Shown here one piece after another: positions 1-55,067 of a stretch of DNA of 55,067 bases (positions within the stretch are counted from its first letter, which is position 1; every line of letters starts with the position of its first letter). The position numbers and the translations under genes were made by a program. Source of the stretch: Spirochaetota bacterium (lineage in GTDB: Bacteria; Spirochaetota; Brachyspiria; Brachyspirales; JACRPF01); NCBI GenBank assembly GCA_038043445.1, contig JBBTBY010000069.1:1-55067 (forward strand). Direction: 5' to 3'. The notes under the pieces are model-generated. The model was not told where the DNA came from and did not search any database. It saw only the letters and a list, made by a program, of their open reading frames with translations.

Positions 1-256
1 AGTCTCCCTCCCATCCTGCATACTCCATCGTGACGTCCTCGGCATCGATGGATCGTTCGCTATGCTCGGTGTTGCAGGGAAATACGACGGCATCCCCTCG
101 GGCGGCGCGGATGATCATTTCTCCCGCCTCAATGACAAGCGAACCGGACCGCAGATAGATTATCTCATGGAACGGATGACGGTGCGCAAGGGAACGCCAG
201 CCGCCGGGAGAGGTGAACTTCGCACAGTGGAGATAGATGATAGTAGAATGATCCAT
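1..256 (-). CDS. AraC-type regulator, N-terminal cupin part (cut by window edge)
   Basis: The frame is open from the ATG at 256 to the left edge and gives 85 residues of a cupin-type ligand-binding domain: an HRHPFHE metal/ligand motif, then a strand pattern ending in GDAVVFPCNTEH. This is the usual N-terminal sensing domain of AraC-family regulators; the DNA-binding helix-turn-helix part would lie outside the window, so the family call is an inference from the cupin alone. The gene is divergent from the URO-D-like gene at 412, with 155 bases between the starts, which suggests that it controls that gene. There is no clear Shine-Dalgarno before the ATG, and the frame stays open upstream to about 390, so a rarer upstream start is possible. 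Confidence 0.6.
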   Translation of the reverse strand, partial: MDHSTIIYLHCAKFTSPGGWRSLAHRHPFHEIIYLRSGSLVIEAGEMIIRAARGDAVVFPCNTEHSERSIDAEDVTMEYAGWEGD

Positions 257-364
257 GACGGCAGTATACAGAGTACGGCCGATATGGTCAATGAGCGGGC
301 GTTCATCGCGAAGGATGAAGACATGCCGCTTCCGTTCCGTACAATGCTTTTCCGATTCGTCATA

Positions 365-393
365 GTGACGCGGCTCGGTTTTGGCGGTATACT
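365..393 (+). promoter_or_regulatory. Possible promoter of the URO-D-like gene
   Basis: GTGACG at 365-370 and TATACT at 388-393 are separated by 17 bases. The -10 is good and the -35 matches the consensus at four of six positions. It lies about 20 bases before the start at 412. Confidence 0.35.
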
Positions 394-411
394 ATTGATC
401 GGGAGCAGACG

Positions 412-1491
412 ATGAACTCACATGAACGATTTGCCGCTGCGATGGAACACAGGGCGGCCGACCGTGTCCCGATAGACTACCTCGCGCATCGCACCGCCGA
501 CGCGAAGCTCCGCGCCCATTTCGGTGTCCGCACCGAGAGCGAACTCCTCGATATCCTCGGCGCCGACTTCTACTATCTCTCCTGCCGCGACATATCACAG
601 AATGAGACCTGTCTGCCGTTCTATAAAAAACCGCTCGCAATGAACGAAACCGAGCGCACGTGCCCCCTCGGAATTCGCTGGCATCGCGGTGCATACGACG
701 CCAAGTTCACCGTCGATGAAGCGGTCGCAGGGCCGCTTGCGAATGCGGAAACCGAAGCGGATATTCTATCGCACGCATGGCCGACCCCGAAAGATTTTGA
801 TTTCTCCCCGTTCATTCGCGAATGTAATGAGAACAATGACCGCGTGATCATCGGTGGGCTATGGACCGGCATCATGGGCGATTCATACCGCACCATGGGC
901 TTTGAGAAATTCTTATTATACGCGGCGATGAATCCCGGCATGATAAAGACGCTCATAAACAAACTTACCGATGTCTATCTCTCGATCAATGATGCGATAT
1001 TCTCACAGCTCAAAGGCAGGATGCATATCTGGTTCTTCGGCAATGATTTCGGTTCGCAGAATGGACTTCTGCTCAGTAAAGATATGTGGTGCGATTTTTT
1101 CTTCGAGAACATCAAACGGCTGACGTCGCTTGCGCATTCCTACGGCCTTTCCGTTATGATGCATTCCTGCGGCGCTATTGCCGAGATAATACCGCTCCTT
1201 ATCGACGCCGGTGTGGATATACTCGACCCGATACAGGTCACGGCCAAGGGTATGGATGCGGCTGCGCTGAAACGTGATTTCGGCGGACGTATGGTGTTCC
1301 ACGGCGGCATCGACACGCAGGAAATATTGCCGCGCGGATCGGTCGACGATGTGCGCGGGCATGTGATGTCTACGGTGAAGATACTGGGCGCTCTCGGCGG
1401 CTACATCTTCGCCCCGTCGCAGATACTGCAGACGGATGTGCCTGTCGGGAACATCGAGGCGATGTATCGGGCAGCGCTACTCTCCCGATGA
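412..1491 (+). CDS. Uroporphyrinogen decarboxylase-family protein (methyltransferase-like subgroup)
   Basis: 359 residues, the full length of the URO-D fold (TIM barrel). The opening MNSHERF/ADRVPIDY is the family signature. HSCG at residues 251-254 gives an H-x-C pair of the kind that binds zinc in the corrinoid:thiol methyltransferases (MtaA, MtbA, CmuA), so this is more likely a methyl-transfer or demethylation enzyme than HemE. The end (HGGIDTQEILP..., then QTDVPVGNIEAMY) is typical of the URO-D-like genes found beside sugar or methyl catabolism genes. The start has GGGAG six bases upstream. Its 3' end overlaps the convergent gene at 1477 by 15 bases. The AraC-like gene upstream is the likely regulator. 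Substrate not known. Confidence 0.8.
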   Translation: MNSHERFAAAMEHRAADRVPIDYLAHRTADAKLRAHFGVRTESELLDILGADFYYLSCRDISQNETCLPFYKKPLAMNETERTCPLGIRWHRGAYDAKFTVDEAVAGPLANAETEADILSHAWPTPKDFDFSPFIRECNENNDRVIIGGLWTGIMGDSYRTMGFEKFLLYAAMNPGMIKTLINKLTDVYLSINDAIFSQLKGRMHIWFFGNDFGSQNGLLLSKDMWCDFFFENIKRLTSLAHSYGLSVMMHSCGAIAEIIPLLIDAGVDILDPIQVTAKGMDAAALKRDFGGRMVFHGGIDTQEILPRGSVDDVRGHVMSTVKILGALGGYIFAPSQILQTDVPVGNIEAMYRAALLSR

Positions 1492-2922
1492 CAGCCGCGT
1501 TTTCGCTTTCTCAATGCTGTTCTGTGCACGCTCATAGAGCTCTGCGCCCGGCTTGATCTTTCCCCACAGTTCGATGGCTTTCCGGTAATCCTTGGCCTTC
1601 GCATAGGTCACCGCTTCGATGTAAATATCCTCATCACTTTTTGTCGGGGCTGTGCTTTCAGCCGCATCCTTAAGCCGTTCCTGCGCACGGACGATAGCGG
1701 CCTGTGCGCGGGAAAAGTATTCTGTTCCGGATTTGATCTGACGCCATGTGTCGATGGCGCCGATCGCATTTCCATCATTGAGGAGCCGTTCTCCCGATTC
1801 GTAATATGACCGGGATGCGGTCTGCGATTCCGCGAACGCCAACTTCTCGATCGCCTCCCGGTAGAACGGTGAATTCGGCGGTATCGTCGAGAAGCTGTCC
1901 GCCCCTTCGCGGTAGCGTGCCTCCCGGAGATGCGCTACGCCCTGGTCGAATGCCGCGCGCCCGTCGTTCACGGCAGGCGCCGGCGTCGCGTTCCCGAACA
2001 TGGCCGAAAGCTGCAGTGCATGATGCATGCCGAGGTCGCCGAGCGGAACGAAGGAGTAATCGAAACGGAATTTCATCGCATCGACGGCGATGCGCGCCCC
2101 TGCACCGATGGTGAATCCGCGTGCGTCATAGCCGAACATGTACCCGGTGCGGATGAACGCGACATTGAAGATATCGAATTCCGCCCCGAGATCGAATTTC
2201 GGCGTATCGTTGAAGAATATCGTCGCATCGAACATCGCCTTTACACCGAATGCTTTGGTTATCCTGCCGCTGTATTTCAACCCCGCAGTGACCGCGCCCG
2301 GGAGCGTAATATCGCCCGCGAGGCCTATGCCGAGATTGCGCCCGTACGCGCCGACGGCGAAGGAATGCCGCTCCGCGATATTGGTGAAGGCGATGATGAC
2401 GCCGGCATCCGCCATGATGCCGGATATCGTAAGGTCATCGAGGCGTTCCATCGCATAGCGCGCGGTAACGCCCGCATCGATAAGGAACGGTAATCTGAGA
2501 TACGATCCTATCGGCAGTGCGATGGAGCCTGAGAAGACATAATCGCCGGAGGGTAGTATGCGTCCGGTGTCGCCGGAATACATCACATCGCCGATGACCG
2601 GTTCGGTGAAGATGAGGCCGTATCCGGATGCGGCAATGGTCATGACCCCGGGGAGCCGCAATACAACAGCACCGCTCCAGAGCGCCATGCCGAGATACGG
2701 ATTGAACGAGCCGAGGAGGGCAAGGTCGCCGTCAAGCGAGCCGAGCGTAGCAGGGTTGTAGAACACTCCCTCGGCAGATCCAGTGTCGGCAGCCACTGTT
2801 TGACCGAGCGCCGTCGCCGCGCCGCCGATGCCGATGTTAAGCACATCGAACGAATCGGTGGCCGCACCGAACACTGCTGTCGCGGCGAGCATTGCGAGCA
2901 TGGTGTGTCGTATCGTTCTCAT
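1477..2922 (-). CDS. PorV/UPF0164-like outer-membrane barrel with TPR-like tail
   Basis: 481 residues. A signal peptide (MRTIRHTMLAMLAATAVFGA) is followed by a PorV/FadL-like barrel: GGAATALGQT and EGVFYNPATLG near the N-terminus are the hallmark of the PorV/UPF0164 group (the treponemal FadL-like proteins belong here). Alternating hydrophobic strands run to about residue 325. The last 150 residues are helical and TPR-like (AIDTWRQIKSG, KAIELWGKIKPG repeats), an unusual addition to such a barrel. It starts three bases after the stop of the giant beta-helix gene at 2926, so the two are very likely co-transcribed. Either a hydrophobic-substrate channel or a PorV-like shuttle for surface proteins; the neighbour favours the second, but this is an inference. 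Confidence 0.7.
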   Translation of the reverse strand: MRTIRHTMLAMLAATAVFGAATDSFDVLNIGIGGAATALGQTVAADTGSAEGVFYNPATLGSLDGDLALLGSFNPYLGMALWSGAVVLRLPGVMTIAASGYGLIFTEPVIGDVMYSGDTGRILPSGDYVFSGSIALPIGSYLRLPFLIDAGVTARYAMERLDDLTISGIMADAGVIIAFTNIAERHSFAVGAYGRNLGIGLAGDITLPGAVTAGLKYSGRITKAFGVKAMFDATIFFNDTPKFDLGAEFDIFNVAFIRTGYMFGYDARGFTIGAGARIAVDAMKFRFDYSFVPLGDLGMHHALQLSAMFGNATPAPAVNDGRAAFDQGVAHLREARYREGADSFSTIPPNSPFYREAIEKLAFAESQTASRSYYESGERLLNDGNAIGAIDTWRQIKSGTEYFSRAQAAIVRAQERLKDAAESTAPTKSDEDIYIEAVTYAKAKDYRKAIELWGKIKPGAELYERAQNSIEKAKTRLSSGE

Positions 2923-2925
2923 GGG

Positions 2926-5900
2926 CTACGACTCCCTTCGACGTACTATCATTATCCGTATGACCCTCGTTCCGGCGTTCGATTTGATGAGACAGAGATA
3001 TACGCCGGGCGAGACGAACTTGCCGTTGTCGGCGATGACGTTCCATGCCAGCTGGCCGGACGTATTATCAGCATTCATGACGAGTTTCGCCATGAGCTTG
3101 CCGGATACGGTGTATATCGATACGGAACTGTTCGTCGTCAGGTCCTTGAATACGATGTCGCCCGATCCGCGGTAGGGATTATTCTGCGCATAGACGGTGG
3201 CGAGGCTGCCCGAAGGCCAGAGATTGGATATCATTATCGGCGTGGAGGGCGATGATACGGTAAGTCCCGCCCCGTTCACCAGGGTGAGATAGATATGGTA
3301 TTCACCGTTCGTCAGTGTCGATGCATTGGTCGAGTTCCAAGCCGCACTGAACACGCCGCTTCCGATGCTCGCGGCAACGTTCACTGACATGCCGTCGGCG
3401 TTCGTGATGGATACGGTAGCAGAAGCGATATCGGACTGTGCGTCGGCGTTCGTACCGAGCACGGTGAACACATTGCTTATCACCTGGTTGGAGGCGATAT
3501 TGGTGATAGCGCCTGCGGGAGGGGTGTTGTCAAAATAATTCGTTATCGTTTCCACCCAATAGTCCGCTATCGTGGTATTGCTTACCTTGATGCTGAATAC
3601 ATTGGTTATAAGCCCTGCACCGAAGGGGAGCGAGAGATTCGTCCACCAGCTCCCGAGCGTGTTCGTCGTCGTCATCACGATGAACGGCGCATTGTTGGTG
3701 CTGAAGTAGAGATCGTTGTTCGTGGTGAAAATGCCGGCGTACATCCATCGATTGGTCGATATCCACGTGTTCGGCGAGGGGTTGGTGATGGAAACAGTGA
3801 CGGTGTAGTTCGAGTTGATATAGCCCACACCCGATGACGCACTGAACCACGATTCATTGGTGAACGGTGTCGCGTTATCGAGCGCGGTGATATAGTAGTA
3901 GTAATCGTTCCCGGACAATGCGGTGATATCGGTCAGTATGGAGACCGTTGTTTCGACAAGCGGGGTGTTGAAATTCGACCAGGCGTCATTGTTCATCGAG
4001 CGGTAGATGCGATATGCGGTGGCACCGCCGACGTTGCCCCAGTCGATCACGATCCGGTTGAGCAGCCCGGCGGATGCGGTCACACCGGCAGGAACGGCGG
4101 TCGGCGTCTTATCGGTCTGCCAGATGCCGACCGGCGAGAGGAGATACGGGGAAAAGAAATTCGTCGATGCGGGAAAATCGCAGATACGGTTGCTAAGAAC
4201 ACCTGCATTGATGCTCCCCCAGTAATTCGAGCGTATATGTCCGTTCGCCCAGTTCGCGTTGATGCGTACATTCGTATACGGTTCGTAGCTGTATATGGTA
4301 TTATACGAAAACTCGCCGGGGCCCGCATTGCCGTCGTACGCACCGTCGGAATAGAGCGCCGCATATGTATTGTTGCTGATAGTGTTATAGGTGAACGTGC
4401 AGCCGTCAGGGGACGAAATACGCATGCCGAAGGCATTGTCGAATATCAGATTGCTCGATACCGTGTTCGTGTCCGCGTTCTCATTCACGATGCCAATGCC
4501 GGCGTAGGACGCGTTCATGTGCCCGAAGACGATGTTGCTCTCGATCGTGTTGTACTGTCCGCTTTCATCGATATAGATGCCGGCTCGTCCGTTGCTGAAG
4601 ACGATGTTGCCGATGATCTTATTGGTGTCCGCCTGATAAATGCGTATGCCGGTCTCGACATTGCCGAACACGATGTTCGACGCAACGAACGTATCGATGA
4701 CACCGTTCGCGTAGAGGTAGATGCCTTGCTGGATGTTGCCGAATACGACATTGTTGAAGATGAGATTCGTCCGTGTGCCGATATTGGTGGCGTTGAGGAG
4801 CGCAATGCCGTGGTTGACGTTGCTGTATATCAGGTTGCTTGCGATGACAAGCTGGTCCGCGTTCTGGAACCGTATGCCGTTCAGGTTCGACCATATCGTG
4901 TTGGAGAGGATGAGATTGCGGTCGGCGTTCTCCGCCTCGATATAGATACCGTAGCTCGTGTTCTCGTATATGGAGTTCAGATAATAGAGATTGTAGTCCA
5001 TCGTGCCGCCGCCGTTCATATGGATGCCGTATGCGGTGTTCCGGAACACCGAGTTCGAGATGATGTTCCCGAATCGGTGTGCGTCGATGTACATGCCGTT
5101 GCCGCTGTTGTTGAAAACGGCGTTTGATACGATCGTATTGCTGATGAAATAGCCCGGCATATAAAGGCCGGTGCTCCCGTTTGAGCAGATGATGTTATTC
5201 TCGATCCTGTTGCCTACGCGGTTCTGCCCGTTGTAGTACGGTGATCCTATGCCGAAGGTCTGGTTGGCGTAGCAGAAATTCCCCATGACGACGTTGCTCG
5301 AGGTATTCGAAAGTATTATGCCCGTCCGGTTACCCCACACCCTGTTGCCGGACACGGTATTTGAGATCGTGGAGTTCGAGAAGATGTGTATGCCGCCGCA
5401 GCCGTAATTCGCGTACCCGATGCCGTTCGAGTACACATTGTTGTTCGCGATGACGCAGTTCGATACGTCACCCCAGAGATAAATGCCGTTGATGAAATTG
5501 CGTACCGACATGCCCTCGATGCGAATGTTCATGGCATTGGAGACGATGATGCCGTAGCTGAACGGTCCCGGTATGCCGGCTCCGTCGATAATGGCGGCGG
5601 TATTATCCGCGCTCTGGATCCATGGCAGTCCGATGAGACTGAAATTCGTCTTTCCGGTGATCATGATGTTCTCGGTCAAATTCGTCCCGGCGAACATGAC
5701 GACGGTGTGCCCGTTCGCTGCGTTCGTGACCGCGGTATTGAGCGTATAATACACCGCTCCTGTGTTCATGTTCGATGCGACCGCACGGCTGTACACGGTC
5801 ACGGTGGCCGGTGCGCTGAACCAGGATTCATTCTCGAGCGGAACTGCGGCGTCATATGCGGTCACGTAGTAGCTGTACGGCGTATCAATGGCCACCGCGG

Positions 5901-7878
5901 TATCGGTTATCGATGTTATCGCCGCGCCCACGTTCGAATAGGGAGCGGTGACATTATATCCTGCGGCTCCGGTCTCCCGGTATACGCGATATCCCGTTGC
6001 CCCGCCCACCGCCTGCCACTCGATGATGATCTCTCCGCTCGTATTCGTTGCGGCATTGGTTATCACCGGCGGTACGGGTGCCGTAGTGTCCGCCTGGAAT
6101 ATGCCGATAGGACCGAGACGATAGGGCGCATAAAACGGCATTCCCCAGAGGTTGCCGTCGATACCGGCGGTTATCGCGCTTGACTGCAGCGTCCCGAAGT
6201 AATTCGTCTGCAGGTTCGTCGCCGCCCATCCGCCGTTCACGCGCATATTCGTCGCCGCCCCGCCATAGATGTTGTTGTAAGCGATAAGTCCGCATCCGCG
6301 GTTCCCGTCGTAGGTGCCGTCGCTGTAAAAATTATACGACGTGTTGTTCGTGAGGATATTGAACACGATCTCTTGGTACTCCGCTTCGGAGTTATGCATC
6401 CCGATACGATTCTCGAAGATGATATTGCTGACTATTCTGTTGCTGTCGGATCGGTCATCCGCAATGAGTATCCCGCGTCCGTTCGCGGTGGACGTATGTC
6501 CGAAAATATAATTGCTCACGATGATATTCATGACGCAGTTCGTCGGAGTGAAATTCGCGGAGGGCGGATTGGCAGGGATGAGGTATATCCCCTCAAGGCG
6601 GTTGCTGCAGATGATGTTCCCGATGACGGTGTTCGTGTCCGAGTCGCCGATGCGGATGCCGTAGCTGTTGCCGCTTACCGAGTTCGATGCGATGAAACAG
6701 GTGTTCACCGCATCGTGGACAAGATATATCCCCTCGTTCGTGTTGTCCGCAATGTTGTTCTCGACGATCCGGTTGCTTACCGTAGCCCCGTTGGTTGTAG
6801 CGTCCACCATGATGCCGCGCGCCGCATTGCTTACGATATCATTGCCGATGATCCAATTGTAGTCCGCGTACGATATCCTCACCCCGTCGCTGCGATTGTG
6901 TATTATCCTGTTCGATACGATGTAATTGCTTCGGTCAGAGCCCCACTCGCCGGACATAAGCACGCCGAGGTTGTTATATCGTATGTCATTGTACCGGATC
7001 ATGTTCGAATACGTGCTCCAGCTGCCGGAGAAGCCGTGACCGCCGTTCGTGCACACATTATTTGAGATAAAGGTGTTATAATACGAGGATGGGAGATCGA
7101 AGCCATTACCGGTATTGCTGAATATTGCGTTGGATATGAACATATTATACCGATTGATGCCCCAGCCGCGCCATCCTGTCGCAAAATTCGAGCAGATGGA
7201 ATTTCCCTCAAAATGGGAATAATCCATGCTCTGGCTCCAATTTGGGTTACCGAAGCCCCCTTGGCTGTTCCAGTACACGGTGTTGTATTTGTATATACAC
7301 CGGTCGGCGTTCCATATGCAAATACCGATCCCCAGCGTCTTCCACACATTGTTCGAAAGGATAAAATTGGAAACGACCGAATCGCCATAGAGATAAATCC
7401 CCCCATTGTGGCAGTTCGTGGTGTACGGGCCGTTGGAATAGATGTTATTGTTGGCGATAGTGCAGTTCGAAAGATAATCGCGCATGTAGATGCCGTTGGT
7501 GAACAACCGGACCGTGAATCCTTCAACACGGATGCCCGCGCTGTTCGTGAGCGTTATCCCGAAGCTGTTGAGCGATGTGAACCCGGTGCCGTCGATTATT
7601 GCTGCGGTATTATCGGCGCTCTGTATCCACGGCCAGCTGATGAATGAGAAATTCGTTTTTCCCGCGATAACGATGTTCGTGTTATGCGTACCGGCGAAAA
7701 CGACGATGGTTTGCCCATTGGCGGCGGCGTTTATTGCACTCGGAATGTCGGCATAGGTTGCCCCGGTATTTGTGTTCGAGGCGACCTGCGCATGGGAAAT
7801 AGCCGGTATCAACAGAAGGGCGAGCATTACGAGAGCATATGCACAGGGGCGGCCGATTTTTGAGTGCGCCGAACACAT
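2926..7878 (-). CDS. Giant secreted right-handed beta-helix protein with Fn3 and FlgD/CTD-like C-terminus
   Basis: 1650 residues. The signal peptide ends near SHAQ. Two long beta-helix units (NosD/pectate-lyase type, dense in short N-I-I-x-x-N turns) cover about 31-590 and 696-1250. Each begins with nearly the same block (VASN.NTGA..., then GKTNFS and WIQSADNTAAIIDG) and is followed by a fibronectin III-like domain (VGGATGYRVYRE near 620; VGGATAYRIYRS near 1280). The protein therefore contains an internal tandem duplication. Ig-like segments follow, and residues 1568-1650 resemble the FlgD Ig-like/type IX CTD group (NNPYRGSGDIVF ... SIYTVSGKL ... FVSPGVYLCLIKS). An AAGGAG ribosome site lies 9 bases before the ATG. 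Likely a surface polysaccharide-binding or -degrading protein or adhesin; no catalytic residues are assigned. Confidence 0.8.
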   Translation of the reverse strand: MCSAHSKIGRPCAYALVMLALLLIPAISHAQVASNTNTGATYADIPSAINAAANGQTIVVFAGTHNTNIVIAGKTNFSFISWPWIQSADNTAAIIDGTGFTSLNSFGITLTNSAGIRVEGFTVRLFTNGIYMRDYLSNCTIANNNIYSNGPYTTNCHNGGIYLYGDSVVSNFILSNNVWKTLGIGICIWNADRCIYKYNTVYWNSQGGFGNPNWSQSMDYSHFEGNSICSNFATGWRGWGINRYNMFISNAIFSNTGNGFDLPSSYYNTFISNNVCTNGGHGFSGSWSTYSNMIRYNDIRYNNLGVLMSGEWGSDRSNYIVSNRIIHNRSDGVRISYADYNWIIGNDIVSNAARGIMVDATTNGATVSNRIVENNIADNTNEGIYLVHDAVNTCFIASNSVSGNSYGIRIGDSDTNTVIGNIICSNRLEGIYLIPANPPSANFTPTNCVMNIIVSNYIFGHTSTANGRGILIADDRSDSNRIVSNIIFENRIGMHNSEAEYQEIVFNILTNNTSYNFYSDGTYDGNRGCGLIAYNNIYGGAATNMRVNGGWAATNLQTNYFGTLQSSAITAGIDGNLWGMPFYAPYRLGPIGIFQADTTAPVPPVITNAATNTSGEIIIEWQAVGGATGYRVYRETGAAGYNVTAPYSNVGAAITSITDTAVAIDTPYSYYVTAYDAAVPLENESWFSAPATVTVYSRAVASNMNTGAVYYTLNTAVTNAANGHTVVMFAGTNLTENIMITGKTNFSLIGLPWIQSADNTAAIIDGAGIPGPFSYGIIVSNAMNIRIEGMSVRNFINGIYLWGDVSNCVIANNNVYSNGIGYANYGCGGIHIFSNSTISNTVSGNRVWGNRTGIILSNTSSNVVMGNFCYANQTFGIGSPYYNGQNRVGNRIENNIICSNGSTGLYMPGYFISNTIVSNAVFNNSGNGMYIDAHRFGNIISNSVFRNTAYGIHMNGGGTMDYNLYYLNSIYENTSYGIYIEAENADRNLILSNTIWSNLNGIRFQNADQLVIASNLIYSNVNHGIALLNATNIGTRTNLIFNNVVFGNIQQGIYLYANGVIDTFVASNIVFGNVETGIRIYQADTNKIIGNIVFSNGRAGIYIDESGQYNTIESNIVFGHMNASYAGIGIVNENADTNTVSSNLIFDNAFGMRISSPDGCTFTYNTISNNTYAALYSDGAYDGNAGPGEFSYNTIYSYEPYTNVRINANWANGHIRSNYWGSINAGVLSNRICDFPASTNFFSPYLLSPVGIWQTDKTPTAVPAGVTASAGLLNRIVIDWGNVGGATAYRIYRSMNNDAWSNFNTPLVETTVSILTDITALSGNDYYYYITALDNATPFTNESWFSASSGVGYINSNYTVTVSITNPSPNTWISTNRWMYAGIFTTNNDLYFSTNNAPFIVMTTTNTLGSWWTNLSLPFGAGLITNVFSIKVSNTTIADYWVETITNYFDNTPPAGAITNIASNQVISNVFTVLGTNADAQSDIASATVSITNADGMSVNVAASIGSGVFSAAWNSTNASTLTNGEYHIYLTLVNGAGLTVSSPSTPIMISNLWPSGSLATVYAQNNPYRGSGDIVFKDLTTNSSVSIYTVSGKLMAKLVMNADNTSGQLAWNVIADNGKFVSPGVYLCLIKSNAGTRVIRIMIVRRRES

Positions 7879-7965
7879 AAGAGTCGACTCCTTTTTATGG
7901 ACCCCAGTTCGCCTCGATTCTCCTATGATACTGGATATAACAAGACAAGCCCAAAATAGTGAAAT

Positions 7966-7979
7966 TGTAAGCGTTTACA
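7966..7979. promoter_or_regulatory. LacI/cre-like palindromic operator
   Basis: A perfect 14-base site, TGTAA-GCGT-TTACA, that fits the catabolite-responsive element pattern TGWNANCGNTNWCA at every position. It lies 88 bases before the giant beta-helix gene and 225 bases before vorB. A LacI-family repressor is the likely binder; none is encoded in the window. Confidence 0.5.
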
Positions 7980-8057
7980 TTATCGTATAGTATTGAAGAT
8001 AAATTGAGCCGATTCGAGACACTCTTGAATAGAATTATGTGAGATATGTTGAATACA

Positions 8058-8102
8058 GCCATGCTGCCGAGCGTCATGGCACGGTTCTTTCGAGACCATG
8101 CC
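8058..8102. promoter_or_regulatory. Two alternative inverted repeats abutting the vor promoter
   Basis: GCCATG (8058-8063) pairs with CATGGC (8075-8080). GGCACGGT (8078-8085) pairs with ACCATGCC (8095-8102) with one mismatch. The shared middle arm makes the two hairpins mutually exclusive. The second ends exactly at the -35 of the vor promoter, so it may be a regulator site rather than an RNA structure. Confidence 0.3.
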
Positions 8103-8132
8103 TTGACATTGAACGCGTTTTTATTATATAAT
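8103..8132 (+). promoter_or_regulatory. Sigma-70 promoter of the vor operon
   Basis: TTGACA at 8103-8108 and TATAAT at 8127-8132, both perfect, with an 18-base spacer. The predicted transcript starts near 8139 and has a leader of about 65 bases. Confidence 0.7.
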
Positions 8133-8203
8133 CGTCTGTGTGGCGTGCCGCCCACATTCTCTTATCGAACTATACGAGAACGGCCCATCGAAAGGAGCAT
8201 TTG

Positions 8204-9253
8204 TTGAGCGAACGAATTCTTATGAAAGGTAATGAGGCGATGGCGGAATCCGCCATTATAGCCGGCTGTCGGTACTATTTCGGATATCCTATCACCCCGC
8301 AGAACGATGTTCCCGAATACATGTCGCGGCGAATGCCTGCCGTTGATGGTGTATTCCTCCAGGCGGAGAGCGAGGTCGCCGCGATCAATATGGTCATCGG
8401 TGCCTCTGCGGCGGGAAAACGCGTCATGACATCGTCATCATCTCCCGGCATAAGCCTCAAACAGGAAGGCATATCGTATCTTGCCGGTATGAATCTCCCT
8501 GCTGTCGTTGCGAATATCACACGTGCGGGTCCCGGTCTCGGCGACGTGACGACGGCGCAAAGCGATTACTTTCAGGCGACGCGCGGCGGCGGTCATGGCG
8601 ATTATCGCACGCCGACGTTCATGCCCGGCAATGTCCAGGAACTCGCCGACATGACGGTCGCCGCATTCGATCTTGCCGATGCGTACCGCACGCCCGTGAT
8701 GATAATCGCCGATGCCACCATCGGTCAGATGATGGAGCCGATAACGCTCCCCAAGCCGACGGGGAAAGTGTTCGAAAAGCCGTGGGCGCTTACCGGGGCG
8801 AAGGGCAGGGCGAAGAACATCGTCCGCTCGCTTTGGCTGTATCCCGACCCCGGATTACCGCAGAATAACGAGCAATTGCAGAAAAAATATGCCCAGATCG
8901 AGCGCGAATACCGCATGTACGAAGAGTATAAGACATCGGACGCCGATTATCTTTTCGTGGCATATGGGACAACGGCGCGCATCGTTCGGGAAGTCATCGG
9001 CATGCTCCGCAGCGAAGGCATAAAAGCCGGATCGTTCCGTCCGAAAATGGGCTGGCCGTATCCGTACGAAGAGCTGCGTGCATGCGCAAAGGGCAAGAAA
9101 TTCGTGCTCACCGTTGAAATGAGCTATGGCCAGATGGTCGACGATGTGCGCATCGGCATGAACGGTGATATTCCGGTACATTTCTACGGGAAAGCGGGCG
9201 GTGTCATTTTGACCACGAAGGACATCATCACCGCGTTCAAGGGATACATCTAA
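8204..9253 (+). CDS. vorB: 2-oxoacid:ferredoxin oxidoreductase, alpha subunit (VorB type)
   Basis: About 349 residues, normal for the alpha chain of three-gene 2-ketoisovalerate-type oxidoreductases. It opens ERILMKGNEAMAESAI and YYFGYPITPQNDVPEYM, the pyrimidine-domain signature, and has the conserved GPGLGDVTTAQSDYFQ block. The chain takes part in CoA-dependent oxidative decarboxylation of branched-chain 2-oxoacids with reduction of ferredoxin. I place the start at the TTG at 8204, six bases after AAAGGAG, because the family starts about here (M-x-E-K/R-x-L-M-K-G); another TTG lies at 8201 and the ATG at 8222 would remove conserved residues. The stop overlaps the next start (TAATG). Substrate (isovalerate versus pyruvate type) cannot be fixed from sequence alone. 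Confidence 0.88.
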   Translation: MSERILMKGNEAMAESAIIAGCRYYFGYPITPQNDVPEYMSRRMPAVDGVFLQAESEVAAINMVIGASAAGKRVMTSSSSPGISLKQEGISYLAGMNLPAVVANITRAGPGLGDVTTAQSDYFQATRGGGHGDYRTPTFMPGNVQELADMTVAAFDLADAYRTPVMIIADATIGQMMEPITLPKPTGKVFEKPWALTGAKGRAKNIVRSLWLYPDPGLPQNNEQLQKKYAQIEREYRMYEEYKTSDADYLFVAYGTTARIVREVIGMLRSEGIKAGSFRPKMGWPYPYEELRACAKGKKFVLTVEMSYGQMVDDVRIGMNGDIPVHFYGKAGGVILTTKDIITAFKGYI

Positions 9254-9999
9254 TGGCAGTCGTATATTCCCGGCCCCGATCGATAGAGGATGTTCCGTTC
9301 CACTACTGCCCCGGGTGCGGACATTCCATCGTCCACAAGCTTATCGGTGAATGCATCGATGAGCTTGCCATCCTCGAGAACACGGTGCTTGTGGCGCCGG
9401 TGGGTTGCGCGGTGAACGCGTACAATTACTTCAAATGCGATACCTGTGAGGCGGCACATGGCCGTGCGGCGGCAGTGGCGACAGGGCTCAAACGATCCCT
9501 GCCGGACAATATCGTGATATCGTATCAAGGTGACGGCGATCTCGCGTCGATAGGCATGGCGGAGACGATACATGCCGCCAATCGCGGCGAAAAGATAACG
9601 ATAGTGTTCATTAATAACACCATCTATGGGATGACGAGCGGCCAGATGGCGCCGACAACGCTCATCGGCCAGAAGACGACCACGTCGACAAAGGGCAGGA
9701 ACGATTCCATGGGGTTCCCCATCGATATGTGCAAGCTTATCTCGACATTGGAGGCGCCGGTGTACGTGGTCCGGTCAAAGGTCACCAGTGCCGCATCTGC
9801 GCTCAAGACAAAAAAACATATAAAACGTGCGCTTACGCTGCAGAAGGAAGGGAAGGGCTATACGTTCGTGGAGATACTGTCGAACTGCAATACGAACTGG
9901 AAAATGACGCCGCTTGACTCGAATAAATGGATTGACAGCACGGTTGAAAAAGTATTCCCTCTGGGCGTCTTTGTAGACAAATTCGGAGAACAGAAATGA
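9253..9999 (+). CDS. vorA: 2-oxoacid:ferredoxin oxidoreductase, beta subunit (TPP-binding, VorA type)
   Basis: 248 residues. The TPP-binding motif is GDGD at 93-96 with NN at 121-122, and four cysteines (C19, C22, C62, C65 in YCPGCGHS and KCDTCEAAHG) fit the [4Fe-4S] site of these beta chains. Together with the alpha chain it forms the catalytic site. It overlaps vorB by one base and vorC by four bases, so the three subunits are translationally coupled. It ends EKVFPLGVFVDKF as in relatives. Confidence 0.88.
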   Translation: MAVVYSRPRSIEDVPFHYCPGCGHSIVHKLIGECIDELAILENTVLVAPVGCAVNAYNYFKCDTCEAAHGRAAAVATGLKRSLPDNIVISYQGDGDLASIGMAETIHAANRGEKITIVFINNTIYGMTSGQMAPTTLIGQKTTTSTKGRNDSMGFPIDMCKLISTLEAPVYVVRSKVTSAASALKTKKHIKRALTLQKEGKGYTFVEILSNCNTNWKMTPLDSNKWIDSTVEKVFPLGVFVDKFGEQK

Positions 10000-10526
10000 C
10001 CGAGCGCATCATCATAGCTGGATTCGGCGGGCAGGGCGTGCTTTTCAGCGGGAAGCTATTGGCTCAGGCCGCCATGATGGCCGGTTTCAATGTGACGGAA
10101 ATACCCTCGTATGGCGCTGAAATGCGCGGCGGGACCGCGAATGCGGCGATAACCATATCGGATACGGAGATCGGGTCTCCTATCATCGAGCAGCCGTCGT
10201 CGCTGTTATGCCTCAATATCGCATCGTTCGAGCGTTTTGAGGCGGATCTGCTCCCGAAGGGTATGCTCGTTGTCAATACATCACTGGTTAAGAATAAGAG
10301 CTCGCGGGACGATATTAATATAGTAGAAGTCAACGCGAACGATCTCGCGCGCGAAGCGGGGAACCCCGCCATTGTGAATATGCCCGTTATCGGGGCATAC
10401 ATAAAGGCAAGCGGCATTGTACCGTTCGAAACGGCGATGCGGGCGCTTGAGGCGGTCATATCCGACAAGTACCGGGACCTGTTGGCGGTGAATAAGAGGG
10501 CATTGGAGTTGGGGTACGGATCCTAG
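9996..10526 (+). CDS. vorC: 2-oxoacid:ferredoxin oxidoreductase, gamma subunit (VorC type)
   Basis: 176 residues of the CoA-binding gamma domain: AGFGGQGVLFSGKLLAQAA at the start and PSYGAEMRGGTANAAI are the family signature. The ATG overlaps the vorA stop. No delta (2x[4Fe-4S] ferredoxin-like) subunit gene is found before, within or after this operon, although many three- and four-subunit relatives carry one; electron exit would then need a separate ferredoxin (candidates at 12159-13243). Confidence 0.87.
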   Translation: MTERIIIAGFGGQGVLFSGKLLAQAAMMAGFNVTEIPSYGAEMRGGTANAAITISDTEIGSPIIEQPSSLLCLNIASFERFEADLLPKGMLVVNTSLVKNKSSRDDINIVEVNANDLAREAGNPAIVNMPVIGAYIKASGIVPFETAMRALEAVISDKYRDLLAVNKRALELGYGS

Positions 10527-10571
10527 CATCCCTTGTTCAATCGGCTCCGTACCAGGATAAGGTGATCCGCA

Positions 10572-11408
10572 ATGGCGACTGTAGGAAAGGAAAAAGCGTC
10601 TGAGGCGCAAAAGGCCGAATTCAACGAACGCATTAAGGATATGCGTGACCATGTTGAATCGATATCGGTGAAGATAAAAGAGATCGAAAAAGAGCTCATC
10701 GGCAAGACCGATAAGATCGAGACCGCAGCGCAGCGGCTTAAGCTCGCCGAGATGTACATGAACGTCATTTCGTTCCACACCGGTATGAGCGCGCTCTCCC
10801 AGCACATGCTCAACTACAAGAACGAGTCCTATCTCAACGAAGGGCGGAAGATCCTCTATAAAGTGCTTATACTGCTCGAAGAGGCACTGGGTAATCATGT
10901 CGATGACCCGCTCAATGAGAACGAGGCGGTGCACGAGGTTCTCGCGGGGAAATTCGACGATAAATGGAAACTCGCGTTCGCGCGGACGCTCGGCTACAAT
11001 ATCAATCTCATCGAGGACTGCTACGGCGACAACACGAAATGGAAGTGGAGTTTCGTCGAGGTAGAGGGACGCTACGCGATAGCGATGAAGAATTTCATCG
11101 ATTACAAGACGTTCATCAAGAACATGGACCCGCGCGTGCCGGGCTTTTCCGAGCGCAACAATCTCATGAAATTGGTGAAGAAGCTCCTCAACGAGGCGGC
11201 GGAACTCTACCGCAAGAAATATGAGCTCAAAGAGCATCGTCTCGATGATATGAAATATGCGCTCAATATACTGGGTGCGCTTCGCCGCATACTCATGTAT
11301 CTCGGCGAGGCCGAAGAGGCCAATGAGCGAAAGAAGATCTATGACCTATGGAAAAAGAAGATGGAAGATGATCTTCGCAAGAAAGAGGAATTGGACGCGA
11401 AGCGGTAG
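10572..11408 (+). CDS. Conserved helical protein of unknown function
   Basis: 278 residues, not recognised. Residues 8-55 and 240-278 are charged and predicted coiled coil (the protein ends KKKMEDDLRKKEELDAK). The middle is helical with tryptophan and tyrosine clusters (DNTKWKWSFVEVEGRYAIAM). No signal peptide or membrane segment, so cytoplasmic. It follows vorC by 45 bases and precedes a strong terminator, so it may be the last gene of the vor transcript. A weak AAGGTG ribosome site precedes the ATG. The layout (helical solenoid-like centre between coiled coils) suggests a scaffold or regulatory protein, but nothing in the sequence gives a function. Confidence 0.75.
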   Translation: MATVGKEKASEAQKAEFNERIKDMRDHVESISVKIKEIEKELIGKTDKIETAAQRLKLAEMYMNVISFHTGMSALSQHMLNYKNESYLNEGRKILYKVLILLEEALGNHVDDPLNENEAVHEVLAGKFDDKWKLAFARTLGYNINLIEDCYGDNTKWKWSFVEVEGRYAIAMKNFIDYKTFIKNMDPRVPGFSERNNLMKLVKKLLNEAAELYRKKYELKEHRLDDMKYALNILGALRRILMYLGEAEEANERKKIYDLWKKKMEDDLRKKEELDAKR

Positions 11409-11436
11409 CGCTGCATTCCATGGAATAACATTGTAT

Positions 11437-11479
11437 CCCGCAGGCGGGGCCGCGCGACCCCGCCTGCGGGATTTTTTTT
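11437..11479 (+). terminator. Intrinsic terminator after the vor transcript
   Basis: A perfect 13-bp G+C-rich stem (CCCGCAGGCGGGG, 11437-11449, with its complement at 11458-11470), an eight-base loop and a run of eight T. It is the clearest terminator in the window. Confidence 0.93.
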
Positions 11480-11499
11480 ACACTGGTAATGCCTTTTGC

Positions 11500-11550
11500 T
11501 TGACTCCTGGAAGAAGATTTATATATTTTTCAATGTTAGCAAGTGCTAAC
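11500..11550 (+). promoter_or_regulatory. tetR promoter with palindromic operator
   Basis: TTGACT (11500-11505) and TATATT (11522-11527) are 16 bases apart. Directly downstream lies a perfect palindrome, GTTAGC-AAGT-GCTAAC (11535-11550), which covers the likely transcription start. The position fits autorepression by the TetR protein encoded from 11565. Confidence 0.72.
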
Positions 11551-11564
11551 CGAAGGAGCAGGCC

Positions 11565-12146
11565 ATGCCGGCAACGAAACGGCAAAAGGATATCATGAAC
11601 GCGACGCTTACGGTCATTGCGGCCGAGGGCGTTGAGCACCTTACGGTGCGGCGTATCGCCGATCGCCTGTCGATAACCGATGCTGCGCTCTATAAGCATT
11701 TTGATGGAAAGACCGGCATTCTCGCGGCTATCGTCGAGGAGTTCCGCATCGATTCGCTCAAAGCGCTCGATGCCGCGGCGAAGGGTGTTACCCCGATCGA
11801 TAAAGTGCGGCTTTTCTTCCTTGACCGTGCCGATTATTTTGCATCGCACCCGGAAATGGTGCCGGTGCTGTTCCCGGAATCCATGGTCGGAGGGAATCGG
11901 CGGCTCTTCAAAGCGGTGCTTTCCGCGATGGATGATCACAAGCAGGCGCTTGTTGTCATCATCGGCGAGGCGCAGAGGAAAAGGGAGATACGGATCGCTC
12001 CGCCGGAGCATGTGTTCATCATGATCATGGGTACGCTCCGGCTGCTCTTCACGCGCTGGCAGTACAGCGGTCACGGATTCGATCTCGCCGAAGAGGCGCG
12101 CGCGCTTTGGGCATCGCTTGTATCGCTCATTTCAGACATCAAATAA
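11565..12146 (+). CDS. TetR/AcrR-family transcriptional regulator
   Basis: 193 residues. The N-terminal helix-turn-helix spans about residues 25-47 (LTVRRIADRLSITDAALYKH), the classic TetR pattern, and the rest is an all-helical ligand and dimer domain. AAGGAG lies six bases before the ATG. It is first in a four-gene run (two Fe-S proteins and a cupin follow within 30 bases of each other), so it probably controls the whole cassette through the palindrome at 11535. The inducer is unknown. Confidence 0.88.
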   Translation: MPATKRQKDIMNATLTVIAAEGVEHLTVRRIADRLSITDAALYKHFDGKTGILAAIVEEFRIDSLKALDAAAKGVTPIDKVRLFFLDRADYFASHPEMVPVLFPESMVGGNRRLFKAVLSAMDDHKQALVVIIGEAQRKREIRIAPPEHVFIMIMGTLRLLFTRWQYSGHGFDLAEEARALWASLVSLISDIK

Positions 12147-12158
12147 CGGAGGCATCAT

Positions 12159-13004
12159 ATGGTTCGAAGCATCATCACGATCGACGAGGAGAAATGCAAT
12201 GGCTGCGGGCTCTGCATACCCAATTGCCCTGAGGGGGCGATTCAAATGATAGACGGCAAGGCGCGTCTTATCAGCGATCTTTTCTGCGACGGGCTCGGCG
12301 CCTGTCTCGGGCACTGCCCGGAAGGGGCCATCACGACGGTCAAGCGTGAGGCGGCTCCGTACGACGAATGGACGGTGATGGGTAATATCGTCAAGGCGGG
12401 TGCCAACACGATAAAGGCGCATCTCATGCATCTTCGCGACCACGGCGAAACGGCGCATCTCGCAACAGCGGTCAAGTATCTCAAAGAGAAAAATATTGAA
12501 AATCCATTGAAGGAGGAAAACACAATGGTACATCAACATGGGGGCGGATGCCCCGGATCACAGGTGATCGATCGCTCGTCAGAGGAGGGAGCCGCAGATG
12601 CCGCGGGAACGCGTCAGTCGGCACTTCGGCAGTGGCCGGTGCAGCTCCATCTCGTATCGCCGATGGCCCCGTATTTTGTCGGCAAGGACGTTCTCCTTGC
12701 GGCGGACTGCGTGGCGTTCACGGTCGGTGATTTCCACAAGGACTGGCTCGCGGGGAAATCGCTCGCCATCGCCTGCCCGAAACTCGACGAAGGTCAGGAC
12801 GTATACAAGGAAAAGCTTGTATCACTTATTGATGAGGCGAAGGTGAACACGCTCACCGTCATGATAATGCAGGTGCCCTGCTGCGGCGGTCTGCTTGCGC
12901 TCGCGAAGGATGCTCTTGCATCGGCGAAGCGAAAAATTCCTCTCAAAGCCGTTGTCGTCGGCTTGAAAGGTGATATACTGAGCGAGGAATGGGTTACTGC
13001 CTGA
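12159..13004 (+). CDS. Ferredoxin-domain iron-sulfur protein
   Basis: 281 residues. The N-terminal 60 residues are a 2x[4Fe-4S] ferredoxin domain: CNGCGLCIPNCPEGAI, then CDGLGACLGHCPEGAI, in which the second motif has one long gap (C-x5-C-x3-CP), as is usual in this group. Residues 60-130 are a linker with a Gly/His patch (HQHGGGCPG). The C-terminal half contains a conserved PCCGGL motif near residue 240 that may bind a metal or cluster. The family often sits beside cupin and TetR genes in anaerobes. It lies 12 bases after tetR, with GGAGG before the ATG. Role unproven: redox transfer or stress response are both possible. Confidence 0.75.
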   Translation: MVRSIITIDEEKCNGCGLCIPNCPEGAIQMIDGKARLISDLFCDGLGACLGHCPEGAITTVKREAAPYDEWTVMGNIVKAGANTIKAHLMHLRDHGETAHLATAVKYLKEKNIENPLKEENTMVHQHGGGCPGSQVIDRSSEEGAADAAGTRQSALRQWPVQLHLVSPMAPYFVGKDVLLAADCVAFTVGDFHKDWLAGKSLAIACPKLDEGQDVYKEKLVSLIDEAKVNTLTVMIMQVPCCGGLLALAKDALASAKRKIPLKAVVVGLKGDILSEEWVTA

Positions 13005-13018
13005 CCAAGGGGGATGCC

Positions 13019-13243
13019 ATGGCGAACAGGAACGAGAAGACCCCGGGGAATACACCCGGACGCTACTATGTGGATACGACATGCACGGGTTGCGGTGTAT
13101 GCATTGATACGGCCCCGGGCGTGTTCGTTATGCATGACAGTGTCGCGTATGTCGTAAAACAACCGGATGCGTCATCGGAAACGGCTGCGGCGGATGCAAA
13201 AGCAAGCTGCCCGAGCGAATCGATAGGCGACGACGGCGTGTGA
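13019..13243 (+). CDS. Small [4Fe-4S] ferredoxin
   Basis: 74 residues. YYVDTTCTGCGVC followed by a distal CP (KASCPSESI) gives the C-x2-C-x2-C...CP ligands of a single [4Fe-4S] cluster. I use the ATG at 13019, with AAGGGGG five bases before it, rather than an upstream start without a ribosome site. It sits between the larger Fe-S protein and the cupin in the same operon. A plausible electron carrier for the oxidoreductases encoded nearby, though this link is an inference from proximity. Confidence 0.8.
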   Translation: MANRNEKTPGNTPGRYYVDTTCTGCGVCIDTAPGVFVMHDSVAYVVKQPDASSETAAADAKASCPSESIGDDGV

Positions 13244-13268
13244 AGAATAAAGATCAAAGGAGTATCGT

Positions 13269-13595
13269 ATGGAAGAGAATTTTTCAGAGAAGCCGCTTTC
13301 GGCAGCGGGATCGGTAGCGTATTCTGGCGGCGCTGTAGTGAGCAAGACCGTCATCAACAAGAAGGTCGGCACGATAACGCTGTTCGCGTTCGATCAGGGT
13401 CAGCGGCTGTCCGAACACACGGCCCCGTTCGATGCGCTCGTGAACGTTCTTGACGGCGAAGGAGAGATCGTCATCGGCGGGAAGGCGCATCGCCTCCATG
13501 TCGGGGATTTCATCGTCATGCCGGCGAACATACCGCATGCGGTGAACGCCGTGGCGAAATTCAAAATGATGCTCGTGATGATTCGAGGCGAGTGA
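13269..13595 (+). CDS. Cupin-domain protein
   Basis: 108 residues forming one small cupin barrel: the first motif is around EHTAPFDALVNVLDGEGE and the second is GDFIVMPANIPHAV. The glutamate/histidine pair (EH, then H in PHAV) could hold a metal. AGGAG lies before the ATG. Last gene of the tetR cassette. Small cupins of this type often accompany Fe-S stress proteins; enzymatic activity is unknown. Confidence 0.8.
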   Translation: MEENFSEKPLSAAGSVAYSGGAVVSKTVINKKVGTITLFAFDQGQRLSEHTAPFDALVNVLDGEGEIVIGGKAHRLHVGDFIVMPANIPHAVNAVAKFKMMLVMIRGE

Positions 13596-13630
13596 ACATA
13601 TTGTTCTGCGATGCGGAAATCCGGATTTTC

Positions 13631-13659
13631 TTGCAAAATCATATGATCTGATGTAGTAT
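13631..13659 (+). promoter_or_regulatory. Promoter of the ilvE-mcsA-mcsB unit
   Basis: TTGCAA (13631-13636) and TAGTAT (13654-13659) with a 17-base spacer, 24 bases before the ilvE start. A perfect 12-base palindrome AAATCCGGATTT (13617-13628) lies just upstream of the -35. Confidence 0.55.
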
Positions 13660-13682
13660 GCGCTCATGCCCCGGAGGCGTGC

Positions 13683-14558
13683 ATGAGCGACTGCATCTAC
13701 ATCGACGGAAAATTCTTCTCGCAGGAAACTGCGGTCGTTTCCGTGTTCGATCACGGTTTCCTTTACGGTGACGGCGTGTTCGAAGGCATACGCTTTTACA
13801 ACAGTCGCATCTTCAAGCTCGATGAGCATATCGAACGCCTCTGTAAATCGGCGCAGGCCATATTCCTCGCGATACCGGTCGACAAGGCGGAGCTGCGGGC
13901 CATTGTCATCGAATCGGCAAAACGCTCTGCTCTTGAGAACGGCTACATACGGCTCGTGATAAGCCGCGGCAGGGGCGATCTCGGGCTTGACCCGCGCAAA
14001 TGTCCGCACCCGTCGATCATAGTCATACCGAGCCTTTTGAAGATGTATCCGCCGGAGATGTATGAGAACGGGATATCGCTCATCACGGTGCCCACGCGGC
14101 GCAATATCAACGAAGCGATCAACCCGCGCATAAAATCGCTCAACTATATGAACAATATCATCGCCAAGGTCGAGGCGTCGCAGCTTGGCTTCGAAGAGGC
14201 GATAATGCTCTCTCATGACGGATATGTGGCGGAATGTACGGGCGATAATATCTTCTATGTCACCGACGGTGTCCTCTCTACGCCGTCGTCGTTCCATGGA
14301 GCGCTCAAGGGTATTACGCGCATGGTCGTCATAGCGCTCGCGAAAAAACGGGGGATCACCGTGCATGAGACAACGGCCACCCGCTACGACCTGTACACTG
14401 CCGATGAATGTTTCCTCACCGGCACCGGGGCCGAGGTCGTGCCTGTCGTGCGCATAGACGCCCGCCAGATCGGCGGCGGGAAACCGGGTGTCATGACCGC
14501 ATCGCTCATCACGGATTTCCGCGCTCTCGTTGCGACCGACGGGGTCTCGATAGCATGA
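13683..14558 (+). CDS. ilvE: Branched-chain amino acid aminotransferase
   Basis: 291 residues, the length of class IV PLP aminotransferases. VFDHGFLYGDGVFEGIR at 21-37 and INPRIKSLNYMNNI around 146-159 are family signatures; K151 is the PLP lysine. It interconverts leucine, isoleucine and valine with their 2-oxoacids, the substrates of a Vor-type oxidoreductase like the one at 8204. GGAGG stands six bases before the ATG. The stop overlaps the mcsA start (ATGA). D-amino acid aminotransferase is the main alternative within the fold, but the sequence fits IlvE better. Confidence 0.87.
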   Translation: MSDCIYIDGKFFSQETAVVSVFDHGFLYGDGVFEGIRFYNSRIFKLDEHIERLCKSAQAIFLAIPVDKAELRAIVIESAKRSALENGYIRLVISRGRGDLGLDPRKCPHPSIIVIPSLLKMYPPEMYENGISLITVPTRRNINEAINPRIKSLNYMNNIIAKVEASQLGFEEAIMLSHDGYVAECTGDNIFYVTDGVLSTPSSFHGALKGITRMVVIALAKKRGITVHETTATRYDLYTADECFLTGTGAEVVPVVRIDARQIGGGKPGVMTASLITDFRALVATDGVSIA

Positions 14559-15043
14559 TATGCCAGATATGCGGTGAAGAAGAGGCGGTGCTTCACATAC
14601 AGGAGATCGTCGGCGATGCCCGTACTGAACTTCATGTCTGCAAGCGCTGTGCCGAAGCAAAAGGGATACTTCGCGATATCGCATCGCTCAATCTTACGCT
14701 TTCCGCCACCGTTGCCCCCCCGCGTTCGAAGAAGAAGCCGCGGGCGAAGCTTCGATCGCTTACCTGCTCGCGCTGCGGCACTACCGGCGACGAGTATGTG
14801 AAGGACCATCGCGCCGGATGTTCGCATTGCTACACGGACCTTTCGCCGGTGATGAACGGCGTGTTGAAAGAGCTGCATCCCGGCATTACCCATACCGGCC
14901 GTGTGCCGAAGGAGCCGGGGAATTCCGCGGCCGAGATAATACGCCTGAAAAGCGAACTGGCGCTCCTCCTCAAACAGGAAGATTATGAACGTGCGGCGAC
15001 GCTCAGGGACGCGATCGCGGCGCTTTCCCGGACGGAACGCTAG
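14555..15043 (+). CDS. mcsA: McsA-like zinc-finger protein with UVR motif
   Basis: 162 residues. Four CxxC pairs (C3/C6, C29/C32, C71/C74, C89/C92) form two zinc sites as in McsA, the activator of the McsB arginine kinase. A UVR motif (coiled helical hairpin; LLLKQEDYERAATLRDAI) covers about 127-158. The ATG overlaps the ilvE stop; the stop is two bases before mcsB. In Bacillus the pair sits in ctsR-mcsA-mcsB-clpC; here neither ctsR nor clpC is adjacent. Confidence 0.85.
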   Translation: MICQICGEEEAVLHIQEIVGDARTELHVCKRCAEAKGILRDIASLNLTLSATVAPPRSKKKPRAKLRSLTCSRCGTTGDEYVKDHRAGCSHCYTDLSPVMNGVLKELHPGITHTGRVPKEPGNSAAEIIRLKSELALLLKQEDYERAATLRDAIAALSRTER

Positions 15044-15045
15044 CG

Positions 15046-16089
15046 ATGGCGTTCAGGGAAGCTGCGTCGTGGTGGAACGGCGGGCTTGAGGCTGCGATAG
15101 CCGTCTCGACACGGTCGCGCATCGTGCGAAATATCGCGGGGATGCCGTTCCCCTCGCGGCTGAACGCCGACGATCGCGAGGCGGTCGTTTCCATCGCGGG
15201 TGAGGCCATTGAAAAGAGCGGTATGTTCGGACCGACGGGCGTACGATGCTCCGTCGCTTCGGTATCGCCCATCGAACGGCGCATCCTTGTGGAACGGACA
15301 TTGCTCCGATCGTCCGCAGGCGAGGCCGATGTGCATCTCTGGGTGAGCGCGGACGAGACAATCGCGGTCGCGGTGAACGATGATGACCATCTGCGCATCG
15401 GAGCGACAACGGCGGGGGCGGATGCCGCCTTCGCGTATCAGCGGACGCTTGAACATGAACGTCTGCTCGAAACGACCATCCCGTTCTCCTTCGATCCGAC
15501 ACATGGTTTCCATGCAACTTCCGCTTCCGATGTGGGCACGGGCCTGCGCCTGTCGGTCATGGTTCATGTGCCGCTCCTTATCTGGGAACAGAAGGCGGCG
15601 CTTGAAAAGCTCCTCACGGCCATTGTGCGTTCCGGCGGTGTGATAAGCGGCATGCGCGGGCATAAGAGCCGCTCTATCGGTGATATCATCGAGATCTCGA
15701 ACCAATCGACGCTCGGCGTGAGCGAACGCGAGATCGTCGACAATGCACGCACGTTCATCCGTAAGATCATCCGTGCGGAGACGAAGGCGCGTGAGGATGC
15801 GCTCAAGAAGGACAGGGCGCTCATCGAGGACCGTGTGTGGCGAAGCCTTGCGACGCTGCGTGCGGCGCGGAGCATCACCTACCTCGAAACGACGGCATTT
15901 CTGTCGTGGATACGTGTCGGTGCGCATATGGGGATCATATCTGTGCCGATGGCGCTCATCACGATGGCGCTCTTTACGACACAGAAGGCGCATCTCTGCC
16001 GTGAGCATGCCGCTCTTGTACCCAAGGCTGGACGGGATATCATACGCGCGGACCGTATGCGCGCGCTGTTCGCCCCCTACGGCGGGTAG
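15046..16089 (+). CDS. mcsB: McsB-like protein arginine kinase, probably with an altered active site
   Basis: 347 residues, the normal length, beginning with the phosphagen-kinase block STRSRIVRN (21-29). The DHLR block (NDDDHLR, 111-117), GTGLR (164-168) and ISNQSTLG (217-224) are kept. However, the CPTN loop with the catalytic cysteine reads SASD at 159-162, and the GEGSEA loop with a catalytic glutamate is shortened to a basic HKSRSIG stretch near 206-212. The RDxxRA phospho-arginine pocket is intact (RDIIRA, 330-335). Comparisons with the canonical enzyme are from memory. The protein may have lost kinase activity and act as a phospho-arginine binding partner. Confidence 0.8.
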   Translation: MAFREAASWWNGGLEAAIAVSTRSRIVRNIAGMPFPSRLNADDREAVVSIAGEAIEKSGMFGPTGVRCSVASVSPIERRILVERTLLRSSAGEADVHLWVSADETIAVAVNDDDHLRIGATTAGADAAFAYQRTLEHERLLETTIPFSFDPTHGFHATSASDVGTGLRLSVMVHVPLLIWEQKAALEKLLTAIVRSGGVISGMRGHKSRSIGDIIEISNQSTLGVSEREIVDNARTFIRKIIRAETKAREDALKKDRALIEDRVWRSLATLRAARSITYLETTAFLSWIRVGAHMGIISVPMALITMALFTTQKAHLCREHAALVPKAGRDIIRADRMRALFAPYGG

Positions 16090-16124
16090 GACTCGCCGAT
16101 ATCCATTGACTATGAGGAGCCGCT

Positions 16125-19100
16125 ATGCCGCATGACAGATACTTGACGCCGGAAAAGGTCAGGCGATTGACCGATGAGCTCAGGAAATATATCCATCGCG
16201 ATCGTGTTCCACTCACCGCGCTTTTCATGAGGAAAGGTGCCGCAGATGAACGTACGCCGCCTGCCTTCGATAAAAGCTGGAAGGAAATGACGCTGCCGTT
16301 CCATTGGGGTGAGCGTGATGCGACGGTATGGTTCCATCAGGATGCCGTCATCCCTCGTACGTGGAACGGCGGACTTGTTCGATTGCTGCTCATGCCGTCC
16401 GATATGGCCGATCGTGAGATAGCGAACGTGGAATCGCTCATCTTCCTCAACGGGGAGATCATCGGTGCGAGCGACACTTTTCACCGCGAGATCATCGTCT
16501 CCGACCGTGCCAGGGGCGGGGAGCGGATATCGATCCATCTGAAGAGCTGGTGCGGGCTCATGCGGCAGTGGGCGTACGACTGGCGGACGCTGCGATTCAG
16601 CGACGCGGCGCTTGTGCTCGTCAATAAGAACGCGGAATCCACGGTGCGGATACTTGAGACCATGCTCATGGCGCTCGAACTTTTTGGCAACGATACCTAT
16701 GAATATAATCACCTCCTGTCCATCGCGAACCGCGCCGTGTCCGGGATACCGTTCGGCGAGACGGGGAAGCGTTTTGATGCGGGCGTTCATGCCATGCTCG
16801 TGCGGCTTGAGAAGGACCTTGTCAACAGCGATCCCAATCGTCCGTCGATGATAGCGGTCGGGCATTCGCATCTGGATGTTGCGTGGCTCTGGCGCCTCTC
16901 GCATACGCGCGGGAAGGCGGAACGGACGTTCGCCAACGCGGTGAATCTCATGCGCTATTATCCGCAGTACCGTTTTACGCAGAGCCAGCCGCAGCTCTTT
17001 CAATTCATCAAAGAGGATGATCCGTCATTGTACGAAGAGGTCTCCCGCCGCGTGAAGGAGGGGCGCATCGAGCCCATCGGCGGCATGTGGGTGGAGGCGG
17101 ACTGCAATCTCATCTCGGGCGAATCGCTCGTGCGGCAGATGCTTCACGGCCAGCGTTTCTATGAGCGCGAATTCGGGAAACGTTCCGAGGTGCTCTGGCT
17201 CCCCGACGTGTTCGGGTATTCGTGGGCGCTGCCGCAGATAATGCGCGGCACCGGACAGAAATATTTCATGACGACGAAAATAACCTGGTCGCAGTACAAT
17301 CGCCCCGATTACGATACGTTCACCTGGCGCGGCATCGACGGGAGCGAGGTGCTTGCGCATTACGTCACCGGGGCCAGACAGGGGTATAACGGTGAACAGA
17401 CGCCCTATGACCTCATGAATATCTATCGCTCATACCGTCAGAAGGATATCAACAGCGAACTCTTGACGACGTACGGATACGGCGACGGCGGGGGCGGACC
17501 GACGCGTGAAATGCTCGAACGCGGCGCCATCGTGAGCGATATGCCGTTCATGCCGCGCGTCGTTAATGGCTCGGCGCTCGATTTCTTCAAACGCCTTGAC
17601 AAACGCGTGTCTTCCGATCCGCGCCTGCCCTGCGTGGACGGGGAGCTCTATCTCGAATATCACCGCGGTACGTACACATCGCAGGCGTCCGTGAAGCGTT
17701 CCAACCGCATGGCGGAAGTGCTGTTCCAGTCGGCGGAGAAATTATCCGTGCTTGCCATGCTTTCGGGAAAGGCATATCCCGCGGAGGCGCTCCGGAGCGG
17801 ATGGGAAACGATACTGCTCCATCAATTCCACGATATCATTCCCGGGTCCTCCATCCGCGACGTGTATGCCGATGCGGCGAAGGAATATGAGCGCATCTTC
17901 AGCGCGGCGAACGGCATCATAACGGATGCGCTCGTGAAATGCGCCGAGTCACTTTCAATGAAGAAGGGATTCGTCATTTTCAATCCGCTTCCCTGGATAC
18001 GCAACGATATTGTAACGCTGCCCAGGGAATTGCGCGGTGTGTTCATTCCTGTGCTCAAGCGGGAACAGCCTGCGCAGACGGTGAGCATTCTCGGCGAGAA
18101 GCGCACCATCGTGTTCGTCGAGGGGCTGCCGTCGACGGGGATAGCGGCGATCACCGAGGCGAAGGAAAAAAAGAATAAGAAAAAGGTGCCGCCGATGCGG
18201 GCGAACGCGGGCGGCTGCGAGAATGCGTTCTTCAAGATACGCTTCGATCGCGAGGGGCATATCGTTTCACTTATCGATAAAAGGAAGGGGCGGGAGATAG
18301 TCGCGGACGGCGAAAAGCTCAATGGCCTCACGGCGTTTGAGGACATCCCGGTGAATTTCAATGCATGGGATATCGATCTCTATTACACCGAAAAACCCTA
18401 TGCGGTGACGACGCGGTCGTTCTCGCTCAAGGAGCGCGGACCCGTGTGCGTTCGATACCGCGCGGAGAAACGCTTCCGCTCGTCGATGATACGGCAGGAT
18501 ATCATCGTGTATGCAGATGTCGACCGCATCGATTTTCATACGGAGATAGACTGGAAGGAGCATCAGACGATACTGAAGACAGCCTTCCCGGTGGCGATAC
18601 ATGCGAATTCCTATACGAGCGAGATACAGTTCGGCGAGATAGAACGAGCGAACAACTGGAACAACAGGATCAACTATGCAAAGTTCGAGACGGTGGCGCA
18701 TAAGTGGATAGACCTTTCGGAGAACGACTATGGCGTGTCGCTCCTCAACGACTGCAAATACGGCCATGATGTGCTCGGGAATGTCATGCGCATTACGCTC
18801 ATCAAGTCCGGTGTCGATCCGGACCCGAATGCCGATATCGGCATCCATCGCTTTTCCTATGCGCTCTATCCGCATGAGGGGCATGTGAAGGATTCGCTCA
18901 CCGTTGAGATGGGGTATCGGTTCAATCATCCCTTGATCGTACGGGAGTGCACGGGCGGCGGTGACCGCGATTCGATATCCTTCATCAAGGTGTATGCGAA
19001 CCACACCGTGCTCGATACGATGAAGCGCGCCGAGGATTCGGACGATGTCATCGTGCGGTTCTATCAGTCGAAGAACGTGCGTGAGCTCGTGAATGTCGTG

Positions 19101-19259
19101 CTCGAACGGGAGACTGCGCGCATCGAGGAGACGGACATGCTCGAGAATGCGATAGGCGCGGTGAAGCCTACCGAGAATGGCTTTGCATTCACACTTGAGC
19201 CGTTCAAGGTGAGGACGTTCAGGATAACGCTTGCGGATGATAAAAAGTCGAAGCGGTGA
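16125..19259 (+). CDS. Alpha-mannosidase, GH38
   Basis: 1044 residues, the length of bacterial class II alpha-mannosidases. An N-terminal beta-sandwich domain of about 240 residues precedes the GH38 catalytic part: GHSHLDVAW (zinc His and Asp, 245-253), WVEADCNL, and the nucleophile D361 in WLPDVFGYS. HQFHDIIPGSS provides the late zinc histidine. A run of lysines (KEKKNKKK, near 683) lies in a loop between the middle and C-terminal sandwich domains. No signal peptide, so it would act inside the cell on imported mannosides. GAGGAG precedes the ATG; it lies 35 bases after mcsB. A second GH38 is encoded at 47788. Confidence 0.92.
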   Translation: MPHDRYLTPEKVRRLTDELRKYIHRDRVPLTALFMRKGAADERTPPAFDKSWKEMTLPFHWGERDATVWFHQDAVIPRTWNGGLVRLLLMPSDMADREIANVESLIFLNGEIIGASDTFHREIIVSDRARGGERISIHLKSWCGLMRQWAYDWRTLRFSDAALVLVNKNAESTVRILETMLMALELFGNDTYEYNHLLSIANRAVSGIPFGETGKRFDAGVHAMLVRLEKDLVNSDPNRPSMIAVGHSHLDVAWLWRLSHTRGKAERTFANAVNLMRYYPQYRFTQSQPQLFQFIKEDDPSLYEEVSRRVKEGRIEPIGGMWVEADCNLISGESLVRQMLHGQRFYEREFGKRSEVLWLPDVFGYSWALPQIMRGTGQKYFMTTKITWSQYNRPDYDTFTWRGIDGSEVLAHYVTGARQGYNGEQTPYDLMNIYRSYRQKDINSELLTTYGYGDGGGGPTREMLERGAIVSDMPFMPRVVNGSALDFFKRLDKRVSSDPRLPCVDGELYLEYHRGTYTSQASVKRSNRMAEVLFQSAEKLSVLAMLSGKAYPAEALRSGWETILLHQFHDIIPGSSIRDVYADAAKEYERIFSAANGIITDALVKCAESLSMKKGFVIFNPLPWIRNDIVTLPRELRGVFIPVLKREQPAQTVSILGEKRTIVFVEGLPSTGIAAITEAKEKKNKKKVPPMRANAGGCENAFFKIRFDREGHIVSLIDKRKGREIVADGEKLNGLTAFEDIPVNFNAWDIDLYYTEKPYAVTTRSFSLKERGPVCVRYRAEKRFRSSMIRQDIIVYADVDRIDFHTEIDWKEHQTILKTAFPVAIHANSYTSEIQFGEIERANNWNNRINYAKFETVAHKWIDLSENDYGVSLLNDCKYGHDVLGNVMRITLIKSGVDPDPNADIGIHRFSYALYPHEGHVKDSLTVEMGYRFNHPLIVRECTGGGDRDSISFIKVYANHTVLDTMKRAEDSDDVIVRFYQSKNVRELVNVVLERETARIEETDMLENAIGAVKPTENGFAFTLEPFKVRTFRITLADDKKSKR

Positions 19260-19261
19260 GG

Positions 19262-20764
19262 TCAGCGCTTCCCGAAATAGATGCGCGACGCGAGATCGTT
19301 CTTGTTCTTGACCATGATATCAAGCCATATCGCTTTTTTCTTAAGGGCGTCGCTTTTGGTTGCGAACTTACGGAATTTCTCGTACGTCTCGATGTTCTTT
19401 TTCGAGGCGTAGTATGCGCGCTTGTAGTTCTCCGGAAAAATGAGGTCTATCTTCTTGTCTATTTCCTCGTCGATGGTCTTCTGATACTGTTCGCAGAGCA
19501 CGGCATACTTCGCATGCACGTCCTTCGCGTAGTCGACGATCATGCGGTCGTAGCCGGGTATCTTCGACACGACATCGATGATGTACGCCATGGTCTTTAT
19601 GGCGCTCAGGTAGTCCTCTTCATGCGAGTATTGTGAGATGACGCGTTCGCAGAGGTCGAATATCTTTGTCGGCGTAAAAATATCGCGTACCCCGTCGATG
19701 ACGATGGGCGTTTCGAACGGCGCCATGGTGGTCGCGGATTTCGCGAGCGTTTTCATCATCTCGATGATGACGTTCTTCTGCCATTGATTGCCCTTGATCG
19801 TTTCGAAGAGCGTCGTGAGCTGGTCGGCGAGCTTTTCCTTGTAGCGCTCGTCTTCCTTGAAGATGACCTCGTAGAACGAAAGTGATACGCCCTTAAAATC
19901 GACGGTGCCGTTGTCGTAGAAATAGATCGCCTTCTTCGCGTACATGGGCGAGGTAACGATGGAATTTTCCTTGATGAAATTCAGATATACTGTGTTCGCT
20001 ATCACGAGCTTCGATTCGGAAGGATCGAGCTCGTTGGCGCGGGACTGCAGGCGCGCTGCGGTATTGAGGAGGAAGCCCGAGAGCATGCCGTGCTCGGTGA
20101 CGACGAGCGGGGTGGTGATATTGCCCCCGGCGATGCCGGCCGATATCTTGAAATCCGGCAATACCACGCTGTAGGCGGTACGGTCATGCGGCACCGACGG
20201 GTCCTTGATGAGCGGTTTCGATGAGAAGCTGTTGAATATCATGAGCGTGGAGCGTATGATATCGGTGGCCGTCGTTCCGATGAGGATGATCTCGTCGCCG
20301 CGCTCGCGCTTCGTAAGGACGCCGTTGACCTGCGTGAGGCGCGGTATACCGTTGGTGATGAAATCGTCGAGCATGTGGAGCTGCGACAGATTGCCGCGGC
20401 TGTCCTGGCAGAAGCGCGTATAGCCGTGTATGTCGAGCATGGCGAGATAGATGTTCGATATGGAGATATTCCGTTTCAAGTCGCCGTAATCACGGAATTT
20501 CTCATGCGGGATGACGAGTTCGCGCCAGAGCTTGGTGAATTTGGCGATGGAGAGGTCCTCGAAGAAGCCCCAGTTAAGCTGCTTTATCATCTCGAATACC
20601 GAGGGGAGTATCGTTTCTACCTTGTACGAAGCCGGTATCGGTTTGAGATAATCGTAGAGCGCTGAGAACGTAGTGATATCGCCGGCAAGGATCGTATCGT
20701 TCAGATGGCAAAGCAGCTCATATTTCGAGGTGCTCTTCTCGGAAAACTCGGATAAATCCTTCAA
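19262..20764 (-). CDS. Divergent class III cyclase-like protein
   Basis: 500 residues. A degenerate class III nucleotide cyclase domain lies at about 105-275: AMLDIHGYTRF (metal D111), RERGDEIILIG (metal D157), ISAGIAGG, and FLLNTAARLQ (N234, R238). The two metal aspartates and the transition-state Asn/Arg are kept, but the purine-selecting positions are R153 and H225 in place of the Lys/Asp pair of adenylate cyclases. The N- and C-terminal regions are helical and unrecognised. The start is a TTG at 20764 with AAGGGA seven bases upstream. It ends two bases from the convergent GH38 gene. Could be an active cyclase with unusual specificity or a binding-only domain. Confidence 0.65.
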   Translation of the reverse strand: MKDLSEFSEKSTSKYELLCHLNDTILAGDITTFSALYDYLKPIPASYKVETILPSVFEMIKQLNWGFFEDLSIAKFTKLWRELVIPHEKFRDYGDLKRNISISNIYLAMLDIHGYTRFCQDSRGNLSQLHMLDDFITNGIPRLTQVNGVLTKRERGDEIILIGTTATDIIRSTLMIFNSFSSKPLIKDPSVPHDRTAYSVVLPDFKISAGIAGGNITTPLVVTEHGMLSGFLLNTAARLQSRANELDPSESKLVIANTVYLNFIKENSIVTSPMYAKKAIYFYDNGTVDFKGVSLSFYEVIFKEDERYKEKLADQLTTLFETIKGNQWQKNVIIEMMKTLAKSATTMAPFETPIVIDGVRDIFTPTKIFDLCERVISQYSHEEDYLSAIKTMAYIIDVVSKIPGYDRMIVDYAKDVHAKYAVLCEQYQKTIDEEIDKKIDLIFPENYKRAYYASKKNIETYEKFRKFATKSDALKKKAIWLDIMVKNKNDLASRIYFGKR

Positions 20765-20802
20765 TCGTGTTTCCCTTCGGCAAGAATTTTTTCAGTGATT
20801 TC

Positions 20803-20831
20803 ATTATAGGGCGGGTATGCAAAAAAAGCAA
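20803..20831 (-). promoter_or_regulatory. Promoter of the cyclase-like gene
   Basis: On the minus strand TTGCTT (20831-20826) and TATAAT (20808-20803) are 17 bases apart, 39 bases before the TTG start. Confidence 0.65.
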
Positions 20832-20854
20832 TGGAAACACGGTCTTCTGCGTAT

Positions 20855-22120
20855 CTAACGATGCGTTCCCGGCGGTACAATCGCACCCGCGGAGCAGAGT
20901 TCGCTGACGATCATATCGAACGGTGCGGTGCCGGGCGTCGTGTCTGTCCGCGCAGCAACGGCAGCCGCGGCCCCTGCCGCCTGGCCTGTGGCCATGCAGG
21001 TCGCCTGTACGCGGAGCGCCGAATTCGCGAGCCTGTCGCTTGCGATGATACGCCCTGCGGCGAGGATATGCCCACTCCCTCGCGGAATGAGCGCTGCAAG
21101 CGGTACCGTTGGCACGATGCCTCGAGCGAGCGGTTTCGGGACGATGCCGTTCTCGTCATGAAGATCGATGGGATAGAACGAATGACAGACCGCATCCGTG
21201 AACTGTCGTCCATTCACATAATCGTCATGGGTTATCGTGTGTTCTCCCGTTATGCGGTATGTCTCGCGTATGCCCGTTGTCCATGACATCGAAGCGAGCC
21301 GTGCGCGTTCGCAGCCGGGGAGTGTGCGTATGAACCTGAGGAGGCGGAGCGCCGCAGCCCTCCCGCGTATGTCGGCATCGGTCTTCGCCGCGGAGGTCGA
21401 TGAATCCGCATTGAAGATATGTATCTGATTGCCCCCGCGGCCGGCGAGGAACGGCATGAACGATGTTCTCGAATGCGCATGATCACCCGGCATAAGCCTT
21501 CCGTCGGCAAGCGCTTTGCGGTATTCCGCATCGATGTGTTCGGCGTTAAGCGACTTGACATCATAGCCGTCGAAGGCGAGCATGATAGTGCCGGGCTGGC
21601 GAGTATCGCTTTTTTCGCAGGAGAGGCCGGCCATGCGGACGATATCGGCATCGCCGGTGCAATCGATGATCTCTTTCGCTGCTATCGATGCGAGTGCTCC
21701 GCCTTTGCCGGCGGTTTCGACATGCCAGGATCCCTCGTATGAAACGCGATACGGCATCTCATGGCAGCGGAGGACAACACCGGCGGCAAGACATTCCTCT
21801 TCCGCAAGAGCGGCGAATACGTACGGATTCACGCTTATTTGATGCTCCCAATGATGCTTCGGTGTTCGTGTGAAGTCGGGAAGCGATCCGCTGTCGAGTG
21901 CGACGGCCTTTCGGACCAGATCCCATCCGATGCCGGCGATGACCTGCTTTTCCCAGGCATGGAAGAGCCCGGGGAAATTCACGCCGCCCTGGGTTGTCGT
22001 GCCGCCGAGTACGCCTGTCATTTCAATGAGCGCGGTCTTCGCTCCCGCGCGTGCGGCCTGTATCGCAGCGCACATGCCGGCGCTTCCGCCGCCGACCACG
22101 ACCACATCGAAACTGTCCAT
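20855..22120 (-). CDS. FAD-dependent oxidoreductase (FAD_oxidored family)
   Basis: 421 residues. A dinucleotide-binding fold opens the protein (VVVVGGGSAGMCAAIQAARAG; GGGSAG at 10-15), followed by GVLGGTTTQGGVNFPGL, typical of the FAD_oxidored group that often sits beside polysaccharide genes. The C-terminal RIIASDRLANSALRVQATCMATGQAAG is the second FAD-contact region. AAGGAG is seven bases before the ATG. Divergent from the small membrane protein at 22361. The substrate is unknown; a sugar or polyol is likely from the genomic setting. Confidence 0.8.
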   Translation of the reverse strand: MDSFDVVVVGGGSAGMCAAIQAARAGAKTALIEMTGVLGGTTTQGGVNFPGLFHAWEKQVIAGIGWDLVRKAVALDSGSLPDFTRTPKHHWEHQISVNPYVFAALAEEECLAAGVVLRCHEMPYRVSYEGSWHVETAGKGGALASIAAKEIIDCTGDADIVRMAGLSCEKSDTRQPGTIMLAFDGYDVKSLNAEHIDAEYRKALADGRLMPGDHAHSRTSFMPFLAGRGGNQIHIFNADSSTSAAKTDADIRGRAAALRLLRFIRTLPGCERARLASMSWTTGIRETYRITGEHTITHDDYVNGRQFTDAVCHSFYPIDLHDENGIVPKPLARGIVPTVPLAALIPRGSGHILAAGRIIASDRLANSALRVQATCMATGQAAGAAAAVAARTDTTPGTAPFDMIVSELCSAGAIVPPGTHR

Positions 22121-22145
22121 GGGAAACTCCTTGCTCGATGGTTAG

Positions 22146-22173
22146 AATATACACGGCGGTGCTCGATTGGCAA
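22146..22173 (-). promoter_or_regulatory. Promoter of the FAD oxidoreductase gene
   Basis: On the minus strand TTGCCA (22173-22168) and TATATT (22151-22146) with a 16-base spacer, 26 bases before the ATG. Confidence 0.55.
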
Positions 22174-22304
22174 TGGGTATCCGTTGCAGATAGTTGTCAA
22201 ATAGTCGCAAGCGATCCGTCTTTCGCGACACGGCGTCGCAGCGCATCGATACGCCGAGAGTGTGCCTCGGCGAAGCGCAGTAGTTTTGTCGTATCCGACG
22301 TGCG

Positions 22305-22333
22305 TTGACAATCGCTCCCTATGGATATATAGT
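22305..22333 (+). promoter_or_regulatory. Promoter of the small membrane protein gene
   Basis: TTGACA (22305-22310), a 17-base spacer and TATAGT (22328-22333), 28 bases before the ATG. The rest of the 240-base divergent region (22121-22360) shows no other clear signal. Confidence 0.65.
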
Positions 22334-22360
22334 GATGACAGTTCCTTCAGGAGTGTTCTC

Positions 22361-22555
22361 ATGGATAATGAACGAAAGAACGCAATGAACGGCGGCGGTA
22401 TCTGCACCGGCGCGTACGGTCTTGCGATAATCGGTTCGGCAGTGTATTTCATCCAGCATGCGACGTCTTTCTGGGGCGGCGTGCTCGGTTTCCTCAAGGC
22501 GCTCGTATGGCCGGCATTTCTCATCCACAAAGTCCTTGAAATGATAAAGCTCTGA
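22361..22555 (+). CDS. Small conserved membrane protein
   Basis: 64 residues with two hydrophobic helices (AYGLAIIGSAVYFIQHA and WGGVLGFLKALVWPAFLI) joined by a short polar turn. The sequence AYGLAIIGSAVYFIQHATSF resembles small conserved membrane proteins of unknown role in other Gram-negative bacteria. The ATG has AGGAG upstream and a good promoter. It ends five bases before the SDR gene, which has no ribosome site of its own, so the two may be translationally linked. Confidence 0.7.
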   Translation: MDNERKNAMNGGGICTGAYGLAIIGSAVYFIQHATSFWGGVLGFLKALVWPAFLIHKVLEMIKL

Positions 22556-22559
22556 TCCC

Positions 22560-23351
22560 ATGCAGCGGCAAGCAGCACTGGTTACCGGCGCGTCCGGCGG
22601 TTTGGGGCTTGCCATAGCCACACTTCTTGCCGAGCGGTCCATCGATCTGGTGCTCGTGAGCCGCACTGAGAAAAAGCTCGCGGCCCTTGCCCGCGATCTC
22701 TCGAAGCGCTTCGGGATAACGGCGCATGTGATGCCGGCGGACCTTTCGAAGCCGTCAGCCGCACAGGATATTTTCCGGGCATGCAGGAAGAAGGGGCTTC
22801 GCATCGATATGCTCATCAACAATGCCGGTGCCGGTATCGCCGGTGAACACCTGGCAATGGATGAGGACTCGATCGACGCGATGATACGGCTCAATGTCAA
22901 CGCCCTCACGGCTTTGTGCATGCTCTTCGGCAGGGAGATGAAAGCGCGTAAAAGCGGCATGATACTCAATATCGCATCGCTCGTGTCGCAGCTTCCGATG
23001 CCGTTCTTCACCGCGTATGGGGCGACCAAGGCGTATGTGGTGAGCTATTCGCGCGCGCTTCGGAGCGAACTGAGATCATTCGGCGTATCGGTCACCTGCG
23101 TGCTTCCCGGATTTATCGATACGGGGTTCGAGAAGAGCGCCGGTCTTAAGTCGCCTTCGTATTCGAGAATGGCGAAGTCGCTCGGCATGAGCGCGGACGC
23201 GGTGGCTCGTGCGTGCGTGCGCGCCATGTTCCGGCGCAAAGCGCTGTCGGTCGCCGGCTTCATGAACCGCATCGCTTATTTTCTGATCAAATTCATACCC
23301 AAGCAGTTCCTGTCGAATATGGCGTATCGGGCGATGAAGCGGTATTTCTAA
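22560..23351 (+). CDS. Short-chain dehydrogenase/reductase
   Basis: 263 residues. Nucleotide-binding TGASGGLG at 9-16, NNAG at 87-90, and catalytic S140, Y153 and K157 (YGATK) mark a classical SDR. RT at 35-36 after the second strand suggests NADP. The C-terminal part carries a hydrophobic, basic helix region (IAYFLIKFIPKQFLSNM), as in the DltE/YqjQ-like subgroup, so it may sit at the membrane. No Shine-Dalgarno is evident. Confidence 0.85.
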   Translation: MQRQAALVTGASGGLGLAIATLLAERSIDLVLVSRTEKKLAALARDLSKRFGITAHVMPADLSKPSAAQDIFRACRKKGLRIDMLINNAGAGIAGEHLAMDEDSIDAMIRLNVNALTALCMLFGREMKARKSGMILNIASLVSQLPMPFFTAYGATKAYVVSYSRALRSELRSFGVSVTCVLPGFIDTGFEKSAGLKSPSYSRMAKSLGMSADAVARACVRAMFRRKALSVAGFMNRIAYFLIKFIPKQFLSNMAYRAMKRYF

Positions 23352-23373
23352 GCCGCCTTCGGACCGACGGCGA

Positions 23374-24108
23374 TCATCGGAAATCGGTCGCTTTCCAGTT
23401 CACGTTCTCATTGACGACGAACATCGAAAAATGCAGGCGTATCTCTGTCTTAGGGATTTTTGCCGCACAGATGACGGTGCCCGGATATGCGCCGGACGCA
23501 TCGTCGCGATAATCGCGAAATGTCAGTGTTACATCATTCCCATACGATCTTCGCGTGAGGGACGCTATGCGCATGGTCGACGGCGAGAAGATGATGACGT
23601 CCTGCCACGGTGCATAATCGACCGTAAGCTCGGCTTTGTCGTTTACGACGGCGAGTTTCGTGCCCGTCATGCGTGTCGTATCGACAAAACGGAAGTCGAA
23701 AAGCATGAGGAGCGTATCGGTGTCGATGCCGCCGAGCACTGGCGCGACCGTTCTCAGCGTTCCGCTCATGTTCGTCTTGAGGAACGGTATCGATGCGCGC
23801 ACGTTGCTCCCGATGAGAAGGATATCGGCCGCCGGTGCGTTGAAAATGCCGTCGGTGAGCGAGAGCCGTTTCCTGTCGTTCGCGCCGTCGTTCAGATAGA
23901 TGAACGAGAACGGCAGCCCGTCATAGCGGCTGTCCTTGTAGAAGATGCCGCCGGAAGCGTAGACGGACCTGAACTGCGGTTTCGCGAAGTACGATGCGTA
24001 GAACGCCGCGTCGCGCACGGGGGCATGCGTTACCGGCGCAGAAACGCATCCTGTCATGAACAACGCGTATATCCCCGCGATGATGCCTGCGATGTATGAT
24101 GATCTCAT
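23374..24108 (-). CDS. Lipoprotein of unknown function (possibly LolB-like)
   Basis: 244 residues with a lipoprotein signal peptide; the lipobox ends at C21 (FMTGC). The rest is rich in beta strands with a pattern that could fit the LolA/LolB or DUF4292 half-barrel (GLPFSFIYLND, ...LLIGSNVRASIPF), but similarity is weak. Last gene of a four-gene operon (recX and two unknowns), with a four-base overlap with recX. AGGAG before the ATG. If LolB-like it would help lipoproteins into the outer membrane; this is a guess. Confidence 0.6.
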   Translation of the reverse strand: MRSSYIAGIIAGIYALFMTGCVSAPVTHAPVRDAAFYASYFAKPQFRSVYASGGIFYKDSRYDGLPFSFIYLNDGANDRKRLSLTDGIFNAPAADILLIGSNVRASIPFLKTNMSGTLRTVAPVLGGIDTDTLLMLFDFRFVDTTRMTGTKLAVVNDKAELTVDYAPWQDVIIFSPSTMRIASLTRRSYGNDVTLTFRDYRDDASGAYPGTVICAAKIPKTEIRLHFSMFVVNENVNWKATDFR

Positions 24109-24716
24109 TCGGATGCTCCTTCGCGCCGCTCGCGTATCGCATGGGTGACGGCGTCATGGGAGAAGCCTTTGCGCCTGAGAAATATCATGAGCGTGCGCAG
24201 TCCCTTCTCGCCGGCTGCATACGCGCGATAGTGCTTGTCGAGCAGCGCATTGAGCGCGGCGCGTTCGGCCGCCGCCGCACCGGCAAGCATGACCTCATCG
24301 ATGATGTCGCTGTCGATATGCGCATTGGCGAGGCGGAAGCGTATCTCCCGCGCGCTCCTCATCTTTTCGCGGTAATGATCGACGAGGAGCTTCGCATAAT
24401 GCGTATCGTCGAGGAAGCCGATCTCGGTGAGATGTACTATCGCGTCGTCGATGATATCGCTCTCATATCCTTTTCGTGCGAGCCGTGTCCGCACCTGGTA
24501 TTCGCTCCGTGCAGCCCGGGCAAGGAGATTCATCGCGTAGCGCCCTGCGAACACTTCCTTGGAGCGATGGACGACGGCGGTAAGCTCATCGTCGGAAAGC
24601 TCGCGGCCGACAGTGATGCCGAATTCGAGGGCGATATCATCAGGCACGGCGATCGCAGCACCGTCGGCATGCGCCACGAGCGCGCCCTTTTTCTGTTCGA
24701 TTCGTGTTATCCTCAT
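24105..24716 (-). CDS. recX: Regulatory protein RecX
   Basis: 203 residues. Three-helix RecX repeats are visible: YAMNLLARAARSEYQVRTRLARKGY, then DDAIVHLTEIGFLDDTHYAKLLVDHYREKM, then MIFLRRKGFSHDAVTHAI. RecX binds and restrains RecA filaments. recA is not in the window. Overlaps both neighbours by four bases (ATGA), so it is co-translated with unknown genes. Confidence 0.85.
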   Translation of the reverse strand: MRITRIEQKKGALVAHADGAAIAVPDDIALEFGITVGRELSDDELTAVVHRSKEVFAGRYAMNLLARAARSEYQVRTRLARKGYESDIIDDAIVHLTEIGFLDDTHYAKLLVDHYREKMRSAREIRFRLANAHIDSDIIDEVMLAGAAAAERAALNALLDKHYRAYAAGEKGLRTLMIFLRRKGFSHDAVTHAIRERREGASE

Positions 24717-25693
24717 CGCGTTCTCCGCGCTTTCGATGCCGCGCGCGGTATGCTCTCGTCCGGTATCCTGCCTTCGATGATGGAAAAAAGGGCGTTGAGA
24801 TCGATGCGCCTGCGGGCTTCCGAGAGCGTCTCTGCGAGGGCTTTCGGGCTCGCGCCGCGTATCCGGATCTCGATCTCCTTATGTTCGAAATAGTCATCGG
24901 TGGATATCTGTATCCCCTGTCCGCCCATGGCCTGTGCCGCGGAACGGAACGCGTGCCTCATGGCGGTGTATTCCGGATGGCAGAACGAATAGAACTTTCC
25001 GTAGATGCGCTCATATTTCTCCGGGTCGGGGATGTCCTCTTCGATGCATCGCTGCACATCCCAGCGGAAGAGTATGTCGTGCACCGGCATGCCGGTGATG
25101 AGCTTCACTTCATGAACGAGTTCGATGAGCTTGACGAAATTGTTCTGGTTCATGCGGAAGCGCAGGAGCTCTTTCGTGAGTATGTAGACCTCGTTGGTGT
25201 TAAAGCGCCGAAGCGACCCTATGCCGCGTTCATGGATGGCGTTCTCGCGAAGGTAGGCTATCGTCGCATCATCGCGTTCGGAAACGAAGGTGATGAATTC
25301 CGGCGTACAATGCGATACGGGAAGTTCGAACCTGTGCATGAGGGATGCGCTGTCCGACTGAAAGCGGCCCGCATCGAGTTTCGACAGCTTGCTGAGCGTG
25401 AGCACGGCACGGTAGAAGTCGAGACGGGTGAATCCGGCGTAGTAGAGCGCCTTGAAGCGAAGCATGTCGTACGGAGCCGATGGATCGAGCACGAGCAGGG
25501 GAGGGAGCGAGAGCCCCGGCGCGGGCGTAATGAGCGGATAGATGTCATTGTCCTCATCGCGATAAAAGATCGCGGGGATGACGGGAAGCTCGGGGTCGCC
25601 GAGCGGGAGGGTAAGGTCGATGTACGGGCGGCGTATGACACGCTCTTTGGGAAGCGGTTCGATCACATAGTGGGAGAGGAGATCACCCGTCAT
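24713..25693 (-). CDS. Conserved protein of unknown function
   Basis: 326 residues, no family recognised. No signal peptide or membrane segment. It begins with a proline-rich strand region (RRPYIDLTLPLGDPELPVIPAIFYRDEDND), has a helical centre (residues 140-225) and ends in a basic tail (SKARRTR). The centre, with helix-rich RFNTNEVYILTKELLRFRM, might bind nucleic acid, but there is no clear helix-turn-helix. Co-translated with recX (ATGA) and with the gene at 25690. The context hints at DNA repair or a house-keeping role, no more. Confidence 0.7.
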   Translation of the reverse strand: MTGDLLSHYVIEPLPKERVIRRPYIDLTLPLGDPELPVIPAIFYRDEDNDIYPLITPAPGLSLPPLLVLDPSAPYDMLRFKALYYAGFTRLDFYRAVLTLSKLSKLDAGRFQSDSASLMHRFELPVSHCTPEFITFVSERDDATIAYLRENAIHERGIGSLRRFNTNEVYILTKELLRFRMNQNNFVKLIELVHEVKLITGMPVHDILFRWDVQRCIEEDIPDPEKYERIYGKFYSFCHPEYTAMRHAFRSAAQAMGGQGIQISTDDYFEHKEIEIRIRGASPKALAETLSEARRRIDLNALFSIIEGRIPDESIPRAASKARRTR

Positions 25694-26307
25694 TTCAGGT
25701 CGAGCGCTTTCGCAATGTCCGGCTCAATGCGGAACGCGGCGAGCTCCTTGAATATCGGTTCATAGTAGAACGATATCCGATACGAGAACGTCTTGTCGAT
25801 GATGGGAACTTCACGAAGCATGAGCGATACCGTCACCGTTTCCCCATGCCACCAGAGGAGCTGGTCGCGGTAGAATATCCGTTCGTAAATGAACGGCGGC
25901 TTCTCTATCTTGTCCGGATCGCCGTACAGCTCACGGAAGGACTTTTCCAGCGACTGCCGCTGCGAGGCGCTGATCGGATAATTGATATTGAGATCGTCAT
26001 ATGTCGGTCCGGCATAGTTCGCCATATCGATGCGATAGAGCCGGTCTCTGAAGAAGTGGAAGAAGTACAGAACGTTCTTTGATTGATCGAGGTATTTCAC
26101 ACAGATGGTGCTGTTCCCCGTCGTCGTCGTCCCCCAGCGCATTCCCGAGAGCGAATCCTTCGTTGTCGTGCGATTGGTGTAGAAAAGCGCATCGACCTGC
26201 CCCGGCGTCATCTTCCATGCCGCGTTCTTATAGCCGCCGAGCGAATCAGCGGCCTTTGCGGCGAAGAGCATCGGCATAATGATGAGCAGTAGAACGGTAC
26301 GTTTCAT
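25690..26307 (-). CDS. Exported protein of unknown function
   Basis: 205 residues. MKRTVLLLIIMPMLFAAKAA is a clear signal peptide, so I start at the ATG at 26307 (GGGAGAG before it) rather than further upstream. The mature part contains an aromatic-rich region (KMTPGQVDALFYTN; FFHFFRDRLYRIDMANY) similar in style to small periplasmic proteins whose folds handle membrane or sugar ligands; I recognise no family. First gene of the recX operon. Confidence 0.7.
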   Translation of the reverse strand: MKRTVLLLIIMPMLFAAKAADSLGGYKNAAWKMTPGQVDALFYTNRTTTKDSLSGMRWGTTTTGNSTICVKYLDQSKNVLYFFHFFRDRLYRIDMANYAGPTYDDLNINYPISASQRQSLEKSFRELYGDPDKIEKPPFIYERIFYRDQLLWWHGETVTVSLMLREVPIIDKTFSYRISFYYEPIFKELAAFRIEPDIAKALDLK

Positions 26308-26335
26308 TGCATCTCTCCCTGCAGGGAATGATGCC

Positions 26336-26364
26336 ATTATACTCTGAGCATTGCTTATGGTCAA
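26336..26364 (-). promoter_or_regulatory. Promoter of the recX operon
   Basis: On the minus strand TTGACC (26364-26359), a 17-base spacer and a perfect TATAAT (26341-26336), 29 bases before the ATG. A 10-base palindrome CCCTGCAGGG (26317-26326) follows in the leader. Confidence 0.75.
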
Positions 26365-26466
26365 GGTTCGGTCGTTTGCTGGGTCAATAGCGTATCAGTA
26401 TCGTTCCGGAGGCCATGATGGGTCATCGGTATATGCCGCCATGAGCCTGCGGTAATATTTTTTTCT

Positions 26467-29274
26467 TTACTTTCGTTTTTCAATATTCAGCGCATCGAGG
26501 TAAAATATCCCTTCGGTCTGTCCTTCCGAATAGATGATGATACGGTGCATTTTTCTTGCAGCTGCATCGGTCTTAGCGATATCCCCGTCGAACACACCCT
26601 TGATCATCAGATGGTACGATGTACCCGCATTGGCTCCGAGCGAATACACCATGCTGCACGGCACCCACACATTGCGCGGTATAGTCCCGAGAGCGGTCTT
26701 TCCCGACGTTACCGTGCCGTCGGGGGCTATACGCATCGATGAGAATGTCTTGAAACTCCCGCTGCCGTCATCGTTCGCATACTCGCGCGCATCGATGGTG
26801 ACCGCGGGTGATACTTCGGGTATGCGTACGGCGAATGAGAACGTGATCGTTCCCGAATTTTCCTTCATATTGAACATTATCCGCGGATCGAACGTTGGGC
26901 CTTCACCATCGGTCATTTTGAGACAGCTCCCGTCGTCAAAAGGCGCTTCACCGCTCACCGCTATCGAAGTCTGCTTTTCCGCAAAAAGCTTCACCCCGCC
27001 GGCAGTGAGAACTTTTGAAACACCGCTTGCTGCAAAATAGTCGCCGAGCGCGGCGAATGCCGAACGTTTCGGTACATGTGTGTACGCCGCAGCTGTGCGG
27101 ACTGCGGATACATCACCGGAATAGTCCGGCATACAGCCAAGCGAGCGCTGTATCGATCGCTGTTCTTCGCGGAATCTGCTGTCGGCAAGGAGGCCTATCT
27201 TCTCTACCTCTATACGCGCGAACCCGAGCGCATGCGCGGGGGAATTCTTCGCCAGGCGGTAATCATGCTTCGCTGCATGTACGAAAAGCGGATCGGTAAT
27301 GACCGACGAAGCATCGAGTCCGGAGGCAGGGCGCCATTCATCGATAGACGATGACAGGCCGGGCGGATATCCGATGAAATCATAATTGTCATCGGGGTTG
27401 AAATAGACATTGCTGCCCATCCCGGTAATGCGCTCTTTGTCCCAGCCGGCGAGCTGGAAGTGAAATGCCGCCGCCGTGCCCTTTGTCACGATGATATTGC
27501 GCGAATATTCGTGGAATGCCACGCGGTGGCCGTACCCTTCCCACATATGCATCGCCGCCTTTGTGTCCGCATCGCATACGATGATATTATTCACCGTTGC
27601 GTTGTAGCGTCCCTTGTTGAATATCCCGAAGCGTTCCGTGCCGCCGAGAACATTGTAGATGATATTGTTCTCAAGCCGGCAGTAGTCCGCGCCGTCATCG
27701 AGGTACACTGCCATGCCGAGCCCCCCGAGCTCGCGCTTTGAATCGTGCAGAAGATTATTGTAAGCGATATTGCTTTCGCCGGGATGCCAGTATGAAATAA
27801 AACCATTATCCTCGGTGTCGGTGCTTACGCGGAATATATCGTTATAGGCGAGATAATTATACCGCGAATGCACATACGGATAACGGTCATGAGGGCCCAC
27901 GATATTCCCCGCCCAATTCGCTGTTTTGTCATCGGACATGCCCTCCCCTTTGATGCAGATGCCGTAGCGCGGGCTGTCATGCATGACATTATGGGTTATC
28001 CTGTTATGTCCGCTTGCCCAGATGAATACCCCGGCGCCGTGCCCCGCTTCTCGTCCGACATGATGTATCCAGTTGTTCTCGATGATATTGTATTTGTTCA
28101 TATCGAACGCAGTGCCGAATTTCGCACGGTAGCCGGAGAGAAGAACGCCGTGGAAGCCCGGTGATGCTATCTCGCATCCGTACACGCGGTTCGATACGGC
28201 GCCCCAGACAAAGGCGGCGCCGCTGTAGCCGGCATTGGCGATGCGGCAGTGCTCGACGGCGCATTCCGATGCATTCTCAAAATAGACAGCACCGTCCTTG
28301 TTCAACGGCTCATTCCATACGCCCAGTCCATGCGTGCCTTCTGTTTCGACGAAACAATTGCTGTAGTCCGAGAGCGAAAGATCGATGCCCCGTACGGTGA
28401 TATGCGCCACATGCTCATTGGATGTGCCGACGAAGGAAAGGATACGCGTTGTTCGTGCCGCAATGATGAGCTGTCTGTCTATCGGTTCTTTCATCGGCTT
28501 ATAGAAAAGTTTTCCGGCAGCGGCATCGAGATAGAATTCCCCGGGAACATCGAGTGCCTCGCGGACATTCTGCAGGTAATAGCGACGCTCCTTGCGTATG
28601 ACGATAGGCACAAGCGTTGTCCGTGCCAGCGCTAGGATGCGTTTTTCGCGGTCCATCGATTTTACCGGAATGAGATTGCCGAACCAGTCAAAGCCGGCCC
28701 AGATGAAAACCTCCGCCTGCGGGATATCCCATGGAATGTCACCGTCCTTATAGACGAATTCCTTCTGCGAGTGGCGTATCCCCCACAATGTATCCTGGAC
28801 TACCGCACCGTTCTTATCACGCTGCGGTATTCCCGCTTCAACAATGAGATACCCCGTGTTCGGATGACGCGCCTTCCTTGCAGCAATACCATTCTCTTCC
28901 ATTTGATGGAATACCCATCCCGGCTCAACGGAAGCCGTATACACGCCGCCGCCCATTGCCGACCATCCCTGTATGCGGCGCCCGCCGTACACAACGGCCC
29001 GTTCTCCGGGAGCGCTCGTATACACGCGCGGCGTACTCTGCGTCCCGCTGTCTTCTGCAGTGAACACGACAGCGCTGTCAAGGAAATACGTACCGCCGCG
29101 GAGATATATGGTGACCGCTTCGTTGCGTTTTTCACGGGCGGCATCGCGCGCACGCGTTATCGTACGGAAGGGCTTTTCTTTTGCACCCGGGGCATCATCA
29201 TTCCCGTTCTCTGCAACATAGATATCCGCACCGCAGAGCATGACTGCGGCAAAACATACGATGACGTATTTCAT
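26467..29274 (-). CDS. Secreted beta-helix (polysaccharide lyase/hydrolase-like) protein
   Basis: 935 residues. After a signal peptide (MKYVIVCFAAVMLCGA) comes DIYVAENGNDDAPGAKEKPFRTITRARDAA, the entry of right-handed beta-helix enzymes and close to the GH141/DUF1565 type. The helix coils cover about 60-620 with repeated short N-rich turns, and a concanavalin-like sandwich ends the protein (FNMKENSGTITFSFAVRIPEV...). No catalytic residues assigned. The ATG at 29274 overlaps the sulfatase stop (ATGA) and has GGGAGGG before it, so it is last in the iclR-sulfatase operon; it may cut the glycan that the sulfatase desulfates. Confidence 0.78.
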   Translation of the reverse strand: MKYVIVCFAAVMLCGADIYVAENGNDDAPGAKEKPFRTITRARDAAREKRNEAVTIYLRGGTYFLDSAVVFTAEDSGTQSTPRVYTSAPGERAVVYGGRRIQGWSAMGGGVYTASVEPGWVFHQMEENGIAARKARHPNTGYLIVEAGIPQRDKNGAVVQDTLWGIRHSQKEFVYKDGDIPWDIPQAEVFIWAGFDWFGNLIPVKSMDREKRILALARTTLVPIVIRKERRYYLQNVREALDVPGEFYLDAAAGKLFYKPMKEPIDRQLIIAARTTRILSFVGTSNEHVAHITVRGIDLSLSDYSNCFVETEGTHGLGVWNEPLNKDGAVYFENASECAVEHCRIANAGYSGAAFVWGAVSNRVYGCEIASPGFHGVLLSGYRAKFGTAFDMNKYNIIENNWIHHVGREAGHGAGVFIWASGHNRITHNVMHDSPRYGICIKGEGMSDDKTANWAGNIVGPHDRYPYVHSRYNYLAYNDIFRVSTDTEDNGFISYWHPGESNIAYNNLLHDSKRELGGLGMAVYLDDGADYCRLENNIIYNVLGGTERFGIFNKGRYNATVNNIIVCDADTKAAMHMWEGYGHRVAFHEYSRNIIVTKGTAAAFHFQLAGWDKERITGMGSNVYFNPDDNYDFIGYPPGLSSSIDEWRPASGLDASSVITDPLFVHAAKHDYRLAKNSPAHALGFARIEVEKIGLLADSRFREEQRSIQRSLGCMPDYSGDVSAVRTAAAYTHVPKRSAFAALGDYFAASGVSKVLTAGGVKLFAEKQTSIAVSGEAPFDDGSCLKMTDGEGPTFDPRIMFNMKENSGTITFSFAVRIPEVSPAVTIDAREYANDDGSGSFKTFSSMRIAPDGTVTSGKTALGTIPRNVWVPCSMVYSLGANAGTSYHLMIKGVFDGDIAKTDAAARKMHRIIIYSEGQTEGIFYLDALNIEKRK

Positions 29275-30803
29275 GTATAATTCCCTCCCGCTATGCTGTT
29301 GATGTGCCGCCACGGCATCTTACCGTCCGCGTTCACCCGTATCTTATACCGTTCAACGCTTTGTATCGAATGTGTATACGACGGCGGCCACACGCTTTTC
29401 GGACGCGTGGTCGTTATCAGCCATTCGGCGAGATCGCGGTTTAACTCATCAATGACGGCGCGATAGGCTGCATCAAAGTAGAGATTCTTCATCTCCCACG
29501 GGTCGCTCTCGATATCGTACAGTTCCCCGAACCCATCCGGATATTCCTTTGCGAACATCGCTTTCGGATACCACACGAGCCGATACTTTCCTTTGCGAAC
29601 GCTTTTGCTCCAGGAGAATTCCGTCACCGCGATAGCATGCACCGTATCGCTTCCGCCATTCAGGAGCGCAGTAAGCGATCCCCCGTCAGCGGTCTCCATG
29701 CGCTCAAGCCCTGCGAGATCGCAAAGCGTGTTCGCCACATCTACGGATTCTACAAGCCCCCGCGCGATATGGCCCTTCTTGCAATGACCGTTCCATCGCC
29801 ACAGCATCGGGATGCGTGTTATGGCATCGGCGCATATGCCCGGCGCCTTCTCCATGATGCCGTGCTCGCAGGCGTAATCGCCGTGATCGGTCGAATAGAT
29901 AACGATAGTGTCATCGGCAAGTCCCGCACGGTCAAGATAGTCGAGCGTCATCCCGACGGCATGATCGGTCTGGCTTATCGCGGCGAGGTATCCGCGAAGT
30001 TTTCGCATACGCGCCGCTTCGAATGTCTTCGGTTCCATGAGCGCCCAATCGCCTTTACGCCATGTCTCAGCGCTTCGTATCGCATGGGGTGCTTTGCCTG
30101 CGGCATGCATGTCATAGTCAGCGTTCGGCGGAAGCACGAGGTCCATGCCTTCGTACATCGACCAGAATGGTTCGCTCGGTGCGGTGCATTGATGCGGCCG
30201 CGGGAAACTGGCGAATGCAAAGAACGGTTTTCCTTCGGTGCGAGATCGCTCCATGAAATCTATCGTGTTCTGTCCTATCCATCCCTCCTGTGATTCCTCG
30301 AAACTGAGCGGCGAGGGTCGTCCCTCCATGCTCTGCGTGCCGCGCTTGCCGAATTCGGTGAGTGAGCCGTGATCCTCAAGATGCAGTTTGCCTCGCGACT
30401 CAAGGAAGGTTCTATATTGTTTCGACATGCCGACAATGCTGCAGCCGTCGCAGGTCTCATGGAAATTATCCGCATCATCCTCTATCCAGTATTCCGGACA
30501 GTGGATCTTCCCGACGGCGCTGGTGCGGTATCCCGCGCGTCGGAAATGCCCCAGGACGGACGGCAGCCCGCCGGGATTGGGCCCCGAAAGACCGTAATAG
30601 CCGTGATTGTGGCAGTATTGCCCCGAGAGGAATGATACCCTGCTCGGCGTACATATGGGGTTCTGTGTGATCGCATTGTCAAAGCGCACACCTTCGGCGG
30701 CCAATCTGTCCAGATTCGGCGTCCGTACGTTCGCATGGCCTTTGTGGCCGAGCACTTTCGCATTATGCTGATCGCTGAACAGGAACAGTACATTCGGTTT
30801 CAT
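29271..30803 (-). CDS. Sulfatase
   Basis: 510 residues of the alkaline phosphatase/sulfatase fold. D11/Q12 (FSDQH) help hold calcium, and CTPSR at 51-55 is the signature in which C51 is converted to formylglycine. The anaerobic maturase (anSME) for that step is not in the window. No signal peptide is seen, so it may act in the cytoplasm on an imported fragment. GGAG is before the ATG. Sits between the IclR regulator and the beta-helix gene with four-base overlaps on both sides. Substrate not determined; choline-sulfatase and heparan-type sulfatases are excluded only by weak evidence. Confidence 0.9.
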   Translation of the reverse strand: MKPNVLFLFSDQHNAKVLGHKGHANVRTPNLDRLAAEGVRFDNAITQNPICTPSRVSFLSGQYCHNHGYYGLSGPNPGGLPSVLGHFRRAGYRTSAVGKIHCPEYWIEDDADNFHETCDGCSIVGMSKQYRTFLESRGKLHLEDHGSLTEFGKRGTQSMEGRPSPLSFEESQEGWIGQNTIDFMERSRTEGKPFFAFASFPRPHQCTAPSEPFWSMYEGMDLVLPPNADYDMHAAGKAPHAIRSAETWRKGDWALMEPKTFEAARMRKLRGYLAAISQTDHAVGMTLDYLDRAGLADDTIVIYSTDHGDYACEHGIMEKAPGICADAITRIPMLWRWNGHCKKGHIARGLVESVDVANTLCDLAGLERMETADGGSLTALLNGGSDTVHAIAVTEFSWSKSVRKGKYRLVWYPKAMFAKEYPDGFGELYDIESDPWEMKNLYFDAAYRAVIDELNRDLAEWLITTTRPKSVWPPSYTHSIQSVERYKIRVNADGKMPWRHINSIAGGNYT

Positions 30804-31543
30804 TGCGGCTCCTTGTGATCGATCTCGATACGTTTCAACGACAATCCGTCTGCGGTGTTCTTAACGAGCCGGGCATACGGTGCTATACGTTCGTCGGGGA
30901 TGGTCAATGTGTTGCCGCCAAGTCCGACAGCACCGACGATACGTTCCTGTTCGAATACCGGTGCAGCTATCCTCCGGATATTCCTGTACATGAAACCGTC
31001 CTCAACGATATATCCGTTCTTTTTGAACGACGAATGTATCGAGCGCAGGGAGGAGAGGAATTCCTTTTTTTTCGACATGCCGCGTTCCGCTTCCCGCTGC
31101 ATGGATGCGTCCATGTGCAGATAGAAAAGTGCGCCCCAAGGCGTTGTCGAATGGTCCGATGACAGTGTTCCCGTCTCCTGCATGGATATGGAGAACGGAT
31201 GGATGACCTTTGCGATGGATTGCATCTCTCTGCCGTTCCAGTACATGAGTATCGCGGTATTCTCTGCATCATCGGAAAGCGTCTGCAATGCCTGTTGTGC
31301 CCGGTCAAGCAGGCGGGAGAACGCCGGTGTCGAGTATCCAAGCACGAGCAGTTCGTTCCCCGCGCGGTATTTTCCGTTCACATCCTTTACGATATAACGG
31401 CCCTCTTCAAGGCTTTTCAGGAGCCGGGTTACGCTCGACGGCGGGATGCGGGTGCGGGCGAGTATCTCGTTGTACCCCAGGGGGCATTCGCTCATGAGTA
31501 TGAGCTTGAGTATCTCGAGTCCTCGTTTCAGTGCGGGTATCAT
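30800..31543 (-). CDS. IclR-family transcriptional regulator
   Basis: About 247 residues. The N-terminal winged helix (residues 4-65: LEILKLILMSECPLGYNEIL, IPPSSVTRLLKSLEEGRYI) and the C-terminal effector domain are those of IclR. The ATG at 31543 is used; a GTG two codons upstream (31549) is possible and neither has a clear ribosome site. It heads the operon iclR-sulfatase-beta-helix, and a palindrome at its promoter suggests autoregulation. The ligand is probably a sugar-acid type compound from the glycan; that is an inference. Confidence 0.85.
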   Translation of the reverse strand: MIPALKRGLEILKLILMSECPLGYNEILARTRIPPSSVTRLLKSLEEGRYIVKDVNGKYRAGNELLVLGYSTPAFSRLLDRAQQALQTLSDDAENTAILMYWNGREMQSIAKVIHPFSISMQETGTLSSDHSTTPWGALFYLHMDASMQREAERGMSKKKEFLSSLRSIHSSFKKNGYIVEDGFMYRNIRRIAAPVFEQERIVGAVGLGGNTLTIPDERIAPYARLVKNTADGLSLKRIEIDHKEPQ

Positions 31544-31551
31544 ATGCACTC

Positions 31552-31606
31552 ATATATGGATGTTAATAACCATATATAATGTAGTCGAGATCGGGTGAAA
31601 AGTCAA
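31552..31606 (-). promoter_or_regulatory. iclR promoter and palindromic operator
   Basis: On the minus strand TTGACT (31606-31601), a 17-base spacer and TACATT (31583-31578). Directly downstream is ATATATGG (31552-31559), ten bases, then CCATATAT (31570-31577), a perfect inverted repeat covering the likely start of transcription. Confidence 0.65.
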
Positions 31607-31656
31607 GGGCGGTCATGGATGGCGTCATGCATGGCAACATAATTTCTCCGACAACC

Positions 31657-31684
31657 TTGACAAAAACGGCGTTTTTCCTATTAT
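31657..31684 (+). promoter_or_regulatory. Promoter of the adenylate cyclase gene
   Basis: TTGACA (31657-31662), a 16-base spacer and TATTAT (31679-31684). The predicted start of transcription is at about 31691, the A of the ATG. Confidence 0.6.
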
Positions 31685-31690
31685 GGTCGC

Positions 31691-33253
31691 ATGAAGACTA
31701 CTATAACACGAAATACGAAAGCGATGATCCCCGTTCATGCGACCGTACACGCCTATATCGATCCGCTCTATTCCATCGCCATGGCGATTCAGCCGATCGT
31801 AAGCCGCATTCCCTTCATTAACAAGCTTATTACGGTGCTTTTCAGCATAAAGGCCAAGCTGATAGGGATAACGACGATCATTGTACTCTTCGTCATCATG
31901 GTGCTCGGTATCATCCTTCTATCCGTGCAGTACAGCGCGCTCATTGAAAAGACGGATGAGACATGTCGGGCGACGGCCGTCGGCCTTTCGAGCATCACCA
32001 TCGAAGGGATAACGCAGAATAAGCGCGGCATCATCAGCGATTATGTGAACAATCTCCGGGCAAGCCGCATCAGCGGTCTTTCATCGGCCTTCGTCGCTGA
32101 ATATAAATATGCGCGTACCAGCGATGAAAAGCATATCGCCAATGCGGTGTATATCGCACATTCCGACCCCAAGCGCGTCGATACTATGCTCCCCAAGGCT
32201 ACGCTCAATGAGCTTATGCTCATCAAGGAATTCCACCGCGATGTCATAACTGACGCCGGTGAACGCTACTATCTCTATACATTCCCCGTCGAGTGGCGTG
32301 TAAAGCTGAAAGGAGAAGTGCGCGTCGCGTCGCTCGGCATCATTCAGCTGCGCTTTGTCGAGCGGGAAGTGCTTGCCGTTTTCTATCGTTCGCGCACCGC
32401 CGTATTCGTCGCAAGCCTTATCGTCGTTGCCATCGCGGCATTGCTTATGTACCTTGTCGGCATGCTCATCGTCCGTCCGATACTGATACTCGCGGAAGGG
32501 GTGAAAGCGGTCAAGAGCGGCGATATGACGCTGCAGCTCGATATACAATCGCCGGATGAGATCGGCCGCCTGTCCGTAAGTTTTAATGAAATGACGGCGC
32601 ATCTGAGAGAAAAGCTCGCAATGCAGAAATTCGTTTCCGCATCCACGGTAGAGATGATACGTGACTCCGCGGGAAAAACAGGCATTGAGGTCGGGCGCAA
32701 AGGCGAGCGAAAAACGGTCGCTGTGTTCTTCTCCGATATTCGCGGGTTCACGTCCTACAGCGAGCATCGCCAGCCGGAAGAAGTGGTGGAAATGCTCAAC
32801 TTCTATCTCGATCTGCAGACGAAGATCATACTCAAGTATCGCGGCGATATCGATAAGTACGTAGGCGATGAAGTGATGGCGATATTCCAGGGCAAGGCGA
32901 TGGCGATCAATGCCCTCAAGGCGGCCGTTGAGATACAGCGTACCATGGCCAATGAGCTCAAGAAGAAAAAAGCCATTCGTGATGCATCCATCGCTGTCGG
33001 CATCGGCATCAATATTGGCGATGTGATCATGGGGAGTATGGGCGCCACTGACCGAATGGACTACACCGTGATCGGCGATGCGGTCAATCTCGGCGCGAGA
33101 CTCTGCTCCGCGGCGGGAAAGGGCGACATTTTGGTGGCCGAGTCGGTACGGGCATGCTCTCCTTCAAAAGCGCGCGATTATAAATTCTTCAAGATAGAGC
33201 CCATCACGGTGAAAGGGAAAAGCGAACCGATAACCGTGTACCGGGTGAAATGA
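31691..33253 (+). CDS. Membrane adenylate cyclase with HAMP domain
   Basis: 520 residues. Two membrane helices (57-80 and 237-260) enclose a periplasmic sensor domain of about 155 residues. A HAMP domain (261-313) links to a class III cyclase domain (340-512) with the metal-binding D349 and D393, the adenine-selecting K389 and D457, and N466/R470, all present, so the protein should make cyclic AMP. The promoter lies so close that the mRNA may be leaderless; an ATG at 31724 is the alternative start. The TPR lipoprotein gene overlaps its stop by four bases. Confidence 0.88.
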   Translation: MKTTITRNTKAMIPVHATVHAYIDPLYSIAMAIQPIVSRIPFINKLITVLFSIKAKLIGITTIIVLFVIMVLGIILLSVQYSALIEKTDETCRATAVGLSSITIEGITQNKRGIISDYVNNLRASRISGLSSAFVAEYKYARTSDEKHIANAVYIAHSDPKRVDTMLPKATLNELMLIKEFHRDVITDAGERYYLYTFPVEWRVKLKGEVRVASLGIIQLRFVEREVLAVFYRSRTAVFVASLIVVAIAALLMYLVGMLIVRPILILAEGVKAVKSGDMTLQLDIQSPDEIGRLSVSFNEMTAHLREKLAMQKFVSASTVEMIRDSAGKTGIEVGRKGERKTVAVFFSDIRGFTSYSEHRQPEEVVEMLNFYLDLQTKIILKYRGDIDKYVGDEVMAIFQGKAMAINALKAAVEIQRTMANELKKKKAIRDASIAVGIGINIGDVIMGSMGATDRMDYTVIGDAVNLGARLCSAAGKGDILVAESVRACSPSKARDYKFFKIEPITVKGKSEPITVYRVK

Positions 33254-34308
33254 TGCGAACCGTTACGACACTTGTCGCGCTGGCATTCCTCGGCGTCTCG
33301 TGTGCGCATATGAACTGGGACGCGGGTTTTTCCGACGAAGACAGGGTGGGTTTCCTTCTGCAGAAGAGCTCATCGATCGCCGACGATGCGGACGCGGATA
33401 TACGCAATTACATCCAAGCGCGTGACATACTCCTTCGCGCCATGGCGCTTCAGCCGCGCAATGCGCAGGCGAAGTCGGCGCTCGCGTCCCTGGAGTCGGA
33501 GATAATGACGCGTAAGCGCAATGAGTATTATGCGGGCAGGACGTCCATATCGCAGAAGCGGTATGTCGACGCTGGCGTGCAGTTCCAGCGCGTTCTCGCG
33601 CTGCGTTTTTCCGACAAGCCCGAGGATGTCTATGATGTGTCCGCGAAGAAATCGCTCAACGCGATAGCGCCGCAGCTGAGGAAGGACATCGAGGCGCTTC
33701 TCAAGTCCGCCGACAGGAAATGGCAGGCGAAAGATACGAAGGGAGCGACCGATATCTATCTGCGCATATTGCGGGCGGACCCGGGTAACGGCACGGCGTC
33801 GGGACGCATCGCGGAACGCGAGGACCGTCTCGCCTCCGAGGCGCATCGGTACTTCGATCTCGGGAAGCGTGCCTACGATGCGAGGCAGTACGATACCGCG
33901 GTATCGTATCTCAACCGATCATATTGGATAAAGAAGGACGACGCTACGTTCGATCTGCTCAATCGCATAGCCATCATGCAGGCCAACCGCCGGCACGTTG
34001 CCAATGCGGAGGCATACATCGCCAAGAACGATCACTACGATGCGCTCAGGCTCTATCGCCGCTGCAAGCTGAACGATCCGCTCAACAGCGTCTATGATGC
34101 GAAGATACGGATGCTGACGGAAAAGCTTACCCCATCGGTCGACGGATGGTATAATGAAGCGGTGCAGAAATACAATGAAAGCGATTTTGAGGCGGCGGTC
34201 GATCTCTTTGAACGGGTGACCACGGTGAGCGAGAATTACAAGGATGCCCGCAATTTCCATGAGAAGAGCCGACAGAAGCTTGATGCGGCATTACGCGCGG
34301 TGCAGTGA
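33250..34308 (+). CDS. TPR-containing lipoprotein
   Basis: 352 residues. A signal peptide with a lipobox ending at C18 (FLGVSC) is followed by tandem helical repeats of TPR type (ARDILLRAMALQPRNAQAKSAL; AYDARQYDTAVSYLNRSY; YNESDFEAAVDLFERV). Likely an outer- or inner-membrane-anchored scaffold on the periplasmic side, where the cyclase sensor lies. The ATG overlaps the stop of the cyclase gene, so the two are translated together. It ends four bases from the stop of the convergent ACT gene. Confidence 0.82.
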   Translation: MMRTVTTLVALAFLGVSCAHMNWDAGFSDEDRVGFLLQKSSSIADDADADIRNYIQARDILLRAMALQPRNAQAKSALASLESEIMTRKRNEYYAGRTSISQKRYVDAGVQFQRVLALRFSDKPEDVYDVSAKKSLNAIAPQLRKDIEALLKSADRKWQAKDTKGATDIYLRILRADPGNGTASGRIAEREDRLASEAHRYFDLGKRAYDARQYDTAVSYLNRSYWIKKDDATFDLLNRIAIMQANRRHVANAEAYIAKNDHYDALRLYRRCKLNDPLNSVYDAKIRMLTEKLTPSVDGWYNEAVQKYNESDFEAAVDLFERVTTVSENYKDARNFHEKSRQKLDAALRAVQ

Positions 34309-34312
34309 ACGC

Positions 34313-34744
34313 CTAGAGCGAACGCAGCTCCTCATCGGATAAGAGCAGCCCTTTGGTGTCGGACAGGGCTTTGACCGCGTCCGCGGCTTTTTCGATGCGG
34401 AATATCATGACAGCGTCCTTTCCCGTGCTTCCGGCGAACGCGTACATATATTCGATGTCGATGCCTTTTTTCGTGAGCACGGAAAGCACCCCGGCAAGCC
34501 CGCCCGGCACATCGGCGATACGTATCGCGAGTACATCAGTGAGCGATGCGGTGAAGCCCGCCACTTTAAGCGCATCGGTCGCCTTGGCTACATCATCGAC
34601 GATAAGGCGTATGACCCCGAAATCGAGCGTGTCCGCGAGCGAAAGCGCGCGTATGTTGATGTTCGCTTTCCCGAGCGTTTCCGCTACGTCGAAGAGGCGT
34701 CCGGACTTGTTCTCGACGAACACTGAAATTTGCCTGATGGTCAT
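34313..34744 (-). CDS. ACT-domain protein
   Basis: 143 residues with two ACT domains (about 3-65 and 70-135; ISVFVENKSGRLFDVAETLGKANINIRAL and GLAGVLSVLTKKGIDIEYMYAFAG). Such proteins usually sense amino acids. It follows paaK by one base, a pairing seen in many bacteria and archaea with indolepyruvate oxidoreductases, and may sense aromatic amino acids. Confidence 0.85.
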   Translation of the reverse strand: MTIRQISVFVENKSGRLFDVAETLGKANINIRALSLADTLDFGVIRLIVDDVAKATDALKVAGFTASLTDVLAIRIADVPGGLAGVLSVLTKKGIDIEYMYAFAGSTGKDAVMIFRIEKAADAVKALSDTKGLLLSDEELRSL

Positions 34745-34745
34745 G

Positions 34746-36056
34746 TCATGCCCCCGTCGGTTTTGTTCTCATATCGATGACGCGCTTGGCCTTGCCCTCG
34801 GAGCGCTGTATCGTCTTCGGTTCCACGAGCTTCACGCGTACGGTTATCCCGAGGAGGCTCTCCATTTCCGCGACTATCCTCTTTTCCAGCGATTCAAGCA
34901 TCTTCACCTCATCGCTGAACAGCTTCTCGTTCACCTCGACGCGCACCTCGAGCTCATCGAGCGACTCTTCGCGCCGGACGACTATCTCGTAGTGCGGTTC
35001 GGCCCCCTCGATGTTCATGAGCACGCTCTCTATCTGCGAGGGGAAAACGTTCACGCCGCGTATGATGAGCATGTCGTCGGTGCGTCCGAAGATGCGCTTC
35101 ATGCGCACATGCGTACGCCCGCAGTGACAGGGGGACGGATTGATGATCGATATGTCCTTCGTTCGATAGCGCAGGACCGGGAAGCCCTGCTTTGTCAATG
35201 AGGTGAACACAAGCTCGCCCTTCTCGCCGTGGAGGAGCGGGGTAAGCGTCTTGGGGTCGATGATCTCGGGGTAGAAGTGGTCGTCGAAGATATGGAGACC
35301 GTCCTGCATCTCGCATTCGCTTGAGACGCCGGGGCCGATGACTTCCGAGAGCCCGTAGATATCGTTCGCGCGTATGGACAGCCGTTCCTCTATCTCCTTG
35401 CGCATATTATCCGACCAGGGCTCGGCACCGAACACGCCGAACTGTATCGGGAGGCGCGACGGGTCGACGCCCTTTTCGCGCGCGACCTCGGCGATGTGGA
35501 GCGAATACGAGGGCGTACAGCAGAGCACATCGCTCCTGAAATCCTCCATGAGCATTATCTGCCGCGGCGTATTGCCGACGGATACCGGTATGACAGCGGC
35601 GCCGAGACGTTCGGCCCCGTAATGGATGCCCAAGCCCCCGGTGAAAAGCCCGTAGCCGTAGGCGTTCTGGATGACGGAGCTTTTCGTCGCACCGCAGGCG
35701 GCAAGCGTACGCGCCATTACTTCCGCCCACACGCCGATATCCGCTTTCGTATACCCGACCACCGTGGGCTTACCCGTGGTACCGCTTGAGGCATGGATGC
35801 GCACGATCTGTTTCATCGGTACGGCAAAGAGGCCGAAGGGATAATTATCCCTGAGATCGTCCTTGGTGGTGAAGGGGAGTTTGGCGATGTCGGCAAGCGT
35901 CTTGATATGTGACGGCTTCACGCCTGCTTCGTCCATCTTCTTCTTGTAATAGGGTACCCGGTCGTAGCAGTAGGCGACGGTCTCTTTCAGCCGCGTAAGC
36001 TGCAGCTTCTTCTTCGCGGATTCCGTCATCATCTCCGCTTTTTTGTCCAATATCAC
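34746..36056 (-). CDS. paaK: Phenylacetate-CoA ligase
   Basis: 436 residues of the adenylate-forming family. [19 protein letters not shown] (88-106) is the ATP-binding loop, and LRYRTKD with the C-terminal [11 protein letters not shown] hinge is typical of PaaK. It joins an arylacetate to CoA. The start is a GTG overlapping the iorB stop (GTGA). With IorAB it forms a route between aryl pyruvates and arylacetyl-CoA, as in anaerobes that ferment or synthesise aromatic amino acids. Direction not determined. Confidence 0.9.
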
Positions 36057-36628
36057 AGCGTTTTCCCCCGTGCGAAGGCCTGTATGTTCAATGTGCGGAA
36101 CTGTTCCGCGACATGCATGCCTATCGCTTTCTCGAATATATCGTCCGCAACCGAGAGCTCGCGCGCGAGCACGCCGAGCAGTATCGTGTTGAACACGCGT
36201 GCATTGCCGAGCGCTTTCGCTTCGTTCGCTGCGTCCACCATGATAACGCGGGATGCTTTCTTTTTCAACCGTGCCTCGATGTCGTCCGGATATGCCTGCC
36301 CGCCATGGACCGTGGTCGTCGGCATTATCGATTCATTGTTGACGATGACCGTGCCGCTGGCAGCAAGGAGCGTAAGCTCGCGTACCGCCTCAAGCCGCTC
36401 GAATGCGAGGATGACGTCCGCTGTGCCGTCGGGGATGATGGGAGAATACACCTTCGTGCCATAGCGTATGTGGCTCGTCACGCTCCCGCCGCGCTGGCTC
36501 ATGCCGTGTATCTCGCTCTTCTTTACATCGAAACCGGCGAGGAGAAGCGCATCTGAGAGTATCTCCGAGCAGAGTATGATGCCCTGTCCGCCGACACCGG
36601 CGATGAGAATGCTCCGCGTGCTGCTCAT
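36053..36628 (-). CDS. iorB: Indolepyruvate oxidoreductase, beta subunit
   Basis: 191 residues from the ATG at 36628, which overlaps the iorA stop (ATGA). [20 protein letters not shown] and the block [16 protein letters not shown] are the family hallmark; the rest matches the gamma-type domain that handles CoA. With IorA it converts aryl pyruvates to aryl-CoA and reduced ferredoxin. Confidence 0.9.
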
Positions 36629-38196
36629 CGGCGTTCTCCGTTCGGGAATCGCTTGCGGTAGAAGATGCACGGCGCTTCCGCGATGATGAGCGACGGTGCG
36701 GCGGCTTCTATCTCCGCACGTATCAGCTTCGCCATTTCCTTTTCCTTGAACGGATTGAATTTGACGATGCGTGATACGCCTACGCCGCGTCCGAGCGCCT
36801 CGAGATCGAGCCTGACCGTCTTCTCCCCCTTGGCGGTAATGCCGGTGGCCGGGTTCGACTGATGCCCCGTCATCGCGGTGATGTAATTATCGAGCACGAT
36901 GACGGTGATATTCGTCCTGTTGTAAACGGCATCGATGAGCGCGGGAATGCCGGTGTGAATGAACGTCGAGTCGCCGAGCACAGCGACGATGGGGGCTTTC
37001 GTTCCGCCGAACGCCTGTGCGCGAGTGAAGCCGCTCGCCATGGTAATGCTCGCGCCCATGCACAGGCACGTGTCCATGGCGCTGTACGGCGGCATGGTGC
37101 CGAGCGTGTAGCAGCCGATATCGCCGGTGACGATGACATTGAGATCACGGAGTATCTCGAAGACCTCATGATGCGAACAGCCGGTACAGAGCGAGGGCGG
37201 ACGCCCCGGTATCGGCCCGCCCGCGGACGCCGATGCATTCTCCTTTCCCGTGTATACGGAGAGCACGTCGGCGGAAAGTTCGCTCGTGAACGGATGCTTC
37301 CTCGGCAGGAGCGATATGCCCATGGCGCGCACCTGCTCTTCTATGACGGCATCGAGCGATTCTATGACCATACACTCCCTGACCGACGATGCGAACGACG
37401 CGATGAGCTTTTTTGGCAGGGGGTGTACCATCCCGAGCTTCAGTATCGATGCCTCGGGGAAAATCTCTTTTACGTATTGGTAATCGACGCCGGCGGTGAT
37501 GATCCCGAGCGGGCCGCCTTTCTCGATGCGGTTGAACGCACAGTCGTCAGAGTACGCAGCGAGTGTGATGAGGCGCTCTTCGAGCATGCGATGACGTACG
37601 ACGGCATGTGAGGGTATCATCACGTATTTCTTCGGGTCTTTGGCGAACGTGAATTTGCCGGTTATCGGTGCATGCGCGTTCGTATCGACCGCGGTCTTCG
37701 TATGCGCTATGCGTGTGGTGAGCCGCACGATGACAGGGGTATCGAATCTCTCGGAAAGCTCGTATGCCGCTTTTGTGAAATCGAGCACTTCCTGCGAATC
37801 GGCGGGTTCAAGGAGCGGCAGTTTCGAGAAGCGTGCATACCATCGCGAGTCCTGCTCGTTCTGCGAGGAGAACATACCCGGGTCGTCCGCAACGACTATC
37901 ACGAAACCGGCGTTCACGCCCGTGTAGGCGCTGGTGAGGAGCGGATCTGCAGCAACATTAAGGCCGACATGCTTCATCGCCGTGAGCGACCGAACACCGC
38001 CCACCGCGGCTCCGTATGCGGTCTCGAAGGCGGTCTTCTCGTTCACGCTCCAGGTCGCATCGATGGCCGGTACGCGGGTGATAATACTTTCCAGTATTTC
38101 CGTCGACGGCGTTCCGGGATATGCGGAGGCAACGCCCACGCCCGCTTCCGCGGCGGCCTGGGCAATTGCTTCGTCTCCGGATAACAGTTCTTTCAT
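36625..38196 (-). CDS. iorA: Indolepyruvate:ferredoxin oxidoreductase, alpha subunit, without ferredoxin domain
   Basis: 523 residues. Pyrimidine-domain start (LLSGDEAIAQAAAEAG... AYPGTPSTEILESI) and TPP-binding GDSTFIHTGIPAL with VLDNYITAMTGHQ. The usual C-terminal 2x[4Fe-4S] ferredoxin domain after IIAEAPC is absent: the protein stops 14 residues later, and iorB overlaps directly, leaving no room for a shifted continuation. Electrons would need an external ferredoxin. AAGAG is near the ATG; the promoter is at 38237-38264. Confidence 0.88.
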   Translation of the reverse strand: MKELLSGDEAIAQAAAEAGVGVASAYPGTPSTEILESIITRVPAIDATWSVNEKTAFETAYGAAVGGVRSLTAMKHVGLNVAADPLLTSAYTGVNAGFVIVVADDPGMFSSQNEQDSRWYARFSKLPLLEPADSQEVLDFTKAAYELSERFDTPVIVRLTTRIAHTKTAVDTNAHAPITGKFTFAKDPKKYVMIPSHAVVRHRMLEERLITLAAYSDDCAFNRIEKGGPLGIITAGVDYQYVKEIFPEASILKLGMVHPLPKKLIASFASSVRECMVIESLDAVIEEQVRAMGISLLPRKHPFTSELSADVLSVYTGKENASASAGGPIPGRPPSLCTGCSHHEVFEILRDLNVIVTGDIGCYTLGTMPPYSAMDTCLCMGASITMASGFTRAQAFGGTKAPIVAVLGDSTFIHTGIPALIDAVYNRTNITVIVLDNYITAMTGHQSNPATGITAKGEKTVRLDLEALGRGVGVSRIVKFNPFKEKEMAKLIRAEIEAAAPSLIIAEAPCIFYRKRFPNGERR

Positions 38197-38236
38197 AGCA
38201 TGGCTCTTTTAGTGCAGGATTATTCGTGTGATTCGC

Positions 38237-38264
38237 AGTATATCATGCATATATGAATGGTCAA
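38237..38264 (-). promoter_or_regulatory. Promoter of the ior-paaK operon
   Basis: On the minus strand TTGACC (38264-38259), a 16-base spacer and TATACT (38242-38237), about 40 bases before iorA. Confidence 0.6.
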
Positions 38265-38436
38265 ATCAAAAACGAACCACAATCCGGCTGAAGGAAAAGA
38301 TCCAACGTGGGGCGCGCGGGCAGCGAATGCCGTGATTGAACTCAAGCAAACCGGATTCGATGTTGCTCGAGTTGTATCGGTATCGCGCCATGCCGACAAT
38401 GAGAAGAAGATGGACCTTGATGATTTTATCGTGTAA
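38257..38436 (+). pseudogene. Short ORF, possible remnant of a DUF3854/toprim-type primase protein
   Basis: A 59-residue frame from ATG 38257 to TAA 38436, with a stop codon right before the ATG and no ribosome site. The translation looks like genuine protein: KTNHNPAE, WGARAANAVIELKQTGFDVARVV, then MDLDDFIV. The order T-N-x-N-P, an A-x-x-A helix, GFxV and a final (D)LDDFI resembles the end of toprim-like DUF3854 domains of mobile-element primases. This is a memory-based similarity. It overlaps the iorA promoter, which supports a leftover rather than an active gene. Confidence 0.4.
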
Positions 38437-38444
38437 TATAGAAT
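38417..38444 (+). promoter_or_regulatory. Possible promoter of the dmeF unit
   Basis: TTGATG (38417-38422), a 16-base spacer and TAGAAT (38439-38444), 37 bases before the chosen start. Both elements are imperfect. Confidence 0.4.
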
Positions 38445-38481
38445 GCAGAATAAATGTATCGGGAGTGCAAAGGAAACAGCA

Positions 38482-39432
38482 ATGCATAGAGAACGGATAG
38501 AATTGTGGCAGCATCAGCATACGTTCAATATAGAGAAGAGAGCGACGGAAAAGCGGACGTTCATCGTCGTGGCAGTGACGCTTGTGACTATGACTGCGGA
38601 GATAGCTTTTGGGCTGATGACGAATTCGATGGCGCTTTTCGCCGACGGCTGGCACATGGGGACTCATGCGTTCGCACTCGGTGTTTCGTTGCTCGCCTAT
38701 GTTCTCGCCAGGCGATATGCGCGTGATCGGCGATTCACGTTCGGGACATGGAAGATAGAGATACTCGGCGCGTATACGAGCGCGATCGTTCTCGGCATCG
38801 TCGCATGCTATATGATATTTACTTCCATCGAAAGAGTCGTTCATCCCCTGCCGATACGCTACGACGAGGCATTGATCGTTGCGATCATCGGATTGCTGAT
38901 CAATCTGGCGTGCGCGATCATCCTGAACACAGGCACGCATGCTCATGCCAGCCACGGGCATGAACACGGGCATGAACATCATGATCATATGCATGATGAC
39001 CTCAATTTGAAATCGGCATATCTGCATGTTGTCGCCGATGCCGTAACGTCCGTTCTGGCCATCGCGGCGCTCCTCGGTGCAAAACTCCTGAGGATACAAT
39101 GGCTTGATCCGTTCATGGGGCTGGTGGGTGCGGGGCTGATCATCCGCTGGGCGGCCCTTTTACTGAAAGACACCGGTTCCATTCTGCTTGAACACGGAGC
39201 AGATGGTCCTGTTGCCCATGAGATAGCCCATGCGATCGAATCGGACGGCGATTCGAAAATATGCGATCTGCATCTCTGGAAAGTAGCGCAGAACAAATAC
39301 GCCTGTATCCTGTCCATTGTGGCGAAAAGGAAATATACGCTCGACGAGTACCGTACGAGGTTGCGCGCTGTCCATGAACTCGCGCATATAACCATCGAGA
39401 TCAATAAGTGTAAGGGCAAAAAAGCCGCTTAA
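38482..39432 (+). CDS. dmeF: Cation diffusion facilitator, DmeF type
   Basis: 316 residues. Six membrane helices; metal site residues D55 and H58 in FADGWHMGTH (helix 2) and H182/D186 in HVVAD (helix 5). The cytoplasmic loop between helices 4 and 5 is a His-rich stretch at 153-173 (HAHASHGHEHGHEHHDH). This DGWH subgroup exports cobalt, nickel or other divalent metals. I start at the ATG at 38482 (AAAGGA upstream), as relatives start M...LWQH.HTF. It precedes two genes by 34 and 9 bases. Confidence 0.88.
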   Translation: MHRERIELWQHQHTFNIEKRATEKRTFIVVAVTLVTMTAEIAFGLMTNSMALFADGWHMGTHAFALGVSLLAYVLARRYARDRRFTFGTWKIEILGAYTSAIVLGIVACYMIFTSIERVVHPLPIRYDEALIVAIIGLLINLACAIILNTGTHAHASHGHEHGHEHHDHMHDDLNLKSAYLHVVADAVTSVLAIAALLGAKLLRIQWLDPFMGLVGAGLIIRWAALLLKDTGSILLEHGADGPVAHEIAHAIESDGDSKICDLHLWKVAQNKYACILSIVAKRKYTLDEYRTRLRAVHELAHITIEINKCKGKKAA

Positions 39433-39466
39433 CGAGCGGAATGCATGCAAAACGAAGGAGCATCAT

Positions 39467-40078
39467 ATGCCGAATAAAGAAGTTATTCTCAGCGGATTGG
39501 CCGGCATTGCGAGCCAGTATTCGACCGTCGCTATTGCCTGGCACATAGCGATCTATGTTTTTATTCTATTGCTCGTTATCGGTCTTCGGCCGCCGAAGAG
39601 GTTGTCGTCCATTATGGCAACCATGCCGTTGCTGTCGGTTGCGGTGTTCGCGTTTCTCGCAAAAAATCCGTTCACAGCGATCGTTCTCGGGGCGGCATCG
39701 CTTCTTCTGATGATGTTCGGAATCCTCATGCCGAAAGGAAAGGTGAAGGTGGCCATCAATCCGAATCTTTTTCTCGGCATCCCGATGCTGCTATACGGTT
39801 TAGTGTACCCTCATTTTCTTGAGAATATCCAGTTTTTTCAGTATGCGATCATGGCCCCGGTTGGACTTGTGCCCTGCCCGACCTTATCGACCGTGATCGG
39901 TCTTGCGCTTTTCATGAACGCATTCGGTTCAAAAAAATGGCCAATTACGCTGAGCGTTTTCGGATTATTCTATGGGCTGTTCGGCGTGTTTCGACTTGGG
40001 GTAATGCTTGACATCGGATTGATCCTCGGTTCGATCGGCCTGCTCATTTCGGCGATCATTGCAAAGAAGGAAACCTGA
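39467..40078 (+). CDS. DUF6064-like membrane protein
   Basis: 203 residues with about six hydrophobic helices, short loops and a basic end (IIAKKET). It begins with SQYSTVAIAWHIAIYVFILLLVIG, in the style of the DUF6064 family. AAGGAG lies before the ATG. Function unknown; lies between the metal exporter and the DUF1697 protein in one likely transcript. Confidence 0.7.
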   Translation: MPNKEVILSGLAGIASQYSTVAIAWHIAIYVFILLLVIGLRPPKRLSSIMATMPLLSVAVFAFLAKNPFTAIVLGAASLLLMMFGILMPKGKVKVAINPNLFLGIPMLLYGLVYPHFLENIQFFQYAIMAPVGLVPCPTLSTVIGLALFMNAFGSKKWPITLSVFGLFYGLFGVFRLGVMLDIGLILGSIGLLISAIIAKKET

Positions 40079-40087
40079 AAAAGGTCT

Positions 40088-40639
40088 ATGGCAGAAAACA
40101 TGAAGTTCGTCCTCTTGATACGAGGCATTAATGTCGGCGGCGTTGTCCTCAAAATGGACGATCTCAGGGCTACACTCGATCGTCTCGGGCTGACGAACGT
40201 ACGGACATATATCCAAAGCGGGAACGCCGTTTTCGACTCCAGGAAGAGCGATGCTGAACAATTGGCGGATGATATACGATCTTCGATACGGAACGATGCC
40301 GGTTTGGATGTCGCTGTTATGGTAAAGGGCAAAGCGGATTTCAAGAAAGCGGCGGCATCGCATCCATTTGAGAAGAAAGGGAACGAAGATAGATTGTTCA
40401 TTACTATTCTGGAACATGTGCCGACGGGCGGGCAGAAGGTCCTGTCTCAGGTTAAGAGTGCATCCGAGAAGTTTTCGATAAAGGGCGATATTATCTATTC
40501 GTCATACAGCGAGGGGTACAGCAGGTCGAAATACAATAACAACTATCTCGAGAAGATCTTCGCCATGTCCGCGACGACACGGAATTGGAGAACGATGAGA
40601 AAACTCCTTCAGATGCTCGATGATGACGATCAACGGTGA
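40088..40639 (+). CDS. DUF1697-family protein
   Basis: 183 residues. FVLLIRGINVGG at the start, LRATLDRLGLTNVRTYIQSGNAVF and YLEKIFAMSATTRNWRTMRKLLQM at the end are the complete DUF1697 signature. The function of the family is unknown. The AAGG before the ATG is weak, and only nine bases separate it from the previous stop. Confidence 0.88.
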   Translation: MAENMKFVLLIRGINVGGVVLKMDDLRATLDRLGLTNVRTYIQSGNAVFDSRKSDAEQLADDIRSSIRNDAGLDVAVMVKGKADFKKAAASHPFEKKGNEDRLFITILEHVPTGGQKVLSQVKSASEKFSIKGDIIYSSYSEGYSRSKYNNNYLEKIFAMSATTRNWRTMRKLLQMLDDDDQR

Positions 40640-40707
40640 AATTATTGTGGCTTTCGCGTTCTGTATGCGGCCGGTGAAACACTGATGCGACGCTTGAATA
40701 TTTTGCT

Positions 40708-41760
40708 TCAGTCGATGATGCCTGCACCGAGAACGATGTTGCCGTCATAGAACACCGCCGCCTGACCGGGGGTTACCGCGCGCTCGTGCTCGTCGAACGT
40801 AACGCGTACCGCATCGCCTTCCGGTGCTATCGCCGCGCCGATCCCGGCGTGGGCTGACCGTATCTTAACGGTAACGTGCGTCGGCGTATCGACTTTCTGC
40901 AATATCCAATTGACGTTCCGGACGATGCAGGAATCGCGTAAGAGGTCGGCATCATCCCCGACGAATACCGTGTTCGTATCCGCATCGATCTTCACAACAT
41001 AGAGCGGTGATGCATATGCTATCTTCAATCCCCGCCGCTGACCGACGGTGTAATGTTCTATGCCGTCATGCATGCCGAGCTCACTGCCATTGACGTGCCG
41101 TATCACGCCTTTTTTCGAAGTGCCGCCGATGAGCTTTGCGTAGTCGCCGCCGGCGAAATCCTGGCTGTCCTTTTTTGCCGCTGCCGCAAGGCCGTTCTCG
41201 CGGGCGATGGCGCGTACTTCGTCCTTCGTCATCGCGCCGAGCGGGAACAGCACCGATGCTATCTGATCCTGTCCGAGAAATCCGAGGAAATATGATTGAT
41301 CGCGTTTTGCATCGACTGCCTTAAGGAGCAGCCATTGCCTGTGCGCTTCATCATATTCGGTGCGCGCATAATGACCGGTGGCGAATTTCTCGAAGGATAT
41401 GCCCATCTCGCGCGACCGCGATATCAGAAAACCGAATTTCACGAGCGCATTGCAGCGTACGCAGGGATTGGGAGTTCGCCCCGCGCGGTACTCGCGTTCG
41501 AAATAGGAAAGTACTTCGCGCTTATATTCTTCGCGGAGGTCTATCTCATGATACGGCACGCCAAGTTTTTTACAGAGCGCGGATGCTTCGGCTACATCAT
41601 GGTCCTCATCGGGCCCGTAGCAGGCATTCCCCGCGGGTATGGGTATGTCCGGCGAATAGATACGCATGGTAACGCCGGTAATGGAATGCCCGGCATTCTT
41701 GAGCAACAGCGCGGCTACCGATGAATCGACGCCGCCGGAAAGTCCGACCGCGATATTCAT
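40708..41760 (-). CDS. mnmA: MnmA-like tRNA 2-thiouridylase lacking the second catalytic cysteine
   Basis: 350 residues. SGGVDSS P-loop at 8-14; the first active-site cysteine pair is C100/C103 in NPCVRCNALVKFG. At the place of the second catalytic cysteine (E. coli Cys199; usually S-x-D-I/F-C-...-GDY) the sequence reads DSQDFAGGDY with A203. It otherwise fits MnmA along its length, including the C-terminal domains, and has the CYGPDED variant at 47-53. MnmA thiolates U34 of tRNA. The ATG overlaps the larE stop. The substitution suggests an altered sulfur path or another protein substrate; comparison is from memory. Confidence 0.85.
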   Translation of the reverse strand: MNIAVGLSGGVDSSVAALLLKNAGHSITGVTMRIYSPDIPIPAGNACYGPDEDHDVAEASALCKKLGVPYHEIDLREEYKREVLSYFEREYRAGRTPNPCVRCNALVKFGFLISRSREMGISFEKFATGHYARTEYDEAHRQWLLLKAVDAKRDQSYFLGFLGQDQIASVLFPLGAMTKDEVRAIARENGLAAAAKKDSQDFAGGDYAKLIGGTSKKGVIRHVNGSELGMHDGIEHYTVGQRRGLKIAYASPLYVVKIDADTNTVFVGDDADLLRDSCIVRNVNWILQKVDTPTHVTVKIRSAHAGIGAAIAPEGDAVRVTFDEHERAVTPGQAAVFYDGNIVLGAGIID

Positions 41761-42569
41761 TTTTTTCCTATCGCCTCGTTCAAGGAGCCCGTGCGATACC
41801 CTTCGAGGTCGATGGCCGCATAGGTGAACCCGGATTTTTTTAAGTGCTCGTTCGCTTCTCTTGTCATCTGTTCATCGCTGAGGAATCGCTTGCGGTCCTC
41901 GCTCGTCATCTCAATGCGTGCCACGTCGCCGTGATGGCGCACGCGCACTATCTGTATGCCGCGTTCGCGGAAGAAGCGCTCGGCGTTCTCCACGGCGGAA
42001 AGTTTCTCTTTCGTGATGCGTGAGCCGTAGGGGATGCGGCTGGCGAGACACGGATTCGCGGGCTTATCCCAGGTGGAAAGACCGAGTTCCTTCGAATGAG
42101 CACGAACGTCGACCTTGGTGTATCCCGCTTCGATGAGCGGGCTGACCACGCCGTACGACTTCGCCCCTTCGCGCCCGGGGCGGTAATCGTGCTCATCATC
42201 CTTGTTCGAGCCGTCGGCGATCGTCGCCATGCCGCGCTTCTCGGCGAATGCGCGAACGTCCTTATAGAAATGCGATTTGCAGTAAAAACAGCGGAGCGCA
42301 TCGTTCGTGGCGAATTTCTCGTCGGTGAGTTCGTCGGTGGATAGCACGACATGTTCTACGCCGATGTTCTTCGCAAGCGCGCTCGCATAGGTGAGTTCGC
42401 TCGACGTGTAGGTTTCTGACTGTGCCGTGACGGCGACGACGTTCGCGCTGCCGAGCGTTTTTACTGCGACGGCGAGGAGCAGTGTAGAATCGGTGCCGCC
42501 GGAAAAGGCTACGATGAGTCTGCCGTATGAGCGCAGTTTTGTGGCAAGGGCTTCTTTCTTGTCATTCAT
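41757..42569 (-). CDS. larE: LarE-type ATP-dependent sulfur transferase
   Basis: 270 residues from the ATG at 42569 (GGAG before it). PP-loop FSGGTDST at 22-29, and the catalytic-position cysteine C174 in DKPANPCLASRIPYGSRIT, where LarE gives up sulfur for the nickel pincer cofactor of lactate racemase. A C-x2-C pair (C94, C97 in RCFYCKSH) is also present, as in LarE forms that bind an Fe-S cluster instead of being sacrificial. No larA, larB or larC is in the window. Overlaps mnmA by four bases, a pairing that points to shared sulfur chemistry. Confidence 0.85.
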   Translation of the reverse strand: MNDKKEALATKLRSYGRLIVAFSGGTDSTLLLAVAVKTLGSANVVAVTAQSETYTSSELTYASALAKNIGVEHVVLSTDELTDEKFATNDALRCFYCKSHFYKDVRAFAEKRGMATIADGSNKDDEHDYRPGREGAKSYGVVSPLIEAGYTKVDVRAHSKELGLSTWDKPANPCLASRIPYGSRITKEKLSAVENAERFFRERGIQIVRVRHHGDVARIEMTSEDRKRFLSDEQMTREANEHLKKSGFTYAAIDLEGYRTGSLNEAIGKK

Positions 42570-42599
42570 ACGATCGCTCCGGAAAAGTGTGGGAACCAA

Positions 42600-42776
42600 T
42601 ATAACATTTTTTGGGGAATAGTCACCACATGATGAGAGGCTGGCGCGAAAATGCTATTCGCCCACAACGATGAATAATGTACATCAAAATTTCATCGGAA
42701 TCGATGAGAACAGCGGGTTGCAACCCGCTGCGCTCTATTTTTGCAACAGTCTCGATGAACATGCTCGGGGCGGCGG
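42600..42776. repeat. Intergenic region with REP-like hairpins
   Basis: A perfect 20-base palindrome, arms CAGCGGGTT and AACCCGCTG around GC, lies at 42711-42730 and is followed by CGCTCTAT. A shorter repeat TCATCG-GAAT-CGATGA lies at 42692-42707, and TTCATCG/CGATGAA (42691-42697, 42753-42759) bracket the palindrome. The hairpin has the 9-2-9 shape and the CGCT-TA flank of the two in the mobile element at 47582. No gene is seen here. Confidence 0.6.
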
Positions 42777-44921
42777 TCATCGCGTCGTGACGGTGATGAA
42801 CGCCACGCTTTTTGACGGCATGGTGAACACTAGCGATCCGTCGCGCTCTACTACGGTGAGCGGATGTACGAACTCTTCCTTTGTACTGAGGACCGGTGAA
42901 CCGTTCACTTCGGCGTGGGTGAGGGACACCGCTTCGATCGATGACGATGAGAGTTTAAAACCGTTCACCGAGATGCTCGCGTCGGCGCTGTTCTTCATAG
43001 ATGAGTTCACCAGCATGAGGAAGAGCCGCTTCTCGTCGTCGGAAACGCTCGCAAGGCACGGTACGCGCGGCAGGTCTCGTGCATCGGGCGAACGGTGCGT
43101 GGGGCTCGTGCCGCTCATGGCAACGACCCAGTCCCCGACATGACGATTGAAATAGTAATAAAGCCAGTAGAGCATCGATCGTTTTTCAGGCGCCTCCGGA
43201 TAGAGCGCTGCGAAACCGGTGCTCCACCGGGAACTGCCGAACAGGTTCCAGGCCGATGATTCCGAAACCGTTTCTTCGCGGGCATAGTAGAGCAGACGTA
43301 CCGCGCGGTAGAGCGTGCCGACCATGTTCGCGTTCAATTCCATCTGGTTTTGATTTTTCTTATCCGTTGCCTGGTGGAGCCCCCATTCCGTCTCGATCTG
43401 CTTTACTGTCCTGCCCGGATTATTCAATGCGGCAAGTGCGTTGATCTTGCGGGCAATGGTGAGGATGCGGTCATTGCCCTCGAGGATGCCGCGTTCGTAT
43501 TCGGAAAGCTGTGCGTCCCCCGTAAGGGCGGTGTTGATGCCGGCGTCATACCCGTGCGGGGCAACGAAATCGTAGTGTCCGGCCGCGCGCTGCATTACCT
43601 CGACACCCCATTCGATCAGACGGTCCGGGCTCAGGCAGAATTCGATCGCAAGGCCGATCTTCGCATTCGGCTGCACCGCCTTGATCGCCTTGCTTACCGC
43701 GACTACATGATCGGCATAATCCGCCCCGTTGCTGTAGGCGCTCCCGTAGGTACCGATGGGGCATGGCCGGTTGCGGACGAACGGCTCATTGCCTATCTCC
43801 CACTGTTGGAAACGGTAGCCCTTCGCCGCCGAATAGGAAACAACGCGCGCCCACTCCCCCGGCGGGAGGCGTTTGACAGCGAACACGTCATCAAGTTCCA
43901 TGGTCGTAGTCTCCTCTGCGACACCGATGCGCTTAAGATACCACGCGGCTTTGTCGAGCGCCTCTTCGAATGTCTTGAATGGCTCGCTGTGCGCACTGGC
44001 CGAAGGGTTGTCCGCGGCGATGTCATAGAACCGCGTTACCGGCAGTTGAAGTTCGCGCGTCGCATTTTCTATCGCCTTGGACAGCGTGTATTCCCCATTC
44101 GTCAGATTGAACGGATACCCCGGCTTCTCGCCCCATCGGCCGAAGCTTGCCTGCGCGATGCCGCCGACCTTTTTGTTCGCCCGGCGGATGCGCTCTGCCG
44201 CATTGATGCGGATATCGACCGCGGACCCGCTCGTGAGCCGAAGGGGAAGCGCTTCATACGCGAGCGTTGCGAAATTGATGAACCTGCCTGCATCGGCCAT
44301 ATCGGATGCAGCGACACGGACATCGTCGATCCAGAGCGTTCGCGCATTGGATGCACCATTGGGCGAAAGAAAGAAGCCGAGATAACCGAACCACTGTTCA
44401 TTGGATGCGATGAAGAAATCCTTCCCGTAGGAAGCCGTGAACGAATATTCTTTCCACTCGGTGTCGGTGTCGAAGGGGATATTCATGCCGAGGGGTCCAT
44501 TCCTGAACGGATCGACACTGGCGTATGACAGGATGCCGAGCACCGATCGTCCGCTTGCTGCCGAGCGCGCCCAGAATGTGATGGTGTAGCGTTTTGCGTA
44601 TCCGATGAAGAACGGGTTGTCCTTCGGATTGCTCGCGAGTACGGTGTCCCAGACCGAGGGCTCTTTTGACGTGCGCGAGATCCTTGCGCTTTGTTTGCCG
44701 CCGTGCGGCCGTTCGGTGTCCACAACATAGAACGAGGGGTCCTTGCCTGCCGGCAAACCCCACGGCGTCCAGGTGCCGACTATCCCGCCGATATCGGAGC
44801 AGGGGGTCTCGAAATCGCCGTTCTTGATGAGGTTCTGTGATGCTGCCGAATGTGCAGGCGATACGGCAAGCACGAATGTGAGTACGAATATTATCCATGA
44901 TCCAAGGTGTGTCATTGTCAT
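42777..44921 (-). CDS. Secreted clan GH-A glycoside hydrolase with N-terminal carbohydrate-binding domain
   Basis: 714 residues. The signal peptide ends HSA-AS near residue 27. Residues 33-205 form a CBM4/9-like sandwich (LIKNGDFETP...). The (beta/alpha)8 part has an acid/base E379 in WEIGNEPF and a nucleophile E512 in IETEWGLH, as in GH39/GH51-type alpha-arabinofuranosidases and xylosidases. A small C-terminal beta-domain follows. GGAG precedes the ATG. Exact family and substrate cannot be fixed from sequence alone. Upstream, 44922-45054 shows only a small hairpin, AGCAGC-GT-GCTGCT (44984-44997). Confidence 0.82.
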   Translation of the reverse strand: MTMTHLGSWIIFVLTFVLAVSPAHSAASQNLIKNGDFETPCSDIGGIVGTWTPWGLPAGKDPSFYVVDTERPHGGKQSARISRTSKEPSVWDTVLASNPKDNPFFIGYAKRYTITFWARSAASGRSVLGILSYASVDPFRNGPLGMNIPFDTDTEWKEYSFTASYGKDFFIASNEQWFGYLGFFLSPNGASNARTLWIDDVRVAASDMADAGRFINFATLAYEALPLRLTSGSAVDIRINAAERIRRANKKVGGIAQASFGRWGEKPGYPFNLTNGEYTLSKAIENATRELQLPVTRFYDIAADNPSASAHSEPFKTFEEALDKAAWYLKRIGVAEETTTMELDDVFAVKRLPPGEWARVVSYSAAKGYRFQQWEIGNEPFVRNRPCPIGTYGSAYSNGADYADHVVAVSKAIKAVQPNAKIGLAIEFCLSPDRLIEWGVEVMQRAAGHYDFVAPHGYDAGINTALTGDAQLSEYERGILEGNDRILTIARKINALAALNNPGRTVKQIETEWGLHQATDKKNQNQMELNANMVGTLYRAVRLLYYAREETVSESSAWNLFGSSRWSTGFAALYPEAPEKRSMLYWLYYYFNRHVGDWVVAMSGTSPTHRSPDARDLPRVPCLASVSDDEKRLFLMLVNSSMKNSADASISVNGFKLSSSSIEAVSLTHAEVNGSPVLSTKEEFVHPLTVVERDGSLVFTMPSKSVAFITVTTR

Positions 44922-45054
44922 TGGCCGCTCCGAGGGGGCTATTTACCGATGTCAGTATACCGGTACAAGGCAAAAAATTCCATAGCAGCGTGCTGCTGTT
45001 CATGCGAAAACGCATTATACCCGCAATGAATGCAGGCCGTTTTTCATATCCGCT

Positions 45055-46311
45055 TCAATACAGATAATTTCCGCTCGATACCGCCGCACCGGTCTGCCCC
45101 TCTATGTTAAAATTGGCAATGCCGGCACCATCGACGGTGAAAACCGTATCGGCTATCACGGTGTCATGGTACAGCCATGTCATTGACCCCATCATGAATC
45201 CGTTGCTGACGAACGTCTGCCCGGTCTCGGCTATGAGTTCCTGAATGCCGTATGTTGTAATGCCCGAGCCGCTGAATACACAGCCGGAAATGATGAGGCT
45301 TCGTGCAGTGGATAGAAGCACCATATTGCCGTTGATCGCGTTATTGGTGATGAAAGAATTGCGCAGGGAAAAACTGCCTGCATTGTTGAGATAGATTACC
45401 TGCGATGCGAGAGCATTGCTTGCCGCGGTCAGGCGAATGAACGTGATATTCGTAGTCTGGTCGAGGGAGAAGGCTGCCCCGGAACCGCCGTTGTTCGAAA
45501 GTATAAAGATATTCGATGCAACGAGATTACTGCTGAATTGTGCATATATCCCTCCGGCATGAGCTGCGCCGAACCCCTGAAGCATATGCGCGTTCTGTAT
45601 GGTTATATCACCGCTGTGTACGCACATGAGCGCCCCGCCGTAGTTCTGAGCGTAATTTGAAAAAAAACAAGAGGATGATACCGTGATACCCGTACTGTTC
45701 GATACGAACATTCCGCCGCCGTTGTATCCGACATTTGACATGATCGACAGATCGGACAATGATGCGCTCGTAACGCCAATGACTGCTGCGCCGCCGCCGC
45801 TTATCGCTGTCGTTCCTCCTCGCACGATGGCGAACCCTGTCACTCGCAGCGACTGTGCATTCGATATGAGAAGTACACGGTATGCGGCATTCCCGCCGTC
45901 AAGAACGCTTCGATCCGATGGCGAGCGTGAAAAGAAGTTGTTCTCCCATCCGCCGAGAAGCGCAAGCCCCGCGCAGTTCGTAATGATCACGCCGTCCGAG
46001 CCGGCCGATATGCCGAGCCCGCGGCTGTAAACGCCTTTTGCCACGAAAACATTCGTTCTGCCGTACTGCGCCGCGCGTTGAAGCCCCATCGGCACGCTTC
46101 GCACCGGGGAGTGGGAATAGAGGCCCGCATTCGCATCGCTCCCGAGCGTGGAGACGAAAATTCCCGGCGGAAGTACTATTGACGCGGCATTCGTACGCAA
46201 GGCGCTTTGATACATCGTATCGCGCCTGCCGCGGAAAATATCGAATGCCGAGAGGATGATGACGCATATACCGCAGAGGGAGGTGAGGAGTATCGCATTG
46301 CGTCGCGTCAT
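45055..46311 (-). CDS. Exported beta-helix protein with Pmp-like GG motifs
   Basis: 418 residues. One N-terminal hydrophobic segment (NAILLTSLCGICVIILSAF) anchors or exports it. The rest is a right-handed beta-helix with repeated glycine turns (SGGGAAV, YNGGGMFVSNS, YGGALMCVHS, HAGGIYA) spaced like the repeats of polymorphic outer-membrane proteins, but without an autotransporter barrel. It starts nine bases after the stop of the TPR/barrel gene, so the two are likely co-transcribed and the barrel protein could be its partner. No enzymatic residues identified. Confidence 0.72.
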   Translation of the reverse strand: MTRRNAILLTSLCGICVIILSAFDIFRGRRDTMYQSALRTNAASIVLPPGIFVSTLGSDANAGLYSHSPVRSVPMGLQRAAQYGRTNVFVAKGVYSRGLGISAGSDGVIITNCAGLALLGGWENNFFSRSPSDRSVLDGGNAAYRVLLISNAQSLRVTGFAIVRGGTTAISGGGAAVIGVTSASLSDLSIMSNVGYNGGGMFVSNSTGITVSSSCFFSNYAQNYGGALMCVHSGDITIQNAHMLQGFGAAHAGGIYAQFSSNLVASNIFILSNNGGSGAAFSLDQTTNITFIRLTAASNALASQVIYLNNAGSFSLRNSFITNNAINGNMVLLSTARSLIISGCVFSGSGITTYGIQELIAETGQTFVSNGFMMGSMTWLYHDTVIADTVFTVDGAGIANFNIEGQTGAAVSSGNYLY

Positions 46312-46320
46312 CTGTTACCC

Positions 46321-47529
46321 CTAAAAACTCAGCCGATAGCCGAGGCCTATCTGCGGCACCCAGGCGAAGGACACATCGCTTAAGGTGAGCATGAAAATAC
46401 TGCTGACGATAAGGTACACATTGATCGTGCTTACCGCGATGATCGACGGTGTCAATTCAAGCGCGAATGAACCGTAGGTGGACGGGGCGAGGTAGAGGAA
46501 ACTTACCCCGAAATGGAGACGCGTTTCGAGGGAGAAATAGTCGGCCTTGAGGAATTCCCATGAGCCGTATACCGATCCGTTGAAGAGATACTGGTCTATG
46601 AAAAGTCCGTTCGTCTGTTCCTGGCCGTAGTCGAAACCGACGGCGGCACCGGCAGAGAACGGTGCGAGGAAGCGCCAATCGAACAGTATCGTGATGAGAT
46701 TGCCCCCGCCCGCTTCAAAGCAGAGATCGTACCTTTTATTATCCTCGCGCGCATCGTCGCGGAGATTCTGCAGGAATTTCTCTCCGGGCGATGATGTCCC
46801 CGCGGCAAAGCGTACCATGCTGTTGGTGGCTATCGGCCGTTTCGCGGCGGCTGACGTTTCCAGTTGAGAGAGCGCATTATCATATTCGGATATCGATACG
46901 CCTTTCGTCAATATCGCGAGGCCGTCGTCGGCTGTGTCGCGTTTCCCCGCATCAATGAGCGCCGCACGCGCTCCATCAAGTTTTCCGGAAAGCGCCCGTG
47001 CTATCGAAAGGGCGATGTCGCGGCAGGCGGCATCGGACGGATCGATACGGGTGACATCGACGGACGCAAGGTGGCGTGCCGCCGCCCGCGGTCTTCCTTC
47101 CTTGAGACGGACGAGCCCTTGCGCAAGGCGCGACTCATTCCCTCCGCCGCTCGCGGCCGCGTCCGCCTTTTCGACGGAACCCATAGAGAGATACGTCTTT
47201 ACAAGGAAGAGCCTGTTCGTCCCGCTGTTGGGGAATTGCGCCACCGATTTCTCGAGATAGAGTATCCGCTTTGCGTTGTCGCTCGTTTCCCGTGCCGCCC
47301 GATAATATTTATCGACCTCGGTATCGAGTTCGAGTTTTTTTATCTGCGATTTCTCGATGGTCGTCGATTGCCCGTTCTTTTCATAGGTGACAGTGTCTTT
47401 TGTCTGCGAGAGTACCGTGCATTCGATGATCTCATTGTTCTCAAGAACGATACGGTCGGCGGCAATTACGGTAAAAGATAGAATGGTCAGGATGAAGAGT
47501 GCTGTGCGGGCAGTGACCGAAGATAACAT
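46321..47529 (-). CDS. Outer-membrane protein with TPR region and barrel
   Basis: 402 residues from the ATG at 47529, chosen because MLSSVTARTALFILTILSFTVIAA is a signal peptide. A TTG at 47565 is the alternative. Residues 26-70 are a small beta domain (ENNEIIECTVLSQTKDTVTYEKNG), then TPR-like helices (NSGTNRLFLVKTYLSMG...), and the last 150 residues are alternating strands ending in LSF, as expected of an outer-membrane barrel. A mobile element lies 53 bases upstream. A possible extended -10 (GCGTATTAT) ends near the ATG, so the leader is very short. Confidence 0.65.
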   Translation of the reverse strand: MLSSVTARTALFILTILSFTVIAADRIVLENNEIIECTVLSQTKDTVTYEKNGQSTTIEKSQIKKLELDTEVDKYYRAARETSDNAKRILYLEKSVAQFPNSGTNRLFLVKTYLSMGSVEKADAAASGGGNESRLAQGLVRLKEGRPRAAARHLASVDVTRIDPSDAACRDIALSIARALSGKLDGARAALIDAGKRDTADDGLAILTKGVSISEYDNALSQLETSAAAKRPIATNSMVRFAAGTSSPGEKFLQNLRDDAREDNKRYDLCFEAGGGNLITILFDWRFLAPFSAGAAVGFDYGQEQTNGLFIDQYLFNGSVYGSWEFLKADYFSLETRLHFGVSFLYLAPSTYGSFALELTPSIIAVSTINVYLIVSSIFMLTLSDVSFAWVPQIGLGYRLSF

Positions 47530-47572
47530 GATGTTCAGTATAATACGCAGCAACTTTTTCGTCAAATAAGCG

Positions 47573-47729
47573 GCGTTAAAAGTGAGTGACTTTCAATTGT
47601 AGGTAACATATGCCGCCATATAAAAGAGCACGGGGTTTTAACCCCGTGTTTGTTTTATCATACATGCTGTACACGGGGTCAAGACCCCGTGCGCTATACC
47701 TGCAAAGAAAAGTCACTCACGCGTTAAAA
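47573..47729. mobile_element. 139-bp MITE with 9-bp target-site duplication
   Basis: The element runs 47582-47720. It begins GTGAGTGACTTT and ends with the exact complement; matching continues to 24 bases with four mismatches (20/24). It is flanked directly by GCGTTAAAA at 47573-47581 and 47721-47729, an exact 9-bp duplication. Inside are two 20-base hairpins with 9-base arms and 2-base loops: CACGGGGTT/AACCCCGTG (47629-47648) and CACGGGGTC/GACCCCGTG (47672-47691). No open frame. It must have been moved by a transposase in trans. On the minus strand the second hairpin is followed by CTCTTTTAT and could end transcription from the mannosidase gene. Confidence 0.82.
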
Positions 47730-47787
47730 CGGTGTGTGCGCTCATCAGCGGTATGCTTATGAGCGAGGGTGGCATAGCGCTTTCGTG

Positions 47788-49920
47788 CTATCGGCCAGGC
47801 ATACCTTTCGTCGACTCTGCCATCATTATCGGGGCCGTCTGACGGGTTATCTCCGCGGCAATGACATCGAATGACGGATGCTTCATCGGCATGAGCGCTA
47901 TCTCATATTCATGCTCACCCTGATCGGTTATCGGACGTATATCGCCTTCGATCACCTTATGTGGGTCGTGATGCGCATAGTAGGGGCAGCGGAGGAGGGT
48001 AAGCCGCAGCATGCCATCGGGCTGTACATCTGCAGCGAAGATATCGCGGCTCACGACTGCGAGTGCTGATGATGCGCCGGCAAGCGAGACAAAATCGAAC
48101 ACCGGATATTCCTGGCCATTGCATGGACGCGCGATGCGTCCGCCGGGGATGCCGTCAATTCGCTCCGTGACCGCGAACCCCGTGGGGATGAGCAGTTTCA
48201 CTATTTTCTGTTTATCATTCCAATTGACACGAAGCCGCATACGGATGATGGGCTCATCCTTCTGAAGATAGACCTGCCAGAGCACGGATGATGATCTCAG
48301 CGACATGGCATTTTTCATCGTCGTCCGCAGCGGACCTTCGTTCCAGACGCTCCATGGCGTTTCGGTGTTGAACATGCCGCTTACCGCACCCGTGTATCCA
48401 CTGATACCATGCGACCATGTATCGGAGGTGTCGTCAATCGATGCGATGCGTATAGGGCCGCGGATAAGGCTGTCACCGCCGTACAAACCCATCGATGAAA
48501 TACCGCCCGCATCAAGCGATACCGAGACAAAACCGTTCGAAAGGGAGCTGTCATTGCGCACCACGGGTGCTACCGCTGCCGGAGCATCGCCGTACGAAAT
48601 GCGGAAAACCTTCGCGGCACCGGAGGGAATGGACATATGCGCGATGAGCCGGTTCTCCTTGAATGTCGCCTCGGCTTTGATCCGCTGGGTGGGCACCGCC
48701 GCACCGGCCTCGTCGCTCATGTTCATCGCTCCGGTCCATGGCTCGAATTCGACATAGCCGCTGAAATCATCTGTCCGAACGTTCGCGAACAGGAGCTGCA
48801 TCTCTTTTGACGGTGCAAGTGCTATCGCCTTTCTTCGAACGCTGTCGATGATGATGCCTCTGCACGCCGTCTTGGCCGCACCGAGCTCATCGAACGCGTG
48901 ATCGTACGCAGTGCGTATGGAACTTCCCGCAAGTATGTCGTGGAATTGATTAAAGAGGATGTGACGCCATGCCGACGCTATCGTCTCAGCGGCGACCTCT
49001 GAATTCCTGTCATGGGGCATCGTGCGCATGCATTGCTCGGCGGCGAGCGCCATGTCCTCAGCGGCGCGCATCTCCTTTTTTATACGGTGAACGACGCTGT
49101 AACAGCCGACCGCATGCATCTGCAGTTCATCCCTGACCACCGGAAGCGTTACGCCCGAGCGGCTGACCGCATCAAAGAACGCCCGCGGATGGCTGAATAT
49201 AAGTTCAATATCCGGCGCGAAGTGACGGTGTTCGATCATCCAATCGATCTCCTTGCGCGTCGGGCCGCCGCCATGATCTCCTGCACCTATAAAGCACATT
49301 GTATGACCGATGCGCCGATCGGCATCTTCGATGGTTTTTACCAGGTTCTGTTCAACGTACGGAATACCGCCGGTAGTGCAGTAGGCATTGCTGATGCGAA
49401 ACGTCGTGATGCACTTCTCCGACGGCGATTCCCAGGTGAAGATGTTCGACGGAAGTGCCTTTTCATGCTGCTGCGGGCGCATCATCACATAGGAGTCATA
49501 TCCCGCATCGCTGAAAAAATCCGGCAGTGTTGCTGCGTGGCCGAAGCTGTCGACATTATAGCCGATAGTGACGTCGATGCCGAATTCCTCCCTGAAGAAA
49601 CGTTTGCCGACCGCCGCCTGCCGTTTGAATGAAGCAGCGGAAGGGAGATTGCAGTCCGGCTGTATCCACCAGCCGCCGATGACGTGCCACCGTCCGTTCT
49701 TTACATGTTCTTTGACGCGAGCGAAAAGTGCCGGATCGAGACGTTTGATGACATCGTAGAACCACGCTTCTCCGCGGGTTATCACGATGTCGGGATATTC
49801 ATCGAGGACATCGCAGTTCGTCCGTGCGGTATTGATGACCTCATCGACACCCTGAGGCCATGTCCAGAGCCATACGGGGTCCAGATGCGAATTAAGGATG
49901 ATATGCACGGTCAGTTTCAT
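47788..49920 (-). CDS. GH38-type mannosidase-like enzyme
   Basis: 710 residues from the ATG at 49920 (GGAG eight bases before it). It opens with the GH38 catalytic domain: SHLDPVW (zinc H12 and D14), WIQPDCNLPS, nucleophile D124 in GYNVDSFGHAATLP and the late zinc histidine in FNQFHDILAG. The residue before the zinc His is N10-S11 where most GH38 proteins have His-Ser; this residue is not a zinc ligand. The sequence is only distantly similar to the GH38 at 16125, and no N-terminal sandwich domain is present. No signal peptide. Substrate may differ from plain alpha-mannosides. Confidence 0.88.
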   Translation of the reverse strand: MKLTVHIILNSHLDPVWLWTWPQGVDEVINTARTNCDVLDEYPDIVITRGEAWFYDVIKRLDPALFARVKEHVKNGRWHVIGGWWIQPDCNLPSAASFKRQAAVGKRFFREEFGIDVTIGYNVDSFGHAATLPDFFSDAGYDSYVMMRPQQHEKALPSNIFTWESPSEKCITTFRISNAYCTTGGIPYVEQNLVKTIEDADRRIGHTMCFIGAGDHGGGPTRKEIDWMIEHRHFAPDIELIFSHPRAFFDAVSRSGVTLPVVRDELQMHAVGCYSVVHRIKKEMRAAEDMALAAEQCMRTMPHDRNSEVAAETIASAWRHILFNQFHDILAGSSIRTAYDHAFDELGAAKTACRGIIIDSVRRKAIALAPSKEMQLLFANVRTDDFSGYVEFEPWTGAMNMSDEAGAAVPTQRIKAEATFKENRLIAHMSIPSGAAKVFRISYGDAPAAVAPVVRNDSSLSNGFVSVSLDAGGISSMGLYGGDSLIRGPIRIASIDDTSDTWSHGISGYTGAVSGMFNTETPWSVWNEGPLRTTMKNAMSLRSSSVLWQVYLQKDEPIIRMRLRVNWNDKQKIVKLLIPTGFAVTERIDGIPGGRIARPCNGQEYPVFDFVSLAGASSALAVVSRDIFAADVQPDGMLRLTLLRCPYYAHHDPHKVIEGDIRPITDQGEHEYEIALMPMKHPSFDVIAAEITRQTAPIMMAESTKGMPGR

Positions 49921-49977
49921 AGTGAACTCCATCCATTGACATGCAGATAATCTATCATCTTTCCGCTTTGTTGGCTT

Positions 49978-50192
49978 TATGTTTTTTTATCTTTTTCTTG
50001 CTTTGTATTCCTGATAGATCGGATGTCATCGCATGACCACTGCCGGTACATACGCGGTCTTTCCGATCCGCCGATCCCGTCATTGCCATTGACGATGAAG
50101 TTGAGCGTTCACGAATTGTCAGTGCCGTCCTCTGCTCCAGGGCTCCTTGACGATCTTGGCAGTAAAGGCGATATGTCGAGGAAGGTCGATCG
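49978..50192 (-). pseudogene. Possible degraded coding remnant between two hydrolase genes
   Basis: The translation on the minus strand in two frames looks like one protein once a frameshift and one TGA are bridged: TFTVSMTIDLPRHIAFTAK, IVKEPWS, then a shift, EDGTDNS, stop, TLNFIVNGNDGIGG, SERPRMYRQWSCDDIRSI, ending at TAA 49978-49980. Its first part runs into the 3' end of the GH35 gene in another frame. It may be the relic of a beta-sandwich protein; the order of the pieces is suggestive, not proven. The rest of the interval (49921-49977) holds an imperfect palindrome AGATAAT-CT-ATCATCT at 49945-49960. Confidence 0.25.
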
Positions 50193-52340
50193 TCATAGAG
50201 ACGGTGAACGTACGGCGCGTACGGTCATCGGCGGTACGCTCGCTGAGAATATGGTGCGGCGTTTCAGCTGTCCTTTCCTGTCGAGTGTCTGCAGCGCTAT
50301 TTTCACACGCTGCTGCGAGGTGAAGAGGTTCATGACGAAAAGCATCGCCCGTTTGTCCTTGACGCGCAGGGAGGTCAGTATGTTCGGATTGTCGCAGTGG
50401 ATGAGCGGGAAATTCCGCCCGAGCGACTTTGCGATGAAGCGCAGCATCGCCTCATGTTCGCGATTGCCCTGCTTCCAGTGAAAGCCGAGGAAGAGCACCT
50501 TCCCGCCTTTCTCGCCGACGGCCTTTTCCCAGCCTATCTCGGAGTGCGTCGTATCTTCGAACGCTATCGCTTCTGCGGAGAGCGGCCGGCGCACGCATGC
50601 GAAAAGTCCGCCGTTCATGAAAATCGTTTCGACCGGGCCGACGTTGACACGCGGGCTTTGCACCGTGAGTTTCTCCGTTTCGGGGCTGCCGAGAAAATCG
50701 ATCAATATCGTGCAGGGGCGATAATGCTCATCGAGCGTCGGTATTATCGGCGCTATGCACAGAGCCCCGCCGAGCTTCACGAATTCGACAAGACGACGCT
50801 GAACGGATGCCGCCATGGCGTCGGTCGCGGATACGAAAAGCGGCGTGTGCGCCAGGGCGAAGAGAACATCGGAATGGAGATCGACATAATTCGGTGAGAA
50901 CGACGCTGCCGATGCGGAGAGGAAGAGCCCCTTCTGCATGAATTCATACGCCGCGGATGCACCGAACATGCCGGTAGTATCGGGTATGGCCCTCCGCCGG
51001 GCGATATCCCAATCGAATCCGATGGCGATATCTCCTGCGCGATGCGCCTGCGCGAGCCACGCGTTCTTCCTGAGGAAGCCGTTGTAGCGCTTCATCATGT
51101 GATACGATGGGCGGATCTTCCCGTCGGCGGATATCGGCGCACTGTAATCGTATACGGTGCCGGTGGCGCCGGCATTCGCAGGATTGATGCCCCCGGTGAA
51201 AATGTAGTAATTGCATCCCTTCATCCCGAAGGCGGTGTTGGTCATGTAGCAGGCGGCGAGGTCGCCGCTCGTGATGGGCGGCCAGTCGGAGAGGCTGCCT
51301 GCGGGGAGTTCGAACACGGTGGGCGGCATGTTCATGGCACGGAGCATCTCAAGCGAGAGGAATATCCCGCCGGCGTATTTCGGCGTGGGATTGTTCTGCT
51401 CCCAATCGAGGTTGAGATTGTAGTAATGATCGGACCCGAGGACGAAGTCGCGCAAAGCGGGCGATCTCGCATTGCGGAAATAGGCGTTCATTCCCGGATT
51501 GCCGGAATTATGGCAGAACGTGCAGTCGATGCCGTAGCCCTGCATCCACTGCGAGAGCGTCGCCATATATTCGGCGATGGCGGAGAAATAGAACTCGCGG
51601 TAATCCGTCATGATGCGCAGTGACTCACGCGTGTCGGACTTTGACGACGGCAGTACCTGTGTGAATGAATCGTACGCGGTGCCGCAGGCCGCATTGAGCG
51701 CATTGATGGTCGCGTATGTGCGGGCAAGGAATGCGGGATATCTGCCATCCGAAATGCCGATGCCCATAGCCTCGCGGTTATAATCGAGCGAGCCGAACCA
51801 TTCATGTATGCCGGCAAGCTCATTGTCCAGCTGCGCCATGATGACGGGGCCGTCCTTCGCGATGGTGTGGTTCGCGATGATAGGGCAGGCGGCATCGAAC
51901 CAGTGTTTCGTCTTTTCAAGGAAGAGCGGGTGGAGATAGGATATCGATGATCGGCGGATATCCTTTCCGTCCATCGTTTTTGCGCGGAGGTCCGGGTAAT
52001 TATCGCAGAGCCACACGGGCAGTCCGTCGTAGCGGAGTTCCGAATACTGATACGGCCCGGGGCGGGCGATGACGAAAAGACCGAGCGTTCTGCAGAGCGT
52101 AAGGAATCCCTCAAGGTCGCGTTCAGGGACGTCGGAAAAGAGGATGCGGCCTTCCGTCGGTTCATGGAGTATCCAGGGGATATAGGTGGCGACACAATTG
52201 CCGCCGGCCTTCTTGAAAAGCAGCAGGCGCTTTTCCCAATCGCCTTTCGGCACACGGAAGTAATGGAATTCGCCCGACACAAGGAAGGCCGGCTTGCCGT
52301 CTATCAGATAGGACTGACTGTTCCATGAGAACGTGCGCAT
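50193..52340 (-). CDS. GH35-family beta-galactosidase-like enzyme
   Basis: 715 residues from the ATG at 52340 (GGAGG five bases before it). FLVSGEFHYFRVPKGDWEK is the GH35 opening. Acid/base E174 in MAQLDNELAG (most GH35 have QVENEYG) and nucleophile E344 in TVFELPAG, in place of the usual SEFW.GW. A small domain and C-terminal beta-sandwich follow. No signal peptide is present. The altered motif around both glutamates points to a subgroup with different specificity. Together with GH38 and GH-A hydrolases nearby it forms a glycan-degrading region. Confidence 0.85.
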   Translation of the reverse strand: MRTFSWNSQSYLIDGKPAFLVSGEFHYFRVPKGDWEKRLLLFKKAGGNCVATYIPWILHEPTEGRILFSDVPERDLEGFLTLCRTLGLFVIARPGPYQYSELRYDGLPVWLCDNYPDLRAKTMDGKDIRRSSISYLHPLFLEKTKHWFDAACPIIANHTIAKDGPVIMAQLDNELAGIHEWFGSLDYNREAMGIGISDGRYPAFLARTYATINALNAACGTAYDSFTQVLPSSKSDTRESLRIMTDYREFYFSAIAEYMATLSQWMQGYGIDCTFCHNSGNPGMNAYFRNARSPALRDFVLGSDHYYNLNLDWEQNNPTPKYAGGIFLSLEMLRAMNMPPTVFELPAGSLSDWPPITSGDLAACYMTNTAFGMKGCNYYIFTGGINPANAGATGTVYDYSAPISADGKIRPSYHMMKRYNGFLRKNAWLAQAHRAGDIAIGFDWDIARRRAIPDTTGMFGASAAYEFMQKGLFLSASAASFSPNYVDLHSDVLFALAHTPLFVSATDAMAASVQRRLVEFVKLGGALCIAPIIPTLDEHYRPCTILIDFLGSPETEKLTVQSPRVNVGPVETIFMNGGLFACVRRPLSAEAIAFEDTTHSEIGWEKAVGEKGGKVLFLGFHWKQGNREHEAMLRFIAKSLGRNFPLIHCDNPNILTSLRVKDKRAMLFVMNLFTSQQRVKIALQTLDRKGQLKRRTIFSASVPPMTVRAVRSPSL

Positions 52341-52398
52341 GACTTCCTCCAGAGCGGCCATTACACAAAGAAGGACGAAAATGTCAAATCAGGGGGTA

Positions 52399-54120
52399 TC
52401 ACAGGATGCCGATGACGCCGGTTATCCAGAGATTGGAGTCGATGAGGAATTCATAGGCGTATTTCGAACGGAGTATCGTTCGATTGCGTGCGAAGAGGAT
52501 GAGGACGCCGTTGAAAAGCACCGGTATGAAATAGACGATCTTCTGCAGGGGGTAGAGGCCTGCGATGATGCCGGCGGTCATCGCCGCGAGCATGCATGCC
52601 TGGAGGACAATGAGGGATATCATGAGATGACGCGGGCGAACGAGCGAGAGGAGGCCCGTAACTCCTGCAATGCGGTCGCTCTGTGCCGTTTTCAGTTCGA
52701 GGAGCGTCTGACGCGTGAACATGACGCAGAACACGAGCGCGCCGGAAAAGAGGAAGGCGAAATGGTGATCGATGAGCACGCTTCTGTCATCAACGATGAT
52801 AAGGCCGTTGACGAGCACGGTAAGCGCCGTTGAGATGACGAGCGATTTGAACGCCGGTACGTTCTTAAGGCGGAAGAAGAGAAGGCGGCGTTCGCCCCCG
52901 GGCATGGGGAGATAACTGGCGTTGTAGCCGAGGCCGAGGACGACGGCGAAGGCGGTGAGCATGAAGATGTTCAGTCCGTAGAGATACGATGCCGCCACGA
53001 CAGCACCGCCGGATGCGAGGAAGGCGACAAGGAACACGATGCGGAATCGGTAGACGAAATCGTAGCGGATGCGGTCGCTCGCTCGAAGCCCCGCGCGATT
53101 GGTGTAGTTGTTGAACACCGACATGGCGAAGTAGTAGAGTGCGGCGATGAGGGCGATGTTGATCGGATACCGGCGTCCGGTGATGTCGGCGACCGCGAAG
53201 GGGATGAGGAGTACCCCCGCTGCCGGGAAAAGGTTCGTATAGATGATGAATCGAAGTATGTCCTCTGCGATGCGGAAGAGCGGATGCGATGCGTTCTCGC
53301 GGACGGCGGACGCCACTTCCTCGATGAGCCAGTCCGGCGTGGACGCACCCGCGGTTATCCCGATGCGGCGATACCCCTTTTTTCTGAGATCGAGCGTGTG
53401 TATCGCTTCCGCCGACTCCACCGCGAAGGTGGTGACCGTGCGGGCGGCTATTTCCACGAGCCGTTTCGTGTTCGAGCTCGCCGCACCGCCGACGACGATG
53501 ATGCAGTCGTTGCGCGCGGCCATTTCGGCGACCTCGCGCTGACGGAGTTCGGTCGCGTTGCAGATCGTATTGATTATGACGATGCCGGGGAAACGTGCCG
53601 CCATCCTTTCTGCCAGCGCAGCGAACGCGGCCATCTCCATCGTCGTCTGCGAGACGAAGAGCGGCTTCGTGAGCACCGGGAGCGATGCCACGTCCGCTTC
53701 GTTCTGAACGACGTAGGATGTGCGCGCAAAACCGCGAAGGCCTATGACCTCGGGGTGATCGGCCTTCCCGAAAATGACGACCGCGCCCCCCGAAGCATCG
53801 TGTTTTTTTATGATGCCCTGCACCTTTGCGACATCGCGGCAGGTGAGATTGACGACATGCTTCGCGCGCGACTTAAGCTCATGCATGCGCTCCGGGGTGA
53901 TGCCGTGCGCGCGGACGATGACGGTGTTTCCCGACAGATCGTCCGAACCGGAAAGTTCACGAACGCCGTGTTCGGTCAATTGCGAAAGTGTCTGCGGATT
54001 GTGTATCAACTCGCCGTCGGTGAGGACATTGTCGGTCGACCGGGCGACCTGAAAGACGGTATCGACGGCATGCTTTACGCCGCGGCAGAAGCCGGCGTAT
54101 TTTCCTATTTCAATGCGCAT
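52399..54120 (-). CDS. ispH: IspH fused to a UbiA-like membrane domain
   Basis: 573 residues from the ATG at 54120. Residues 1-280 are 4-hydroxy-3-methylbut-2-enyl diphosphate reductase: [4Fe-4S] ligands C12, C94 and C187 (KYAGFCRG, NLTCRDV, TICNAT), H40, H72, SQTT and SSNTKR are all present, so it should make IPP/DMAPP. Residues 283-573 contain about eight membrane helices resembling the UbiA prenyltransferase fold, but the first NDxxDxxxD motif reads NNYTNRAGLRASD and the second is LKNVPAFKS, so catalysis is doubtful. IspH is normally about 300 residues and soluble. It follows rpmB by 22 bases, without a strong ribosome site of its own. Confidence 0.85.
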   Translation of the reverse strand: MRIEIGKYAGFCRGVKHAVDTVFQVARSTDNVLTDGELIHNPQTLSQLTEHGVRELSGSDDLSGNTVIVRAHGITPERMHELKSRAKHVVNLTCRDVAKVQGIIKKHDASGGAVVIFGKADHPEVIGLRGFARTSYVVQNEADVASLPVLTKPLFVSQTTMEMAAFAALAERMAARFPGIVIINTICNATELRQREVAEMAARNDCIIVVGGAASSNTKRLVEIAARTVTTFAVESAEAIHTLDLRKKGYRRIGITAGASTPDWLIEEVASAVRENASHPLFRIAEDILRFIIYTNLFPAAGVLLIPFAVADITGRRYPINIALIAALYYFAMSVFNNYTNRAGLRASDRIRYDFVYRFRIVFLVAFLASGGAVVAASYLYGLNIFMLTAFAVVLGLGYNASYLPMPGGERRLLFFRLKNVPAFKSLVISTALTVLVNGLIIVDDRSVLIDHHFAFLFSGALVFCVMFTRQTLLELKTAQSDRIAGVTGLLSLVRPRHLMISLIVLQACMLAAMTAGIIAGLYPLQKIVYFIPVLFNGVLILFARNRTILRSKYAYEFLIDSNLWITGVIGIL

Positions 54121-54142
54121 TCGGTATCGTGGTGCAAGCGCC

Positions 54143-54334
54143 TTATACGGCCTTGACCACCTTGTTCGCCGAGAGGCAGCCGGTGCAGACACGGATGCGT
54201 TTTACTTTGCCTTTCACGTTCGCCTTTACCGGGTGCAGATTGATCTGGAAAATGCGCCGTGTCTTGCGGTTCGAATGGCTTACGCGGTTGCCCCGCAGTG
54301 TGCCTTTGCCGCATATATCGCATGAGCGGGCCAT
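54143..54334 (-). CDS. rpmB: 50S ribosomal protein L28
   Basis: 63 residues, start ATG 54334 with AAGGAG seven bases before it. MARSCDICGKGTLRGNRVSHSNRKTRRIFQ is L28. Two CxxC pairs (C5/C8, C50/C53) make this the zinc-binding form. First gene of a unit with ispH; a perfect consensus promoter lies upstream. Confidence 0.95.
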   Translation of the reverse strand: MARSCDICGKGTLRGNRVSHSNRKTRRIFQINLHPVKANVKGKVKRIRVCTGCLSANKVVKAV

Positions 54335-54404
54335 GGATGTTCTCCTTAAGTACTGTGTTTCACGCACGCGTACCCATTGAGGCACACGGCGAAAATAGTG
54401 CGCT

Positions 54405-54433
54405 ATTATACCTGCAGGGAGCGGAAATGTCAA
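54405..54433 (-). promoter_or_regulatory. Consensus promoter of rpmB-ispH
   Basis: On the minus strand TTGACA (54433-54428), a 17-base spacer and TATAAT (54410-54405): both hexamers perfect. The leader to rpmB is about 65 bases. Confidence 0.88.
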
Positions 54434-54443
54434 CGGTATTTCC

Positions 54444-54472
54444 TTGACTTTCATTCACCTCCCCGCTACAAT
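54444..54472 (+). promoter_or_regulatory. Promoter of the right-edge TPR gene
   Basis: TTGACT (54444-54449), a 17-base spacer and TACAAT (54467-54472). Transcription should start near 54479, only about 10 bases before the ATG. It is divergent from the rpmB promoter; the -35 hexamers are 10 bases apart. Confidence 0.75.
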
Positions 54473-54488
54473 GGGGATGGGTGGGCGC

Positions 54489-55067
54489 ATGGCGAACGAT
54501 ATCGATCCATTGATAAAAGCATCGAAACTCCTTCATGCGAGACGCTATGCAGAGGCCAAACGCATACTCCTTGATGCCGTGATAAAAAGCCCGCGCAATG
54601 CCGAGGCGCACGCACTTCTGGCGCATGCGGCGTTGTCGCTTAAGCAGTATGAAGAGGCCAAGCCCTTCATCGAGAAGGCGCTGTTCTTAAGCCGTATGAA
54701 CACGAGCGCTTTGCTTGCCGAGGGGTACCGTAATCTTGTCATCGGCAATGTCGAGGAAGCGCTTCGTGCGTATGTCCGCGTGCTCGAGATAGACCCGCGC
54801 AATATCACCGCGAAAGCGAATATCGATCGCATACGGACGTTCGACAGCATCGATGAGGAAATACCGTACCTGAAGCCGCACGATTATCTGACGCCGCCCA
54901 TGATATCGGTCGATGTCCGCAGTCTCCCCCGAGGCTACATCATCGGCGGTGCTTTGCTTGTGCTCGTCATCGTTCTCGGTGTGATTATAGCCGTGAATCA
55001 GAGGAACATCGCCCGGACCATCTCCCGCGTACTGCCGACGGATACAAGCGATCCCATAGCGGAAAAG
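54489..55067 (+). CDS. TPR-repeat membrane protein (cut by window edge)
   Basis: 193 codons, open to the right edge. The cytoplasmic N-terminal part has TPR units (AEAKRILLDAVIKSPRNAEAH, EEAKPFIEKALFLSRMNTSAL, EEALRAYVRVLEIDPRN). A single membrane helix at 150-168 (IIGGALLVLVIVLGVIIAV) follows, and the chain continues on the far side. G-rich GGGTGGG before the ATG. Function unknown. The strong promoter and near-leaderless mRNA suggest steady expression. Confidence 0.8.
   Translation, partial: MANDIDPLIKASKLLHARRYAEAKRILLDAVIKSPRNAEAHALLAHAALSLKQYEEAKPFIEKALFLSRMNTSALLAEGYRNLVIGNVEEALRAYVRVLEIDPRNITAKANIDRIRTFDSIDEEIPYLKPHDYLTPPMISVDVRSLPRGYIIGGALLVLVIVLGVIIAVNQRNIARTISRVLPTDTSDPIAEK

Follow-up and report, generated by a model that had tools for sequence, protein, structure and literature searches.

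The 139-bp element in the window (the whole stretch of DNA analysed, 55,067 nucleotides, which lies in contig C69 of a 5.13-Mb draft genome in 178 contigs) is one of about 32 related elements in this genome, which share their ends and, for the most part, their position relative to a promoter. In 19–20 of 30 insertions the TTG of a sigma-70 -35 box lies exactly 16 bp beyond the same end of the element, the one carrying GTGNGTGACTTTCNATTG, against a background of 1.06%, while offsets of 15 and 17 bp account for one insertion each. These elements are MITEs, very probably placed at a fixed promoter distance by a promoter-targeting transposase, which is likely to be Mutator-like and of the TnGBS/ISLre2 or ISKra4 kind.

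The element in the window, its neighbours and its relatives

The initial annotation of this DNA had described a complete non-autonomous element with 24-bp inverted ends, an exact 9-bp duplication and two 20-base hairpins, all of which are present (Table 1). The ends of this copy, A1, are complementary at 20 of 24 positions (83%), the first 12 being perfect, and its two hairpins are 80% alike. As a single RNA strand the whole of A1 folds into one long hairpin of about -69 kcal/mol, 9–11 SD below shuffled sequences.

Table 1. Features of element A1 and of its surroundings in the window
Feature	Position	Strand	Basis
Family A copy A1, non-autonomous element, 139 bp	47582..47720	.	BLAST copies and ends
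Left copy of 9-bp target duplication GCGTTAAAA	47573..47581	.	exact repeat
Right copy of 9-bp target duplication GCGTTAAAA	47721..47729	.	exact repeat
Promoter-facing type of terminal inverted repeat, GTGAGTGACTTTCAATTGTAGGTA	47582..47605	+	
Terminal inverted repeat of the other type, GTGAGTGACTTTTCTTTGCAGGTA	47697..47720	-	
Hairpin 1, CACGGGGTTTTAACCCCGTG, predicted terminator-like in either direction, with a T-rich tail at each side	47629..47648	.	
Hairpin 2, CACGGGGTCAAGACCCCGTG	47672..47691	.	
-35 box TTGACG of target promoter, exactly 16 bp from element end	47560..47565	-	
-10 box TATACT of target promoter, 17-bp spacer	47537..47542	-	
Gene behind target promoter: exported protein, weak TPR match	46321..47529	-	Pfam
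GH38 alpha-mannosidase gene, upstream neighbour, reads towards A1 and ends at 47788	47788..49932	-	

That the element is complete and mobile is borne out by the rest of the genome, which the initial annotation had proposed to search for further copies. BLAST revealed five, bringing family A to six (on C69, C75, C78, C47, which has two, and C45); they are 79–94% identical to A1 over 138–139 bp, essentially the whole element. Further copies carry 9-bp duplications of their own, and exact ones are found at three of the six family A sites. The insertion had also been called fairly recent, with which the intact duplication agrees, but the closest copies to A1 are 93–94% identical. Being short, with inverted ends, without a transposase gene and in several copies with target duplications, A1 has the general attributes of a MITE, and its identity as a gene-less MITE is confirmed.

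A second family, B, was discovered through an end-pattern search of the whole genome (one mismatch in 12 and three in 25). It comprises about 25 copies of a 181-bp element, 178–185 bp in length, with the ends of family A and a different core made up of CACGAATT palindromes. Some copies are cut by contig ends, the assembly being broken inside them at the starts or ends of C36, C42, C52, C88, C96, C126, C148 and C158, and their number is therefore a lower bound. There is in addition a 54-bp miniature (C72:94162) consisting of scarcely more than the ends. Among the 24 two-ended copies the 9-bp duplication is exact in 11 and matches at 8 of 9 positions in four more, the values for B15 and B16 having been taken from printed flanks.

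The immediate neighbourhood of A1 had been correctly described as regards the mannosidase gene on one side and the 53 bp on the other, which separate the element from the ATG at 47529 of a minus-strand gene. The product of the latter had been called an outer-membrane protein; this is plausible, although its sole Pfam match is a weak one to TPR, below the cut-off. What had gone unremarked is a minus-strand promoter, TTGACG-17-TATACT, between A1 and this gene. Since the ATG comes 7 nt past the -10 box the mRNA is probably leaderless, and the TTG "start" at 47565 of the mechanically called ORF is in fact the -35 box. An ATG is found 4–9 nt past the -10 box at several element-linked promoters (47527–47542 in the window and similar sites), a hint that the organism often makes leaderless mRNAs.

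Spacing between elements and promoters

Promoters were scored by their match to TTGACA plus TATAAT with a spacer of 16–18. A match of at least 9/12 was present 15–17 bp from the GTGNGTGACTTTCNATTG end in 20 of 30 insertions (background 0.23%) and from the opposite end in 3 of 27; at a threshold of 8/12 the respective figures were 24/30 and 3/27. The mean match at offset 16 was 8.17 of 12, compared with 3.98 (SD 0.31) at other offsets. The 16-bp rule holds for every one of the six family A copies (at least 8/12), always with the same end, and the spacing is common to both families and to the 54-bp miniature despite cores that are different or almost absent. The exceptions are B10, B11 and B17, where no good promoter stands at the predicted position on the predicted side; a good promoter is found on the opposite side of B9, B10 and B14.

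Spacing and orientation, like the copies, ends and duplications, were read directly from the assembly. The ends were typed by their likeness to GTGNGTGACTTTCNATTG, ignoring the flanks, except in the miniature, whose ends were re-assigned after inspection, as its alignment supports. No two flanks resemble each other and the sites therefore count as independent. The sites that suggested the rule were also those used to test it; its distance is one published earlier for another transposon family (PMC3942029) and was known before counting.

Genes start directly behind most of the target promoters, among them, as judged by eye, kdsA-, nuoD-, coaX- and catalase-like genes, and a sigma-factor-like gene that follows a tRNA-Met. 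ORFs of at least 80 aa start behind 29 of the 30 promoter-side flanks but also behind 20 of the 27 others, so that this lenient test is supporting only. One family B copy (L015 44–200) ends 16 bp before a near-perfect tRNA-Met promoter, with a sigma-factor-like gene next.

Related transposons and rival explanations

Few families of bacterial transposons are known to target promoters. TnGBS and ISLre2 (p-MULT 3, Mutator superfamily) insert 15–17 bp upstream of the -35 box, with a peak at 16, and owing to a difference between their two ends it is the right inverted repeat that faces the promoter (Guerillot et al. 2014, PMC3942029). The p-MULT elements have inverted repeats of 18–39 bp with a terminal C and generate 8–9 bp repeats (PMC3942029). 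The present elements resemble p-MULT 3 in their duplications (at least 8/9 in 15 of 24 two-ended copies), in their repeats (24 bp, GTG...CAC) and in having the -35 box about 16 bp from one particular end (20/30 versus 3/27). Because duplication, offset and orientation are the same three features as in TnGBS/ISLre2, they are best explained by a Mutator-like transposase that reads promoters. The present elements differ in being gene-less, of 54–185 bp and with no detectable transposase, whereas TnGBS and ISLre2 are ICEs or insertion sequences of more than 1 kb that carry one, and in residing in a spirochaete-like genome rather than in Firmicutes, Fusobacterium or Synergistetes, where those have been reported (PMC3942029). 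Insertion upstream of promoters with 8–9 bp duplications is also a property of the ISKra4 group (p-MULT 4), but in its promoter-targeting members the ends are near-symmetric and a promoter lies on either side (PMC3942029), unlike the asymmetric ends and mostly fixed orientation found here. IS256 (p-MULT 1) is without the promoter preference that is so strong here. Short, gene-less elements with inverted ends and a strong hairpin fold are also known as Correia elements and Coxiella QMITE2, the latter with repeats of 7–9 bp; among the prokaryotic MITEs covered in the part of PMC10969869 consulted none is reported at a fixed promoter distance, and several themselves carry promoters. No MITE obeying this target rule emerged from the literature searched, although one may still have been described.

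We infer as the likely enzyme a Mutator-like DDE transposase of the TnGBS/ISLre2 or ISKra4 type, supplied by another element, which would recognise the inverted ends, the core giving hairpins and no protein. It would make a staggered 9-bp cut upstream of a sigma-70 promoter, always at the same distance, and join the element to it with the GTGNGTGACTTTCNATTG end towards the promoter, so that one of the two 9-bp duplicates separates element and -35 box; the element end would thus come to lie 16 bp before that box, at about -51/-52 from the transcription start. The fixed spacing and orientation imply that the transposase reads either the promoter or the RNA polymerase sitting on it; contact with polymerase has been proposed for TnGBS (PMC3942029). 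Insertion leaves the promoter intact, and transcripts running on from the gene upstream would be halted by the terminator-like core.

The matching transposase had been expected elsewhere, an expectation that the draft assembly does not confirm. Three families were profiled (E 0.001), and no ISLre2, ISKra4 or IS256 transposase was detected in the genome; for ISLre2 this negative is weak, both profiles having been silent in 14 control genomes as well. Nor did the end-pattern search reveal any longer element with these ends in the draft assembly. Lone end matches on four inspected contigs, considered as an autonomous partner, look like chance, and a weak ISKra4 match in another genome reads by eye as an IS256-type transposase. 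The end-pattern search found the ends in none of 392 other genomes of the phylum, and no DNA of family A was present in 60 relatives; many of the related genomes are small and come from one genus within the same order, perhaps Brachyspira. GTDB contigs and IMG/VR each gave one lone match without a partner end, and plasmids none. An empty site was not seen in the sole genome of the same family, which belongs to another genus and whose best homologue is 40% identical with a different upstream context. The transposase may have been lost from the genome, be missing from the draft or be too divergent for the profiles.

The absence of a p-MULT transposase from this genome, and of paired ends from every other genome searched, would suit a mover outside the Mutator superfamily, known or undescribed, that makes 9-bp duplications and prefers sites upstream of promoters. 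We regard this as unlikely, as the combination of an 8–9-bp duplication, a 16-bp offset and orientation has been reported for p-MULT 3 and ISKra4 (PMC3942029). Less probable still is insertion anywhere between genes, without targeting, followed by selection for promoter-side copies acting as insulators or as UP-like parts of the promoter. The core hairpin is predicted to be terminator-like on both strands, and the copies precede genes that seem important from names given by eye, both of which fit such selection; insulation, however, needs neither a sharp spacing nor a mostly fixed orientation, the spacing is kept by A, B and the 54-bp miniature with different cores or scarcely any, and the same 16 bp are produced by known transposases. 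As for a chance inverted repeat beside a chance 9-bp repeat, or an immobile REP-like pair of hairpins, similar pairs without ends do occur elsewhere in the genome, but this reading is refuted, and left with virtually no probability, by the five full-length relatives, which lie at unrelated sites and several of which have a 9-bp duplication of their own.

Hairpin cores and significance

The possible terminator role raised in the initial annotation is plausible, since on each strand a T-rich tail comes after hairpin 1, which is predicted to be terminator-like in both directions. It could plausibly end minus-strand transcripts from the mannosidase gene ahead of the next promoter, and in this way the internal hairpin may insulate the promoter downstream. 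CACGGGG hairpins without transposon ends were observed at C47:46131, C28:7889–7954, C162:8796–8862 and C46:25272–25329, mostly paired about 38–47 bp apart and resembling the family A core. As hairpin pairs of like sequence and spacing occur elsewhere without ends, this core may be a captured dispersed palindrome. A perfect 20-bp palindrome, CAAGGGGTCATGACCCCTTG, is present at L118 1501–1520 (C7:16543), L119 1501–1520 (C19:5372) and about a dozen more places; its copies are identical, extend to GAGAACAAGGGGTCATGACCCCTTGTTCTC in both inspected cases and probably represent a separate dispersed repeat or an operator.

This kind of targeting is already known; what is new, as far as the literature searched shows, is its occurrence in two transposase-free families in this phylum, which extends promoter targeting to MITEs and to another phylum. 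About 30 tiny insertions placed with near one-base precision yield a target consensus, and suggest that the two ends alone suffice for choosing target and orientation. The insertions also provide a cheap promoter map for a little-studied organism. More speculatively, and with rather low probability, gene-less elements with shared ends and exchangeable cores, terminator-like palindromes resembling the dispersed hairpins of the genome itself, may have been set as ready-made insulators before some 30 promoters by a transposase that reads promoters and may belong to a new family, and the upstream regulation of many genes would thereby have been changed in one lineage.
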